Assembly (NCBI GenBank): GCA_017471245.1 | Contig: JAFUVB010000114.1 | Span: forward strand, 1 to 44,599 | Direction: 5' to 3' | DNA length: 44,599 nucleotides | Origin: Prevotella sp. | Lineage (GTDB): Bacteria > Bacteroidota > Bacteroidia > Bacteroidales > Bacteroidaceae | In this document: piece after piece, positions 1 through 44,599 of the stretch | How positions within the stretch are numbered: position 1 is the first letter of the stretch | Layout: every line of letters starts with the position of its first letter | The notes under the pieces: generated by a model | Told to the model about the DNA's origin: nothing | Databases searched by the model: none | Seen by the model: the letters and a program-made list of their open reading frames with translations, nothing else | Program-made: the position numbers and the translations under genes

Positions 1-1
1 C

Positions 2-106
2 GCAGAGATTATCTCTGCCGATGCCAGCGAACTGCTTTCTGCGGTTATTGATGAAAATCCAAAGTTCCATAAATTCTATCAAATGTATAATTTATACGCA
101 GCGTGA
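2..106 (+). CDS. C-terminal end of an unidentified protein (cut by the window edge)
   Basis: An open frame enters from the left edge and stops at TGA 104-106, giving 34 residues that end in HKFYQMYNLYAA. The composition looks like normal protein, with an acidic amphipathic stretch before an aromatic tail. I do not recognise the family, and the start lies outside the window. After the stop comes AT-rich repeat sequence (137-262). Confidence 0.45.
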   Translation, partial: AEIISADASELLSAVIDENPKFHKFYQMYNLYAA

Positions 107-136
107 TGAATAATCATTCACTTGCGAAAGTTTAGT

Positions 137-262
137 TAATTTAATTTACTTTTCAAATCAATTTGATTTACTCAGCAAATTAATTTGATTTACTTTTCCA
201 TCTCGCCGTTTCCGAGGCTCCAAAGTGCCGCCTTCACACGTGAAAATCGTCGATTTCATCGC
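137..262. repeat. Dispersed 126-bp repeat, copy A
   Basis: This stretch aligns without gaps to 32773-32898 in the same orientation, with about 13 mismatches by hand count. The left part is a run of related AT-rich units (AAATCAATTTGATTTAC type), the right part is unique-looking sequence ending TTTCATCGC. The frame through it contains non-synonymous changes between copies, so it is probably a DNA-level repeat and not a gene. Confidence 0.65.
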
Positions 263-323
263 TTTATTTCATGCTTTCTAAAATGCGATTGGCGGATATC
301 GCAATCATTTTATCGAGTAATCA

Positions 324-355
324 TTTGGGAATTCAGGAATAAGTTAGTATCTTTG
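324..355 (+). promoter_or_regulatory. Sigma-ABfr-type promoter
   Basis: TTTG at 324-327, a 20-nt spacer and TATCTTTG at 348-355 match the Bacteroidetes -33/-7 consensus. Transcription would start near 362, about 40 nt before the ATG of the short ORF at 401. Confidence 0.55.
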
Positions 356-400
356 TCATCGAAAAGCAAATACTTTGACTTGAAGACCTAAAACGAAAGG

Positions 401-574
401 ATGGAAACGCAGGAACAAAAGAAGAAAAGATTGGCTGGTAAAGTGTTGTATCTTGATGCGCATGTCAATACCCTTAATAGAATCACTTTTAAGAAAGCGG
501 ATTCCTCGATGCTGCTTTGCAGAAGTGGATGCACATACAGAACAACGAATGTAGGTGTCATAGCATTTTCCTGA
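401..574 (+). CDS. Short hypothetical protein, 57 aa
   Basis: ATG at 401 to TGA 572-574. The product begins METQEQKKKRLAGKVLYL and is basic at its N-terminus, with two cysteines (C40 and C44). No family is recognised. Support comes from the consensus promoter at 324-355 and an A-rich, AAAGG-containing stretch just before the ATG. The end overlaps the convergent methyltransferase gene by 17 nt. It could be a real small protein or the remnant of a longer gene. Confidence 0.4.
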   Translation: METQEQKKKRLAGKVLYLDAHVNTLNRITFKKADSSMLLCRSGCTYRTTNVGVIAFS

Positions 575-1112
575 CGGCAAATTCCCAGATGACGATACCG
601 GCTGTGACGGAAACGTTCATGGAATGCTTGGTGCCAAACTGCGGTATCTCCAAGCAGCCGTCGCAGAGGTCAACCACTTCCTGATGAACACCTTTCACTT
701 CGTTGCCGAACACCACGGCGCATTTGGCTGTTGTTGCGGGCGACGGCGAAAGCCGCGCTTCGGAGAACAGATGCTGCAATTTGGTGCTGCCCTCGCATTG
801 CTCCACGGCATAGACAAAATAGCCCTGGCGGTGCAGTTCGTCTACGGCTTCGCGCGCCGTGGGGAAGTATCGCCAGTCAACACTGTCCTCTCCGCCCAAG
901 GCTGTCTTATGGATTTCCGGATGAGGCGGCGTTGCGGTGATGCCGCAGAGATAGACTGCTTCCACGCGGAAGGCATCGCTGGTGCGGAACACGCTGCCGA
1001 TATTATACATCGACCGCACATCGTCGAGCACGACAATGAGAGGCAGCTTGTCGGCTTCCTTGAACTCGGAAACCGACAAGCGGTTCATTTCTATGGTGCG
1101 AAGCTTACGCAT
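558..1112 (-). CDS. SpoU/TrmH-family RNA methyltransferase
   Basis: A 184-aa SPOUT-class enzyme that should transfer a methyl group from S-adenosylmethionine to a ribose 2'-OH of tRNA or rRNA. All three SpoU motifs are visible: motif 1 around N37-T44 (NIGSVFRTSD), motif 2 at 133-142 (VVFGNEVKGV), and motif 3 at 156-172 (IPQFGTKHSMNVSVTAG), which forms the knotted cofactor site. There is no N-terminal substrate-binding domain, so this is the minimal catalytic form and the target nucleotide cannot be named. The ATG overlaps the end of the SufE gene by 8 nt, which implies translational coupling as the last gene of the leftward operon. Confidence 0.9.
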   Translation of the reverse strand: MRKLRTIEMNRLSVSEFKEADKLPLIVVLDDVRSMYNIGSVFRTSDAFRVEAVYLCGITATPPHPEIHKTALGGEDSVDWRYFPTAREAVDELHRQGYFVYAVEQCEGSTKLQHLFSEARLSPSPATTAKCAVVFGNEVKGVHQEVVDLCDGCLEIPQFGTKHSMNVSVTAGIVIWEFAVRKML

Positions 1113-1530
1113 GGCTCTTCAAGCTATACGCCAGTGCATAGGCTCTCATTTGCTTCACCATGGCAAGAAGCCCGTTGCTGCGGGTGGGCGAAAGGTGCTC
1201 CCGCAGTCCGATGCGGTCAATAAAATAGAGATCGGCATCGAGAATTTCCTGCGGTGTATGCCCGCTGAGCACGCGAATGAGCAAGGCAACGATGCCTTTC
1301 ACGATGAGTGCATCGCTCTCGGCGGTGAAAAACAGTTTGCCGTCACGGTAGTCTGCCTGCAGCCATACGCGGCTCTGGCATCCGTCAATCAGGTTGCTTT
1401 CGTTTTTATATCGCTCGTCGAGCGGTTCCTGTTCGTTGCCCAAGTCGATGAGTAACTGGTATTTGTCCATCCAATCGGTGAAGTCTGAGAATTCCTCAAT
1501 CACCTCGTCTTGCAGTTCGTTGATAGTCAT
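1105..1530 (-). CDS. SufE-family Fe-S cluster assembly protein
   Basis: A 141-aa cytosolic protein of SufE length. In the family, SufE accepts persulfide sulfur from the cysteine desulfurase SufS on a conserved cysteine and passes it to the scaffold. That residue is C51 in the motif LIDGCQSRVW. The flanking features (WMDKYQLLIDLG near the N-terminus, GLREHLSPTRSNGL near the C-terminus) are typical. The start codon overlaps the stop of the upstream U32 gene as ATGA (1527-1530). No sufS or sufBCD lies in the window, so here it is separated from the core suf operon. Confidence 0.92.
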   Translation of the reverse strand: MTINELQDEVIEEFSDFTDWMDKYQLLIDLGNEQEPLDERYKNESNLIDGCQSRVWLQADYRDGKLFFTAESDALIVKGIVALLIRVLSGHTPQEILDADLYFIDRIGLREHLSPTRSNGLLAMVKQMRAYALAYSLKSHA

Positions 1531-2807
1531 ATATTTGTTTTTTCCAGTTTAAACAGTTTGTCGCTTGGGCGCACCTTTGCCGGAACCTTAATCGAGACGC
1601 GCGTTCCTTTCTGTGCCGTTGTCACGGCATGTGTGTCGTCGTGAATCTCTTCCACAGTAACGTAGATCACTCCTGTGGTTGGTCCGGTGATGAGCATTTC
1701 GTCGCCGATGCTGAATTCGGCAGCTTCGCAAGAGAATTCTGCCACGCCCAGCTTGGAGAAATACTTGATGCCTTTGCCCACATACACCTTGCGCTCGGTG
1801 GCATTCGAGCCGTAGTTCTCGTTCCATTCACCCAAAAGCTGTCCCTGGTAGTAGCCATCCCAGAAGCCGCGGTTGAACACTCGCGACAGTCTTTCGTCCC
1901 ATTGGTCTTTCTTCTCGTCGGTGAACGTGCCGTCGATCACGCTCTTTATAGCCTCCTTATAGCAGCGCACCACCTGATAGACATAGTCTCCGCCGCGCGC
2001 CCTGCCCTCAATCTTGAACACGCGCACGCCTGCCTGCATCATGCGGTCGATGAAACGCACGGTCTTCAAGTCCTTCGGGCTCATGATATACTTATTGTCG
2101 ATCTCCAACTGCGTACCCGTTTCGGCATCGGTCACCACATAAGAGCGGCGGCAGATCTGCATGCATTCGCCGCGATTGGCAGAGCGACCGGTATTCTGGA
2201 GCGACAGATAGCACTTGCCGGAAATGGCCATGCAGAGAGCGCCGTGGCAGAACATCTCAATGCGGATGGGCTGTCCCGACGGGCCGCAGATGTTTTCTTC
2301 CACCGCCTGCCGATGGATGTCAGCCACCTGCTGCATGTTCAGTTCGCGCGCCAAAACCACTACGTCGGCAAACTGCGCATAGAACCGCAGAGCCTCGATG
2401 TTGGAGATGTTCAGCTGAGTGGACAGATGCACCTCCTGACCAACGCGGTTGCAATAGGTCATCACTGCCACATCCGAGGCGATTACTGCCGAGATGCCCG
2501 CTTCTTTGGCAGCATCGATAATCTCGTGCATCAGTGGAATGTCTTCGCCATAGATGATGGTGTTCACCGTGAGATAGCTCTTGATGCCGTGTTCGCGGCA
2601 GGTTGCAGCCATCTCGCGCAAGTCGTTGATGGTGAAAACGGATGCTGAGTGGGCCCGCATGTTCAGCTTCTCTATTCCGAAATAGATGGAATCGGCGCCC
2701 GCCTGGATAGCGGCAGCCAGCGATTCGCGGCTTCCCACGGGAGCCATTACCTCAAATTCCTCAAAGGGCGGCATGAGGTTTTTCTGATCAATACTTGTAG
2801 GGTTCAT
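1527..2807 (-). CDS. Peptidase U32 family protein (tRNA/rRNA hydroxylation type)
   Basis: A 426-aa member of the U32 (collagenase-like) family. Characterised relatives (TrhP, RlhA) act in hydroxylation of RNA bases, so RNA modification is a more likely role than proteolysis; that is inferred from the family. Visible features are the N-terminal MAPVGSRESLAAAIQAGADS segment and a cysteine set C187, C192, C199, C215 and C219 (FCHGALC, SGKC, GECMQIC), suited to metal or Fe-S binding. I chose ATG at 2807 because its A is also the last base of the upstream kinase stop (TGATG). A GTG one codon earlier (2810) is the alternative. The neighbouring SufE fits a need for Fe-S clusters. Confidence 0.88.
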   Translation of the reverse strand: MNPTSIDQKNLMPPFEEFEVMAPVGSRESLAAAIQAGADSIYFGIEKLNMRAHSASVFTINDLREMAATCREHGIKSYLTVNTIIYGEDIPLMHEIIDAAKEAGISAVIASDVAVMTYCNRVGQEVHLSTQLNISNIEALRFYAQFADVVVLARELNMQQVADIHRQAVEENICGPSGQPIRIEMFCHGALCMAISGKCYLSLQNTGRSANRGECMQICRRSYVVTDAETGTQLEIDNKYIMSPKDLKTVRFIDRMMQAGVRVFKIEGRARGGDYVYQVVRCYKEAIKSVIDGTFTDEKKDQWDERLSRVFNRGFWDGYYQGQLLGEWNENYGSNATERKVYVGKGIKYFSKLGVAEFSCEAAEFSIGDEMLITGPTTGVIYVTVEEIHDDTHAVTTAQKGTRVSIKVPAKVRPSDKLFKLEKTNI

Positions 2808-3436
2808 CACACATTATCCTCCATGGGGAACAATCCGTAGAGCTTGGCGTCGATCATATCCGTCACTTCCTTGAAGTCTTGCGGGTTTTCTCCGAACTTG
2901 CAAGTGTCGCCGTTGATGATGATCAGCTGTCCTTTATAGGTTGAAATCCAGTCTTCATAGCGTTTCTCCAAGCCTTGCAGGTAGTCCAGTCGCATGGTTT
3001 GCTCGTAGTCGCGTCCGCGTTTCTGAATCTGCGCCACCAATGTGGGAATGCTTGAACGGATATAGATCATCAGGTCGGGCAGCTTCACCAAGGAGATCAT
3101 CAGTTCGAAAAGGTCGCTGTAGTTCTCGAAATCGCGGTCGCTCATCATCCCTTGCCCGTGGAGGTTGGGTGCGAAGATGCGCGCGTCTTCAAAGATGGTG
3201 CGGTCTTGAATGATGGTATCGTTGCTCTTCGATATCTCCACCACCTCCTTGAAACGTTTGTTGAGGAAATACACCTGGAGGTTGAACGACCAGCGTTTCA
3301 TGTCGGCATAGAAGTCGGCGAGATAGGGATTATGGTCAACGGGCTCGAATCTTGGCGTCCATCCATACCGGTGTGCGAGCATCTTTGTCAGCGTTGTCTT
3401 TCCGCTGCCTATGTTTCCTGCTACTGCTATATGCAT
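2807..3436 (-). CDS. Deoxynucleoside kinase 1 (dGK/dAK-like)
   Basis: A 209-aa enzyme that should phosphorylate deoxynucleosides at the 5' position using ATP in the salvage pathway. It has a P-loop at G7-T15 (GNIGSGKTT), a DR motif at 78-79 (QDRTIFEDA) in place of the common ERS, and the arginine-rich lid RGRDYE near residue 140. Gene 2 of the pair lies 59 nt upstream and is similar throughout, so the two probably arose by tandem duplication. By analogy with paired bacterial kinases they may form a heterodimer with different base preferences; this is inference. Its stop overlaps the start of the U32 gene. Confidence 0.88.
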   Translation of the reverse strand: MHIAVAGNIGSGKTTLTKMLAHRYGWTPRFEPVDHNPYLADFYADMKRWSFNLQVYFLNKRFKEVVEISKSNDTIIQDRTIFEDARIFAPNLHGQGMMSDRDFENYSDLFELMISLVKLPDLMIYIRSSIPTLVAQIQKRGRDYEQTMRLDYLQGLEKRYEDWISTYKGQLIIINGDTCKFGENPQDFKEVTDMIDAKLYGLFPMEDNV

Positions 3437-3495
3437 ATATCTAATGGTTTAGGTTATTATTCATTGTTACGAAAGGGTGGTCCATCCGCTGCTCC

Positions 3496-4119
3496 TCACT
3501 GCTCCGGGAAGAATCCGAACAACACCTGGTCGATGCGGTCGATGATTCCCGCGAAGTCTTTCGGGTGGTGTTCGAAATCAATCTGGTCTTTATCGATCAC
3601 GATGGTGCGCCCTTTATACTTCTCAAAGATAAACTCATCGTAGCGGCTGTTCAGGTTTTCCAGATACTCCAGTTGCATGGTCTGCTCGTAGTCGCGCCCT
3701 CTTTTCTGGATGTTTGCCACCAGATGCGGCACGGATGCCCGCAGGTATATCATCAGGTCGGGCATCTTCACCACGCCCGTCATCTGCTCGAACAGCTCCA
3801 TATATGTGTCATAATCGCGGTCGCTCATGTTTCCCATTGCCTTGTTGTTTGCCATGAACACGTGTACACCTTCAAAGATGGAGCGGTCCTGGATGATGGT
3901 ATGGTCGGCATGGGAGATGGCAATCAGGTCGCGGAAGCGTTCCTTCAGGAAGAACACCTCCATATTGAACGACCACCGGTGGATGTCGCGATAATAGTCT
4001 TCGAGATACGGATTGTTGCTCACCGACTCATATCTTGCCTCCCAATGATAGTGTCGGGCGAGCATGCCAGTGAGTGTAGTCTTTCCGCTTCCGATATTTC
4101 CTGCTACAGCAATATACAT
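3496..4119 (-). CDS. Deoxynucleoside kinase 2
   Basis: A 207-aa paralogue of the downstream kinase with the same layout: P-loop 7-15, QDRSIFEG at 77-84 (the S is the usual residue of the ERS/DRS motif) and lid RGRDYE near 140. It is the first gene of a leftward operon (dNK2, dNK1, U32, SufE, methyltransferase). The aligned length and the shared NPYLxDxYxDxxRWSFN segment near 36-52 show recent common descent. A -7 box lies about 24-31 nt upstream of the ATG. Confidence 0.88.
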   Translation of the reverse strand: MYIAVAGNIGSGKTTLTGMLARHYHWEARYESVSNNPYLEDYYRDIHRWSFNMEVFFLKERFRDLIAISHADHTIIQDRSIFEGVHVFMANNKAMGNMSDRDYDTYMELFEQMTGVVKMPDLMIYLRASVPHLVANIQKRGRDYEQTMQLEYLENLNSRYDEFIFEKYKGRTIVIDKDQIDFEHHPKDFAGIIDRIDQVLFGFFPEQ

Positions 4120-4142
4120 ATTATAATATATGGTTCTGGATG

Positions 4143-4150
4143 CAAAGATA
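4143..4150 (-). promoter_or_regulatory. -7 element for the kinase operon
   Basis: Read on the minus strand this is TATCTTTG, followed by GC as in many promoters of this window. I do not see a good -33 TTG at the right distance, so only the -7 half is supported. Confidence 0.4.
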
Positions 4151-4310
4151 AGTAAAAAGCGTGAATTACGAGCCAGAGAAATAAAGTTTTTATGTTTTCT
4201 TTAGAGGAGAGCTGCATGGGAAACGGGCAGGGTGCAGGCAGAAAAGGCCCTTTTTGTTTTCTTTTTTGCGCCATTTTTTATTAATTTTGCAGGCGGAAAG
4301 CAAGAGATTT

Positions 4311-4460
4311 CGAAATAACGCCACATCGGAATAACGATATAACGTCATAACGAAATATCGAAACGCCGAAAAAATGGCATAACGACATGCCGAAATAACG
4401 ACAAAACGACATGCCGAAATAACGATATGACGAAAAATCGAAATAACGATATAACGAAAG
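4311..4460. repeat. CGAAATAACG-type repeat cluster (left)
   Basis: About 150 nt built from loosely repeated CGAAATAACG, CGATATAACG and CGACATGC words. The same words occur at 5291-5420 beyond the neighbouring gene, so the four-helix-bundle gene is bracketed by the family. The remaining 4120-4310 sequence holds only a possible TAATTTTG -7 box at 4282-4289; if used, the repeats would be transcribed as a leader. Confidence 0.7.
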
Positions 4461-4501
4461 AACATAACATCATAACAATAACAAACAAAACAAAAAGAAC
4501 C

Positions 4502-5242
4502 ATGGAAATAACACGTTTTGGATATTTTTGGTTAGACACATGGGTGCTTGCCAATGTGATTCAATTGGCAACGCAGGAATTCTGCATGCGCTATCTGAAC
4601 CATACGAATGACCCTTGCGGGCGACAGTTCGACCAAATGACACAGGCGGCGCGCTCTGTTCCTGCCAATATTGCCGAAGGAAACTCGCGCCATTCCACAT
4701 CGAGAGAAACTGAGATGAAGCTCACCGACGTGGCTCGCGCCAGTCTTTCCGAGCTTGCCAACGACTATCTGAACTGGCTTTTGCTGCACGAGAGCATACC
4801 CTGGTCGGTGAGAAGTGCTGAATACATGGCAGTCGGCAATATCCGATTCGACCGCCCCACATATAAAGACGACGTGCAGCATCTGAGCAGCGTTCATATT
4901 CTCGCGCAGAAACACAAGTTCGACACATGGCTCAAGGGCGGCGACCACCTGATGGCTGCCAATTGTATGCTTGTGCTTTGCAATCGACTGATCATGATGC
5001 TCGGTCGCCAGATAGAGCATCTGCTGGAGTCGTTCAAGGAGGAAGGCGGCTTCACAGAGGGGCTTACCGCCGAGCGTCTCGCCTTCCGCACGCAGCAAAG
5101 CGCGCAAAGCAACGCCCCTCTATGCCCTCAGTGCGGTCGGCCGATGATCAAGCGCATGGCCAAAAAGGGCATTCATTCCGGCAAGGAGTTCTGGAGTTGC
5201 AGCGGTTATCCTGAGTGCAACGGGACGAGGAGCATTGATTAA
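4502..5242 (+). CDS. Four-helix-bundle protein fused to a topoisomerase-type zinc ribbon
   Basis: A 246-aa protein. Residues 1-190 resemble the four-helix-bundle (23S rRNA intervening-sequence, S23) family, with the hallmark segment SVPANIAEGNSR at 52-63 followed by helices containing SLSELANDYL. Residues 208-242 form a C4 zinc ribbon like those at the end of topoisomerase I: C208, C211, C233 and C239 in CPQC...SCSGYPEC. S23 proteins are usually about 120 aa and lack a ribbon, so the fusion and length are unusual. A nucleic-acid-binding role is inferred. I chose ATG 4502 because the longer frame (from 4427) is translated repeat sequence. Confidence 0.8.
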   Translation: MEITRFGYFWLDTWVLANVIQLATQEFCMRYLNHTNDPCGRQFDQMTQAARSVPANIAEGNSRHSTSRETEMKLTDVARASLSELANDYLNWLLLHESIPWSVRSAEYMAVGNIRFDRPTYKDDVQHLSSVHILAQKHKFDTWLKGGDHLMAANCMLVLCNRLIMMLGRQIEHLLESFKEEGGFTEGLTAERLAFRTQQSAQSNAPLCPQCGRPMIKRMAKKGIHSGKEFWSCSGYPECNGTRSID

Positions 5243-5290
5243 GGGTTGAGGCGGCGGTTTTTGATGGGGGTGTTTTGGTGTTTCGATGTT

Positions 5291-5420
5291 TCGGAATATC
5301 GATATAACGTTATGACGAGATGTCGAAAAGACTTGTCGAAATAACGATATAACGTGATGACGAAATAACGAAATGATTCGCCGAAATAACGATATAACGT
5401 GATGACGGGATATCGAATCG
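5291..5420. repeat. CGAAATAACG-type repeat cluster (right)
   Basis: Includes two near-identical 22-nt blocks (ATAACGATATAACGTGATGA type) about 45 nt apart. It matches the cluster at 4311-4460 in wording and orientation. The stretch from 5243 to 5290 has no recognisable feature. Confidence 0.7.
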
Positions 5421-5462
5421 GTTGCTGCTATTATATTTAATAATGTGTTTTTCAGGGATTCC

Positions 5463-5495
5463 TTGCGTGAATCTCGCCAAAAAAATGTATTTTTG
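5463..5495 (+). promoter_or_regulatory. Probable promoter of the thioesterase gene
   Basis: TTG at 5463-5465, a 22-nt spacer (slightly long) and TATTTTTG at 5488-5495. Transcription would begin just before the tandem mini-ORF array at 5508. Confidence 0.45.
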
Positions 5496-5507
5496 CAGTC
5501 AGAAAGG

Positions 5508-5656
5508 ATGGACAAATGCATATAAAAAATGGACAAATGCATATAAAAAGATGAGCAAATGCATATAAAAAATGGACAAATGCATATAAAAATATGAACA
5601 AATGCATATAAAAAATATGAACAAATGCATATAAAAGGATGAACAAACGCAAATAA
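5508..5656 (+). repeat. Seven tandem copies of a 21-23 bp unit, each a five-codon ORF
   Basis: Units start at 5508, 5529, 5551, 5572, 5594, 5617 and 5639. Each reads ATG, Asp/Ser/Asn, Lys, Cys, Ile, TAA (MDKCI, MDKCI, MSKCI, MDKCI, MNKCI, MNKCI, then MNKRK). They lie between the predicted promoter and the thioesterase start, so they would sit in its leader. Because the period varies between 21 and 23, the frames differ but every unit keeps its own start and stop. Confidence 0.8.
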
Positions 5657-5667
5657 AAAGGAATGAC

Positions 5668-6150
5668 ATGAAGAAGATAAAGAACCCATGGCTGCACAAG
5701 GAGGGATACGATTGTTTTGGCTGTTGCCCCGACAATCCGATAGGAATCCACATGGAGTTTTATGAAGACGGGGAGGAGATTGTGAGTTTCTGGAAACCGC
5801 AACAGCACTTCCAGGGATGGATTGACACGCTCCACGGTGGCATTCAGGCCACGTTGATCGACGAATGTGCGGCGTGGGTGGTGTCGCGGAAGTTGCAGAC
5901 GAGCGGTGTCACCAGTAAGTTGGAGATCAAATACCGTAAGGCTATCATGACCACAGAGCCCCAAATCACGGTGCGTGCACGGCTGAAAGAGATGCACCGC
6001 AATGTGGCGTTCATCCACATCGAGATAGAGAACGCCAAGGGAGAGGTGTGCACCGAGAGCGATGCGGTGTATTTCACGTTCCCCAAGGAGAAGGCTGCTG
6101 AAATGGGATTTACGCATTGCGACACCGAAGGCGAGGAGCTATTGCTGTAG
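5668..6150 (+). CDS. PaaI-type hotdog-fold acyl-CoA thioesterase
   Basis: A 160-aa single hotdog-domain protein, which in this family hydrolyses acyl-CoA thioesters. The core is LHGGIQATLIDECAAW at about 56-71, where the HGG loop and the acidic residue on the long helix form the active site. An N-terminal CFGC pair (residues 17 and 20) precedes it, as in other Bacteroidetes members. The substrate cannot be read from sequence. A two-codon ORF (ATGACATGA, 5663-5671) overlaps the start as ATGA, so translation could be coupled to upstream initiation. Confidence 0.85.
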   Translation: MKKIKNPWLHKEGYDCFGCCPDNPIGIHMEFYEDGEEIVSFWKPQQHFQGWIDTLHGGIQATLIDECAAWVVSRKLQTSGVTSKLEIKYRKAIMTTEPQITVRARLKEMHRNVAFIHIEIENAKGEVCTESDAVYFTFPKEKAAEMGFTHCDTEGEELLL

Positions 6151-6186
6151 GATAGCGATGGTGCCGATCCTCTGAAACGTGATAAG

Positions 6187-6312
6187 CATCATCCGAAACA
6201 TAAAGAAATATAGCATCATAAGTCAATAAACCTCATCCGGAATATCAGGAAATATAGCATCATAAGTCAATAAACCTCATCCGGAATATCAAGAAATAAA
6301 GCATTATAAAAC
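6187..6312. repeat. 44-bp tandem repeat, about 2.8 copies
   Basis: Units begin near 6187, 6232 and 6276 and contain CTCATCCGGAATATC followed by AGCATCATAAGTCAATAA. The array fills the gap between the thioesterase and the peptidase gene and ends nine bases before the peptidase ATG. The period is close to twice 22 bp, the size seen in other arrays here. Confidence 0.75.
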
Positions 6313-6320
6313 AAATATCG

Positions 6321-7457
6321 ATGGACAATCGCAGGCATTTATCCTGGAACAATCGCAGGTTTTTTGCATCCGGCATCTTCGTTTTGATGCTCTGCTGCGT
6401 GCTCTTGTCGGCATGCGGTAAGGGGGAAAAGGCTGTCGGCGAGAGTGCTTTCGGAGCCGACAGCGTGGTTGGCATGCCCGTGACGGAGTGCTTGGTGAAG
6501 ACCACACCCGTGAAAGACCAGGGCAGGAGCAATCTTTGCTGGGTGTATGCCATGCTCGCCACCATCGAGAGCGAGCACCTGATGCAGGGCGATTCGGTGA
6601 ATCTCTCACCGCTGTTCATAGCCAGAATGTTCCTGCAAGAGCAGGCCGAGGCATACTATCTCGCCCAAGGCGGCCGCCACATAGGCACCCGCGGCATGGC
6701 AAGCACGCTGCTCCGCCTCATGCGGCGTTACGGTATCACCCACTATGATGCCTTCCACGGCGAGGTGAACCTGAACGTGCTGGCGCGAAAAACCGAAAAA
6801 GTGGCAGCCGCTTGTCTGGCAAAGCGCAGCGGGATAGCGCAGCTGCGCGAGCGCGTCGACGACCTTTTGGATGAGCAGATGCGCACTGTGCCGCAATATG
6901 TGTTCATGCTCGGAGCCGAATATACCACGCAGGAATTCGCCCATAGCGTATGCCGCGACGACGAATATGTGGCGCTCACCAGTTTCACCCACCATCCTTT
7001 CTACCGCGAAACCTCGCTTGAGCTGCCCGACAACTATTATAAGGACACCTTCTGGAATGTCCCCTTGGACACGCTCATGCACCATGTTGAGCAGGCTTTG
7101 CGCAGCGGGCATCCCGTCTGTTGGGAGGGCGACGTCAGCGAAAGCGGATTTTCGTTTGCCAGGGGCATAGGTCGTCTGGCTGACGAAGGGCGGCATGTGA
7201 CCCAGGAAATGCGTCAGCGGATGTTCGAAAGATTCCAAACCACCGACGACCACAGCATGGAACTCGTCGGCATAGCCCGCTCGCCGAAGGGAAAGAAGTA
7301 TTACGTCTGCAAGAATTCGTGGGGGACCGGCAACGCCGCGAAGGGGCTTGTGTATCTCAGCGAGGAATATCTGCGCGCCAAGACCATTGCCGTGTGGATG
7401 AGCAGAGATGCGCTCCGAGGGGGATTGGCTGAAAAAATTCCGCCGTTGGCAGAATAA
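6321..7457 (+). CDS. Papain-like (C1-family) cysteine peptidase, lipoprotein
   Basis: A 378-aa protein related to the bleomycin hydrolase/PepC branch of family C1. An N-terminal hydrophobic segment ends in the lipobox LLSAC (C32), so it should be a membrane-anchored lipoprotein facing the periplasm or the surface. The catalytic triad is visible: C73 in QGRSNLCW, H311 in DDHSMELVG and N332 in CKNSWG, with the oxyanion-hole Gln at Q67. PepC and bleomycin hydrolase are cytosolic, so the lipid anchor marks a secreted variant found in Bacteroidetes. Function is probably peptide trimming outside the cytoplasm; substrates are unknown. Confidence 0.85.
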   Translation: MDNRRHLSWNNRRFFASGIFVLMLCCVLLSACGKGEKAVGESAFGADSVVGMPVTECLVKTTPVKDQGRSNLCWVYAMLATIESEHLMQGDSVNLSPLFIARMFLQEQAEAYYLAQGGRHIGTRGMASTLLRLMRRYGITHYDAFHGEVNLNVLARKTEKVAAACLAKRSGIAQLRERVDDLLDEQMRTVPQYVFMLGAEYTTQEFAHSVCRDDEYVALTSFTHHPFYRETSLELPDNYYKDTFWNVPLDTLMHHVEQALRSGHPVCWEGDVSESGFSFARGIGRLADEGRHVTQEMRQRMFERFQTTDDHSMELVGIARSPKGKKYYVCKNSWGTGNAAKGLVYLSEEYLRAKTIAVWMSRDALRGGLAEKIPPLAE

Positions 7458-7468
7458 ATTTGCAGCTT

Positions 7469-7500
7469 CGAAACCATCATCCTAACTTTGCATTGCTAAA
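7469..7500 (+). promoter_or_regulatory. Promoter of the VTC-DUF4956-DUF2490 operon
   Basis: TTTG at 7469-7472, a 20-nt spacer, TAACTTTG at 7493-7500. The predicted start of transcription is about 10 nt before the VTC gene ATG, so the leader would be very short. Confidence 0.65.
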
Positions 7501-7517
7501 TAGAACAAACAGGAACA

Positions 7518-8255
7518 ATGCAAAGTATCTTATCCAAATATGATCCCATCACGCTCGACGAGATGAAAGACATCCGGCTGATGAACCGTATCGACACGAA
7601 GTTCATTGCCACGACGGCATCGCTCACCGAGCTTTTGGAGATGGCAAGCCATGCTTACCGCATGCAGGAAACGGGCGGCGAGCGCAACATGAGCTACCAT
7701 ACCACCTATTTCGACACCACCGACTACCGCATGTTCTATGCCCACCAGGCAGGGCATGCCAACCGTCAGAAAGTGCGCTTCCGCACCTACGTGGGTTCCA
7801 ATCTTCAGTTTTTGGAGGTGAAAACCAAGAACAACCACGGGCGCACGAAGAAAAAGCGCATCGAAGTGGGCGATATGGATCTCAGCGATGACAGGAAGCA
7901 GGCATTCCTATCTGAGCATCTGCACTGCGACACGAGCCTGCTGCTGCCCTGCAACGAGAACTCTTTCAACCGCATCACACTCGTGAACCGCGCCAAAACC
8001 GAGCGCCTCACCATCGACACCCACCTGTGCTTCCGCAATTTGCTTACGGGATGCAGCCGTGAACTGCCCAATCTGGCTGTCATCGAGCTGAAACGCGACG
8101 GTCTTTCCTGCTCTCCTGTGCTCGAAATGCTGAGGCTTCTGCGCATCCATCCGCACGGTTTCAGCAAATACTGCATCGGGTCTGCCCTCACCAACGGCGA
8201 CCTCCGCGTCAACCGTTTCAAGCCTAAGCTGCGAGAGATAGGCAGGTTCGGCTGA
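7518..8255 (+). CDS. VTC-domain polyphosphate polymerase
   Basis: A 245-aa protein matching the catalytic VTC tunnel domain (CYTH/triphosphate tunnel fold) that makes polyphosphate from ATP. Characteristic features are RIDTKF at 24-29, the YFDT segment around 62-65, basic strands such as KVRFRTY, then LEVKTKNNHGRTKKKR, which supply the phosphate-binding basic residues inside the tunnel, and a C-terminal FSKYCIGS segment. It is first in an operon with DUF4956 (membrane) and DUF2490 (outer-membrane barrel), a pairing seen in many bacteria. Synthesis and export or storage of polyphosphate is inferred. Confidence 0.85.
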   Translation: MQSILSKYDPITLDEMKDIRLMNRIDTKFIATTASLTELLEMASHAYRMQETGGERNMSYHTTYFDTTDYRMFYAHQAGHANRQKVRFRTYVGSNLQFLEVKTKNNHGRTKKKRIEVGDMDLSDDRKQAFLSEHLHCDTSLLLPCNENSFNRITLVNRAKTERLTIDTHLCFRNLLTGCSRELPNLAVIELKRDGLSCSPVLEMLRLLRIHPHGFSKYCIGSALTNGDLRVNRFKPKLREIGRFG

Positions 8256-8273
8256 TGCTGACCGGCGGCGCTA

Positions 8274-8350
8274 ATTCACCGTTAAGCGGTTTTTTATTCA
8301 CCATTAAGCGGTTTTTTATTCACCATTAAGCGGTTTTTATTCACCATTAA
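8274..8350. repeat. 22-bp tandem repeat, 3.5 copies
   Basis: Units of ATTCACCATTAAGCGGTTTT start at 8274, 8296, 8318 and 8339, the last truncated. The array fills the gap between the VTC and DUF4956 genes within the operon, so it is transcribed. Confidence 0.8.
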
Positions 8351-8366
8351 AAAAAAGAAAACGACA

Positions 8367-9029
8367 ATGATTACTACAGAATTCATGCAGATGCTCGTCA
8401 GACTGCTGGTCAGCATCATAGCCAACTGGATCATCATCGACCGGTTGTATTATCAGAAAAGCAAGAGGCGCGACTTCTATTTCACCTTCATGCTCATCTC
8501 AATCGCCATCTTCTTCCTGGTGTTCTTCATGATCTTCATCCTCGAAGACCTGAAGGGAAAGACCGGCATAGGCATTGGCATAGGGCTCTTCGGCATATTC
8601 AGCATCATGCGATACCGCACCGACACCATGCCCGTACGTGAGATGACCTATCTCTTTGTGCTCATTGCGCTCTCCGTGATCAATGCCATTGCAGCGTCGG
8701 CAAGTATGGCGGAGGTGCTGCTCACCAACGTTATCGTCATCGCTGCCGTATGGATTTGCGAGCGACAGCTAAGGGTGCAGCCCTGCAAATTTGTGCAATA
8801 CGACCGGATAGAGCTGATCAGCCCCGACCGCTACGACGATCTGAAGGCCGACATCGAAGCCCGCTTGGGACTGAAGGTGAGGCGCATCGACGTGGGAGGT
8901 GTGGACCTGCTCCGCGATACCGCCGTGCTCAAGGTGTATTACGACGGCGGCGACAGCCCGACAGCCAATTCCGTGGACGGCAAAACGAAGGCAAAGCAAG
9001 ACGATTTCTACAGTTCACTCATCTTTTAA
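8367..9029 (+). CDS. DUF4956 membrane protein
   Basis: A 220-aa protein with about four hydrophobic helices in residues 5-125, including a glycine-rich turn GKTGIGIGIGLFGIFSIMRYRTD that is typical of DUF4956, followed by a soluble domain of about 90 residues. DUF4956 genes commonly sit beside VTC-domain genes, so it may serve as the membrane partner of the polyphosphate polymerase. It ends 12 nt before the DUF2490 gene, which supports a single transcript. No catalytic motif is visible. Confidence 0.85.
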   Translation: MITTEFMQMLVRLLVSIIANWIIIDRLYYQKSKRRDFYFTFMLISIAIFFLVFFMIFILEDLKGKTGIGIGIGLFGIFSIMRYRTDTMPVREMTYLFVLIALSVINAIAASASMAEVLLTNVIVIAAVWICERQLRVQPCKFVQYDRIELISPDRYDDLKADIEARLGLKVRRIDVGGVDLLRDTAVLKVYYDGGDSPTANSVDGKTKAKQDDFYSSLIF

Positions 9030-9041
9030 CCCCCAACAGCG

Positions 9042-9776
9042 ATGAAAAGAATCATATTATCCATACTGATTGCCATGCCTTTGGCGGCAGCGGCACAGCA
9101 AAACAGCACCGACGCAGGCCTGTGGCTGAGCGCCGAGGCAGTAAAGAAGATAGACAAGAAATGGAGCGTTTTCGGTGGCGCGGAGTACCGGTTGCAGGAC
9201 AATTTCTCTGCTCCCGACCGCTGGAACGTGGAGATAGGCGCGCGCTTCAAGCCATTGAAGTGGCTCAAACTGGATGCCGGATACAAGCTGATGCGCGACT
9301 ACAGTCTTGAAGAAACCAAATATAAGAGCGACGGAGCCACGCCCAACAAGCTGATACCTGCCTATTGGGACACCCGCCACCGCTTCTACGCAGCGGCAAC
9401 GGGCAGTGTGAAGACGGGAAACCTCACCTTCTCGCTGCGCGAGAAATGGCAATACACCTACAGACCGTCGCTCACGGTTGACCGATACGACGTTGACGAC
9501 GAGGAATGGGAGACAAAAGAGGTGAGCGGAAAGGCGCGCCACGTGCTCCGCTCGCGCCTTGAGGCAGCCCTCACCGTGCCTCAATGGGCTGTGGAACCGT
9601 ATGTCAGTGCTGAGATGTACAACATGAAAGGCGGTCTTGAGAAGACACGCTACACTGTGGGAGCCGACTGGAAGCTGAGCAAGAAGCATGCCGTGGGTGC
9701 CTTCTACCGCTATATCGACCGCAAGGAAGATGCCAATTCCCACATCATCGGCATCGGTTACAAATACAAGTTCTGA
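9042..9776 (+). CDS. DUF2490 outer-membrane beta-barrel protein
   Basis: A 244-aa secreted protein with a Sec signal peptide (cleavage expected after about residue 18, AAAAQQ). It has alternating hydrophobic and aromatic strands and ends in a C-terminal phenylalanine (GIGYKYKF), the usual outer-membrane assembly signal. The length suits a barrel of roughly 10-12 strands. It is the third gene of the VTC operon, and a hairpin terminator follows at 9850-9877. The role could be as a pore or anchor; this is inferred from location only. Confidence 0.82.
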   Translation: MKRIILSILIAMPLAAAAQQNSTDAGLWLSAEAVKKIDKKWSVFGGAEYRLQDNFSAPDRWNVEIGARFKPLKWLKLDAGYKLMRDYSLEETKYKSDGATPNKLIPAYWDTRHRFYAAATGSVKTGNLTFSLREKWQYTYRPSLTVDRYDVDDEEWETKEVSGKARHVLRSRLEAALTVPQWAVEPYVSAEMYNMKGGLEKTRYTVGADWKLSKKHAVGAFYRYIDRKEDANSHIIGIGYKYKF

Positions 9777-9847
9777 CATGTAACAAGTAAAAGTTCTGAC
9801 ATGAAACAATACATGTTCTGACATGAAACAATACATGTTCTGACATG
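9771..9847. repeat. 22-bp tandem repeat TTCTGACATGAAACAATACA
   Basis: Copies start at 9771, 9794, 9816 and 9838. The first copy includes the last codon and stop of the DUF2490 gene (TTC TGA), so the array grew out of, or invaded, the 3' end of the gene. Confidence 0.8.
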
Positions 9848-9849
9848 CT

Positions 9850-9877
9850 CCGGAGGCGTTTTTATGCCTCCGTTTTT
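9850..9877 (+). terminator. Rho-independent terminator of the VTC operon
   Basis: A 7-bp GC-rich stem, CGGAGGC 9851-9857 and GCCTCCG 9866-9872, with an 8-nt loop, followed by five T residues (9873-9877). Confidence 0.8.
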
Positions 9878-10003
9878 CAAAACCTATGCTTTCGCCTCCC
9901 AAAACCTATGTTTTTGAGCTTCAAAACCTATGCTTTCATCCCTCAAAACCTATGCTTTTGCGCTCCAAGATCTATGCTTTTGCGCTTCAAAACCATAGTT
10001 TTT
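9878..10003. repeat. 22-bp tandem repeat of the CTATGCTTTTG family, six copies
   Basis: Units containing CAAAACCTATGCTTT begin near 9878, 9900, 9922, 9944, 9965 and 9988, the last degenerate. Related units occur at 16343-16430 (opposite strand) and 32567-32680. Confidence 0.8.
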
Positions 10004-10026
10004 TAAAAATTATAGATGAAAAGGGC

Positions 10027-10056
10027 TTGTTGTTAAAAATATTTTAACTATATTTG
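10027..10056 (+). promoter_or_regulatory. Promoter of the FimB/Mfa2 gene
   Basis: TTG at 10027-10029, a 19-nt spacer and TATATTTG at 10049-10056, a full Bacteroidetes consensus just upstream of the lipoprotein gene. Confidence 0.65.
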
Positions 10057-10100
10057 CAAGCAGAAGAGATTATCAAAAACCTATCATGCGAAATACAACT

Positions 10101-10985
10101 ATGGAAAAGAAACTGTTCTGGAACATGGCCTTTCTTCTGCTGTCCGTCATCCTCGCGGCTTGCGAAAAACCGTTTATCGACGACCGGGAGAATGCTCCCG
10201 CCGCCCCCGATGCCAACGTAACGATACGCGTTGCGGGCTATGAGATGGTGCCTTTCGACAACTTTGTCGTGGAGTCGCGTGCCGCACAGAGCGTCACGGA
10301 GCTATGCAGCAGGCTGCAGTTTGTGATCTTCGACGGCGAGACAAAGGTGAACAGCGTGAGCCAAAAGGTGGGCGACGAGGGCTTCGGAACTGTGTCGCTG
10401 AACCTTCAGGAAGGCACTTACAGGCTGGTGATCATTGCCCACAACTGCGACGGAAACGCAACTGTAACGCAGGCAGACAAGATTACTTTCCCCAGCAACA
10501 AGGTCACAGATACGTTCTCCTACTGCGAAAACATCACCGTGGGCGCACAGCCTGCCACCTACGACGTGCAGCTGAAGCGCGCAGTGGCTATGTTCCGGCT
10601 CTCCATAACCGACGCATTGCCCGACGAAGTGAAGAAAATGAAGTTCTATTATATAGGTGGAAGCAGCACCTTCGATGCCACCACGGGCAGGGGAAACGTG
10701 AATTCAAGGCAGACGGTGAACATCGTTCCCGCCGAAGGACAGCAGCAGTTCGAGGTGTATACCTTCCCCCACGACGAGACGGGAACGCTGAAAATGACCG
10801 TCACGGCCTTGGGATCGGCCGATAATACCATCCAGGATCGCCTGTTCGAAGACGTTCCCATCCAGCGAAATGTCATCACTCAATACAAGGGACAGTTCTT
10901 CGGCAGCAGCAATGTGTCGGCTTCCCACGAGTTCAAGATGACTGCCGACGGTGAATGGGCGCAGACCAACGAGCAGAATTTCTGA
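10101..10985 (+). CDS. FimB/Mfa2-family fimbrial anchor lipoprotein
   Basis: A 294-aa lipoprotein with lipobox LAAC (C21) after a hydrophobic signal. The body resembles Mfa2/FimB of Bacteroidales type V pili: a transthyretin-like first domain (LQFVIFDGE, then GTYRLVIIAHNC) and a second beta domain (VQLKRAVAMFRLSITD), the layout used by fimbrial anchors and minor subunits. In that family the protein anchors the pilus to the outer membrane. No stalk or tip subunit gene lies next to it, so it is an orphan here. ATG 10086 would add five residues; I chose 10101 because the signal peptide then has the usual length. Confidence 0.8.
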   Translation: MEKKLFWNMAFLLLSVILAACEKPFIDDRENAPAAPDANVTIRVAGYEMVPFDNFVVESRAAQSVTELCSRLQFVIFDGETKVNSVSQKVGDEGFGTVSLNLQEGTYRLVIIAHNCDGNATVTQADKITFPSNKVTDTFSYCENITVGAQPATYDVQLKRAVAMFRLSITDALPDEVKKMKFYYIGGSSTFDATTGRGNVNSRQTVNIVPAEGQQQFEVYTFPHDETGTLKMTVTALGSADNTIQDRLFEDVPIQRNVITQYKGQFFGSSNVSASHEFKMTADGEWAQTNEQNF

Positions 10986-11006
10986 GCGCATACGGTGCCG
11001 GATGGC

Positions 11007-11049
11007 AAAAAAACAGGTTGCACGGAGGCATCAAGCCCCGCGTGCAACC
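11007..11049 (-). terminator. Terminator of the rubredoxin gene
   Basis: Perfect 9-bp stem GGTTGCACG 11016-11024 with CGTGCAACC 11041-11049. On the minus strand the stem is followed by TGTTTTTTTG, giving the T-run of an intrinsic terminator about 25 nt after the rubredoxin stop. Confidence 0.75.
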
Positions 11050-11074
11050 ATTCATAAACTCCAAAAACTTGTGA

Positions 11075-11233
11075 TTATTCTTCAGAAAAGTCTTCTTTTC
11101 CTACGCCGCAAAGTGGGCATACCCAGTCTTCTGGCAGATCTTCAAAAGCGGTTCCGGGCTCTATTCCGTTGTCGGGATCACCCACTTCTGGATCGTAAAC
11201 ATAACCGCAAGTGTCGCAAATGTACTTTTTCAT
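11075..11233 (-). CDS. Rubredoxin
   Basis: A 52-aa one-electron carrier with a single iron held by four cysteines. Both motifs are intact: C6 and C9 in [11 protein letters not shown], and C39 and C42 in [10 protein letters not shown]. The conserved [12 protein letters not shown] stretch lies between them. Length and spacing are textbook for the family. Rubredoxin in anaerobes often feeds peroxide- or oxygen-reducing enzymes, but its partner is not in this window. The gene runs in the same direction as the GT9 gene 103 nt upstream and has its own terminator. Confidence 0.95.
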
Positions 11234-11336
11234 AATTGTTCTTGTTTTTAAGTGAATAATAATTTAATGAATAAATAGTCTGAATGATGTGCTCACGTGG
11301 TTGTGATTGTAGGCTCATGCCCCCGCGATGATGTGC

Positions 11337-12407
11337 TCACGTGGCAGCGTTTGTGCTCAGCCGATGATAGACAGCTGACAGCTTTTGCACGATCAGGTCG
11401 GGTGTGATGTGCTGCAAGCAGGCATAGTCGCCACGCAGACATGGCTTGTTGCCGTAGATGCTGCATGGTCGGCAGGGCAAATCTATCTGCACCGCGTCGT
11501 CGGGATTCTGGTTATAGCCCATGAATCCGGCATAAGGGTGGGTGGCTCCCCACACACTCACCACGGGCGTTCCTGTGAGCGAGGCAAGGTGCATGTTGCC
11601 GCTGTCCATGGAAAGCATCAGGTCGAGATGGCTCATCAGTATGAGTTCCTCGCGCAAGCCATGCAGTTGCTGCGAGGCATTTGTGCATTGCGGGAATCTT
11701 CCACACCAGTTGCCGAAGGTGGCAAACTCTTTCTCTCCGCCTCCGAACAGGAATATGCGGCAGTCGGGTCGCCGTTCCGTCACTTGCCTGATCACCTCTT
11801 CCATCAGTGGCAAGGGATATATCTTCCCCTCGTGGGCGGCAAATGGCGCAATGCCTAACCACATCTGCCCCGGCTCTTTCTTGCCGATGACGGGCAGGAG
11901 CTGTGAAAAATCGCCCTTGCCTTCTCCGAAGATGCTTTGGAAATCGAGGGTGACAGGGTATCCCAGCTTGGCAAACACCTCGCAATAGTTCTGAAACGAG
12001 GTGGGCTGTTGCACCAACCGCTTGTCGTTAGCTGATACCAGGCGGCGCTTTCCCTGCCGATGCTTGTTGATGTGCTGCACCTTGTAGCGCCCGATATTGA
12101 AGCGGGCGCGCAGATATTCAGAGCGCAGCACGTTGTGAAGGTCGGCAATGGCGGTGAAATGCTTGGCAGTGAGCCTGCGATAGAGGCTGTTCAGCCCGCG
12201 CACGCCATGGTATTCGTTTTTCAGGTCTGCCTCCATGAACCCCACATTGGGTGCCAGGTCTTGGAAAAATGCCCTTGCAAATCCCCTGCTGAGCACTGTG
12301 AAGCGCACGTGAGGATACTGCTTGGCAAGCGATGCCACCACTGGCACCGTCATTGCCACATCACCCAAGGCGGAAAACCGTATGATCAGTACGTGCTCTG
12401 TCTTCAT
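11337..12407 (-). CDS. Glycosyltransferase family 9 (heptosyltransferase-like)
   Basis: A 356-aa cytosolic enzyme of the ADP-heptose:LPS heptosyltransferase superfamily. The N-terminal Rossmann domain begins VLIIRFSALGDVAMTVPV at residues 6-23, the typical GT9 start, and the C-terminal donor-binding domain holds DSGNMHLASLTGTPVVSVWG near 270. It probably adds a sugar to lipid A core or lipooligosaccharide at the inner membrane. The cysteine-rich tail (CRPCSIYGNKPC) is common in Bacteroidetes members. DUF4254 lies 103 nt upstream in the same direction, a conserved pairing in this order. Confidence 0.88.
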   Translation of the reverse strand: MKTEHVLIIRFSALGDVAMTVPVVASLAKQYPHVRFTVLSRGFARAFFQDLAPNVGFMEADLKNEYHGVRGLNSLYRRLTAKHFTAIADLHNVLRSEYLRARFNIGRYKVQHINKHRQGKRRLVSANDKRLVQQPTSFQNYCEVFAKLGYPVTLDFQSIFGEGKGDFSQLLPVIGKKEPGQMWLGIAPFAAHEGKIYPLPLMEEVIRQVTERRPDCRIFLFGGGEKEFATFGNWCGRFPQCTNASQQLHGLREELILMSHLDLMLSMDSGNMHLASLTGTPVVSVWGATHPYAGFMGYNQNPDDAVQIDLPCRPCSIYGNKPCLRGDYACLQHITPDLIVQKLSAVYHRLSTNAAT

Positions 12408-12510
12408 GATTGCTTTCCTGATTGTTGTTGCTGATTGGTGATAGGATGGGTTTTATGAGTCTTATAGGCCTTATAGGGCATATAGGTATGATGGTTACTG
12501 TTCTCAGGAA

Positions 12511-13116
12511 CTACTTTTTGTTGTAGAGCACAGGGTTGGTGGCAGGGTCGTTATACATCTTCATCTGGCGATAAACCTTCATGTATTTGCGACCGGTCTC
12601 TATGTCTTCAAGCAGCTGATCGATGGCGGTGCTCAGGTCAACCTGCTGTTCGAGCAGCACATTCAGCTTCTGGCGGCATTTCAACCGGTGCTCTTCCGTG
12701 GCATCGGTGCGCTCTGCCTGCTCGCGCATGTGGTATATCTTCAGCGCAAGAATGCTCAGACGGTCGACCGCCCAGGCAGGACTCTCCGTGTTGATGCGGG
12801 CATCCGGGAGCACTTTTACTTCGGAATACTTCTGGCGGAAGTAGCTGTCTATCTGCTCCACCAGGTCTGTGCGGTCTTGGTTAGAGCGGTCGATGCGCCT
12901 CTTGAGCAGCAATGCTTCCTCCGGATTGATATGCGGATCGCGAATGATATCTTCGAAATGCCACTGAACAGTGTCGATCCAGCATTTCAGATAGAGACGG
13001 TTTTCAATGGAATCGCGCTCGAAAGGGTTCTTGATGGGAGTATCAATGTTGTCGGTGACATGGTAGTCACGGATTGCCAAATCGAACACCCGGTTGCAGT
13101 TTTCGGTAAATGTCAT
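12511..13116 (-). CDS. DUF4254 family protein
   Basis: A 201-aa, mostly helical, charged protein with no signal peptide or membrane segment. The features NPFERDSIENRLYLKCWIDTVQWHFED and LILKxRIDRSNQDRTDLVE-like helices match DUF4254, a family found beside GT9 genes in Bacteroidetes. Function is unknown; the steady linkage suggests a role with the glycosyltransferase in surface-glycan assembly. Confidence 0.8.
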   Translation of the reverse strand: MTFTENCNRVFDLAIRDYHVTDNIDTPIKNPFERDSIENRLYLKCWIDTVQWHFEDIIRDPHINPEEALLLKRRIDRSNQDRTDLVEQIDSYFRQKYSEVKVLPDARINTESPAWAVDRLSILALKIYHMREQAERTDATEEHRLKCRQKLNVLLEQQVDLSTAIDQLLEDIETGRKYMKVYRQMKMYNDPATNPVLYNKK

Positions 13117-13144
13117 TTTCCTTATGTGTTTTATTTATTTTTTG

Positions 13145-13175
13145 CAAAGCTACTATTTTATTTTCATATTTCCAA
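13145..13175 (-). promoter_or_regulatory. Promoter of the DUF4254-GT9 unit
   Basis: On the minus strand: TTG (13175-13173), a 20-nt spacer and TAGCTTTG (13152-13145). The -7 box is about 30 nt upstream of the DUF4254 ATG. Confidence 0.65.
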
Positions 13176-13298
13176 CTTAATTGCGGAATTATTATTTTCT
13201 TTTTGCCGTTTTCGCACACAAAAATGCAGGTAAAAGGGTAAAAATATGCACAGAATGGGGTGTAGTGTGCATGCAAAAGTTGTTTTTTTGTGAAAATA

Positions 13299-13330
13299 TT
13301 TGCATACTTAAATAAAAATTTGTTCCTTTG
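13299..13330 (+). promoter_or_regulatory. Promoter of acpP-fabF-rnc
   Basis: TTTG at 13299-13302, a 20-nt spacer and TTCCTTTG at 13323-13330; the first -7 base pair deviates from TA. It precedes the ACP gene by about 50 nt. Confidence 0.5.
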
Positions 13331-13382
13331 CACCCGGTTTAAAGTAAGAAGATTATTATTAACATTTTAAATTTTTACAATT

Positions 13383-13619
13383 ATGTCAGAAATTGAAAGC
13401 AAAGTTAAAGCTATTATCGTTGATAAGCTGGGTGTTGATGAGGCTGAGGTTAAGCCCGAAGCAAGTTTCACAAACGACTTGGGTGCTGACTCTCTTGACA
13501 CCGTGGAACTGATCATGGAGTTTGAGAAGGAGTTCAACATCTCTATTCCTGACGATAAGGCTGAGACTATTGGCACCGTCGGTGATGCTATCAAGTACAT
13601 CGAGGAGAACGCCAAATAA
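13383..13619 (+). CDS. acpP: Acyl carrier protein
   Basis: A 78-aa acidic helical protein that carries the growing acyl chain on a 4'-phosphopantetheine arm. The attachment site is S37 in the motif [11 protein letters not shown]. Length and sequence match housekeeping bacterial ACP. fabF follows 76 nt downstream and rnc overlaps fabF, the acpP-fabF-rnc order that is conserved in many bacteria. Confidence 0.97.
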
Positions 13620-13695
13620 ATTATCTACCGGGATTGGGAGTTGCGCATCGTGAGAAAATCAGGTGTCAACTCTCAATTCTCATTTTATTATTTTT

Positions 13696-14958
13696 ATGGA
13701 ATTAAAGAGAGTAGTTGTAACAGGTTTAGGTGCTGTAACACCCGTAGGCAACAATCCGGAGGATACTTGGAAGAACCTATTGGATGGTGTGAGCGGTGCC
13801 GCTCCTATTACACAATTCGATAGCTCCTTATGCAAGACCCACTTTGCCTGCGAGGTGAAGGGTCTGGATATCAATGAATATCTCGACCGCAAGGAGGCCC
13901 GCAAGGTTGACCGCTACACTCAGCTGGCGCTGATCAGTGCCATTCAGGGTGTGAAAGACAGTGGATTGGATTTGGAGAAAGAAGACAAGAACCGCATCGG
14001 TGTTATCTATGGTGTGGGCATCGGAGGCATTCGCACCTTCGAGGATGAGGTGTCATACTATGGTATGCACAAGGATCAGGGTCCGAAGTTCAGTCCCTTC
14101 TTCATACCGAAGATGATCAGCGACATCGCAGCCGGACATATCAGCATCCATTTTGGATTCCACGGTCCCAACTATACCACGACGAGTGCCTGCGCCTCTT
14201 CAAGCAACGCGCTTGCAGATGCCTTCAATCAAATCCGTCTGGGTAAGGCAAACATCATCGTTGCCGGTGGTGCCGAGAGTGCCATCTGTGTTTGCGGTGT
14301 GGGCGGTTTCAATGCGATGAAGGCCCTTTCCACACGTAACGATGAGCCGGAGAAGGCAAGTCGCCCGTTCAGTGCGAGCCGCGACGGCTTCGTGATGGCA
14401 GAAGGTGCCGGCTGTCTGATACTTGAGGAGCTGGAGCATGCCAAGGCGCGCGGTGCGAAGATCTATGCCGAGATGGTGGGCGAGGGCATGAGCGGCGACG
14501 CTTATCATATCACCGCTTCCCATCCTGAGGGACTGGGTGCGAAACTTGTGATGCAGGCTGCGCTGGCAGATGCCAACCTGAAGCCCGAGGATATCGACTA
14601 TATCAATGTGCATGGCACATCAACGCATGTGGGCGATATTTCCGAGGTGAAGGCGATCAAGGATGTTTTCGGCGATGCTGCCTACAAGTTGAACATCAGT
14701 TCCACCAAGTCGATGACGGGTCATCTCTTAGGCGCCGCTGGTGCAGTAGAGGCCATGATAGCCGTTCTTTCTGTGAAGAACGACATCGTTCCGCCAACTA
14801 TCAACCACGACGAGGATGACAAGGATGAGGAAATAGACTACAACCTGAACTTCACGTTCAACAAGGCACAGAAGCGCGAAGTGCGTGCTGCCATGAGCAA
14901 TACCTTCGGGTTTGGTGGTCACAACGCGTGCGTAATTTTCAAGAAATATGAAGATTAA
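13696..14958 (+). CDS. fabF: Beta-ketoacyl-ACP synthase II
   Basis: A 420-aa condensing enzyme that elongates acyl-ACP with malonyl-ACP. The nucleophile is C166 in TTSACASSSNAL; the two histidines are in VHGTSTHVGD and SMTGHLLGAAGA, and the terminal FGFGGHNACVIF motif is present. I chose ATG 13696 because the product begins MELKRVVVTGLGAVTP, the standard start; the longer frame from 13663 adds 11 non-conserved residues. Its stop overlaps the rnc start by 11 nt. Confidence 0.96.
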   Translation: MELKRVVVTGLGAVTPVGNNPEDTWKNLLDGVSGAAPITQFDSSLCKTHFACEVKGLDINEYLDRKEARKVDRYTQLALISAIQGVKDSGLDLEKEDKNRIGVIYGVGIGGIRTFEDEVSYYGMHKDQGPKFSPFFIPKMISDIAAGHISIHFGFHGPNYTTTSACASSSNALADAFNQIRLGKANIIVAGGAESAICVCGVGGFNAMKALSTRNDEPEKASRPFSASRDGFVMAEGAGCLILEELEHAKARGAKIYAEMVGEGMSGDAYHITASHPEGLGAKLVMQAALADANLKPEDIDYINVHGTSTHVGDISEVKAIKDVFGDAAYKLNISSTKSMTGHLLGAAGAVEAMIAVLSVKNDIVPPTINHDEDDKDEEIDYNLNFTFNKAQKREVRAAMSNTFGFGGHNACVIFKKYED

Positions 14959-16018
14959 CGATATTATCGACAGGATAAGGCTCCCTTTCCGCAAGGAGAA
15001 GGAGCTTTATTTGTCTTTGTATGAAATTATCGGTTTTTATCCAAGAAACATTTCCTATTACAAGCAGGCCCTGCTCCACAAGAGCATGGCTCGCCGCAAT
15101 GAGAAAGGCCGCCCGCTGAACAACGAAAGGCTGGAGTTTCTGGGTGATGCCGTGCTCGATGCAGTGGTAGGCGACATCGTGTTTCGTCATTTTGAGGGCA
15201 AGCGCGAGGGATTTCTTACCAACACCCGTTCAAAGATTGTGCAACGCGAAACGTTGGGCAGGCTGGCTAAGGAGATGGGAATCACCAATCTGGTTAAGAG
15301 CAACGGGCGCAGTTTCTCCCATAACAGTTATTTAGGAGGAAATGCGTTTGAGGCAATGGTGGGTGCCATCTATCTGGACCGCGGCTACAATGCCTGCATG
15401 CAGTTCATGGAAAAGCGCATTTTGAAAGAGCTTATCAACATCGACAAGGTGGCATATAAAGAGGTGAACTTCAAGTCGAAACTCATTGAGTGGGGACAGA
15501 AGAACCGGGTGATGATAGAATTCGTTCTCACCGATCAGAGCAGCGACGAGAAGGGAAGTCCGAAGTTCACTTATCAGACCGTCGTGGAAGGCATCAAGGC
15601 AGAAGTGGGAAGCGGCTACAGCAAGAAGGAAGCGCAGCAGCTTGCCTCCAAACTAACACTGCAGCGTTTGCGCAAGGAACCGCAGTTCATAGATGCCGTG
15701 TTCGCTGCCAAGACCGATCGCACAAAGATGGAGGAGCAGCCGGTTGAGATTGCGCCGGATACCGAACCGCAGAAGGAAGATTTCATTATCAAGAAGGATA
15801 TTCCCACGGACAAGTCGTCAATCAGGAAAGAAAACGAAGACAATGCCCCCGTTGACTATTTCAAGGAGGATAAGCCCATGGGCATTCCCAATGAGAGTTC
15901 CGAGCCGGCAAGCGATGAAGAATATGACTTCTCCGACATTGAGGTGACCTCAAAAGATCCTTCGCGCGAAGACATCATAGCAGCTGCCGAGGCTGCCGCC
16001 TTTGCTGAAACGGAGTAA
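14948..16018 (+). CDS. rnc: Ribonuclease III with a long acidic C-terminal extension
   Basis: A 356-aa double-stranded-RNA endonuclease. The catalytic domain carries the signature NNERLEFLGDAVL at 58-70 and the second acidic set E135 and D144 (AFEAMVGAIYLD). A dsRNA-binding domain spans about 174-243 (FKSKLIEWGQKN ... KKEAQQLASKLTL). Residues 245-356 form an extra acidic, low-complexity tail, longer than the usual 220-250 aa enzyme; its role is unknown. The gene overlaps fabF by 11 nt and is translated with it. Confidence 0.95.
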   Translation: MKINDIIDRIRLPFRKEKELYLSLYEIIGFYPRNISYYKQALLHKSMARRNEKGRPLNNERLEFLGDAVLDAVVGDIVFRHFEGKREGFLTNTRSKIVQRETLGRLAKEMGITNLVKSNGRSFSHNSYLGGNAFEAMVGAIYLDRGYNACMQFMEKRILKELINIDKVAYKEVNFKSKLIEWGQKNRVMIEFVLTDQSSDEKGSPKFTYQTVVEGIKAEVGSGYSKKEAQQLASKLTLQRLRKEPQFIDAVFAAKTDRTKMEEQPVEIAPDTEPQKEDFIIKKDIPTDKSSIRKENEDNAPVDYFKEDKPMGIPNESSEPASDEEYDFSDIEVTSKDPSREDIIAAAEAAAFAETE

Positions 16019-16072
16019 GCTCATATATATATAATAGGTGGGGTGTACGGATTCTGACAGGCAGTTTTTTGC

Positions 16073-16261
16073 TTCAATGTCACTATTTGCCTTAACTCTC
16101 TGATTATATGAGTGTTAGAGAGGGTGACATTGAATCGTTTAATGTCACCTTTTGTTATGATTCAGATATGACGTTTGTCAAGAAAGAGTGACATTGAACC
16201 GTTCAATGTCACCCTTTTTAACTTTATGATATACAGCAAGTTACGTCAAAAAGTGACATTG
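16073..16261. repeat. Palindromic-repeat array 1 (half, full, full, half; 39-40 nt spacing)
   Basis: Half site TTCAATGTCAC at 16073-16083, full 25-nt palindromes at 16124-16148 and 16188-16212 (GTGACATTGAA, 3-nt centre, TTCAATGTCAC), and half site GTGACATTG at 16253-16261. Interior segments are 40, 39 and 40 nt. Viewed another way, there are three 58-nt units, each CAATGTCAC, 40 nt, GTGACATTG. The interiors share a central TGATAT-like word but otherwise differ. A second array of the family is at 32984-33260. Confidence 0.85.
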
Positions 16262-16342
16262 ACAGAATTTCTCATGATTTATTTTTTTGCAAAGTCCTTT
16301 CAAAACCTAATGTTTAACATGCAGAAACATTAGGTATTGGAA

Positions 16343-16430
16343 GGCAAAAGCATAGGAATTGAATGCCAAAAGCATAGCTTTTCATTTAAAAAAATCGCAG
16401 GTATTGAAAAGGCAAAAGCATAGGTTTTGC
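16343..16430. repeat. CTATGCTTTTG-family repeat, inverted copies
   Basis: Units GGCAAAAGCATAGG start at 16343, 16365 (GCCAAAAGCATAG) and 16411, in the opposite orientation to the related units at 9878-10003. The first two are 22 nt apart. Confidence 0.65.
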
Positions 16431-16465
16431 GGGATGTAAACGATGCTTTGGCATGAGAAAAGAGG

Positions 16466-16600
16466 GCGTGTCAAAAAGAAACCACAACGAATTTCACGGA
16501 TTCTACAGATTATTTAAGTTCCTGATTTTCAGCATGACTTAAATCCGTAAAATCCGTGAAATCCGTTGTTTCTATAGGAATATCAGTATTTTGATACACC
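16466..16600. repeat. Imperfect 130-nt inverted repeat (MITE-like hairpin)
   Basis: The left arm (GTGTCAAAA at 16468, AATTTCACGGATT, TTTAAGT) pairs with the right arm (ACTTAAATCCG, GTGAAATCCGTTG, TTTTGATACAC) around a short centre near 16520-16537. Arms end in GTGT/ACAC. It sits between the convergent rnc and susD-1 genes. The rest of 16019-16682 holds the two repeats listed above plus a small TGCAA hairpin at 16623-16644; I see no gene. Confidence 0.6.
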
Positions 16601-16682
16601 TTCTTTGTTCGGCGTATACTATGCTGCAATCATTATATTGCAGCGATAGCGCATGTTATTCAACTTGCGAGCCTTGCCATTC

Positions 16683-18263
16683 TTAGTTGTCAGGGTTCTG
16701 CTCCAGTGCGGGGTTGGAGTCAAGGTCGGCCTTTGGAATCTTGAACAAGAAGTTGCGGCCTGCCTTGAAATGAACGTCGCCGTCGAAATAAGCAATGTTC
16801 AGCGCTGTTCCCTTCACGCACTTGTCAGAGCAATACTGCCCCAGCACGCCGCGGCGCAGCTCATCGTAGAAGATCTTGCCCTCTCCCACAAACTCATAGC
16901 GCCGCTGCTGGAAGATTTCCTCGTCCAAGTTGGCCTGCGATGTGTAGGTATAGGCTGGCAGACCGGCGCGTGTGCGAATCTGGTTCAGTTCGTTAAGTCC
17001 CTGTCCACCTTGCAACAGGTTGGCAGCCTCGGCATAGTTGAGCAGCACTTCGGCATAGCGCAGCATCGGGAAGTTGGCATTCGGCTTCTGCAACGAAGCG
17101 TCTGTGCGGTTGTCCATGTACTTCAGGTTGAACACACAGTTGTGTGGCTGGTCGCGGTCGTTGGTGATCACGGGGTTCCACTGGTAGGTCTCCGGGTCAT
17201 ACTTGGATATAGTTCCGTCGTTCAGTTCAAACTGTGAGAGCAGGGCTTCGGCACGCTTGTCGTTGTTGTCGAGCATCTCCTTGTACAGGAATCCCGACAC
17301 GCCCATACGTGCATACATGTAGCATCCCATCGAAGAGTAGGTTCTTCCCAATCCGAAACGAATGTGCATGTCGTTGCTCTGTCCGCTCAGCGGTGCAAAC
17401 TGCAACTCAAAGATCGACTCCTTGTTGTTTTTTGCGTTCTCGTTGAACCAGTAGAACTGGTCGGTAAAGTTTTCCATGAGCGAGTAGGCGTGCGAGTCGA
17501 TCACCATTTTGCTGTAGTCGCGGGCCTTCGTGAGGTATTCCTGATTGTTGCCGTTCATGGTGGCGCGATAGAGATAAACCTCGCCTAACAGTGCGTAGCA
17601 GGCACCCTGATGGATGCGCCACACATCATAAGAAGCGTCGCTGCCACGGGCAGGAAGTTCCTTGGCTGCTTCCTCAAGATCGGCGATGATAGCTTCGTAG
17701 CACTCGTCAACCGTGTTGCGCGGCACTTCAAGGCCTTCCAGTCCGTTGGTGTAAGTGGTGATTATCGGTGCGCCACCAAACAAACGAATGACATGCCACA
17801 GGCTATAGGCGCGTATGAACTTGGCTTGTCCGTCGATGCGGCCATGTGATGTTTCGCTCATCGACACGTCTTGATGGCGCGCAATCACGATGTTGGCACG
17901 GTTGATAGCCTCGTAGGCAGCCGACCAGATTCGGTTCACGCCGCGGTCGCTGTTACCCGTACTTGCGTTATTGATGTCATACCAGCGGTTCAGTGTCTCC
18001 ATGGAGTTCTTGTTGTATGTGGGCCAGCCCTGTTCTGTATAAAGCTCCACGTTGGCAAGATACAGCTGCGAATTGGCAGTGTACATATTGCGGAACCTGT
18101 TGTAAACGCCATTCAGGGCAGCGTCCACCTCACCCTCTGTATTATAGTAGATATTGGGATTCAAGAAGGTGAGCGGTTTCTCTTCCAAGTCGCTGCAGCT
18201 GGTGACAACCATACCTCCTACTGCCAATATAGCACTTGCCAGGATATATTTTATTGTTTTCAT
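16683..18263 (-). CDS. SusD/RagB-family surface lipoprotein 1
   Basis: A 526-aa glycan- or peptide-binding lipoprotein that lids the SusC barrel. The lipobox is TSC at C23, followed by acidic residues (SDLEEK) that suit surface export in Bacteroidetes. SusD features include LRYAEVLLNYAEAAN, the RTRAGLP segment and the C-terminal WRYEF-like EFVGEGKIFYDELR, which places it in the RagB/SusD family with TPR-like helices. It lies 20 nt after susC-1 and is co-transcribed with it. The substrate is unknown. Confidence 0.92.
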   Translation of the reverse strand: MKTIKYILASAILAVGGMVVTSCSDLEEKPLTFLNPNIYYNTEGEVDAALNGVYNRFRNMYTANSQLYLANVELYTEQGWPTYNKNSMETLNRWYDINNASTGNSDRGVNRIWSAAYEAINRANIVIARHQDVSMSETSHGRIDGQAKFIRAYSLWHVIRLFGGAPIITTYTNGLEGLEVPRNTVDECYEAIIADLEEAAKELPARGSDASYDVWRIHQGACYALLGEVYLYRATMNGNNQEYLTKARDYSKMVIDSHAYSLMENFTDQFYWFNENAKNNKESIFELQFAPLSGQSNDMHIRFGLGRTYSSMGCYMYARMGVSGFLYKEMLDNNDKRAEALLSQFELNDGTISKYDPETYQWNPVITNDRDQPHNCVFNLKYMDNRTDASLQKPNANFPMLRYAEVLLNYAEAANLLQGGQGLNELNQIRTRAGLPAYTYTSQANLDEEIFQQRRYEFVGEGKIFYDELRRGVLGQYCSDKCVKGTALNIAYFDGDVHFKAGRNFLFKIPKADLDSNPALEQNPDN

Positions 18264-18283
18264 CTTTATGATACTGTTTAAAA

Positions 18284-21200
18284 TTAGAATTTAGCACTTA
18301 TACCAAACATGATGGTTCTTGCAAACGGGTTGCTCACGTCGCCGTTCTCGGGGTTGTAGCCAGTGTGGTTTGCAAAGGCAACGAAGTTCTGGAAGTTCAC
18401 GTTGAGCACAAGCGACTTCACCGTCTTTATCTCCGTGAGTTTCAGCAAATCAGTGAAATCGTAGCCCAACTGGATATTGCGCAGCACGAAGAACGACCAG
18501 TCTGCATTGGTTCTGTCGCTCAGTTTCATGTTGCGGGCACCTGCTGCGGGATAAGTGTCACCCATCTTCTTGTAGGCATCCTTTGAGGGAACGCCGATGA
18601 GATTGCGCATGCTGTTGTCTGCCCAGAGTGCGTAGCTGCCGATGTCCTGATAGCCCAGTGTCCAGTGAGTGCCGTTGTTGCCGGAGTTTTCAGCACCAGC
18701 CATGGCTGCATATTTCCATGCACCCTGTCCGTAAACCTGCAAAGAGAACTTCTTATACTCCACTCCGAGGTTGAGACCGTAGAAGAACTTCGGTTCAACA
18801 GAGCCGATGCATATCAGGTCGGAGGCAGAAATGGTCTTGTCGCCGTCGAGGTTTGCATACATTTCATCGCCGATTCTGTAGTTGGCAGCCCATTCAGGCA
18901 CCTCGGCCTTATAGGCATCCAGTTCCTGCTGAGTCTTGATAATGCCCAGCGATTTCAGGCCGTAGACACCCGTAACCGATTCTCCCACTCTCAGAATTCT
19001 CGACAGACCCGTTGTTCCGAAGCCGTTGTTCACCGTCACTTCATCCACATCGCCGTAGAGTTCCTTCAGCTCGTTGGTGTTGGTAGAGAAGTTCACGCCG
19101 AAGTTCACCTTCAAGTCTTTGTTACGAACAATGTCGGCATTGAGAGCAACTTCAAGACCACGGTTGTTCACCTTACCGATATTGCTCAACACAGAGCTGT
19201 AACCCGATGTTGAAGGAATGGGTACGCTGTAGAGCAAATCGTTGGTGTCGCGGTTGTAGTAGTCCACATTCAGGAAGATGCGGTTGAAGAGTGAAAGGTC
19301 GAAACCTAAGTCAATCTGCGTGGTGCGCTCCCATTTCAGTTTGGAGTTGCCCACCGATTCATAGTAGCCAGTCAGTGTAGCCTTTCCGTCGGCATAGTTT
19401 CCATTGTTGTCGGTAGACAGTCTGGCGAGCGATTGATAGTTACCAATCTCCTGGTTACCTGTGACACCATAGCTTCCGCGAATCTTCAAGTCGGTGATGA
19501 CAGGATGGTCTTTCAGGAATTCTTCTTCGGTAACGCGCCATGCCAGACCGAAAGAGGGGAATGTTCCCCACTTGCTGTCTTCTCCGAAACGGCTTGAACC
19601 GTCGAAACGGATGGTGGCAGTGACCATGTATTTGTCCTGATATGCGTATGTGGCGCGGCCGGTATACGAAATCAGTCGGTTGCTGTAGGCATCGCTTTCT
19701 GTGGTGAGCGAAGCCTGGTTGGCACCTGCAAAGTTCCATGCACCTAACAGGTCGTTGTCGAACTGGCCTGCCATTTGCGAGTAGTTATAGCTGTAGTCTT
19801 GCCAAGAATATACGGCAGTGGCGGTGAATCGGTGGTCATCCCACTGGTTAGAATAAGTGAGAATATTGTCCATCAGCTTGCTGCGGCTGCGGCTCCAGTT
19901 ATGTCTTCCCGAACTTGTTGTGAGTCCCTGGGCAATCGACTTGGCTGTCTGCGATGTGCTGAACCGGTAGTTGTTGGCAGTTTTCGTATCGTAGCCTATG
20001 CTGATTTTGTAGTTCAGGTGCTTAGAAATCTGTGCCGATGCGTAGAAGTTACCGAGGAAACGGTTGCTCTTGGTGCGGTTCGTGGTAGCAGAGTTGTCGG
20101 CGAGCGGGTTCCAGAATTCACCGTGTGAGAGGATGTTATACGATCCGTCTTCGTTGTAAACGGGGTCTGTTGGCCATCCGAAGCGGAAGATGTCGTTGAG
20201 CACCTGGTCGGTAAGAATGTTATGGTTCGACACTGTCACCTGCATGCTTGCGCCTACCGTGAGCCACGAATTGAACTTATGGTCCAGGTTGGTGTGGATG
20301 GAGAACTTCTCGAAACCGCGTCCGGGAATCAGGGCATCCTGATTATAGTATCCGCCGGAGAGCATGTAATTGGTGCGGTCGTTGGCGCCATCGAAGGTCA
20401 CGCCATAGTCTTGCGTCAGGGCAGTGCTCTCCAATATTTCCTTCTGCCAGTTGGTATTATACTTCGTGGAGAGTGATGGTGGGGTCATTCCGGCATTCTG
20501 GTAAGCTTCGGTAATGAAGTTTACGAAGTCCTGTCCATCGATAAGGTCGATCAGACGGCTTGGCGACGAAACGCCCAAAGTGGCGTGTGCGCTCAGGTTG
20601 TTGCGTCCTGCTGCGCCTTTCTTCGTAGTGATCATAATCACACCATTGGCACCACGCGAACCGTAGATGGCCGTTGACGATGCATCCTTGAGCACTTCCA
20701 TCGACTCGATGTCGGCGGGATTGATGTCGTTCATGTTGCCGTCCACCAAGGGGAAACCGTCAACCACAATCAGCGGATCCACCTCTGCGTTGATTGATGC
20801 AGTACCGCGAATGCGGATCTTGGGCTCTGCACCCACTTGGTTGTTTGAGAAAACAGCCACGCCGGTAGACTTTCCTTGCAGTGCTTCCAAGGCGTTTGAC
20901 GTGAGCGATGCGGTGATGGCGTCGTTCTTAACGGTGGTGATTGAACCCGTCAGGTCGCGCTTCTTCATCGTACCATAGCCCACAACCACCACTTCGTCGA
21001 GGCTGGAACGGTCTTCCTGAAGGGTGATATTCACTTGACTGCCATTAGCCTTAACCTCCTGACTTTTGTAGCCAACGTAAGAAAACACCAGAGTAGTTCC
21101 TCTTGGAACGCTGATAGAATAGCGACCGTCCATGTCGGTCACAGCACCTGTGCGGGGATTGTTCTTCACCGTCACGCTCACTCCGATAAGGGGTTCGCCA

Positions 21201-21370
21201 GTGTTGTCTCTGACAATTCCGCTAACATTCGTCTGCTGCTGTGTGGCAGCAGGCTGCGAGAAGTTTTGGTTCCGGCTGGTGCCATTGTCAGCATACCCGA
21301 AAGAAGGTACAGCCAACATTGCTGCCAATGCCAAACCAACGAATAGGTTCTTTCCTTTTTCGTTTTTCAT
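18284..21370 (-). CDS. SusC/RagA-family TonB-linked outer-membrane transporter 1
   Basis: A 1028-aa TonB-dependent transporter. Order: signal peptide 1-27 (MKNEKGKNLFVGLALAAML); carboxypeptidase-D-like beta-sandwich about 46-120 (VSGIVRDNTGEPLIGVSV); plug domain from about 135, with the SusC signature VLKDASSTAIYGSRGANGV; and a beta-barrel ending in FGISAKF. There is no N-terminal STN signalling domain, so control by an ECF sigma/anti-sigma pair is unlikely. It is closely related to susC-3 (27603), especially at the N- and C-termini. Confidence 0.95.
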   Translation of the reverse strand: MKNEKGKNLFVGLALAAMLAVPSFGYADNGTSRNQNFSQPAATQQQTNVSGIVRDNTGEPLIGVSVTVKNNPRTGAVTDMDGRYSISVPRGTTLVFSYVGYKSQEVKANGSQVNITLQEDRSSLDEVVVVGYGTMKKRDLTGSITTVKNDAITASLTSNALEALQGKSTGVAVFSNNQVGAEPKIRIRGTASINAEVDPLIVVDGFPLVDGNMNDINPADIESMEVLKDASSTAIYGSRGANGVIMITTKKGAAGRNNLSAHATLGVSSPSRLIDLIDGQDFVNFITEAYQNAGMTPPSLSTKYNTNWQKEILESTALTQDYGVTFDGANDRTNYMLSGGYYNQDALIPGRGFEKFSIHTNLDHKFNSWLTVGASMQVTVSNHNILTDQVLNDIFRFGWPTDPVYNEDGSYNILSHGEFWNPLADNSATTNRTKSNRFLGNFYASAQISKHLNYKISIGYDTKTANNYRFSTSQTAKSIAQGLTTSSGRHNWSRSRSKLMDNILTYSNQWDDHRFTATAVYSWQDYSYNYSQMAGQFDNDLLGAWNFAGANQASLTTESDAYSNRLISYTGRATYAYQDKYMVTATIRFDGSSRFGEDSKWGTFPSFGLAWRVTEEEFLKDHPVITDLKIRGSYGVTGNQEIGNYQSLARLSTDNNGNYADGKATLTGYYESVGNSKLKWERTTQIDLGFDLSLFNRIFLNVDYYNRDTNDLLYSVPIPSTSGYSSVLSNIGKVNNRGLEVALNADIVRNKDLKVNFGVNFSTNTNELKELYGDVDEVTVNNGFGTTGLSRILRVGESVTGVYGLKSLGIIKTQQELDAYKAEVPEWAANYRIGDEMYANLDGDKTISASDLICIGSVEPKFFYGLNLGVEYKKFSLQVYGQGAWKYAAMAGAENSGNNGTHWTLGYQDIGSYALWADNSMRNLIGVPSKDAYKKMGDTYPAAGARNMKLSDRTNADWSFFVLRNIQLGYDFTDLLKLTEIKTVKSLVLNVNFQNFVAFANHTGYNPENGDVSNPFARTIMFGISAKF

Positions 21371-21546
21371 GTCAATTGTTGTTTGATTAGTAAATGATTA
21401 GTTATCTGATATTTTTAGTGATTCCGCAAATTGTTCTTTTAGTGGTATTAGGGCGGCACGTATAGAAGTGTTTTCAGGTTATTTCGGTGGTTAATTCCAT
21501 CGGGCATTCTTCCTTGAACAACATGTTGCCCTTTCGTTTTCTTTCG

Positions 21547-21577
21547 CAAAGGTAGTGCTTTTTCAGAAAACAACAAA
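21547..21577 (-). promoter_or_regulatory. Promoter of the susC-1/susD-1 pair
   Basis: Minus strand: TTTG (21577-21574), a 19-nt spacer, TACCTTTG (21554-21547), then CGAAAG. The same TTTGCGAAAG context occurs at the promoters of the other two pairs. The 5' leader would be about 170 nt. Confidence 0.7.
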
Positions 21578-21642
21578 GGAAAATAAGTGTTTTTTTAGTG
21601 TTTGGCATAAAATAGGTTATATAGGTCTCTGAAAATAGCAGG

Positions 21643-21677
21643 AAAAGCCTCTGACTCACACGGAATCAGAGGCTTTT
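21643..21677 (-). terminator. Terminator after susD-2 (possibly bidirectional)
   Basis: A perfect 12-bp stem, AAAAGCCTCTGA 21643-21654 with TCAGAGGCTTTT 21666-21677. It starts about 30 nt beyond the susD-2 stop and separates that pair from the susC-1 promoter. Confidence 0.8.
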
Positions 21678-21707
21678 TTCAGTTATAGGGATTCAAGATT
21701 CTACATC

Positions 21708-23618
21708 TTAGTTGGCGCGAGTGTAGGGGTTGTAGCCCGGATTCTGTCCAAACTCCTCAGCGTTCTCTAACTTGTCGAGGAACGATGTGGGGATGGGCCA
21801 GAGGTAATGGGTCTCTGTCACAGGGTTGTCACCATTGGTTGCCGGGTTGTGAATACGCTTGTAAGATACCAAAGTCTTGGTGCGCTTCAGGTCGAACCAG
21901 CGCAGCCACTCACCGCAGAGCTCACGTGCGCGCTCCTCGAGTATCCATTCGATGGTCATATCGGCAGCAGTCACCTGAGCCTCACTCAGATTATGGCCGG
22001 GTTTCACGACGCGTGCGTTACGTATTTCTCGGTTGATGATATTGGCAGCCTCGCTCTGGTTGCCCAAGCCTATCTGTGCCTCGGCAGCGATGAGCGGCAT
22101 TTCGGCATAGCGCATTACGGGAACATCAGCAAAACCTACCTGTGCAGTTGGGTTTGTCAGCAAGTATGTGTCTCCATCAGGACCGTCCCAGATGCGATAT
22201 TTGTTGAACTTGGGATAAGAGCGGTAAATGTTCTGAGAAGACTCGGCAAGCGTGCGGTAGCGGTAAACCTGCTGTCCGTCGATGGTCTCCCGAATGAAAT
22301 AGTCGTCTGCACCGAGGAGGGCAATGCCCTTCTTGGCATATTCCATCTTCTCATCAGTGGTGACATGGCGGCGGGTGAAAGTAAGAACAGGCTCACCTTC
22401 CATAACCGTCTTACCTACTAATTCGGCTGAGATGGCATCTGCTGCAGCACTTTCCACTGTATTGTCAGCAGCCTTCTTGGTATAGAGGTCAGCCATATCC
22501 TTTGCCCATGTGTAAGATGTGTTGCTCTCCACAAAGTCCTCCTGGAAGAGCGCGTCATAGCGGGCGTCCCAATCCTTGAAGAGGTTCAGCAGATAGTATG
22601 TAGGTGCCATAAGCGTGCTCTCACGAGGGTTCTGCCATGCAAGTGGTTTGCTGACATCATTTGTTAATCCGGCGAGGTTGAGCAGGCGCGGTGACCAGTA
22701 CATGTGCAGACGATTGGGGTTTCCGCTCTGTGGGTTAAGCGTGGAGTTTGTTGAGTGGCTCACCACCCACATGTATTCCGTGTTGCTCTTATTGTTCCTG
22801 GCTTGCCAGATTTCATCGTATGTATTGTAGAGGGAGATTCCCAACTGGCTCTTGTTGTCCATCACATACTTGGCGGCATCGTATGCCTTCTGATAGAATG
22901 CTCTCTGCTCTGCACTGCCGGCAGTCTCAAACTGTGCGCGTGTGAGATAGGTGCGTGCCAGGATGCCGTATGCAGCCTTGCGGGTTGCGCGACCTATCTG
23001 TCCGTTCAGCGGATTGATAGGCAACAGCTTGGTAGCAGCCTCTGCATCGGGAAGAATCACTTCGTCATAGATCACCTTTCGGTCGGTACGGTAAGCGGTG
23101 AAGGTGGGAGTTCCAGTACCCTTGGTGCGCATCTCGATGTCACCGAACCACTCCACAAGCCACCAGTAAGCGTAGGCGCGTGTGAAACGAGCCTCACCCT
23201 CATAGTCGTTACGCTGCTCGTCTGTCAGGTTTTTTGTCGTAGGCAGATAGTCGAGCACGGTATTGGCAAGGTTCACATTATCATATACACGGTTCCAGGC
23301 ACCACCCACCTGAGAGCGGTCACCCTGCAGGTCGACGAAGCGGGTCAGCTGCATACCGTAGGTATCCTTTTCAGGGCAATTCTGGAACAAGTCTCCGGCA
23401 CCTTCCATATAGAGAACGGGGTCTTCACGTCCGTAGTACTTCCAGCGGAAGTTGTAATACATCTGGTTGACAAGTCCCTCAATACCCTGCTGTGTGGCAA
23501 AGACGGCATCGGCACCCTCAGAAGAGGGGTTGTACTCGTCAAGTTCACACGATGTGAGACTCACTGCGGTGGCAGCCAACAGCAGGCCGCCAATCAAATA
23601 TTTATTGAACTTTTTCAT
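21708..23618 (-). CDS. SusD/RagB-family surface lipoprotein 2
   Basis: A 636-aa lipoprotein, longer than the typical 500-560 aa. Lipobox LTSC gives C24 when started at ATG 23618. I preferred this start because the one at 23654 would run into the susC-2 coding end, while 23618 leaves a 22-nt gap. SusD helices and the C-terminal ERARELCGEWLRWFDLKRT segment are clear. The extra length is probably in the central loops. It is paired with susC-2. Confidence 0.9.
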   Translation of the reverse strand: MKKFNKYLIGGLLLAATAVSLTSCELDEYNPSSEGADAVFATQQGIEGLVNQMYYNFRWKYYGREDPVLYMEGAGDLFQNCPEKDTYGMQLTRFVDLQGDRSQVGGAWNRVYDNVNLANTVLDYLPTTKNLTDEQRNDYEGEARFTRAYAYWWLVEWFGDIEMRTKGTGTPTFTAYRTDRKVIYDEVILPDAEAATKLLPINPLNGQIGRATRKAAYGILARTYLTRAQFETAGSAEQRAFYQKAYDAAKYVMDNKSQLGISLYNTYDEIWQARNNKSNTEYMWVVSHSTNSTLNPQSGNPNRLHMYWSPRLLNLAGLTNDVSKPLAWQNPRESTLMAPTYYLLNLFKDWDARYDALFQEDFVESNTSYTWAKDMADLYTKKAADNTVESAAADAISAELVGKTVMEGEPVLTFTRRHVTTDEKMEYAKKGIALLGADDYFIRETIDGQQVYRYRTLAESSQNIYRSYPKFNKYRIWDGPDGDTYLLTNPTAQVGFADVPVMRYAEMPLIAAEAQIGLGNQSEAANIINREIRNARVVKPGHNLSEAQVTAADMTIEWILEERARELCGEWLRWFDLKRTKTLVSYKRIHNPATNGDNPVTETHYLWPIPTSFLDKLENAEEFGQNPGYNPYTRAN

Positions 23619-23640
23619 AATCTTCAATTTTCCTTTCTTC

Positions 23641-26600
23641 TTAGAAATTAACATTCAGACCTATTGTCACACTGCGCTGCTGGCTTTCCGGATCGAAATG
23701 CTTCACCCACTTCTCCTTGACGATATAGAACGGGTTGTTGACGGCAGCGTATAAACGTAGTTTCTCGATGCCCAGAGTCTTCACGGCTGAACGCGGCAGG
23801 GTGTAGCCCAATGCCACTCTCTTCAGCTTGATGAACGAGCGGTCGCAATACCAGTATCCGGTATAGCCCTTATAGTCGTAGAAGTTGAAGTTCTGCATCA
23901 ACTGGGGGAACGATCCGCCCTCATTGGTGCCGGGTACCCAGTAGTCGTAGGTCACATACGAACCTCCGGTGGTGGGGCTGTAGCCTGCCAACGGGTTGTC
24001 GCCCCAGTGTCCCCAACGTGCGTAGAGATAGATGTTCAGGTCGAAGTTCTTGTAACGGAAGTCGTTGTTGAAGCCAGCGAACCAGTCGGGAGAGGTGCTG
24101 CCCAGATAGGTATAGTCGGTGCTCTGGTCAATCCATCCGTCGCCGTTCTGGTCAACAACCTTGATATCACCTGGCTTGAAAGGAATGGTCTTGTTAGCAT
24201 CGGTAAACACCTGTGCAGCCTCGGCAGCCTCGGATGTCTTCCAGATTCCAAGATACTCAAATGCACGATATGAATTGATGGGATAGCCCACCATAAGTCC
24301 TTCCTCGGGTTTGTCGCCCACCTGGATGAAGGTCTCTCCGCCGGTGAGTTCAAGGATTTCCTCCTTGTTGGCAGACAATGTCAATGTGCTGTTCCACTGG
24401 AAGTCTTTTGTCTGGATGTTACGGCTGTTGATGGCAAGCTCCCAACCCTTGTTGCGGGTAGAACCGATATTGGTATAGGTCTTGAAGTTACCGTCGTTAC
24501 CGCTTGATGTGGGCAGCGTACGTGCCAGGATCAGGTCGGTGGTCTTGGTGTTGTACCAGTCGAAGGTTACGGCTACGCGGCTGTTGAGCATCACAAGGTC
24601 GAAACCGAAGTCGATGGTTGTTGACTTCTCCCACTTCGTATCAAGGTTACCGATGATGTTGTCAACACCCAGTTCATAGTGGCTCACGCCTACATCCTGG
24701 AATCCGAGTGCGGTGTTCTTGAACGTTACGCCGGAAACAGTACCGTATGCTGGAATACCGGAGTTACCGGTAACACCATAGGTAGCACGCAGTTTCAAGT
24801 CGTCGAGCCACGACTTCGTCGGCCGCATGAATGCCTCGTCGGAGATACGCCATGCGAGGGCTGCTGATGGGAACGTAGCCCACTTGTGTCCCTCTGCCAG
24901 ACGTGAAGCACCGTCACGACGTACAGATCCTGTAAAGAGATAGCGTCCCTTATAGTCATAGCTGAGACGTCCTGCGTATGAGAAATACTGCGACTGCACA
25001 TACTTGCTGCTGTGGGTCATGTGACCAGCAGCACCGTCGTTGCTTGCGAGGTTCCACCACAGGTTGCTTGCGAGGGTTTGACCTCGAGAGTTTGCAGTGA
25101 GTTGATCACTGGTATCCTTACCCCAAGAAGTCAGTGCCGTCAGTGTGAGGTGGTGATCCTCGGGCAGCATCGTGAAGGTATATGTCAGGATGTTGTTCCA
25201 CTCCAGATAGAGACTGGATGGCTTGGTAAATGTGGCGCTGGAGAGGTTTGTTCCGGAATTGATCTGTGAGGCAGACTGAGAATCAGTATAGCTGCCCTCA
25301 GAAGAATTACGAATTGTAGAGTTCACCTGCGTACGGAAAGAAAGTCCGTTGATCGGGTGAATATCTAAATATCCGTTTGCCACCACGTTGGTACCGGTGG
25401 TAAGAGCTGCATAGCGGTCGTCGCCCAGGGTGTTGAGCAGTGGGTTCACGTAGCCGGAGTTGTCCAACGGACGTACCACGAGGTCTGTTCCGATAAGGTA
25501 GTTGCCAGACGCTGCGTCATAATAGCCGTAGGGAGAACCGAGCTGCACGCCCGATGTCGAAGCGTCCTCGTATGGAGAGCGCTCGCTGCGGTTGTGAGTG
25601 AGCTGGAAGTTCACACCTCCGCTGATCCACTTACGGATGTTGTGGTCGATGTTGGCGCGGAGGGTATAACGGTCGGTGCCGCCGCTTTCCTTCCAGCGGC
25701 TGCCGTCGTTAGCGTAGCCGATGCTGAAACGGGCAGTCGTCTTGTCGTTACCGCCAGAGAGTGTGATGCTGTGGTTGTTGCTCCAGGTGATATCCTTCTG
25801 CAGCAGATCCTCATAGTCGGTCCACACACCGGCTCTGTAGGCAGCCAGGGTCTCGGGATTACCGAAGAGCACCAGGTCGTCAGCGGCACTCTGCCAGTTG
25901 CCGGCATTCTGTGCAGCAATCCTGCGTGCGTCATAATAATTGGTACCCTGACGGTAGTCGGGATGCTCCCTGCGGGCAGCACCAGTCACATAACCATTGT
26001 AGGAAACAAGGAAACGTCCGGCTTCTGCTTTCTTGGTGGTGATGATGATTACACCGTTGGCACCCTGCGAACCGTAGATGGCGGTAGAGGAGGCATCCTT
26101 CAACACGTCGATACTCTCGATGTCATCCGGATTCAGGTCGCTCATGCTGCCACCCTGCACACCGTCGATGATCACCAGCGGCTCGTTGCTACCGTTGATA
26201 GAGCGGTTACCGCGGATGCGGAGATCGGAACCGTTAACATCAAGACCGGTGATACGTCCCTGTATGGCAGAAGCCACACTGGAAGTTGGTGTCTGGAGAA
26301 TAGCTTCGGATTTTACAGATGCCACTGATCCGGTAAGGTCGCGTTTCTTCACGGCACCGAAACCGATGACCACCACATCTTCCAGACCTTGCACGTCGGG
26401 CTCCAGTTTATAGGTGGCACCATCGCGTGCGGTGGCTGTCTGTGTTTTGTATCCGGCATAAGAGAGTTTTAGTTGCGTTCCGGGAGCCGCGTTAATGCTA
26501 AAGTTTCCGTCGATGTCGGAGATGGCACCTGCGGCGTTGTTGGTTCCCGCATAAATAGTTACGCCAATCAGCGGTTCGCCGTTCTCATCCACAACATGTC

Positions 26601-26781
26601 CTTTGATTGTGCGAGATTGCTGAACCGATTGAACTGGCTCATTCATTTCTCCTATGGCATGTCCGGCCATGGGCAGGAGGCATGCAGCAGAGAGAGTAAG
26701 AACAAAAGCTGTTCTCTTCAAGTTGAAACTTGAATAAGTCTTCAGGGTTTGCTTCATAAAATTCAAATTGATGTTAGACAT
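23641..26781 (-). CDS. SusC/RagA-family TonB-linked outer-membrane transporter 2
   Basis: A 1046-aa transporter with signal peptide (hydrophobic run up to about residue 41), carboxypeptidase-D-like domain from about 56 (IKGHVVDENGEPLIGVTIYAG), plug with VLKDASSTAIYGSQGANGV (Q where most have R) and barrel ending TIGLNVNF. It is more distant from susC-1 and susC-3 than they are from each other. ATG 26757 (MKQTLKTY) is a possible later start. Its leader contains the broken 5' end of a susC of the other type (26878-26952). Confidence 0.94.
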   Translation of the reverse strand: MSNINLNFMKQTLKTYSSFNLKRTAFVLTLSAACLLPMAGHAIGEMNEPVQSVQQSRTIKGHVVDENGEPLIGVTIYAGTNNAAGAISDIDGNFSINAAPGTQLKLSYAGYKTQTATARDGATYKLEPDVQGLEDVVVIGFGAVKKRDLTGSVASVKSEAILQTPTSSVASAIQGRITGLDVNGSDLRIRGNRSINGSNEPLVIIDGVQGGSMSDLNPDDIESIDVLKDASSTAIYGSQGANGVIIITTKKAEAGRFLVSYNGYVTGAARREHPDYRQGTNYYDARRIAAQNAGNWQSAADDLVLFGNPETLAAYRAGVWTDYEDLLQKDITWSNNHSITLSGGNDKTTARFSIGYANDGSRWKESGGTDRYTLRANIDHNIRKWISGGVNFQLTHNRSERSPYEDASTSGVQLGSPYGYYDAASGNYLIGTDLVVRPLDNSGYVNPLLNTLGDDRYAALTTGTNVVANGYLDIHPINGLSFRTQVNSTIRNSSEGSYTDSQSASQINSGTNLSSATFTKPSSLYLEWNNILTYTFTMLPEDHHLTLTALTSWGKDTSDQLTANSRGQTLASNLWWNLASNDGAAGHMTHSSKYVQSQYFSYAGRLSYDYKGRYLFTGSVRRDGASRLAEGHKWATFPSAALAWRISDEAFMRPTKSWLDDLKLRATYGVTGNSGIPAYGTVSGVTFKNTALGFQDVGVSHYELGVDNIIGNLDTKWEKSTTIDFGFDLVMLNSRVAVTFDWYNTKTTDLILARTLPTSSGNDGNFKTYTNIGSTRNKGWELAINSRNIQTKDFQWNSTLTLSANKEEILELTGGETFIQVGDKPEEGLMVGYPINSYRAFEYLGIWKTSEAAEAAQVFTDANKTIPFKPGDIKVVDQNGDGWIDQSTDYTYLGSTSPDWFAGFNNDFRYKNFDLNIYLYARWGHWGDNPLAGYSPTTGGSYVTYDYWVPGTNEGGSFPQLMQNFNFYDYKGYTGYWYCDRSFIKLKRVALGYTLPRSAVKTLGIEKLRLYAAVNNPFYIVKEKWVKHFDPESQQRSVTIGLNVNF

Positions 26782-26813
26782 AATTATATTAATATTATTG
26801 TATTCTCTATTTT

Positions 26814-26883
26814 GCGAGTTCCGTTTTACTCAATTCAGCGAGTTCCGTTTTACTCAATTCAGCGAGTTCCGTTTTACTCAATA
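26814..26883. repeat. 24-bp tandem repeat, three copies
   Basis: Units of GCGAGTTCCGTTTTACTCAA begin at 26814, 26838 and 26862, between the susC-2 start and the susC relic. The relic's stop codon lies inside the third copy. Confidence 0.85.
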
Positions 26884-26952
26884 CCAGACAGGCCCGACAT
26901 TGCCATCCAATGCCCGACCAACGAAACGGTTCTTTCCTTTTTCGTCATTCAT
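26878..26952 (-). pseudogene. Relic of a susC 5' end in the susC-2 leader
   Basis: Minus-strand ATG at 26952 gives a 24-residue ORF starting MNDEKGKNRFVGRAL, ending at TGA 26880-26878. It matches the first 15 residues of SusC-1 and SusC-3 (MKNEKGKNLFVGLAL) with three changes, and the DNA still matches beyond that before a frameshift. It is preceded by the same promoter type and falls within the predicted susC-2 transcript, so it is either a decayed gene start or an upstream ORF. Confidence 0.75.
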
Positions 26953-27082
26953 ATTTAGCGGTATTGTAATAGAAAAGCGATTATGATGTTTTTAGTGGTT
27001 AGCCGAACAATCATAACGTGGTTAATTCTGTTATTTCGATATGGCAACTCTTCACGGGTTCCCTTTCTTTCGAATTCTTTCG

Positions 27083-27113
27083 CAAAGATAAGTGGTTTTT
27101 TACTATTTTCAAA
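27083..27113 (-). promoter_or_regulatory. Promoter of the susC-2/susD-2 pair
   Basis: Minus strand: TTTG (27113-27110), a 19-nt spacer, TATCTTTG (27090-27083). The 26-nt stretch 27068-27093 is identical, in reverse, to 27474-27499 at the divergent susC-3 promoter. The leader is about 295 nt and carries the susC relic. The rest of 27114-27454 is AT-rich; I see no gene in it. Confidence 0.75.
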
Positions 27114-27454
27114 AGAAAACGATAAAAATATGTTTTTGAATGCTTGTATTTAACGTTTTTTTTCTAATAATGCTTGATGGAATCTTTTTCCTCGTGAAAA
27201 GGGCGCGAAAAATACAGAAATCCGCGCGAAATAGGATTGCAAAAAACAAATTATAGATAATTTTGAACATTTTTGAAACAATTTCTAAAGGGTTGCCATT
27301 TTTTTGTTCAATGTGCATTGTCGGCATAACATACTCAAGCAAGCAGAATTACAACAAATATTTCGTAAGCAATAAAAAATGACAAAATATCTAAAATTTT
27401 TGTATAAGAAACGTTAAAAGCGTATGTTTTGTTGCAAAAAACATTGGTTTGGTA

Positions 27455-27484
27455 TTGTTTTTTCTTGAAAACAACTTATCTTTG
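27455..27484 (+). promoter_or_regulatory. Promoter of the susC-3/susD-3 pair
   Basis: TTG 27455-27457, a 19-nt spacer and TATCTTTG 27477-27484, followed by CGAAAGAATTCGAAA. It gives a leader of about 110 nt before the ATG at 27603. Confidence 0.75.
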
Positions 27485-27602
27485 CGAAAGAATTCGAAAC
27501 CATTTGGTAGGCCATTCCGTTTTTTGGCTTGAGAAGAAGCAGCGAATAAGAGTACATATTATAAACTAATATATATTTATCTTTAACCTAAAAACAATTG
27601 AC

Positions 27603-30600
27603 ATGAAGAACGAAAAAGGAAAAAACCTATTCGTTGGTCTGGCATTGGCAGCAATGCTGGCTATCCCCGCATGTGGATATGCCGACAATAGCGCAAGTCA
27701 GAGCATTATGAAGCCTGCCGCAGTAGAGCAGCAGACAAACGTCAGCGGTGTGGTAAAGGACAACACGGGACAGCCGTTGATCGGCGTGAGCGTGATTGTG
27801 AAGAACAACACCCGCGTAGGAACTGTGACCAACATCGACGGTCACTATCAGCTCAGCGTGCCTAAAGGAACAACGCTGGTATTCTCTTATGTTGGCTACA
27901 AGAGCCAGGAAGTGAAAGTTGGGGGGGGTAATCTCAACGTTACCCTTCAGGAAGACCGCTCCAACCTGGAAGAAGTGGTGGTCATCGGTTACGGTACGAT
28001 GAAGAAATCCGACCTTACCGGAACAACATCCAACGTGAAGACAGAGGCCATCATGGCCAACGTGACGGGCAACGCTCTCGAAGCCCTGCAGGGAAAAGCT
28101 TCCGGTGTGGCTGTGTTCAACAATAACAAGCCGGGTGAAGGTCCTGCCATCCGTATCCGTGGCTCCAGTTCTATCAACGCCAGCAACGAACCTTTGTATG
28201 TTGTTGACGGATTCCCCCTCATGAGCGGCGACATCAGCGACATCAACCCCGCCGACATCGAGTCGATGGAGGTGCTCAAGGATGCATCTGCAACCGCCAT
28301 CTACGGTTCCCGTGGTGCCAACGGTGTGGTGATGATCACTACCAAGACTGGTAAGGTGGGAACAAAGAACCTTACCTTCAATTCTTCTGTTGGTACACAG
28401 ATGCCGGGTCGCAAACTGGGCATCGTTACAGGTCAGGACTTCATCGATTGCATGAATGCCATCTACACCAACTACCACAACGACCCATCACAGGCTCCGT
28501 TTGCCAACGGCGACACATCATGGTGCACGAATCCAAAGGCAGACACCGACTGGGAAGACCTGCTGCTTCGCGACCATGCATTCCTGCAGAACTACAACCT
28601 GAGCCTCGACGGCAGCGCCAACGGAACGAGCTACATGCTCTCTGGCGGCTACTACAACCAGAACGGTCTCGTTCCGACTCAGGGATACGAGAAGTTCTCC
28701 TTCCACACCAACCTGCGCCACCAGTTCAACAGCTGGCTGACTCTTGGTGGAAGTGCTCAGTACACCTACTCCATCCGCAATGCCGAAGACAACGCCATGG
28801 GTAACGTGGCACGCTACGGATGGCCCACCGACTCTCCTTACGATGCCGAAGGCAACCTCGTGGTTCCCAAGAACCCCTACGTGTCGGATGCATGGAACCC
28901 GCTGATCGACTATCCCGAGCACACCAGCCGCACCACCACTGTTCGCGCCATCATCAATGCCTTTGCAGAGGCAAAGATCCTGCCCGAACTCACCTATCGC
29001 ATCAGCATCGGTCAGGATGTGCGCATGAACCGCGGATACGGTTACAACACCAGCCACCTCGTGGGCAACATGGCAAAGGGAACAGGTTCCGGCAGCCACT
29101 CTTGGAACAAGGGTCGCAGCAAGCTGATGGAAAACATGCTCACCTTCGCCAAGCAGTGGGATGTTCATCGCTTTACCGCTACTGCCGTTTATTCTTGGCA
29201 GGACTTCGACTACCAGAACACAGGAATCTCTGGATCAGGATTCACCGTTGACGCTCTGCAGGCATGGGACATCACCAATGCCAAGCGCGACACTTGGAGT
29301 CCGAGCTCAAGTCGCTACGGCAACCGCCTGATTTCTTATACCGGACGTATCACCTATGCTTACAACGACAAGTACCTGCTCACGGCAACAGCCCGCTGGG
29401 ATGGTTCTTCACGTTTCGGTGAAGACAAGAAGTGGGGTTTCTTCCCCTCAGTAGGTCTCGCATGGCGCATCTCTCAAGAGGAGTTCCTCAAGGACAATCC
29501 TGTCATCACCGACCTCAAGCTGCGCGCCAGCTTCGGTGTAACCGGTAACCAGGAGATTGGTAACTATAAGTCGTTGGCACAGCTGTCGAGTGGAAGCAAC
29601 TATATTTTCGGCGGTGCTGAGCTGGTGGGCTATGCACAGACCAAGCTTGCCAACCCGAACCTGCAGTGGGAGCGCACCAACCAGTGGAACTTCGGTTTCG
29701 ACCTCGGTCTGTGGAACCGCTTCACGGTGAACTTCGACTACTATATCCGCGATACCAACAAGCTGCTCTATGAGGTTCCTCTGCCTCGCGAGACCGGATT
29801 CTCCACCTTGCTGAGCAACGTGGGTGCCACTCAGAACAAGGGATGGGAGCTCACCGTTGGTGGAAACATCTTCAAGAACCAAGACTGGTATGTGGATGCA
29901 AGCGTGAACCTTACCTACAACACCAACAAGATCAAGGAACTCTACAACGTGAGCGGTGTGGAGACCAAGGAAATCCAGCTGAAGACGGATGGTACCGGTA
30001 TTGACCGTCGCCTTGTCGTAGGCAAGCCCGTCGATGGTCTCTATGCCCGTCACTCTCTGGGCATCATCAAGACGCAGGAACAGCTCGACTGGTATAAGGA
30101 GTATGTGCCAAAGACGGCTTCCAACGCCTCTCTCGGTGACGAAATGTATGAGGATCGTGATGGCAACGGCAGCATCGGTTACGAAGACTACATCTGCATC
30201 GGCTCCGTTCAGCCCAAGTATTTCTATGGCTTGAACCTGAATGCAGGCTATAAGGACTTCTCCATCAGCATCTACGGACAGGGCGGTTTCAAGTACGCCT
30301 CCATCGCTGGTGCCGAGAGCAACGGCAACAACGGCACGGAGTGGGCACTGAGCTTCTCCGACAACGGAAGCTACCTGCTCTGGGGTGAGAACAACATCCA
30401 GGAGCGCCTCTACTTCCCTTCACAGTATGCATACGAGCGCATGTGGAGCCCCACGAATCCCGACGGCGACTATCCGCGCCCAGGATCAAGAGGCACATAC
30501 CTCTCTGACCGCACCAATGCCGACTGGACATACTTCATCCTGAAGAACATCCAGCTGAACTACGACTTCACCAAGCTGCTGAAGATTAAGACCGTGAAGG

Positions 30601-30731
30601 CACTGAAGGTGAACCTGAACTTCCAGAATTTCGTGACATTCGCCAACCACCGCGGCTACAACCCCGTCAATGGTGACATCTCTAACCCGTGGTCAAAGGC
30701 TATTATCTTCGGTGTAGACCTCAAATTCTAA
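27603..30731 (+). CDS. SusC/RagA-family TonB-linked outer-membrane transporter 3, with G8 tract
   Basis: A 1042-aa transporter, paralogous to SusC-1: same signal peptide (MKNEKGKNLFVGLALAAMLA), carboxypeptidase-D-like domain (VSGVVKDNTGQPLIGVSV), plug motif VLKDASATAIYGSRGANGV and a barrel ending IIFGVDLKF. Codons 106-109 contain eight consecutive G residues (27921-27928; Val-Gly-Gly-Gly-Asn), absent from SusC-1. The frame is open in this sequence, so the gene is ON as read; loss or gain of one G would truncate it near residue 110. No STN domain. Confidence 0.95.
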   Translation: MKNEKGKNLFVGLALAAMLAIPACGYADNSASQSIMKPAAVEQQTNVSGVVKDNTGQPLIGVSVIVKNNTRVGTVTNIDGHYQLSVPKGTTLVFSYVGYKSQEVKVGGGNLNVTLQEDRSNLEEVVVIGYGTMKKSDLTGTTSNVKTEAIMANVTGNALEALQGKASGVAVFNNNKPGEGPAIRIRGSSSINASNEPLYVVDGFPLMSGDISDINPADIESMEVLKDASATAIYGSRGANGVVMITTKTGKVGTKNLTFNSSVGTQMPGRKLGIVTGQDFIDCMNAIYTNYHNDPSQAPFANGDTSWCTNPKADTDWEDLLLRDHAFLQNYNLSLDGSANGTSYMLSGGYYNQNGLVPTQGYEKFSFHTNLRHQFNSWLTLGGSAQYTYSIRNAEDNAMGNVARYGWPTDSPYDAEGNLVVPKNPYVSDAWNPLIDYPEHTSRTTTVRAIINAFAEAKILPELTYRISIGQDVRMNRGYGYNTSHLVGNMAKGTGSGSHSWNKGRSKLMENMLTFAKQWDVHRFTATAVYSWQDFDYQNTGISGSGFTVDALQAWDITNAKRDTWSPSSSRYGNRLISYTGRITYAYNDKYLLTATARWDGSSRFGEDKKWGFFPSVGLAWRISQEEFLKDNPVITDLKLRASFGVTGNQEIGNYKSLAQLSSGSNYIFGGAELVGYAQTKLANPNLQWERTNQWNFGFDLGLWNRFTVNFDYYIRDTNKLLYEVPLPRETGFSTLLSNVGATQNKGWELTVGGNIFKNQDWYVDASVNLTYNTNKIKELYNVSGVETKEIQLKTDGTGIDRRLVVGKPVDGLYARHSLGIIKTQEQLDWYKEYVPKTASNASLGDEMYEDRDGNGSIGYEDYICIGSVQPKYFYGLNLNAGYKDFSISIYGQGGFKYASIAGAESNGNNGTEWALSFSDNGSYLLWGENNIQERLYFPSQYAYERMWSPTNPDGDYPRPGSRGTYLSDRTNADWTYFILKNIQLNYDFTKLLKIKTVKALKVNLNFQNFVTFANHRGYNPVNGDISNPWSKAIIFGVDLKF

Positions 30732-30755
30732 TCAAACCATCTAACAAAAAAGAAT

Positions 30756-32468
30756 ATGAAACTATATAAATATTTCTTAGCCGGATTGTTCGGGATTGCA
30801 GCACTCAGCAGCTGCACCGATCTGGAAGAACATCCCTATACGTTCATCGATCCTAACAAATACTATAATAACGAGGCAGAGCTGAACTCAGGTCTGAATT
30901 CGGTGTACAATGCTTACAGAACGCTCTGTAACGATGGTGGTACTTTCATGCGTTTGGAAGGGTCGACAGACTTTGCACAGCCCAACCGTGAGGGAAACAA
31001 GAACAACATCAACGACATCAATGCCTGGAAATATCAGAACCAGGCAAACAATGCCGGAACATTCACCAGCGTTTGGACAAAGGCGCTTACTACTATTGCT
31101 CGTGCCAACAACATGATAGCACAGGTTGAAGCGTCCAGCATGGACGAGACTTTGAAAGCACGCGCCATCGCACAGTGCAGGTTCCTGCGCGGATGCAGCT
31201 ACTACTGGATTGTACGCCTTCATGGAGGTGCTCCTATCATTGAAAGTGTGACCACCGACCTGAACAACCTCAATTTCCCGCGTGCCACTGCCGATGAAGT
31301 CTACGAGTTCATCATCAAGGACTGGGAATATGCAGAGGAGAACCTCCCCGTGCGCGGCACAGCCAACTACGACGTGTGGCGCGCCAGCAAGGGTGCTGCA
31401 CAGGCATATTTAGGAAACCTCTACCTCTATCGCGCTTCCATGGCAGGTGCCGGAGGCTACAAGACATTCGACAAGAGTCTGCTCCAGAAGGCTGCCACTT
31501 ATTGCAAGAAGGTGATCGATTCTGGTGTTTACCAGCTGATGCCCGATTTCGCCGAACTGTGGTGCTCCCTCAATGGCGACAAGGCTAAAAACAATGCCGA
31601 GTCCATCTATGAACTGCAGTTCTCAACCCTCTCAGGCCACGGAAACGGCATGCACCAGAACTTCGGTATGTTTGCCGACTCTTGCTATCCCGAAGAATTC
31701 GTTTCTTTCGGAAAGACCATTTCCACCAACGGCGGCGGCAGCTACTACTATCTGCGTACCGCTCCATCCGTGGAGGCTTGGCAGAGCTACGATACCAACG
31801 ACCAGCGCCTGAAGGTGCTCATCACCGAGGGTACCTATAGCAAGGGCGGCAACCTGGTTCATGTGAAGTATCACCCCGAAGACCTGGGTTCGATGAAAGG
31901 AACAGAAGGATGGGGAAGCTGCTGTCCGGGAAACATCAAGTTCCACGATTTCTCGAAAGACGCACGCACCAACCTTCGCTCAGGCAACAACTTCATGGTG
32001 ATGCGCTATGCACAGGTGTTGCTCGACTATGCTGAAATCCAGAACGCACTCGGCAACCAGGCTGATGCCCTGCGCTACCTCAACATGGTTCACACACGCG
32101 CCGGACTGCCAGCCGTTACAGCCGCTTCAGCACTGGCTCTCTATCAGAACGATCCTACGGGACGTGCCGACGTATCGAGCGAAGCTGATGCCGTAGACGA
32201 GGCGATCTTCATGGAGCGCGGATGGGAATTCATCGGCGAGGGTGTCATCTATTACGATGAGCTGCGCACCGACCGTCTCGGCAAGCGCGTTGGCTACTTC
32301 GTGAACAAGTACAACAAGATGAAGTTCAACCAGGTGCTGCCCTTGGAGTTCGTTCCTTCCAAAACTCACCTCTGGTGGATTGCCAACAGCGACATGAGTG
32401 CTAACTCAGCACTGGTTCAGAATCCTGAGAACAAGGAAGACACTCGCTACACGCACTTCAAGAACTAA
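30756..32468 (+). CDS. SusD/RagB-family surface lipoprotein 3
   Basis: A 570-aa surface lipoprotein with lipobox SSC (C20) followed by TDLEEH. It starts 24 nt after susC-3. Typical features are FLRGCSYYWIVRLHGGAPI, MRYAQVLLDYAEIQNALG, and GWEFIGEGVIYYDELR, plus the final NSALVQNPEN also seen in SusD-1 (SNPALEQNPDN), which supports the duplication of the pair. A strong terminator follows. Confidence 0.92.
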   Translation: MKLYKYFLAGLFGIAALSSCTDLEEHPYTFIDPNKYYNNEAELNSGLNSVYNAYRTLCNDGGTFMRLEGSTDFAQPNREGNKNNINDINAWKYQNQANNAGTFTSVWTKALTTIARANNMIAQVEASSMDETLKARAIAQCRFLRGCSYYWIVRLHGGAPIIESVTTDLNNLNFPRATADEVYEFIIKDWEYAEENLPVRGTANYDVWRASKGAAQAYLGNLYLYRASMAGAGGYKTFDKSLLQKAATYCKKVIDSGVYQLMPDFAELWCSLNGDKAKNNAESIYELQFSTLSGHGNGMHQNFGMFADSCYPEEFVSFGKTISTNGGGSYYYLRTAPSVEAWQSYDTNDQRLKVLITEGTYSKGGNLVHVKYHPEDLGSMKGTEGWGSCCPGNIKFHDFSKDARTNLRSGNNFMVMRYAQVLLDYAEIQNALGNQADALRYLNMVHTRAGLPAVTAASALALYQNDPTGRADVSSEADAVDEAIFMERGWEFIGEGVIYYDELRTDRLGKRVGYFVNKYNKMKFNQVLPLEFVPSKTHLWWIANSDMSANSALVQNPENKEDTRYTHFKN

Positions 32469-32522
32469 CCATTGGCTGACAAAGAATAGAGATTCATTCT
32501 TTTAAGCATATACTATCACTCG

Positions 32523-32561
32523 AAGCCCCGCTTTGTTCCTCGTGAAAAAGCGGGGCTTTTT
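32523..32561 (+). terminator. Terminator of the susC-3/susD-3 pair
   Basis: A 12-bp stem, AAGCCCCGCTTT 32523-32534 with AAAGCGGGGCTT 32547-32558, followed by TTT, 55 nt after the susD-3 stop. Confidence 0.85.
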
Positions 32562-32566
32562 GTATT

Positions 32567-32680
32567 CCGAAAGTTATGCCTTTGAGCTTCCGAGAGCTAT
32601 GCTTTTGTCTTCTGAAAGTTATGCCTTTGAGCTTCCGAGAGCTATGCTTTTGTCTTCTGAAAGTTATGCCTTTGAGCTTC
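32567..32680. repeat. 22-bp tandem repeats with two alternating unit types
   Basis: Units start near 32567, 32590, 32612, 32635 and 32657, alternating GAAAGTTATGCCTTTGAGC and GAGAGCTATGCTTTTGTC. They belong to the CTATGCTTTTG family seen at 9878-10003 and 16343-16430. The alternation shows that a 44-45 bp dimer was amplified. Confidence 0.8.
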
Positions 32681-32772
32681 CAAAGTGGCACTTTCGTTGC
32701 TCCGTAATACCGTTTTCCACGCTCCATAGCTGCGCCCCGCATCAGCAAATCAAATTGATTTACTTTGCAAAT

Positions 32773-32898
32773 TAATTTAATTTACTTTTCAAATCAATAT
32801 GATTTACTCAGCAAATTAAATTGATTTACTTTTCCATCTCTCCCATTTCAAAGCTCCGAAACGCCGCCCTCACACGTAAAAATCGCCGATTTCATCGC
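32773..32898. repeat. Dispersed 126-bp repeat, copy B
   Basis: Ungapped match, about 90% by hand, to 137-262 in the same orientation. The open frame through it (from TTG 32821) is matched by a frame in copy A, but the substitutions are mostly non-synonymous. Confidence 0.65.
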
Positions 32899-32983
32899 CG
32901 AATTTCTCCATTATTTTCCTTTCGCATTCCGCTCATTTTAGAATCGCGGATCGCTTATATTGATAATTTAAAGCGGGTATTCA

Positions 32984-33260
32984 TTCAATGTCACTTTTTG
33001 TTGCAAGTGCCTGATATGCAGTATGATGGATTGAGTGACATTGAATCGTTCAATGTCACTGCGTTTTTATGGGAGGGAAACAAGTTGTTTTGGTTTGTGG
33101 AATGCTGTTATAAGAGAACGAAAGCATGGTTTTGGGAAGGTAAAACAAGTTGTTTTACTTTTGAATAATATGAAGAAATAGCAAAGGTGACATTGAATCA
33201 TTCAATGTCACCATAGATAACTTGTTTATAATCAGACGAATGCGGCAGAAAGTGACATTG
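32984..33260. repeat. Palindromic-repeat array 2 (half, full, full, half)
   Basis: Half site TTCAATGTCAC 32984-32994, full palindromes 33035-33059 and 33187-33211, half site GTGACATTG 33252-33260. Interiors are 40, 127 and 40 nt. The first and third keep the exact 40-nt length of array 1; the middle one is longer and holds two AACAAGTTGTTTT words (near 33080 and 33145). No gene is visible between the terminator at 32561 and the gene end at 33301. Confidence 0.85.
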
Positions 33261-33300
33261 TGCCGAAAGTCATGAATCATGGAGATGAATGAAGGCAAGC

Positions 33301-34749
33301 CTATAGCCGCCCGCCGCGCGCCTTGACGCGCTTTTCCCATTCCTCGCGCTCTTTCTGTACGTTATAGCCGCGCGCGGAGAGGAAATTGTTGATGCGCCCC
33401 TTGTATTTGTTGAACACGGCGTGCTTCTTGTTGCTGCTTTCCTCGTCGATGGCGAGTTCGCGCGCCTCTCTCAGCCAGCGCATGATCTGCTCCTTTTCGT
33501 CGTCTTTGAGCGTTGGAATCATGTCGCAATAGGCATCGTAGGTTACTTTCACCACATTGAAAGTCATCACGTCCTTCACGCGCTCCACATGTCTGGGCAT
33601 GAGGTATTTCGACAGTTTCTCCTCGAAACCGAAGTGGGAGCGGTAGAGTTTGGAGTCTGCCACCTGGCTGGCATTCTTGTTTCCCGCCTTTTTCAGTGAG
33701 TCGCGCTCGGCATAGATGTCGTTCAGCTCGAAGTAGCGGTTGGCAACGATGTTGCGCACATTGTCGCCTATTGCCGACGACCATGTGAGATCGAGCGCGT
33801 CGGTGCATTTCTTAGCGCGGCCGAGAATGTTGTTTACGTATTCCGGATCGCGCCCGTCGGCATTCAGTTTCACCTCTGGTTCAGGCACGCTGTTGAAGAT
33901 TTCCTTCATGTAGCGCACGTTGCTGCCGTAGTTGTTCTTCACGTTTCTCACCTGGTTCACGTCGCGGCTGCGCTCAATGAACAGCCATCCGCTCCACTGC
34001 ATCTTGTCGAGTGTTGCCTTGATGGCGGGCATGTTGAGCGCCTTGTCGTTCTGAATCCATACGCCGTCGGTGTTTGATGCGTGGATGGCGCAGATGTTCT
34101 TGGCTCCCAGTGCCTGCATGTCTTTGCAGATGTCGAGCCCAAGTTCGATGGCAGTCTGGAACTTATAGAAGATGGCGATGCCGTCGCTCTTGATTTCCTT
34201 GAGCAGTTTTTTGTTGCCCTTGGCATCGAGGGGCGTGTCGATGCCCAGCACTTTGCCGCGCGCCTTTGCCATCTCGCCCACTTCGTGGAGGCGCTTCACG
34301 ATGACCTTTCGCAGCGGAAGCGAGTCGGCCCAGTTGTTGCCGCATCCGCCCAACGGCAGGAATGCCACGCGTACGCCGCCCATCACATCCATCGTGTTGA
34401 GGCAGTCTTCCACCAGTTCGCGGTAGTTGTCGCGCCCGGCAAGGCTCTGTGCGTACATGCCGCTCATGGCTACGGCTCCTATTTTTATGTCCAGCGAGTC
34501 GGCGGTATGCTTGAACAAGGCCGCCTGAGCGGGGTTGCGCAGCTGGTTGTCGAACTCTTTGCGCTGTCCCAAGGAACCCATATCCAGCTCCACACCGTCG
34601 GCACCGATATAGCGTGCCAGTTCAAACTCACCCAGTTTCTGGCGTTTCAGGATCATCCAGTCGCAAACGCCCACTTGGTATTGCTGTGCTTCGGCTGCAC
34701 CGTAGGCAAGCAGAAGCGCCCATAAACACAAGATTCTCAGTTTTCTCAT
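33301..34749 (-). CDS. Secreted sugar phosphate isomerase/epimerase-like protein fused to DUF3826
   Basis: A 482-aa exported protein. Residues 1-22 form a Sec signal peptide (LLLAYGAAEAQQ). Residues 25-285 look like an AP-endonuclease-2-type TIM barrel of the sugar isomerase/epimerase family (GADGVELDMGS, GKVLGIDTPLD, ICAIHASNTDGVW, WSGWLFIERSRD), with Glu, Asp and His residues placed as metal ligands. Residues about 295-482 resemble DUF3826 (NRYFELNDIYAERDS, NKYKGRINNFLSARGY). The two parts usually occur as separate secreted proteins. Action on a sugar or sugar acid in the periplasm is inferred. Confidence 0.8.
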   Translation of the reverse strand: MRKLRILCLWALLLAYGAAEAQQYQVGVCDWMILKRQKLGEFELARYIGADGVELDMGSLGQRKEFDNQLRNPAQAALFKHTADSLDIKIGAVAMSGMYAQSLAGRDNYRELVEDCLNTMDVMGGVRVAFLPLGGCGNNWADSLPLRKVIVKRLHEVGEMAKARGKVLGIDTPLDAKGNKKLLKEIKSDGIAIFYKFQTAIELGLDICKDMQALGAKNICAIHASNTDGVWIQNDKALNMPAIKATLDKMQWSGWLFIERSRDVNQVRNVKNNYGSNVRYMKEIFNSVPEPEVKLNADGRDPEYVNNILGRAKKCTDALDLTWSSAIGDNVRNIVANRYFELNDIYAERDSLKKAGNKNASQVADSKLYRSHFGFEEKLSKYLMPRHVERVKDVMTFNVVKVTYDAYCDMIPTLKDDEKEQIMRWLREARELAIDEESSNKKHAVFNKYKGRINNFLSARGYNVQKEREEWEKRVKARGGRL

Positions 34750-34840
34750 ATTGTTGTTTGTTTTAGTTTCAATCCGTCGATATTATAACGCGCGCGTGCT
34801 TTTTTTGTACCCAAATATTCCTGTTGACGGGAAAAAATGC

Positions 34841-34848
34841 TATCTTTG
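34841..34848 (+). promoter_or_regulatory. -7 element for the MGMT-like gene
   Basis: TATCTTTG followed by GCAGC. A TTG sits only 14 nt upstream, so the -33 half is weak. The position rules out the TTG codon at 34824 as translation start, because it lies upstream of transcription. Confidence 0.45.
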
Positions 34849-34874
34849 CAGCAGAAACCCATGACAACCGGAAG

Positions 34875-35213
34875 ATGAAAGACTATCCCGACAAGATGAG
34901 TGCTGCCGATGCGCGCACGTTTCGCGATGATGTGCTGAACATCGTGAGCCAGATTCCCTGCGGAAAGGTGACCACCTACGGGCATATTGCTGCACTGGCA
35001 GGATGGCCGAGCCACTCGCGCATGGTGGGGCGCACACTGCGCTATACGCCCGGAGCCGACCTGCTGCCGTGCCATCGCGTGGTGAACATCGCCGGGCGCA
35101 CGGCTCCGGGGTGGGGCAGACAGCGCGATTTGTTGGAGGCTGAGGGTGTGACGTTCAAGGCAAACGGACGTGTTGACATGTCGCGCCATCTGTGGGAGCC
35201 CGACATTCTGTGA
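34875..35213 (+). CDS. Short MGMT-family (alkyltransferase-like) DNA-binding protein
   Basis: A 112-aa protein consisting only of the C-terminal DNA-binding domain of O6-alkylguanine-DNA alkyltransferase. Helix-turn-helix IPCGKVTTYGHIAALAGWP at 28-46 and the active-site motif PCHRV with C66 are present. Most short alkyltransferase-like proteins have Trp in place of that Cys, so this one may keep repair activity; it lacks the N-terminal domain and the usual second conserved strand, so the function is open. Divergent from the isomerase gene. Start chosen at 34875 from promoter position. Confidence 0.8.
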   Translation: MKDYPDKMSAADARTFRDDVLNIVSQIPCGKVTTYGHIAALAGWPSHSRMVGRTLRYTPGADLLPCHRVVNIAGRTAPGWGRQRDLLEAEGVTFKANGRVDMSRHLWEPDIL

Positions 35214-35222
35214 GTAGTTTAT

Positions 35223-35253
35223 TTTGTCGTTTCATCTAAAATGTGTATCTTTG
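35223..35253 (+). promoter_or_regulatory. Promoter of the mutarotase gene
   Basis: TTTG 35223-35226, a 19-nt spacer and TATCTTTG 35246-35253, exact consensus, about 88 nt upstream of the ATG. It overlaps the end of the MGMT-like gene by nothing but follows its stop by about 10 nt. Confidence 0.7.
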
Positions 35254-35340
35254 TGCCGTTGTAGTCTGAGAATTTCTTATCCGACAACTGCAGGCAGGCT
35301 CTAAAAGAAAGCAATGAAATAATCACAAAAGCATAAGAAT

Positions 35341-35721
35341 ATGGAAGGTTATCAAACGAAAGAATACGGGCAACCCGTGAAGCGCTATGTGCAGATGATG
35401 GATCTGCGCGACAATCCCGAGCTGATTGCCAAATACCGGCAGGCACACAGCGAAGAAGGGTCGTGGAAAGAGATACTCGACGGCATTCGTTCCGTGGGTA
35501 TCTTAGAGATGGAGATCTACATTCTGGGAAATCATCTGGTGATGATTGTCGATGCGCCGCTCAACTTCCAGTGGAGCGAAGCCATGGCACGCCTTGCCAC
35601 TTTGCCCCGTCAGGAGGAGTGGGAACAGTATGTGGCGCAGTTCCAGAACTGCGATGCCAATGCCACTTCCGACGAGAAATGGCAGATGATGGAGCGGATG
35701 TTCTATCTCTATGAGAAGTGA
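35341..35721 (+). CDS. L-rhamnose/L-fucose-type mutarotase
   Basis: A 126-aa ferredoxin-like-fold protein of the RhaM family, which interconverts the anomers of a 6-deoxyhexose. Typical features are the N-terminal KRYVQMMDLRDNPELIAKYRQAHS segment, GIRSVGILEMEIYILGNHLVMI and the C-terminal WQMMERMFYLYE. RhaM is usually about 105 aa; here the N-terminus is longer. The following convergent genes (dehydrogenase, lactonase, aldo/keto reductase) suit oxidative breakdown of L-fucose or a similar sugar, so fucose is as likely a substrate as rhamnose. Confidence 0.82.
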   Translation: MEGYQTKEYGQPVKRYVQMMDLRDNPELIAKYRQAHSEEGSWKEILDGIRSVGILEMEIYILGNHLVMIVDAPLNFQWSEAMARLATLPRQEEWEQYVAQFQNCDANATSDEKWQMMERMFYLYEK

Positions 35722-35733
35722 AGGATTTAGGGG

Positions 35734-35858
35734 ATAGAAATTTAGAGGTGAGAGGATTAGAGGTGAGAGAATAGAATCAAGCTATCGGCCTTAGTATAGA
35801 ACATTGTATCTCTGTGCATATCTCTAATCCACTAATCCTCTCACCTCTAAATTTCTAT
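35734..35858. repeat. Large hairpin, perfect 27-bp inverted repeat
   Basis: Arms 35734-35760 and 35832-35858 are exact complements (ATAGAAATTTAGAGGTGAGA outward), with a 71-nt loop. It lies between the convergent mutarotase and dehydrogenase genes and may act as a shared transcription barrier. The loop holds one copy of the 65-bp direct repeat. Confidence 0.8.
35766..35830. repeat. 65-bp direct repeat flanking the zinc dehydrogenase, copy 1
   Basis: Aligns without gaps to 36974-37038; the 20 nt TGTATCTCTGTGCATATCTC are identical. Both copies begin AGAGAATAGAA and end TCTCTAATCC. Confidence 0.75.
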
Positions 35859-35861
35859 TCT

Positions 35862-36887
35862 TTAAACACCAAATCCCACCAATATTCTGAACACCTTTGC
35901 GGGTGCAGCAGCCCATTGCTGCATGGCTTGGAGTGCCGTTTCGGGAGAAGCGACAGCCGAAATCAATTGCTCTTTCGGGTAGTCACGGTTCTGCTGCATA
36001 TAATGTATCACCGCACGGAAGTCGGCAGGCTTGGCATTGCGAGAGCCGCGGATGTCGAGTTCCTTCTGTACAAAGAGCTTGGTGATGAACTCTGTTCCCG
36101 CCTTGGCATAGCCGATGAAGACGATGCGACCGCAGAAAGCCACTTCGTTGACTGCCTGGTTCTGCGTGAAAGGACTGCCCACGGCCTCGATAACCACATC
36201 GGGACCCATGCCTTCGGTCAGCTCTTGCAGGCGCGCATGCAGGTCTTCTGTCTTGGAATTGACCACGTAGTTAGCACCCATCTGCTTTGCCAATGCCAGT
36301 TTCTCATCATCCAGGTCGACGGCAATCACTGTGGCTCCGCGCAGACTGGCACGCACGATAGCACCGATGCCGATCATGCCACAGCCAATCACCATCACAC
36401 GGTCGATATCAGTTATCTCGGCGCGGTTCACGGCATGGAAACCCACGCTCATCGGTTCTATCAGCGCAATCTCTTTCTCTGACAGTCCTTCGGCAAGAAT
36501 AATCTTCTGCCAAGGCATGGCAAGGTATTCGCGCATGGCACCGTTGCGCTGCACGCCTAACGTCTCATTATGCTCGCAGGCATTGGCACGCTCGTGGCGG
36601 CAGGAGGCACAGTGGCCGCAATTGCTGTAGGGATCAACGGTGACCAACATACCGACTTTCAAATTCTCAGGAACATCACTTCCCACGGCGGCAATCGTTG
36701 CACTCACCTCATGACCGGGTATCACGGGCATCTTCACCATCGGGTTCCTGCCGAGGAACGTATTCAAGTCGCTGCCGCAGAAACCCACGTAGTTCATTTT
36801 CAAGAGCACTTCATCACTCTTGATTTCCGGTTTTTCCAATTCCACAACCGCCATCTGCTGTTCGGCGGTAATCTGTACTGCTTTCAT
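35862..36887 (-). CDS. Zinc-dependent alcohol (sugar) dehydrogenase, MDR family
   Basis: A 341-aa medium-chain dehydrogenase. Catalytic zinc ligands C37, H59 and E60 (FCGSD, IPGHE), structural zinc cysteines C90, C93, C96 and C104, and a Rossmann motif VIGCGMIGIGA near 167. The family oxidises a secondary alcohol on polyols or sugar acids with NAD(P). With the neighbouring lactonase and aldo/keto reductase it may act on a deoxyhexose-derived intermediate such as 2-keto-3-deoxy-L-fuconate; this is inferred. The gene is bracketed by 65-bp direct repeats. Confidence 0.85.
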   Translation of the reverse strand: MKAVQITAEQQMAVVELEKPEIKSDEVLLKMNYVGFCGSDLNTFLGRNPMVKMPVIPGHEVSATIAAVGSDVPENLKVGMLVTVDPYSNCGHCASCRHERANACEHNETLGVQRNGAMREYLAMPWQKIILAEGLSEKEIALIEPMSVGFHAVNRAEITDIDRVMVIGCGMIGIGAIVRASLRGATVIAVDLDDEKLALAKQMGANYVVNSKTEDLHARLQELTEGMGPDVVIEAVGSPFTQNQAVNEVAFCGRIVFIGYAKAGTEFITKLFVQKELDIRGSRNAKPADFRAVIHYMQQNRDYPKEQLISAVASPETALQAMQQWAAAPAKVFRILVGFGV

Positions 36888-36973
36888 TTATTTTTGTTTT
36901 AAGTTTTTTAGTTTATAATAGAGGTGAGAGGTGAGGGGTTATTTTAGAAGCAAGAGGCAAGAAGCAAGAAGCA

Positions 36974-37038
36974 AGAGAATAGAACTAAGATATAGGCATG
37001 AGTATAGATCGTTGTATCTCTGTGCATATCTCTAATCC
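36974..37038. repeat. 65-bp direct repeat flanking the zinc dehydrogenase, copy 2
   Basis: Matches copy 1 at 35766-35830, 1208 nt apart, same orientation. A short AGCAAGA(A/G) run precedes it (36941-36976). Confidence 0.75.
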
Positions 37039-37048
37039 TCTCACCTCT

Positions 37049-37136
37049 CACCTCTAATCCTCTAAAACAACACCTCTAATCTTCTAAAGCATCACCTCTA
37101 ATCTTCTAAAGCATCACCTCTAATCTTCTCACCTCT
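37049..37136. repeat. 22-bp tandem repeat, four copies
   Basis: Units of CACCTCTAATCTTCTAAAGC begin at 37049, 37071, 37093 and 37115, the first and last diverged. They end just beyond the amidohydrolase stop. Confidence 0.8.
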
Positions 37137-37151
37137 CACCTCTAATCCTCT

Positions 37152-38072
37152 TTATTCTGACATATTCTTCACATACGGCAAATCCACCAACTGCTTGAAC
37201 CCATAGAACTTCCGCGCATTCTCGCCGAGGAACAGTTCTTTCTCATGGTCGGTGAGTTCGTTGCTCTTGATGACGAAATCGTAAGACATACGGTATGTGA
37301 TGGCGGTAATGGTGCGGGGATAGTCGCTTCCCCACATCAGTTTCTCCACGCCGACAATGTCGATGGCTTCCTTAATGGCACGGATGGCACCCGGGAAGGG
37401 ATAGAATTCGCTGTTGAAGAGCCATGTGATGCCGCCCGACTCAATCATCACGTTCTCATTTCTTGCCAGTTTTATCTGCTCGTGCCAGCGTTCTGTCGTT
37501 GGCATACCGAAGTGGCCGATGGCAATTTTCAGTTTCGGGCATTCGGCTATTATCTCCTTCATCTCTGCCACATGGATGTCTCCGTCTGCAAGATCCACGG
37601 AGAAGATGATGCCCCGGTCTTCCATTAGATGGAACATCTGCATCATCTCGTCGCTGGTCATCCAGATGCGCTGCCCGTCAAGTATCAGGCGGTGTGCGGG
37701 AATCTTGATGGCTTTGAATCCCCTGCTTATCAGTTCCTCTGCCTGCTGGGCAAATCCCGGCTTGAAATAGTCAGCCATGCCGCACACGAAGAAGCGGTCG
37801 GGATAGCGCGCCTGCACCTCTTCCAGATAGTCGTTCTGTATGCCGTCGATAAACTCCTGTGTGACGACGGCTGCCGATACCTGGGCATAGTTCATATTGG
37901 AAAGGAACACCTCGGCACTGTTTTTGCCATCAATCATGAACGGCGGCACCATCTGCACCTCTTCGCCCAAGAACATTGAGCGGCCGTTTTCCAAGGTTTT
38001 GATCACCTTTCCGTTCCACGTGGTATCCTGTTTCAGCCACAAATGGCTGTGTGCATCAATTATCTTCACCAT
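37152..38072 (-). CDS. Amidohydrolase-2 family protein (L-fucono-lactonase-like)
   Basis: A 306-aa TIM-barrel metal-dependent hydrolase. Metal-binding residues are visible in DAHSHLW at 6-12, in the IGHFGMP segment and in the WGSDYPR motif near the C-terminus. This COG3618-like group includes lactonases that open L-fucono-1,5-lactone. Its position between a dehydrogenase and an aldo/keto reductase supports the lactonase step of an oxidative sugar pathway. The exact sugar is not proven. Start at ATG 38072 gives the standard MVKIIDAHSH opening. Confidence 0.85.
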   Translation of the reverse strand: MVKIIDAHSHLWLKQDTTWNGKVIKTLENGRSMFLGEEVQMVPPFMIDGKNSAEVFLSNMNYAQVSAAVVTQEFIDGIQNDYLEEVQARYPDRFFVCGMADYFKPGFAQQAEELISRGFKAIKIPAHRLILDGQRIWMTSDEMMQMFHLMEDRGIIFSVDLADGDIHVAEMKEIIAECPKLKIAIGHFGMPTTERWHEQIKLARNENVMIESGGITWLFNSEFYPFPGAIRAIKEAIDIVGVEKLMWGSDYPRTITAITYRMSYDFVIKSNELTDHEKELFLGENARKFYGFKQLVDLPYVKNMSE

Positions 38073-38091
38073 GAAAAAAAACTATAAACGA

Positions 38092-38174
38092 TGAACTCTT
38101 AACTCTTAATTCTTAACTCTTAATTCTTAACTCTTAATTCTTAACTCTTAATTCTTAACTCTTAATTCTTAACT
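38092..38174. repeat. 14-bp tandem repeat, about six copies
   Basis: Repeats of TTAACTCTTAATTC fill the gap between the aldo/keto reductase end and the amidohydrolase start. Confidence 0.85.
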
Positions 38175-38176
38175 CA

Positions 38177-39127
38177 TCAAGTGTTTTTCCACCTCACGCG
38201 CATCTGGTCGCCGATGATCTGCTGCACATCTTTCACAAGCTGCTCATCCATCGGCGTATTCACGTAGTCGATATTCTTGAGCACATTCTTGGGATTGGCC
38301 GAACTGAACAGCGTTGTGGCGATGCGGGGATTCAGACTGGTGGAATACTGGATGGCGAGTTTCTCAATGGGATAGTCCTTCGAGGCACAATAATCCGTGG
38401 CTTTGCGGCATGCTTCCTTCAGGCTTTCGGGGGCTGGATGCCATGCCGGAGCACCGCGCTGCGACAGCAGTCCCATGGAGAAAGGCGACGCATTCACCAC
38501 GCCGATGCCGTTACTCTCGAAGAAATCGAGGTAGTCGAGCAGCATCTCGTCGTTCAGGCAGTAGTGACAGAAGCACAGAACGCTCTCCACGGTGCCGGGT
38601 TCAGCGTGTTCAATCACCCATTTCAGGTTTTCAGGCTGCAGGTCGGTGATGCCCACATGCCTCACAACGCCCTTCTTGCGCAGCTCCACCAAGGCGGGAA
38701 GAGTCTCATCCACGATCTTTTGCAAGCCTCCTTCAAGGTCGGCTTGGAACTCCACGTCGTGCACATTGATAATATCGATATAGTCGATGTGCAGGCGCTC
38801 CATGCTCTCATACACACTGTCGGTGACGCGACGGGCAGAATAGTCCCAAGTGTTCACCCCATTTTCGCCGTAGCGCCCCACCTTGGTGGAGAGGTAATAC
38901 TTCTGGCGCGGGATGTCCTTCAGTGCCTTTCCTAATACCGTCTCAGCCTTGTAGTGGCCGTAATAGGGCGACACGTCGATGAAATTAATACCGTTTTCAA
39001 TGGCTGTGAACACAGCCTCTATGCCCTCGGCTTCACGAATATCGTGGAAAACGCCTCCCAACGAGGATGCGCCGAAACCGAGATTAGACAGCTTCATGCC
39101 TGTCTTTCCGAGTTCATTGTATACCAT
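38177..39127 (-). CDS. Aldo/keto reductase (L-fucose or D-threo-aldose dehydrogenase-like)
   Basis: A 316-aa (alpha/beta)8 NAD(P)-dependent oxidoreductase. Catalytic residues are seen as D51 and Y56 (DVSPYYGHYKAETVLGKAL), K in STKVGRYG, and the family HVGITDLQPENL segment. In the oxidative L-fucose route of some bacteria an enzyme of this group oxidises the sugar to its lactone, which the adjacent lactonase would open. It is therefore the probable first step of this cluster. Confidence 0.86.
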   Translation of the reverse strand: MVYNELGKTGMKLSNLGFGASSLGGVFHDIREAEGIEAVFTAIENGINFIDVSPYYGHYKAETVLGKALKDIPRQKYYLSTKVGRYGENGVNTWDYSARRVTDSVYESMERLHIDYIDIINVHDVEFQADLEGGLQKIVDETLPALVELRKKGVVRHVGITDLQPENLKWVIEHAEPGTVESVLCFCHYCLNDEMLLDYLDFFESNGIGVVNASPFSMGLLSQRGAPAWHPAPESLKEACRKATDYCASKDYPIEKLAIQYSTSLNPRIATTLFSSANPKNVLKNIDYVNTPMDEQLVKDVQQIIGDQMRVRWKNT

Positions 39128-39178
39128 AAATATTAATGTATTTATCTGATAGGATGACGACCGCCACCCTGTTTTGTA

Positions 39179-40312
39179 CTATCCCGGATGCTTTCCGTAT
39201 TTGCGTTGCTCGTTCCATTTCCACACCTGATGCCATGCAAGAAACAGCGGGCGCACTAACGACTCTGCCGGAAACTCACGTGCATAGCGCCATGGACGCA
39301 GCGAATACCACAGCAGTTTCACCTTCTTGTTTTTGCCTTTATACTTCATCCTGGTGTCGCTGCGGCCGAAATTGCCTGCCGTGAGCACCTCGAAGAGCAG
39401 TTTCTCGCCCAGTTTCTCATCGGGTTCGGTTATCAAGAACTGCTTTTCAAGTCCTAAGGCTTCCTGCATCACATACATCATGCCGCGTGCAAACTTCAGC
39501 ATGTTCAGCCGGCTGAGCAGCCTTTGGCACTCCTTCCGCTCCTCCTCGCTGATGCCGCGGCGCAACAAATAGTAGTAGTCGATCATCTGCCGCAGCCCCA
39601 CGCCGCCGTTGATGAAATGCTTGAACACGTGGGAGAGCTGGAAGATGCGGTTCATGTCGTCGGTGGGTCGGCATATCGTGCCAAGTCCGTCGGGCAATTC
39701 CACCCAGTTGCAGAACTGCCTTTCGCTCACGCTGTCGAAGTATTTCTGCAGACGGCGGTTATAATACAGATTGCTGAAGAACGACGGCACATAGTGGATT
39801 TCAATCTCAACGCCCTTGATAATGGGGTAGTCGATGTGGTGATACTGGTTGTCGGCATCAGGCACATCGCGCTTCACCATCCTGAAAATATCCTCGCGGC
39901 TGCCGTCTAACCAGATGTCGATGTCGCCCGACTGCCGCATCATCGGGTCGGGATACATCAGGGCGTTGCCCTGCCCCTTGATGATGCAGCTGCGGAAACC
40001 CTCCTTCAGCATGTTCTCCGAAAGCTTTGCCGCCACCATGTTCAGTTTGATGTTCTTGCGGCGGATACGGTCGGCAGCGCCGTAGAACATGAATTCCAGG
40101 TCTGTCTCAGGGCGGGGAGCAGCGGCATCCATGCGCTGAATACCGTGATAAGCCACGCCCAGCACGGCATGGCGCTTCGCAAAATCATACAGCCCCTGCC
40201 AGTTCATCTGCTCTATATGTGCCGGTTGCGGTTTGCTTTCATCAATGGCGAACCTCAGGAATTCCAGGTATCTGTCCTCGTCCGCGGTCATCTTGTAAAT
40301 GCTTTTCTTCAT
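39179..40312 (-). CDS. Nucleotidyltransferase family protein (NTP_transf_5 type)
   Basis: A 377-aa protein with a nucleotidyltransferase core: SCIIKGQGNALMYPDP followed by SGDIDIWLDG, whose Asp pair (about D130 and D132) would bind Mg-NTP, and EIEIHYVPS as the third acidic strand. This matches a uncharacterised family (PF14907-like) often found with surface polysaccharide genes in Bacteroidetes. No signal peptide. The target may be protein, nucleic acid or sugar; it is unassigned. A TATCTTTG -7 box lies at 40353-40346. Confidence 0.78.
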   Translation of the reverse strand: MKKSIYKMTADEDRYLEFLRFAIDESKPQPAHIEQMNWQGLYDFAKRHAVLGVAYHGIQRMDAAAPRPETDLEFMFYGAADRIRRKNIKLNMVAAKLSENMLKEGFRSCIIKGQGNALMYPDPMMRQSGDIDIWLDGSREDIFRMVKRDVPDADNQYHHIDYPIIKGVEIEIHYVPSFFSNLYYNRRLQKYFDSVSERQFCNWVELPDGLGTICRPTDDMNRIFQLSHVFKHFINGGVGLRQMIDYYYLLRRGISEEERKECQRLLSRLNMLKFARGMMYVMQEALGLEKQFLITEPDEKLGEKLLFEVLTAGNFGRSDTRMKYKGKNKKVKLLWYSLRPWRYAREFPAESLVRPLFLAWHQVWKWNEQRKYGKHPG

Positions 40313-40345
40313 GTCCTTGTGCGGTCAGTTAGTTGATACGCGTTG

Positions 40346-40353
40346 CAAAGATA
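40346..40353 (-). promoter_or_regulatory. -7 element for the nucleotidyltransferase gene
   Basis: Minus strand TATCTTTG followed by CAACGCG. The -33 half is not clear. Confidence 0.4.
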
Positions 40354-40504
40354 CGAAAACTAATCCGAAAACGTGTGAATATATCGCGCTAATTGTGTGA
40401 GAAAAAATATTTCGCTGAGCTTTCGAGGCTCGAAAGCTGTGAGATTATTCTGCCTCAGATCTGACCGATGAGATTAGGTCAACTGGTTCTATATTCTTCT
40501 GCCC

Positions 40505-41005
40505 TTAATCCTCATGACCTAAAAGCAAACTTAGTGAATCAAGATAATCTGTATGAACCTGAACATACCTAACTTTAGAATAATCAATCTTCATAACACC
40601 ACTTTTTCGCAGTTCCGGATCGTATGAATCAAAATCAAACGAGTTTGGCTTCACATCTTTAATTCTCCCAACATATATGACATCCTCTTTATGCAAGCAT
40701 ATTGCCACCAATATTTCTTTCCTTTTTAAAAAAGAAAAGAGCAGTTCATTATCATTTAAGACAGTGTCTTTTTCTATTGGAGACAAATACTCCGTTCTGT
40801 TTTTAATAGAAAGTATTCTGTGCCGCATCGTGCTTTCATTTAATTCACGCTCATAAGCAATATACTTTTTGTTTGTAAACTGAAAGCCATCTAACACATA
40901 ATCGACAACATTAACCCTTATTAAAGACCACTCAGTCCCGTTGCCTAAAAGGATTCCTGTTACAAGTTCCTTAAAACGTCTGATTTTAAATTCTATTATT
41001 TTCAT
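40505..41005 (-). CDS. Hypothetical protein, 166 aa
   Basis: No family recognised. The N-terminal half is basic (MKIIEFKIRRFKELVTGILLG); the C-terminal half has alternating strands (EDVIYVGRIKDVKPNSFDFD) suggestive of a small beta-barrel or Sm-like fold. It is AT-rich compared with the genes upstream at 33-40 kb, consistent with transfer. It has its own promoter and stands alone. Confidence 0.65.
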   Translation of the reverse strand: MKIIEFKIRRFKELVTGILLGNGTEWSLIRVNVVDYVLDGFQFTNKKYIAYERELNESTMRHRILSIKNRTEYLSPIEKDTVLNDNELLFSFLKRKEILVAICLHKEDVIYVGRIKDVKPNSFDFDSYDPELRKSGVMKIDYSKVRYVQVHTDYLDSLSLLLGHED

Positions 41006-41097
41006 TATTAAACTACTTAATCACGGTGACTTCTACGGGTTGTTTTCTATCCTTTGAATTATCATACAGATATTTTAACCATATTGTTTCTCGATGA

Positions 41098-41129
41098 CAA
41101 AGATACTGACTTGTTCTCATACTACCAAA
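41098..41129 (-). promoter_or_regulatory. Promoter of the 166-aa gene
   Basis: Minus strand: TTTG (41129-41126), a 20-nt spacer, TATCTTTG (41105-41098). It lies inside the spurious 65-codon frame at 41013-41210. Confidence 0.7.
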
Positions 41130-41227
41130 TAATAGCCGATTAAAATGATCACAGAACCGCTCCCTGATCTTGAAGATTTTGAAGATAGTGGTTTTTAGCC
41201 AAATCTCCAAACTTTTTCAAAAAATCC

Positions 41228-41258
41228 TTTGGAATTCCCAGAAATTGTTGTACTTTTG
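41228..41258 (+). promoter_or_regulatory. Promoter of the abiF RNA and abiF gene
   Basis: TTTG 41228-41231, a 19-nt spacer and TACTTTTG 41251-41258, exact consensus. The RNA would start at about 41264-41266, at the foot of the hairpin. Confidence 0.75.
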
Positions 41259-41264
41259 CACCCA

Positions 41265-41325
41265 CGAGAACCCGCCAAGCCTCTTCACAATGCTTAAATC
41301 GGCGGGTCGTTTTATTTAATTGTGG
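41265..41325 (+). ncRNA. abiF-motif-like RNA leader with pseudoknot over the start codon
   Basis: The sequence shows a 7-bp stem ACCCGCC 41270-41276 with GGCGGGT 41301-41307, continued by AAGC 41277-41280 with GCTT 41292-41295, and a 5-nt bulge AAATC. The 11-nt loop contains CACAAT 41286-41291, which is fully complementary to ATTGTG 41319-41324. That partner includes the GTG start codon (41322-41324), so the pseudoknot would hide it. An RNA of this position and shape upstream of Abi_2/AbiF genes is known as the abiF motif. Whether it acts in cis, as a separate antitoxin RNA, or both cannot be told from sequence. Confidence 0.7.
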
Positions 41326-42215
41326 CACGATATACTAAGACATACTCATCACCAAGTCAGTTGGTAGCTTTGCTGCACTCGCGTGGATTAAGCGTCGCAG
41401 ATGTGGCAAAGGCGGAGAACTATCTTCGTCACATCGGATATTATAGGTTCAGCGCCTATCTCTATCCGCTGCTGTCGACGCCCAAGGAGAATCATGTGTT
41501 CAAACCAGGCACGGCTTTCCGCCAAGCACTGGACATGTATCGCTTCGACAGACATCTGCGACTGCTGATGTTCAATGAGATTGAGAAGATAGAGATTGCT
41601 GTCCGCAGTGCTATCGTCAATATAACAAGCCGCGAAACGGGGAATCCCTTTTGGATGACCGATCCGTCATGTTTCTATGATGCCAGTACATTTGTAAAGA
41701 CAAGGCAACTCATAGATGCGGAGTTAGCCAAGTCCCGCGAAGATTTCATTGAACATTTCCGCAATACCTATTCTGACCCTTATCCACCTTCGTGGATGCT
41801 GGCTGAGATACTTCCATTGGGTGTGCTGACAAGGATATACGACAACGTCAGGAGCAACCAGATTCGTAAGAAGATAGCACAGGAGTTCTCTTTGGGTATA
41901 CCCGTGTTCAACTCTTGGATGACAATCATCACTGTCGCCAGAAACAATTGTGGACACCATGCACGTGTATGGAACCGCACTTTTGCACTGAGGGTTTTGA
42001 CTCAGCGGCGCATGACCCGGCCATGGATAACAATTCCTGTCAACCAGAAGAAAGCCTATTTCAGCCTCTGCATCATCAAATTCTTCCTCGACATCATTTC
42101 CCCTCATAATGACATGAAGTCCAAGATTGATGCACTTCTTACCGACTACCCAGCCATTGATACCGCAGCGATGGGCTTTCCGCGTGGTTGGGAAAGTGAA
42201 CCGCTGTGGCAATGA
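41322..42215 (+). CDS. abiF: AbiF/Abi_2-family abortive infection protein (HEPN nuclease-like)
   Basis: A 297-aa protein of the Abi_2 family (AbiD/AbiF). N-terminal LRHIGYYRFSAY at 35-46 is the family hallmark. A HEPN-type RX4H motif is present at R207-H212 (RNNCGHH), so RNase activity is expected. The only plausible start is GTG at 41322: no ATG lies near in frame, and an in-frame TAA is at 41295-41297. In related systems the protein is a toxin that stops growth during phage infection, held in check by the upstream RNA. The gene is alone, without a protein antitoxin, which fits RNA control. Confidence 0.88.
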   Translation: MARYTKTYSSPSQLVALLHSRGLSVADVAKAENYLRHIGYYRFSAYLYPLLSTPKENHVFKPGTAFRQALDMYRFDRHLRLLMFNEIEKIEIAVRSAIVNITSRETGNPFWMTDPSCFYDASTFVKTRQLIDAELAKSREDFIEHFRNTYSDPYPPSWMLAEILPLGVLTRIYDNVRSNQIRKKIAQEFSLGIPVFNSWMTIITVARNNCGHHARVWNRTFALRVLTQRRMTRPWITIPVNQKKAYFSLCIIKFFLDIISPHNDMKSKIDALLTDYPAIDTAAMGFPRGWESEPLWQ

Positions 42216-42246
42216 AGCTTTGTCCCTGTGATTTTGCCCTCTATGT

Positions 42247-43104
42247 TCATAGTTCTGCTACTCTTCCTAATTTCCGTTCCCATATATAATCTTTTCCATC
42301 CTTGATAATATACAACAACATGTACAGCGTGCCGTATGGAAGAATACTCTTTATACGCGGTTCTACCAAATCTATATCACCTCTAACCAAATCATAAGCA
42401 TCGAACTCTTTATTATTATCTGTTTCTTTTTTCATTGTACCTGCAACTATATAAGATACAGCCAGCCCAGATGTGATTATGGCTTCTCTGACGATTCCTT
42501 TTCGTTTTGTGTTTAGTATGATGATGGTATCTGATGCCATGATTGCGTCTTTTTCTTTGTCTGAAACGACAGCGCTTTGTTGAATTGAGTCTTTCAATGA
42601 CGAAGAGAAGCCACGTGTGCACTGGTGGACATTGTACATGAATGAAGAGAAGTCATCTGCATGGAATCGCTGTCTATATTTTGAAGAAATCTCTTTTAAC
42701 TGATACGCCATTTCCCTAAAGTTCTTTTTTAGAATAGCCCTTTTAAAACCAAACTTCTCTCCTACTTCAATGAATACTGTTTTTTCTCCCCTGCTGCCAT
42801 TAAGTTTGAATGGCAATATTTCATAATCAGCTACCACGGCAATGCTGTCATAGTAAATGCTGTCATATACAGCGTTCTTGTCGCTGTAAATGGAATTGCT
42901 GACATCCATTATCAGGTTTTTAAGACTATCAGCAAGCCATTGTTGATTAAACTGTTTCTCCTCATCTTGGATATATGAAGTATAACGCGACGCGTGGATT
43001 TCTGTGCCATCTGGCATAGATATGATAACGGAATTGACAGATTGGGAATATAGCGGTTGTGCCGTTGTAATCAATGTAATAATAAACAATAATAAGTTCC
43101 TCAT
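42247..43104 (-). CDS. Secreted hypothetical protein, 285 aa
   Basis: An N-terminal signal peptide (hydrophobic residues 3-20, ending LYSQS) indicates export. No known domain is recognised. The middle contains helices rich in Lys and Glu (KNFREMAYQLKEISSKYRQRF), the C-terminal third has strands and hydrophobic segments (YGTLYMLLYIIKDGK). AT-rich. Convergent with abiF 31 nt away and not obviously in an operon. Confidence 0.65.
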   Translation of the reverse strand: MRNLLLFIITLITTAQPLYSQSVNSVIISMPDGTEIHASRYTSYIQDEEKQFNQQWLADSLKNLIMDVSNSIYSDKNAVYDSIYYDSIAVVADYEILPFKLNGSRGEKTVFIEVGEKFGFKRAILKKNFREMAYQLKEISSKYRQRFHADDFSSFMYNVHQCTRGFSSSLKDSIQQSAVVSDKEKDAIMASDTIIILNTKRKGIVREAIITSGLAVSYIVAGTMKKETDNNKEFDAYDLVRGDIDLVEPRIKSILPYGTLYMLLYIIKDGKDYIWERKLGRVAEL

Positions 43105-43203
43105 CTTAGTATTTCGTTATGAATGTATTTACAAAACTTTTTCATTACAAATGATTTATAATGCTGTGTTGTTTTTCCCTTGTAACAAAAGGACGTCCCC
43201 TTG

Positions 43204-43593
43204 TCAACTGGTCCTCTGGTCAAACTGGTCAAGATAAGACATCACCGTTTCCATGTCTCCGATCACAACATCAAATAAATACATAGAATCGGTATACTTC
43301 TCTAAAAACTTCAGTGAAGACTCAAAGCAACGTACAACATAATGAGAATATGATTCGTTCTCTATTATGTCACAGCAAAAACAATCGTATGTTTCACTCT
43401 GACGAATCGTTTCATTAGATTGAATATATACGTCGATGCCTACTACTGGCAATAGATCATTCCGAGCATAGTTGATGATCGAAATGGCATCACCTCTATC
43501 AAAGGCCATACCTCCCTCATATCCAAGAGGTGAGAGCTCGTGAATTCTCCAACCTTTTTTCATTGCTAATATCCTAAATTCATTTAAATTCAT
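43204..43593 (-). CDS. Imm40-like immunity protein
   Basis: A 129-aa soluble protein. The stretch GGMAFDRGDAISIINYARNDLLPVVGIDVYI at about 27-57 resembles the Imm40 pattern (a hydrophobic-acidic helix followed by a G-x-DV strand). Imm40 proteins neutralise polymorphic toxins of neighbouring cells, yet no toxin gene is in the window. I chose ATG 43593 because the promoter at 43676-43707 would start transcription near 43669, below the earlier ATG at 43755. Identification is tentative. Confidence 0.5.
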   Translation of the reverse strand: MNLNEFRILAMKKGWRIHELSPLGYEGGMAFDRGDAISIINYARNDLLPVVGIDVYIQSNETIRQSETYDCFCCDIIENESYSHYVVRCFESSLKFLEKYTDSMYLFDVVIGDMETVMSYLDQFDQRTS

Positions 43594-43675
43594 ATAGCGT
43601 CTTATTTTTTTACTCACCACGGAATCATGGGTTCGGTTCAATTGATCATTCAGTTGTCGGCAATTTTTTCGATGA

Positions 43676-43707
43676 CAAATATAATAACATATTCCCGAAT
43701 TTCCAAA
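43676..43707 (-). promoter_or_regulatory. Promoter of the Imm40-like gene
   Basis: Minus strand: TTTG (43707-43704), a 20-nt spacer, TATATTTG (43683-43676). Confidence 0.65.
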
Positions 43708-43802
43708 TGATTTCTCGATAAAATGAACGACAGGTGCTTCCCTATGATTACCCATGATTCACTTCCCCTGATCACTCTGATCAACTATTTTTAGCATATT
43801 TA

Positions 43803-43855
43803 GCGCCATAATCGCGCGATAATTGAAAATAATTGCTTATCTTTGCGCCATAATC
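43803..43855 (+). promoter_or_regulatory. Promoter and candidate operator of the PIN toxin-antitoxin pair
   Basis: TATCTTTG -7 box at 43838-43845; the -33 half is unclear. An 11-nt direct repeat GCGCCATAATC flanks it (43803-43813 and 43845-43855), and ATCGCGCGAT at 43811-43820 is a perfect palindrome. Such elements would suit autoregulation by an antitoxin. Confidence 0.5.
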
Positions 43856-43874
43856 CATCAATTACGACAGTATT

Positions 43875-44054
43875 ATGAGCGAAAGAGACAAACAGATTGA
43901 GAAGGAGCGCAAGGGCGTGGTCGAACTGCTCCTGAAGAAAAACGGACTGACACGCAGGCAACTCGTAGATGATCTCGTAGGCATGTGGGCAGCCAGTTGG
44001 GCGCATATACTGACCGAGGAGGAGAAGAAGCAATTCCCGCATTTAGTATTCTGA
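43875..44054 (+). CDS. Candidate antitoxin, 59 aa
   Basis: ATG 43875 to TGA 44052-44054. Acidic/basic helical start MSERDKQIEKERKGVVELLLKK, then a short helix-turn-helix-like LTRRQLVDDLVGMWAA. It ends 3 nt before the PIN gene and is preceded by a promoter with a palindrome. The size, charge and spacing match antitoxins of PIN toxins, although I cannot assign a known antitoxin family. Confidence 0.65.
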   Translation: MSERDKQIEKERKGVVELLLKKNGLTRRQLVDDLVGMWAASWAHILTEEEKKQFPHLVF

Positions 44055-44057
44055 CCC

Positions 44058-44501
44058 ATGACCCACAAGGCAAGTAACTTTAATCCAAACCACATCTTCG
44101 TGGACACCAACGTGCTCGTGGGTGGATACAGTGGCGATGCCCGATTCCAGAAGGATGCAGACTGTTTGCACTATCTCTACTCTCTCACGGGCAAACGGCT
44201 CTACATCTCTACACTCAGTGTGGCGCAGCTCATCTCCATGTTCCAGAAAAAGAGGAGCAACGACGAGATAGTCCGCATCGTACGCGACCTACAGCACCAC
44301 TTCACCGTCATAGACTTCACCGTCCGCGACATCGATGCCGCTCTTGTCGAGAACGGTGGCGACATTGAGGACAATGTGCAGTATGTGTTGGCACGGAAAC
44401 AAAAATGCAACGTCATCATCACAAACAACTTCAAGGACTACCGTCTCTTCTTCAACGTCCGTGTCATCAAGCCAGAGCGCGTAAGATCTATTTCTCAGTA
44501 A
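44058..44501 (+). CDS. PIN-domain toxin (VapC-like RNase)
   Basis: A 147-aa PIN protein. The first catalytic acid is D16 in FVDTNVL; a conserved ITNNFKDY is at 121-128, with acids D102, E104 and D105 before it. The usual second acid (often Glu in the ISTLSVAQL segment at about 50-59) is Q57, so metal binding may differ. In this family PIN toxins cut tRNA or rRNA. Adjacent antitoxin candidate upstream. Confidence 0.8.
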   Translation: MTHKASNFNPNHIFVDTNVLVGGYSGDARFQKDADCLHYLYSLTGKRLYISTLSVAQLISMFQKKRSNDEIVRIVRDLQHHFTVIDFTVRDIDAALVENGGDIEDNVQYVLARKQKCNVIITNNFKDYRLFFNVRVIKPERVRSISQ

Positions 44502-44522
44502 ACTCTAATTCCCCCAACCCCT

Positions 44523-44599
44523 ATGCAGAAAGTGTGTGAGACGATAGGATTATTTAACGCGGAATATTTGGCAGTGTCAGATATTCCCATAAACACACA
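44523..44599 (+). CDS. Start of a possible gene running off the right edge
   Basis: ATG 44523 opens a frame with no stop up to the edge; it begins MQKVCETIGLFNAEYLAVSD. It follows the PIN gene by 21 nt. Too short to assign. Confidence 0.35.
   Translation, partial: MQKVCETIGLFNAEYLAVSDIPINT

Follow-up and report, generated by a model that had tools for sequence, protein, structure and literature searches.

The locus at the end of this contig is very probably a member of the known AbiF/AbiFr family of toxin-antitoxin pairs, with no lock of the RNA on the start codon. Its AbiF gene is an ordinary, apparently intact gene of a known family, preceded by a short structured RNA on the same strand. 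The analysed window, 44,599 nucleotides of Prevotella DNA, is the whole of one contig of the assembly (C86), and all coordinates given for the locus refer to it. We propose that one promoter would give rise to a short structured RNA, from about 41264 to 41307 plus a T tract, and that the AbiF mRNA would be made by read-through, the hairpin and the T tract attenuating transcription and keeping the RNA in excess over the mRNA. The abiF hairpin, with its loop closed on itself via an apical mini-stem, would bind AbiF and keep it inactive; if this balance were lost in the course of a phage infection, the toxin would be set free, and its HEPN dimer is expected to cut single-stranded RNA. Ribonuclease activity, toxicity and neutralisation by the RNA are extrapolated here from relatives, and we infer co-transcription, attenuation by the hairpin and the phage trigger.

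Promoter, RNA hairpin and AbiF gene

The promoter (41228-41258, forward strand) is of the Bacteroidota type, for which we take TTTG/TAnnTTTG to be the consensus, and consists of TTTG at 41228-41231, a 19-nt gap and TACTTTTG at 41251-41258. It is the single promoter read upstream of the abiF RNA in the window. An initial annotation of this DNA had already recognised it, and the element is kept in relatives: among distinct loci, TAnnTTTG lies within the last 32 nt 5' of the RNA in 84 of the 88 where AbiF is intact, in 34 of 45 where the RNA is an orphan and in 33 of 38 where AbiF is a fragment. Transcription probably starts near 41264, a position suggested by the promoter spacing and by the numbering of nucleotides C32 and U38 of PbAbiFr in excerpts of PMC12737573, which would fit an offset of 7 on PbAbiF-type RNAs; the probable 5' leader of the RNA is then ACGAGAA (41264-41270, forward strand). 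Further 5' of the promoter, a stretch of about 107 bases (41062-41168) has copies of 87-88% identity on two other contigs of the same assembly (C97 and C108) and is possibly a remnant of a mobile element.

The RNA itself, a predicted RNA antitoxin, occupies 41271-41307 on the forward strand, where cmscan returned the Rfam family abiF (RF03085) with 58.1 bits against a gathering cut-off of 37; it is the sole Rfam match above cut-off in the window. The expectation that an abiF RNA would be found beside the gene, and pass the Rfam model, is thus borne out by a match directly upstream of it. RNAfold, applied to 41264-41307, returned the 11-bp hairpin that had been read at 41270-41307, with A41270-U41307 as the outermost pair (z -2.32), and on the longer segment 41260-41312 (z -2.09) this outermost pair is replaced by ACGA/UCGU. 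Among 82 distinct motifs, 94.5% of the stem cells are paired and 9 of 12 pairs have double changes, amounting to 91 double-change cells versus 23.4 in shuffled data, with none of 500 shuffles as high. Between the hairpin and the start codon lies a T-rich tract (41308-41321, forward strand), a candidate weak terminator or attenuator.

Within the loop, two further pairs, U41284-A41290 and U41285-A41289, form an apical mini-stem around the loop CAC (41284-41290, forward strand). These positions fall within the 11-nt loop of the Rfam consensus, where they are unpaired, and RNAfold alone also leaves the two-pair stem out. The comparison of the 82 distinct motifs brings it out: pair U14-A20 (motif numbering) is kept in 78 of them, and pair 15/19 is U-A in 45, C-G in 35 and something else in 2.

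The gene (41322-42215, forward strand, GTG start) encodes an AbiF/Abi_2 HEPN protein of 297 aa, predicted to be a ribonuclease toxin. It matches Abi_2 (PF07751) over the whole profile (1-184 of 184, E 2e-52), the AbiD model of PADLOC (2.5e-62) and, over residues 4-297, PbAbiF (PDB 8vz6_A, E 3.2e-124). Its catalytic motif R207-H212 reads RNNCGH, is aligned to RNSCCH of 8vz6 and occupies the place of the HEPN motif (RxxxxH) R210/H215 of PbAbiF, in the numbering used in excerpts of PMC12373285; the assignment made from the letters alone, an AbiF gene with a HEPN motif at these residues, therefore holds. We also retain GTG 41322-41324 as the correct start, rather than a codon further downstream, because ATG stands at its position in the 19 other loci that share the 14-nt spacer. 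About 1.8 kb downstream of AbiF, at 44058-44501, lies a gene for a PIN-domain protein of 147 aa.

Relation to characterised systems

PbAbiF/AbiFr, from a Prevotellaceae bacterium, is reportedly the subject of a study by Zilberzwige-Tal et al. (2025). Its protein (PDB 8vz6) and that of the window are of the same family over almost their whole length and share the same HEPN residues, and its antitoxin RNA is of the same kind as ours, to judge from excerpts of PMC12373285 and PMC12737573. According to these excerpts, PbAbiF binds one AbiFr per monomer (PMC12737573) and its R210/H215 double mutant is inactive, as are mutants of the matching residues in the AbiF of Clostridioides difficile (PMC12373285). 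The two RNAs differ in their bulge, which is UAAAUCG in the window and CAAAUGU in the RNAs beside the AbiF proteins that look closest to PbAbiF, so that, on our mapping, the window seems to have other nucleotides in place of the reported C32 and U38.

In the C. difficile phi027 system, the abiF RNA RCd22 likewise lies upstream of an Abi_2 HEPN toxin, with which it is co-transcribed, and it binds the toxin and neutralises it in cis and in trans (passages of PMC12373285); RCd22 has two abiF motifs and a separate terminator, whereas the window has one motif. The same passages describe AbiD1 of L. lactis as an Abi_2-type protein with a structured 5'UTR, as in the window; in that case translation is activated by a phage protein bound to the 5'UTR, and nothing points to this in the window. 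By analogy with these systems, the suggestion that the RNA could act as a separate antitoxin is supported, through the match to RF03085, the Abi_2 domain, the alignment to 8vz6 and the excerpts of PMC12373285 and PMC12737573. The gene order is that of a type III toxin-antitoxin system, with the RNA directly upstream on the same strand at a spacing of 14 nt; tandem antitoxin repeats, another trait of that type, were sought with Rfam and only one motif was found in the window, single abiF motifs being present at many other loci examined as well. The link of the AbiF family to Cas13, which the initial annotation had brought up, is supported by the excerpts of both papers. The locus itself does not qualify as Cas13: there is one Abi_2 domain in the 297-aa protein, and the window's Rfam matches include no CRISPR family.

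The RNA and the start codon

The most specific proposal of the initial annotation was a pseudoknot in which loop segment CACAAT (41286-41291) pairs with ATTGTG (41319-41324) and, by covering the GTG start codon, blocks AbiF translation in cis. The complementarity is indeed perfect over six nucleotides, with GTG 41322-41324 inside the partner, and of the 26 other loci whose protein is at least 73% identical, 22 keep 4 or 5 of the six pairs when G-U is counted, which we ascribe to the resemblance of AUG and an A/U-rich spacer to the partner. We nevertheless consider such a lock highly unlikely, and have rejected it, as the pairing is neither conserved nor covarying in relatives, the outcome that the annotation itself had named as a refutation. 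The comparison covered 117 distinct loci, drawn from 133 RNA sites with an AbiF-like ORF after removal of duplicates, of matches beginning beyond query residue 25 and of sites with no assignable start or with a start at less than 5 nt. All six positions are paired in the window only. Start codons are ATG in 114 loci, TTG in 2 and GTG in 1, so the key C-G pair is absent from those 114, a count that leans upward because the choice of start favoured ATG through a 6-nt penalty on GTG and TTG. A perfect hexamer between loop and start region, G-U allowed, occurs in 5.1% of the loci (6/117) versus 4.6% after each loop has been combined with the start region of another locus, and 97 of 200 shuffles were as high as the real pairing; the hairpin is far above chance, whereas the six-base complementarity is at chance level. 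Among the 20 loci with the same 14-nt spacer (17 distinct), the central pair, which would join C18 to the first nucleotide of the start codon, cannot form in 16 of the 17, and no loop/start pair is changed on both sides. Covariation, which had been put forward as a check, was found for the stem and not for the pseudoknot. The spacer between RNA and start is variable too, being 11-22 nt in 98 of the 117 loci and longer in the rest (four are tandem-distal RNAs with spacers of 154-155 nt), and loop bases A19 and A20, which the pseudoknot needs, are taken by the covarying apical mini-stem. Finally, the window's 25-nt RNA core was sought in 398 genomes, 34 of which had a match, and ATTGTG was found within 40 nt downstream in none of the 36 other distinct sites with at most one mismatch from it (37 sites with the window, one of them only 25 nt long). 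Given pairing in the window alone and matches elsewhere at shuffle level, the complementarity looks like a coincidence that arose when the usual ATG was changed to GTG.

A second way of hiding the start codon is suggested by the RNAfold minimum-energy structure of 41260-41345, in which the 5' leader at 41262-41267 (CCACGA) pairs with 41320-41325 (UUGUGG). We hold this to be equally improbable and rejected it for want of conservation: the mean number of pairs with the locus's own partner is 3.14 of 6, versus 3.09 with shuffled partners, 74 of 300 shuffles being as high, and transcription from the probable start near 41264 would leave four weak pairs.

Distribution, subtypes and orphan RNAs in bacteria

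Within the genus, 45 of 150 genomes have an abiF RNA, as do 88 of 251 in the family sample and 6 of 395 in the phylum sample. The 69 named loci belong mostly to uncultured Prevotella, Prevotellaceae, Bacteroidaceae or Bacteroidales, many of them from ruminants. The genome of the window alone has three abiF RNAs of three subtypes, with an open AbiF frame beside those on C86 and C49 and an internal stop in the frame on C64; on C62 there is a fourth Abi_2 match, a weak one and with no match to abiF RNA. A search for plasmid relatives of the window DNA gave one match, of 65% over 37% of the query, in Phocaeicola (OY726013).

The subtype of the RNA, defined by its bulge, follows the clade of the protein. 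On the AbiF protein tree (87 rows, three of which are the upstream RNA of a tandem pair) it changes 9 times versus a shuffled mean of 44.4, a statistic inflated by near-copies. This fits cognate RNA-protein pairs, as far as the comparison of sequences goes. In five loci (L025, L039, L084, L089 and L114) an RNA of the window's subtype (UAAAUCG) stands in tandem in front of a second RNA, and in all but L025 that second RNA carries the bulge CAAAUGU and stands at the head of an AbiF gene; by eye, several of these UAAAUCG RNAs have no promoter of their own and apparently lie just behind the end of an ORF. Two single loci deserve mention. At L069 (678-744), an abiF RNA carries a 30-nt insertion in its loop and has no AbiF blast match downstream. 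In a Pseudomonadaceae plasmid (L381, 427-5045), AbiF and its RNA are located between genes for a DNA methyltransferase and a restriction endonuclease subunit S, an order that resembles a type I restriction-modification operon.

In a convenience set of 187 distinct bacterial RNA sites, which are not independent, 88 have an AbiF ORF of at least 250 aa downstream, 39 a fragment, and 45 no detectable AbiF within 1.4 kb downstream, while 15 near a contig end were not judged. The orphan share is not an unbiased rate, because decayed RNAs would be missed, and a very different AbiF could be missed as well, since the profile used was built from this group; RNA sites with more than 3 substitutions from the search pattern were dropped from the orphan, promoter and T-tract counts. 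Two of the 45 orphans (L033 and L034) have an AbiF within 1.5 kb upstream.

Hairpin and T tract as a possible attenuator

The hairpin and the T tract may together act as a transcription attenuator. In two distant AbiF loci, the viral contig L304 and plasmid CP113227, T8 and TTTTTC stand directly 3' of the hairpin, T8 being right behind that of the plasmid; the tract of the window, which begins two bases after the motif, is weaker than either. A scan of 41000-42400 for consensus terminators found none, its loop limit of 3-8 excluding this hairpin. Between +3 and +11, the T profile hardly differs among 88 loci with an intact AbiF, 45 orphans and 39 fragments; since some of the orphan RNAs still precede a few AbiF codons, inheritance rather than selection may account for their T tract.

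A rival reading makes the hairpin mainly an attenuator of AbiF transcription and denies the RNA of this group a role as antitoxin in trans. A hairpin with a T tract behind it would agree with this, as would the terminator after RCd22, which limits abiF transcription in C. difficile (excerpts of PMC12373285). We regard it as very unlikely: it would hardly explain RNAs that keep the fold, and mostly the promoter, with no AbiF downstream (45 of 187), nor the viral copies without AbiF described below; moreover, loop and bulge are conserved beyond the needs of a terminator, and the RNA subtype tracks the protein clade. An AbiF/AbiFr pair in which the RNA is the antitoxin remains our preferred reading.

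abiF RNAs in phages and other viral records

A blastn search for phage records with an abiF RNA returned 80 records at E values up to 10, the weakest of which are surely due to chance; 31 cover at least 80% of the query, and 18 among the best 60 of the 80 were examined. Fourteen of the 18 pass the RF03085 cut-off (L363, L372, L377 and L378 fail), and no Abi_2 match was found in any of the 18. In IMG/VR, whose records may be fragments, 80 loci were examined out of 94 matching stretches, and the 20 structure-intact loci tested with Rfam, chosen by hand, all pass the cut-off. Taken together, Abi_2 is present in 1 of these 98 viral records. A structure-intact abiF RNA is present in 74 records (78 matches), 73 of them without an Abi_2 match, once L338, L341 and L347, duplicates of named phages, are excluded; the 78 matches are not independent, because further near-identical records remain. 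Of 101 viral matches, 20 had been dropped: 18 with at most two outer pairs, many of them matching nothing beyond the 24-nt core and perhaps due to chance or to coding sequence, and also L317 and L363, which just miss the structure rule.

The viral RNAs have 162 double-change cells versus 48.5 in shuffled data, for the whole alignment as fitted to the model. The IMG/VR search pattern fixed most letters of motif positions 9-29, which leaves the outer stem and the phase of pair 15/19 as the informative parts of that set. Among 69 distinct viral copies, outer pair 4/33 is G-C in 27, C-G in 18, U-A in 9 and A-U in 5, and pair 15/19 is C-G in 41, U-A in 28 and nothing else, a pairing that was not forced, because the pattern allowed C-A and U-G there. 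These compensatory changes suggest that the fold is under selection in records that show no AbiF gene.

A tRNA is found no more than 20 nt away from 21 of the 78 structure-intact matches, in every case on the same strand; random placement gives 1.6 (sd 1.2, maximum 6 in 500 runs). Among these 21, the nearest tRNA is on the 3' side in 11 and on the 5' side in 10, so release of the phage RNA by RNase P cutting at a 3' tRNA is not supported as a rule. On three viral contigs the abiF RNA stands 5 nt upstream of a permuted tmRNA (L272, 7820-8128; L322, 2346-2654; L335, 5300-5618), and in the Aeromonas T7-like phages examined it is located between the connector and capsid assembly genes. The contig pairs L313/L315 and L331/L339 seem to carry, near tRNA genes, two RNAs in tandem with different cores (L313, 8195-8238 and 8266-8310; L315, 3450-3493 and 3521-3565; L331, 586-630 and 671-715; L339, 4408-4452 and 4493-4537); one RNA of each pair is weak, with 28-34 bits in the covariance model built here, and the second RNAs of L313, L315 and L331 are below the Rfam cut-off. 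The faecal phage scaffold MT836731 (L363, a 16.8-kb record) has an abiF-like RNA at 1500-1544, below the Rfam cut-off and with 41.8 bits in our covariance model, and a DUF3800-VIII RNA at 1852-1915; neither an Abi_2 nor a DUF3800 protein was found in the record.

Two phage RNAs resemble, at the level of their letters, bacterial-type cognate RNAs. The RNA of LittleE and the one next to AbiF on viral contig L304 do not differ over 42 nt, and the RNA of Aeromonas phage PZL-Ah8 has 88.9% identity over 45 nt to the RNA beside an Abi family gene on plasmid CP113227. Searches for the LittleE-type RNA in plasmids and for the Aeromonas phage RNA in E. coli genomes gave no match, and a search for the Acj61 RNA in plasmids gave one, in Phocaeicola, and none in Acinetobacter.

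Possible role of the phage RNAs and implications

Taking these data jointly, we somewhat favour the reading that abiF RNAs are widespread where AbiF is absent, above all in phages, and are antitoxin mimics that would disarm the AbiF of the host, the phages lodging them in tRNA arrays, by the phage tmRNA or between late genes. Tandem RNAs of different subtypes would fit a subtype-specific neutralisation of several AbiF clades, and bacterial orphans, including the copies of the window's subtype that stand before another AbiF locus, could be anti-addiction or cross-neutralising antitoxins. It is possible that the phage RNA serves a role unrelated to AbiF. As excerpts of two papers describe, phage RNA mimicry as such is already known: the pseudo-ToxI of phiTE (PMC3475682) and RNA anti-CRISPRs (PMC10651486) are phage RNAs that copy the RNA partner of a defence protein, as we propose for the phage abiF RNAs; they act on other defence systems and their function was shown by experiment, whereas the phage abiF RNAs are known from sequence. 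An abiF sRNA has been reported in cyanophage S-CREM1, with no anti-defence reading in the passages of PMC9964418 consulted, and a review calls its role unconfirmed (excerpt of PMC12197685). Among the papers listed in our literature searches, and going by titles, abstract openings and passages, we found no proposal of phage abiF RNAs as AbiF inhibitors, Weinberg et al. 2017 and Zilberzwige-Tal et al. 2025 lying outside this reading. Cas13a cleaves tRNA anticodons, as stated in passages of PMC11042736 and PMC12373285, which makes the tRNA-array setting of the phage RNAs suggestive.

With this locus the AbiF family gains a clean member from the Prevotella group, and the start-codon lock, attractive as an idea of its regulation, is set aside as wrong. 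The model of the RNA is refined by a two-pair apical stem, for which compensatory changes speak both in bacterial copies and, independently listed, in viral ones. The parts most worth following are this apical mini-stem and the solitary viral RNAs. If the phage RNAs are indeed mimics, the RNA mimicry seen with phiTE and the RNA anti-CRISPRs would extend to a family reported to be ancestral to Cas13, and the presence of a hairpin that is not a tRNA in some phage tRNA clusters would be explained.
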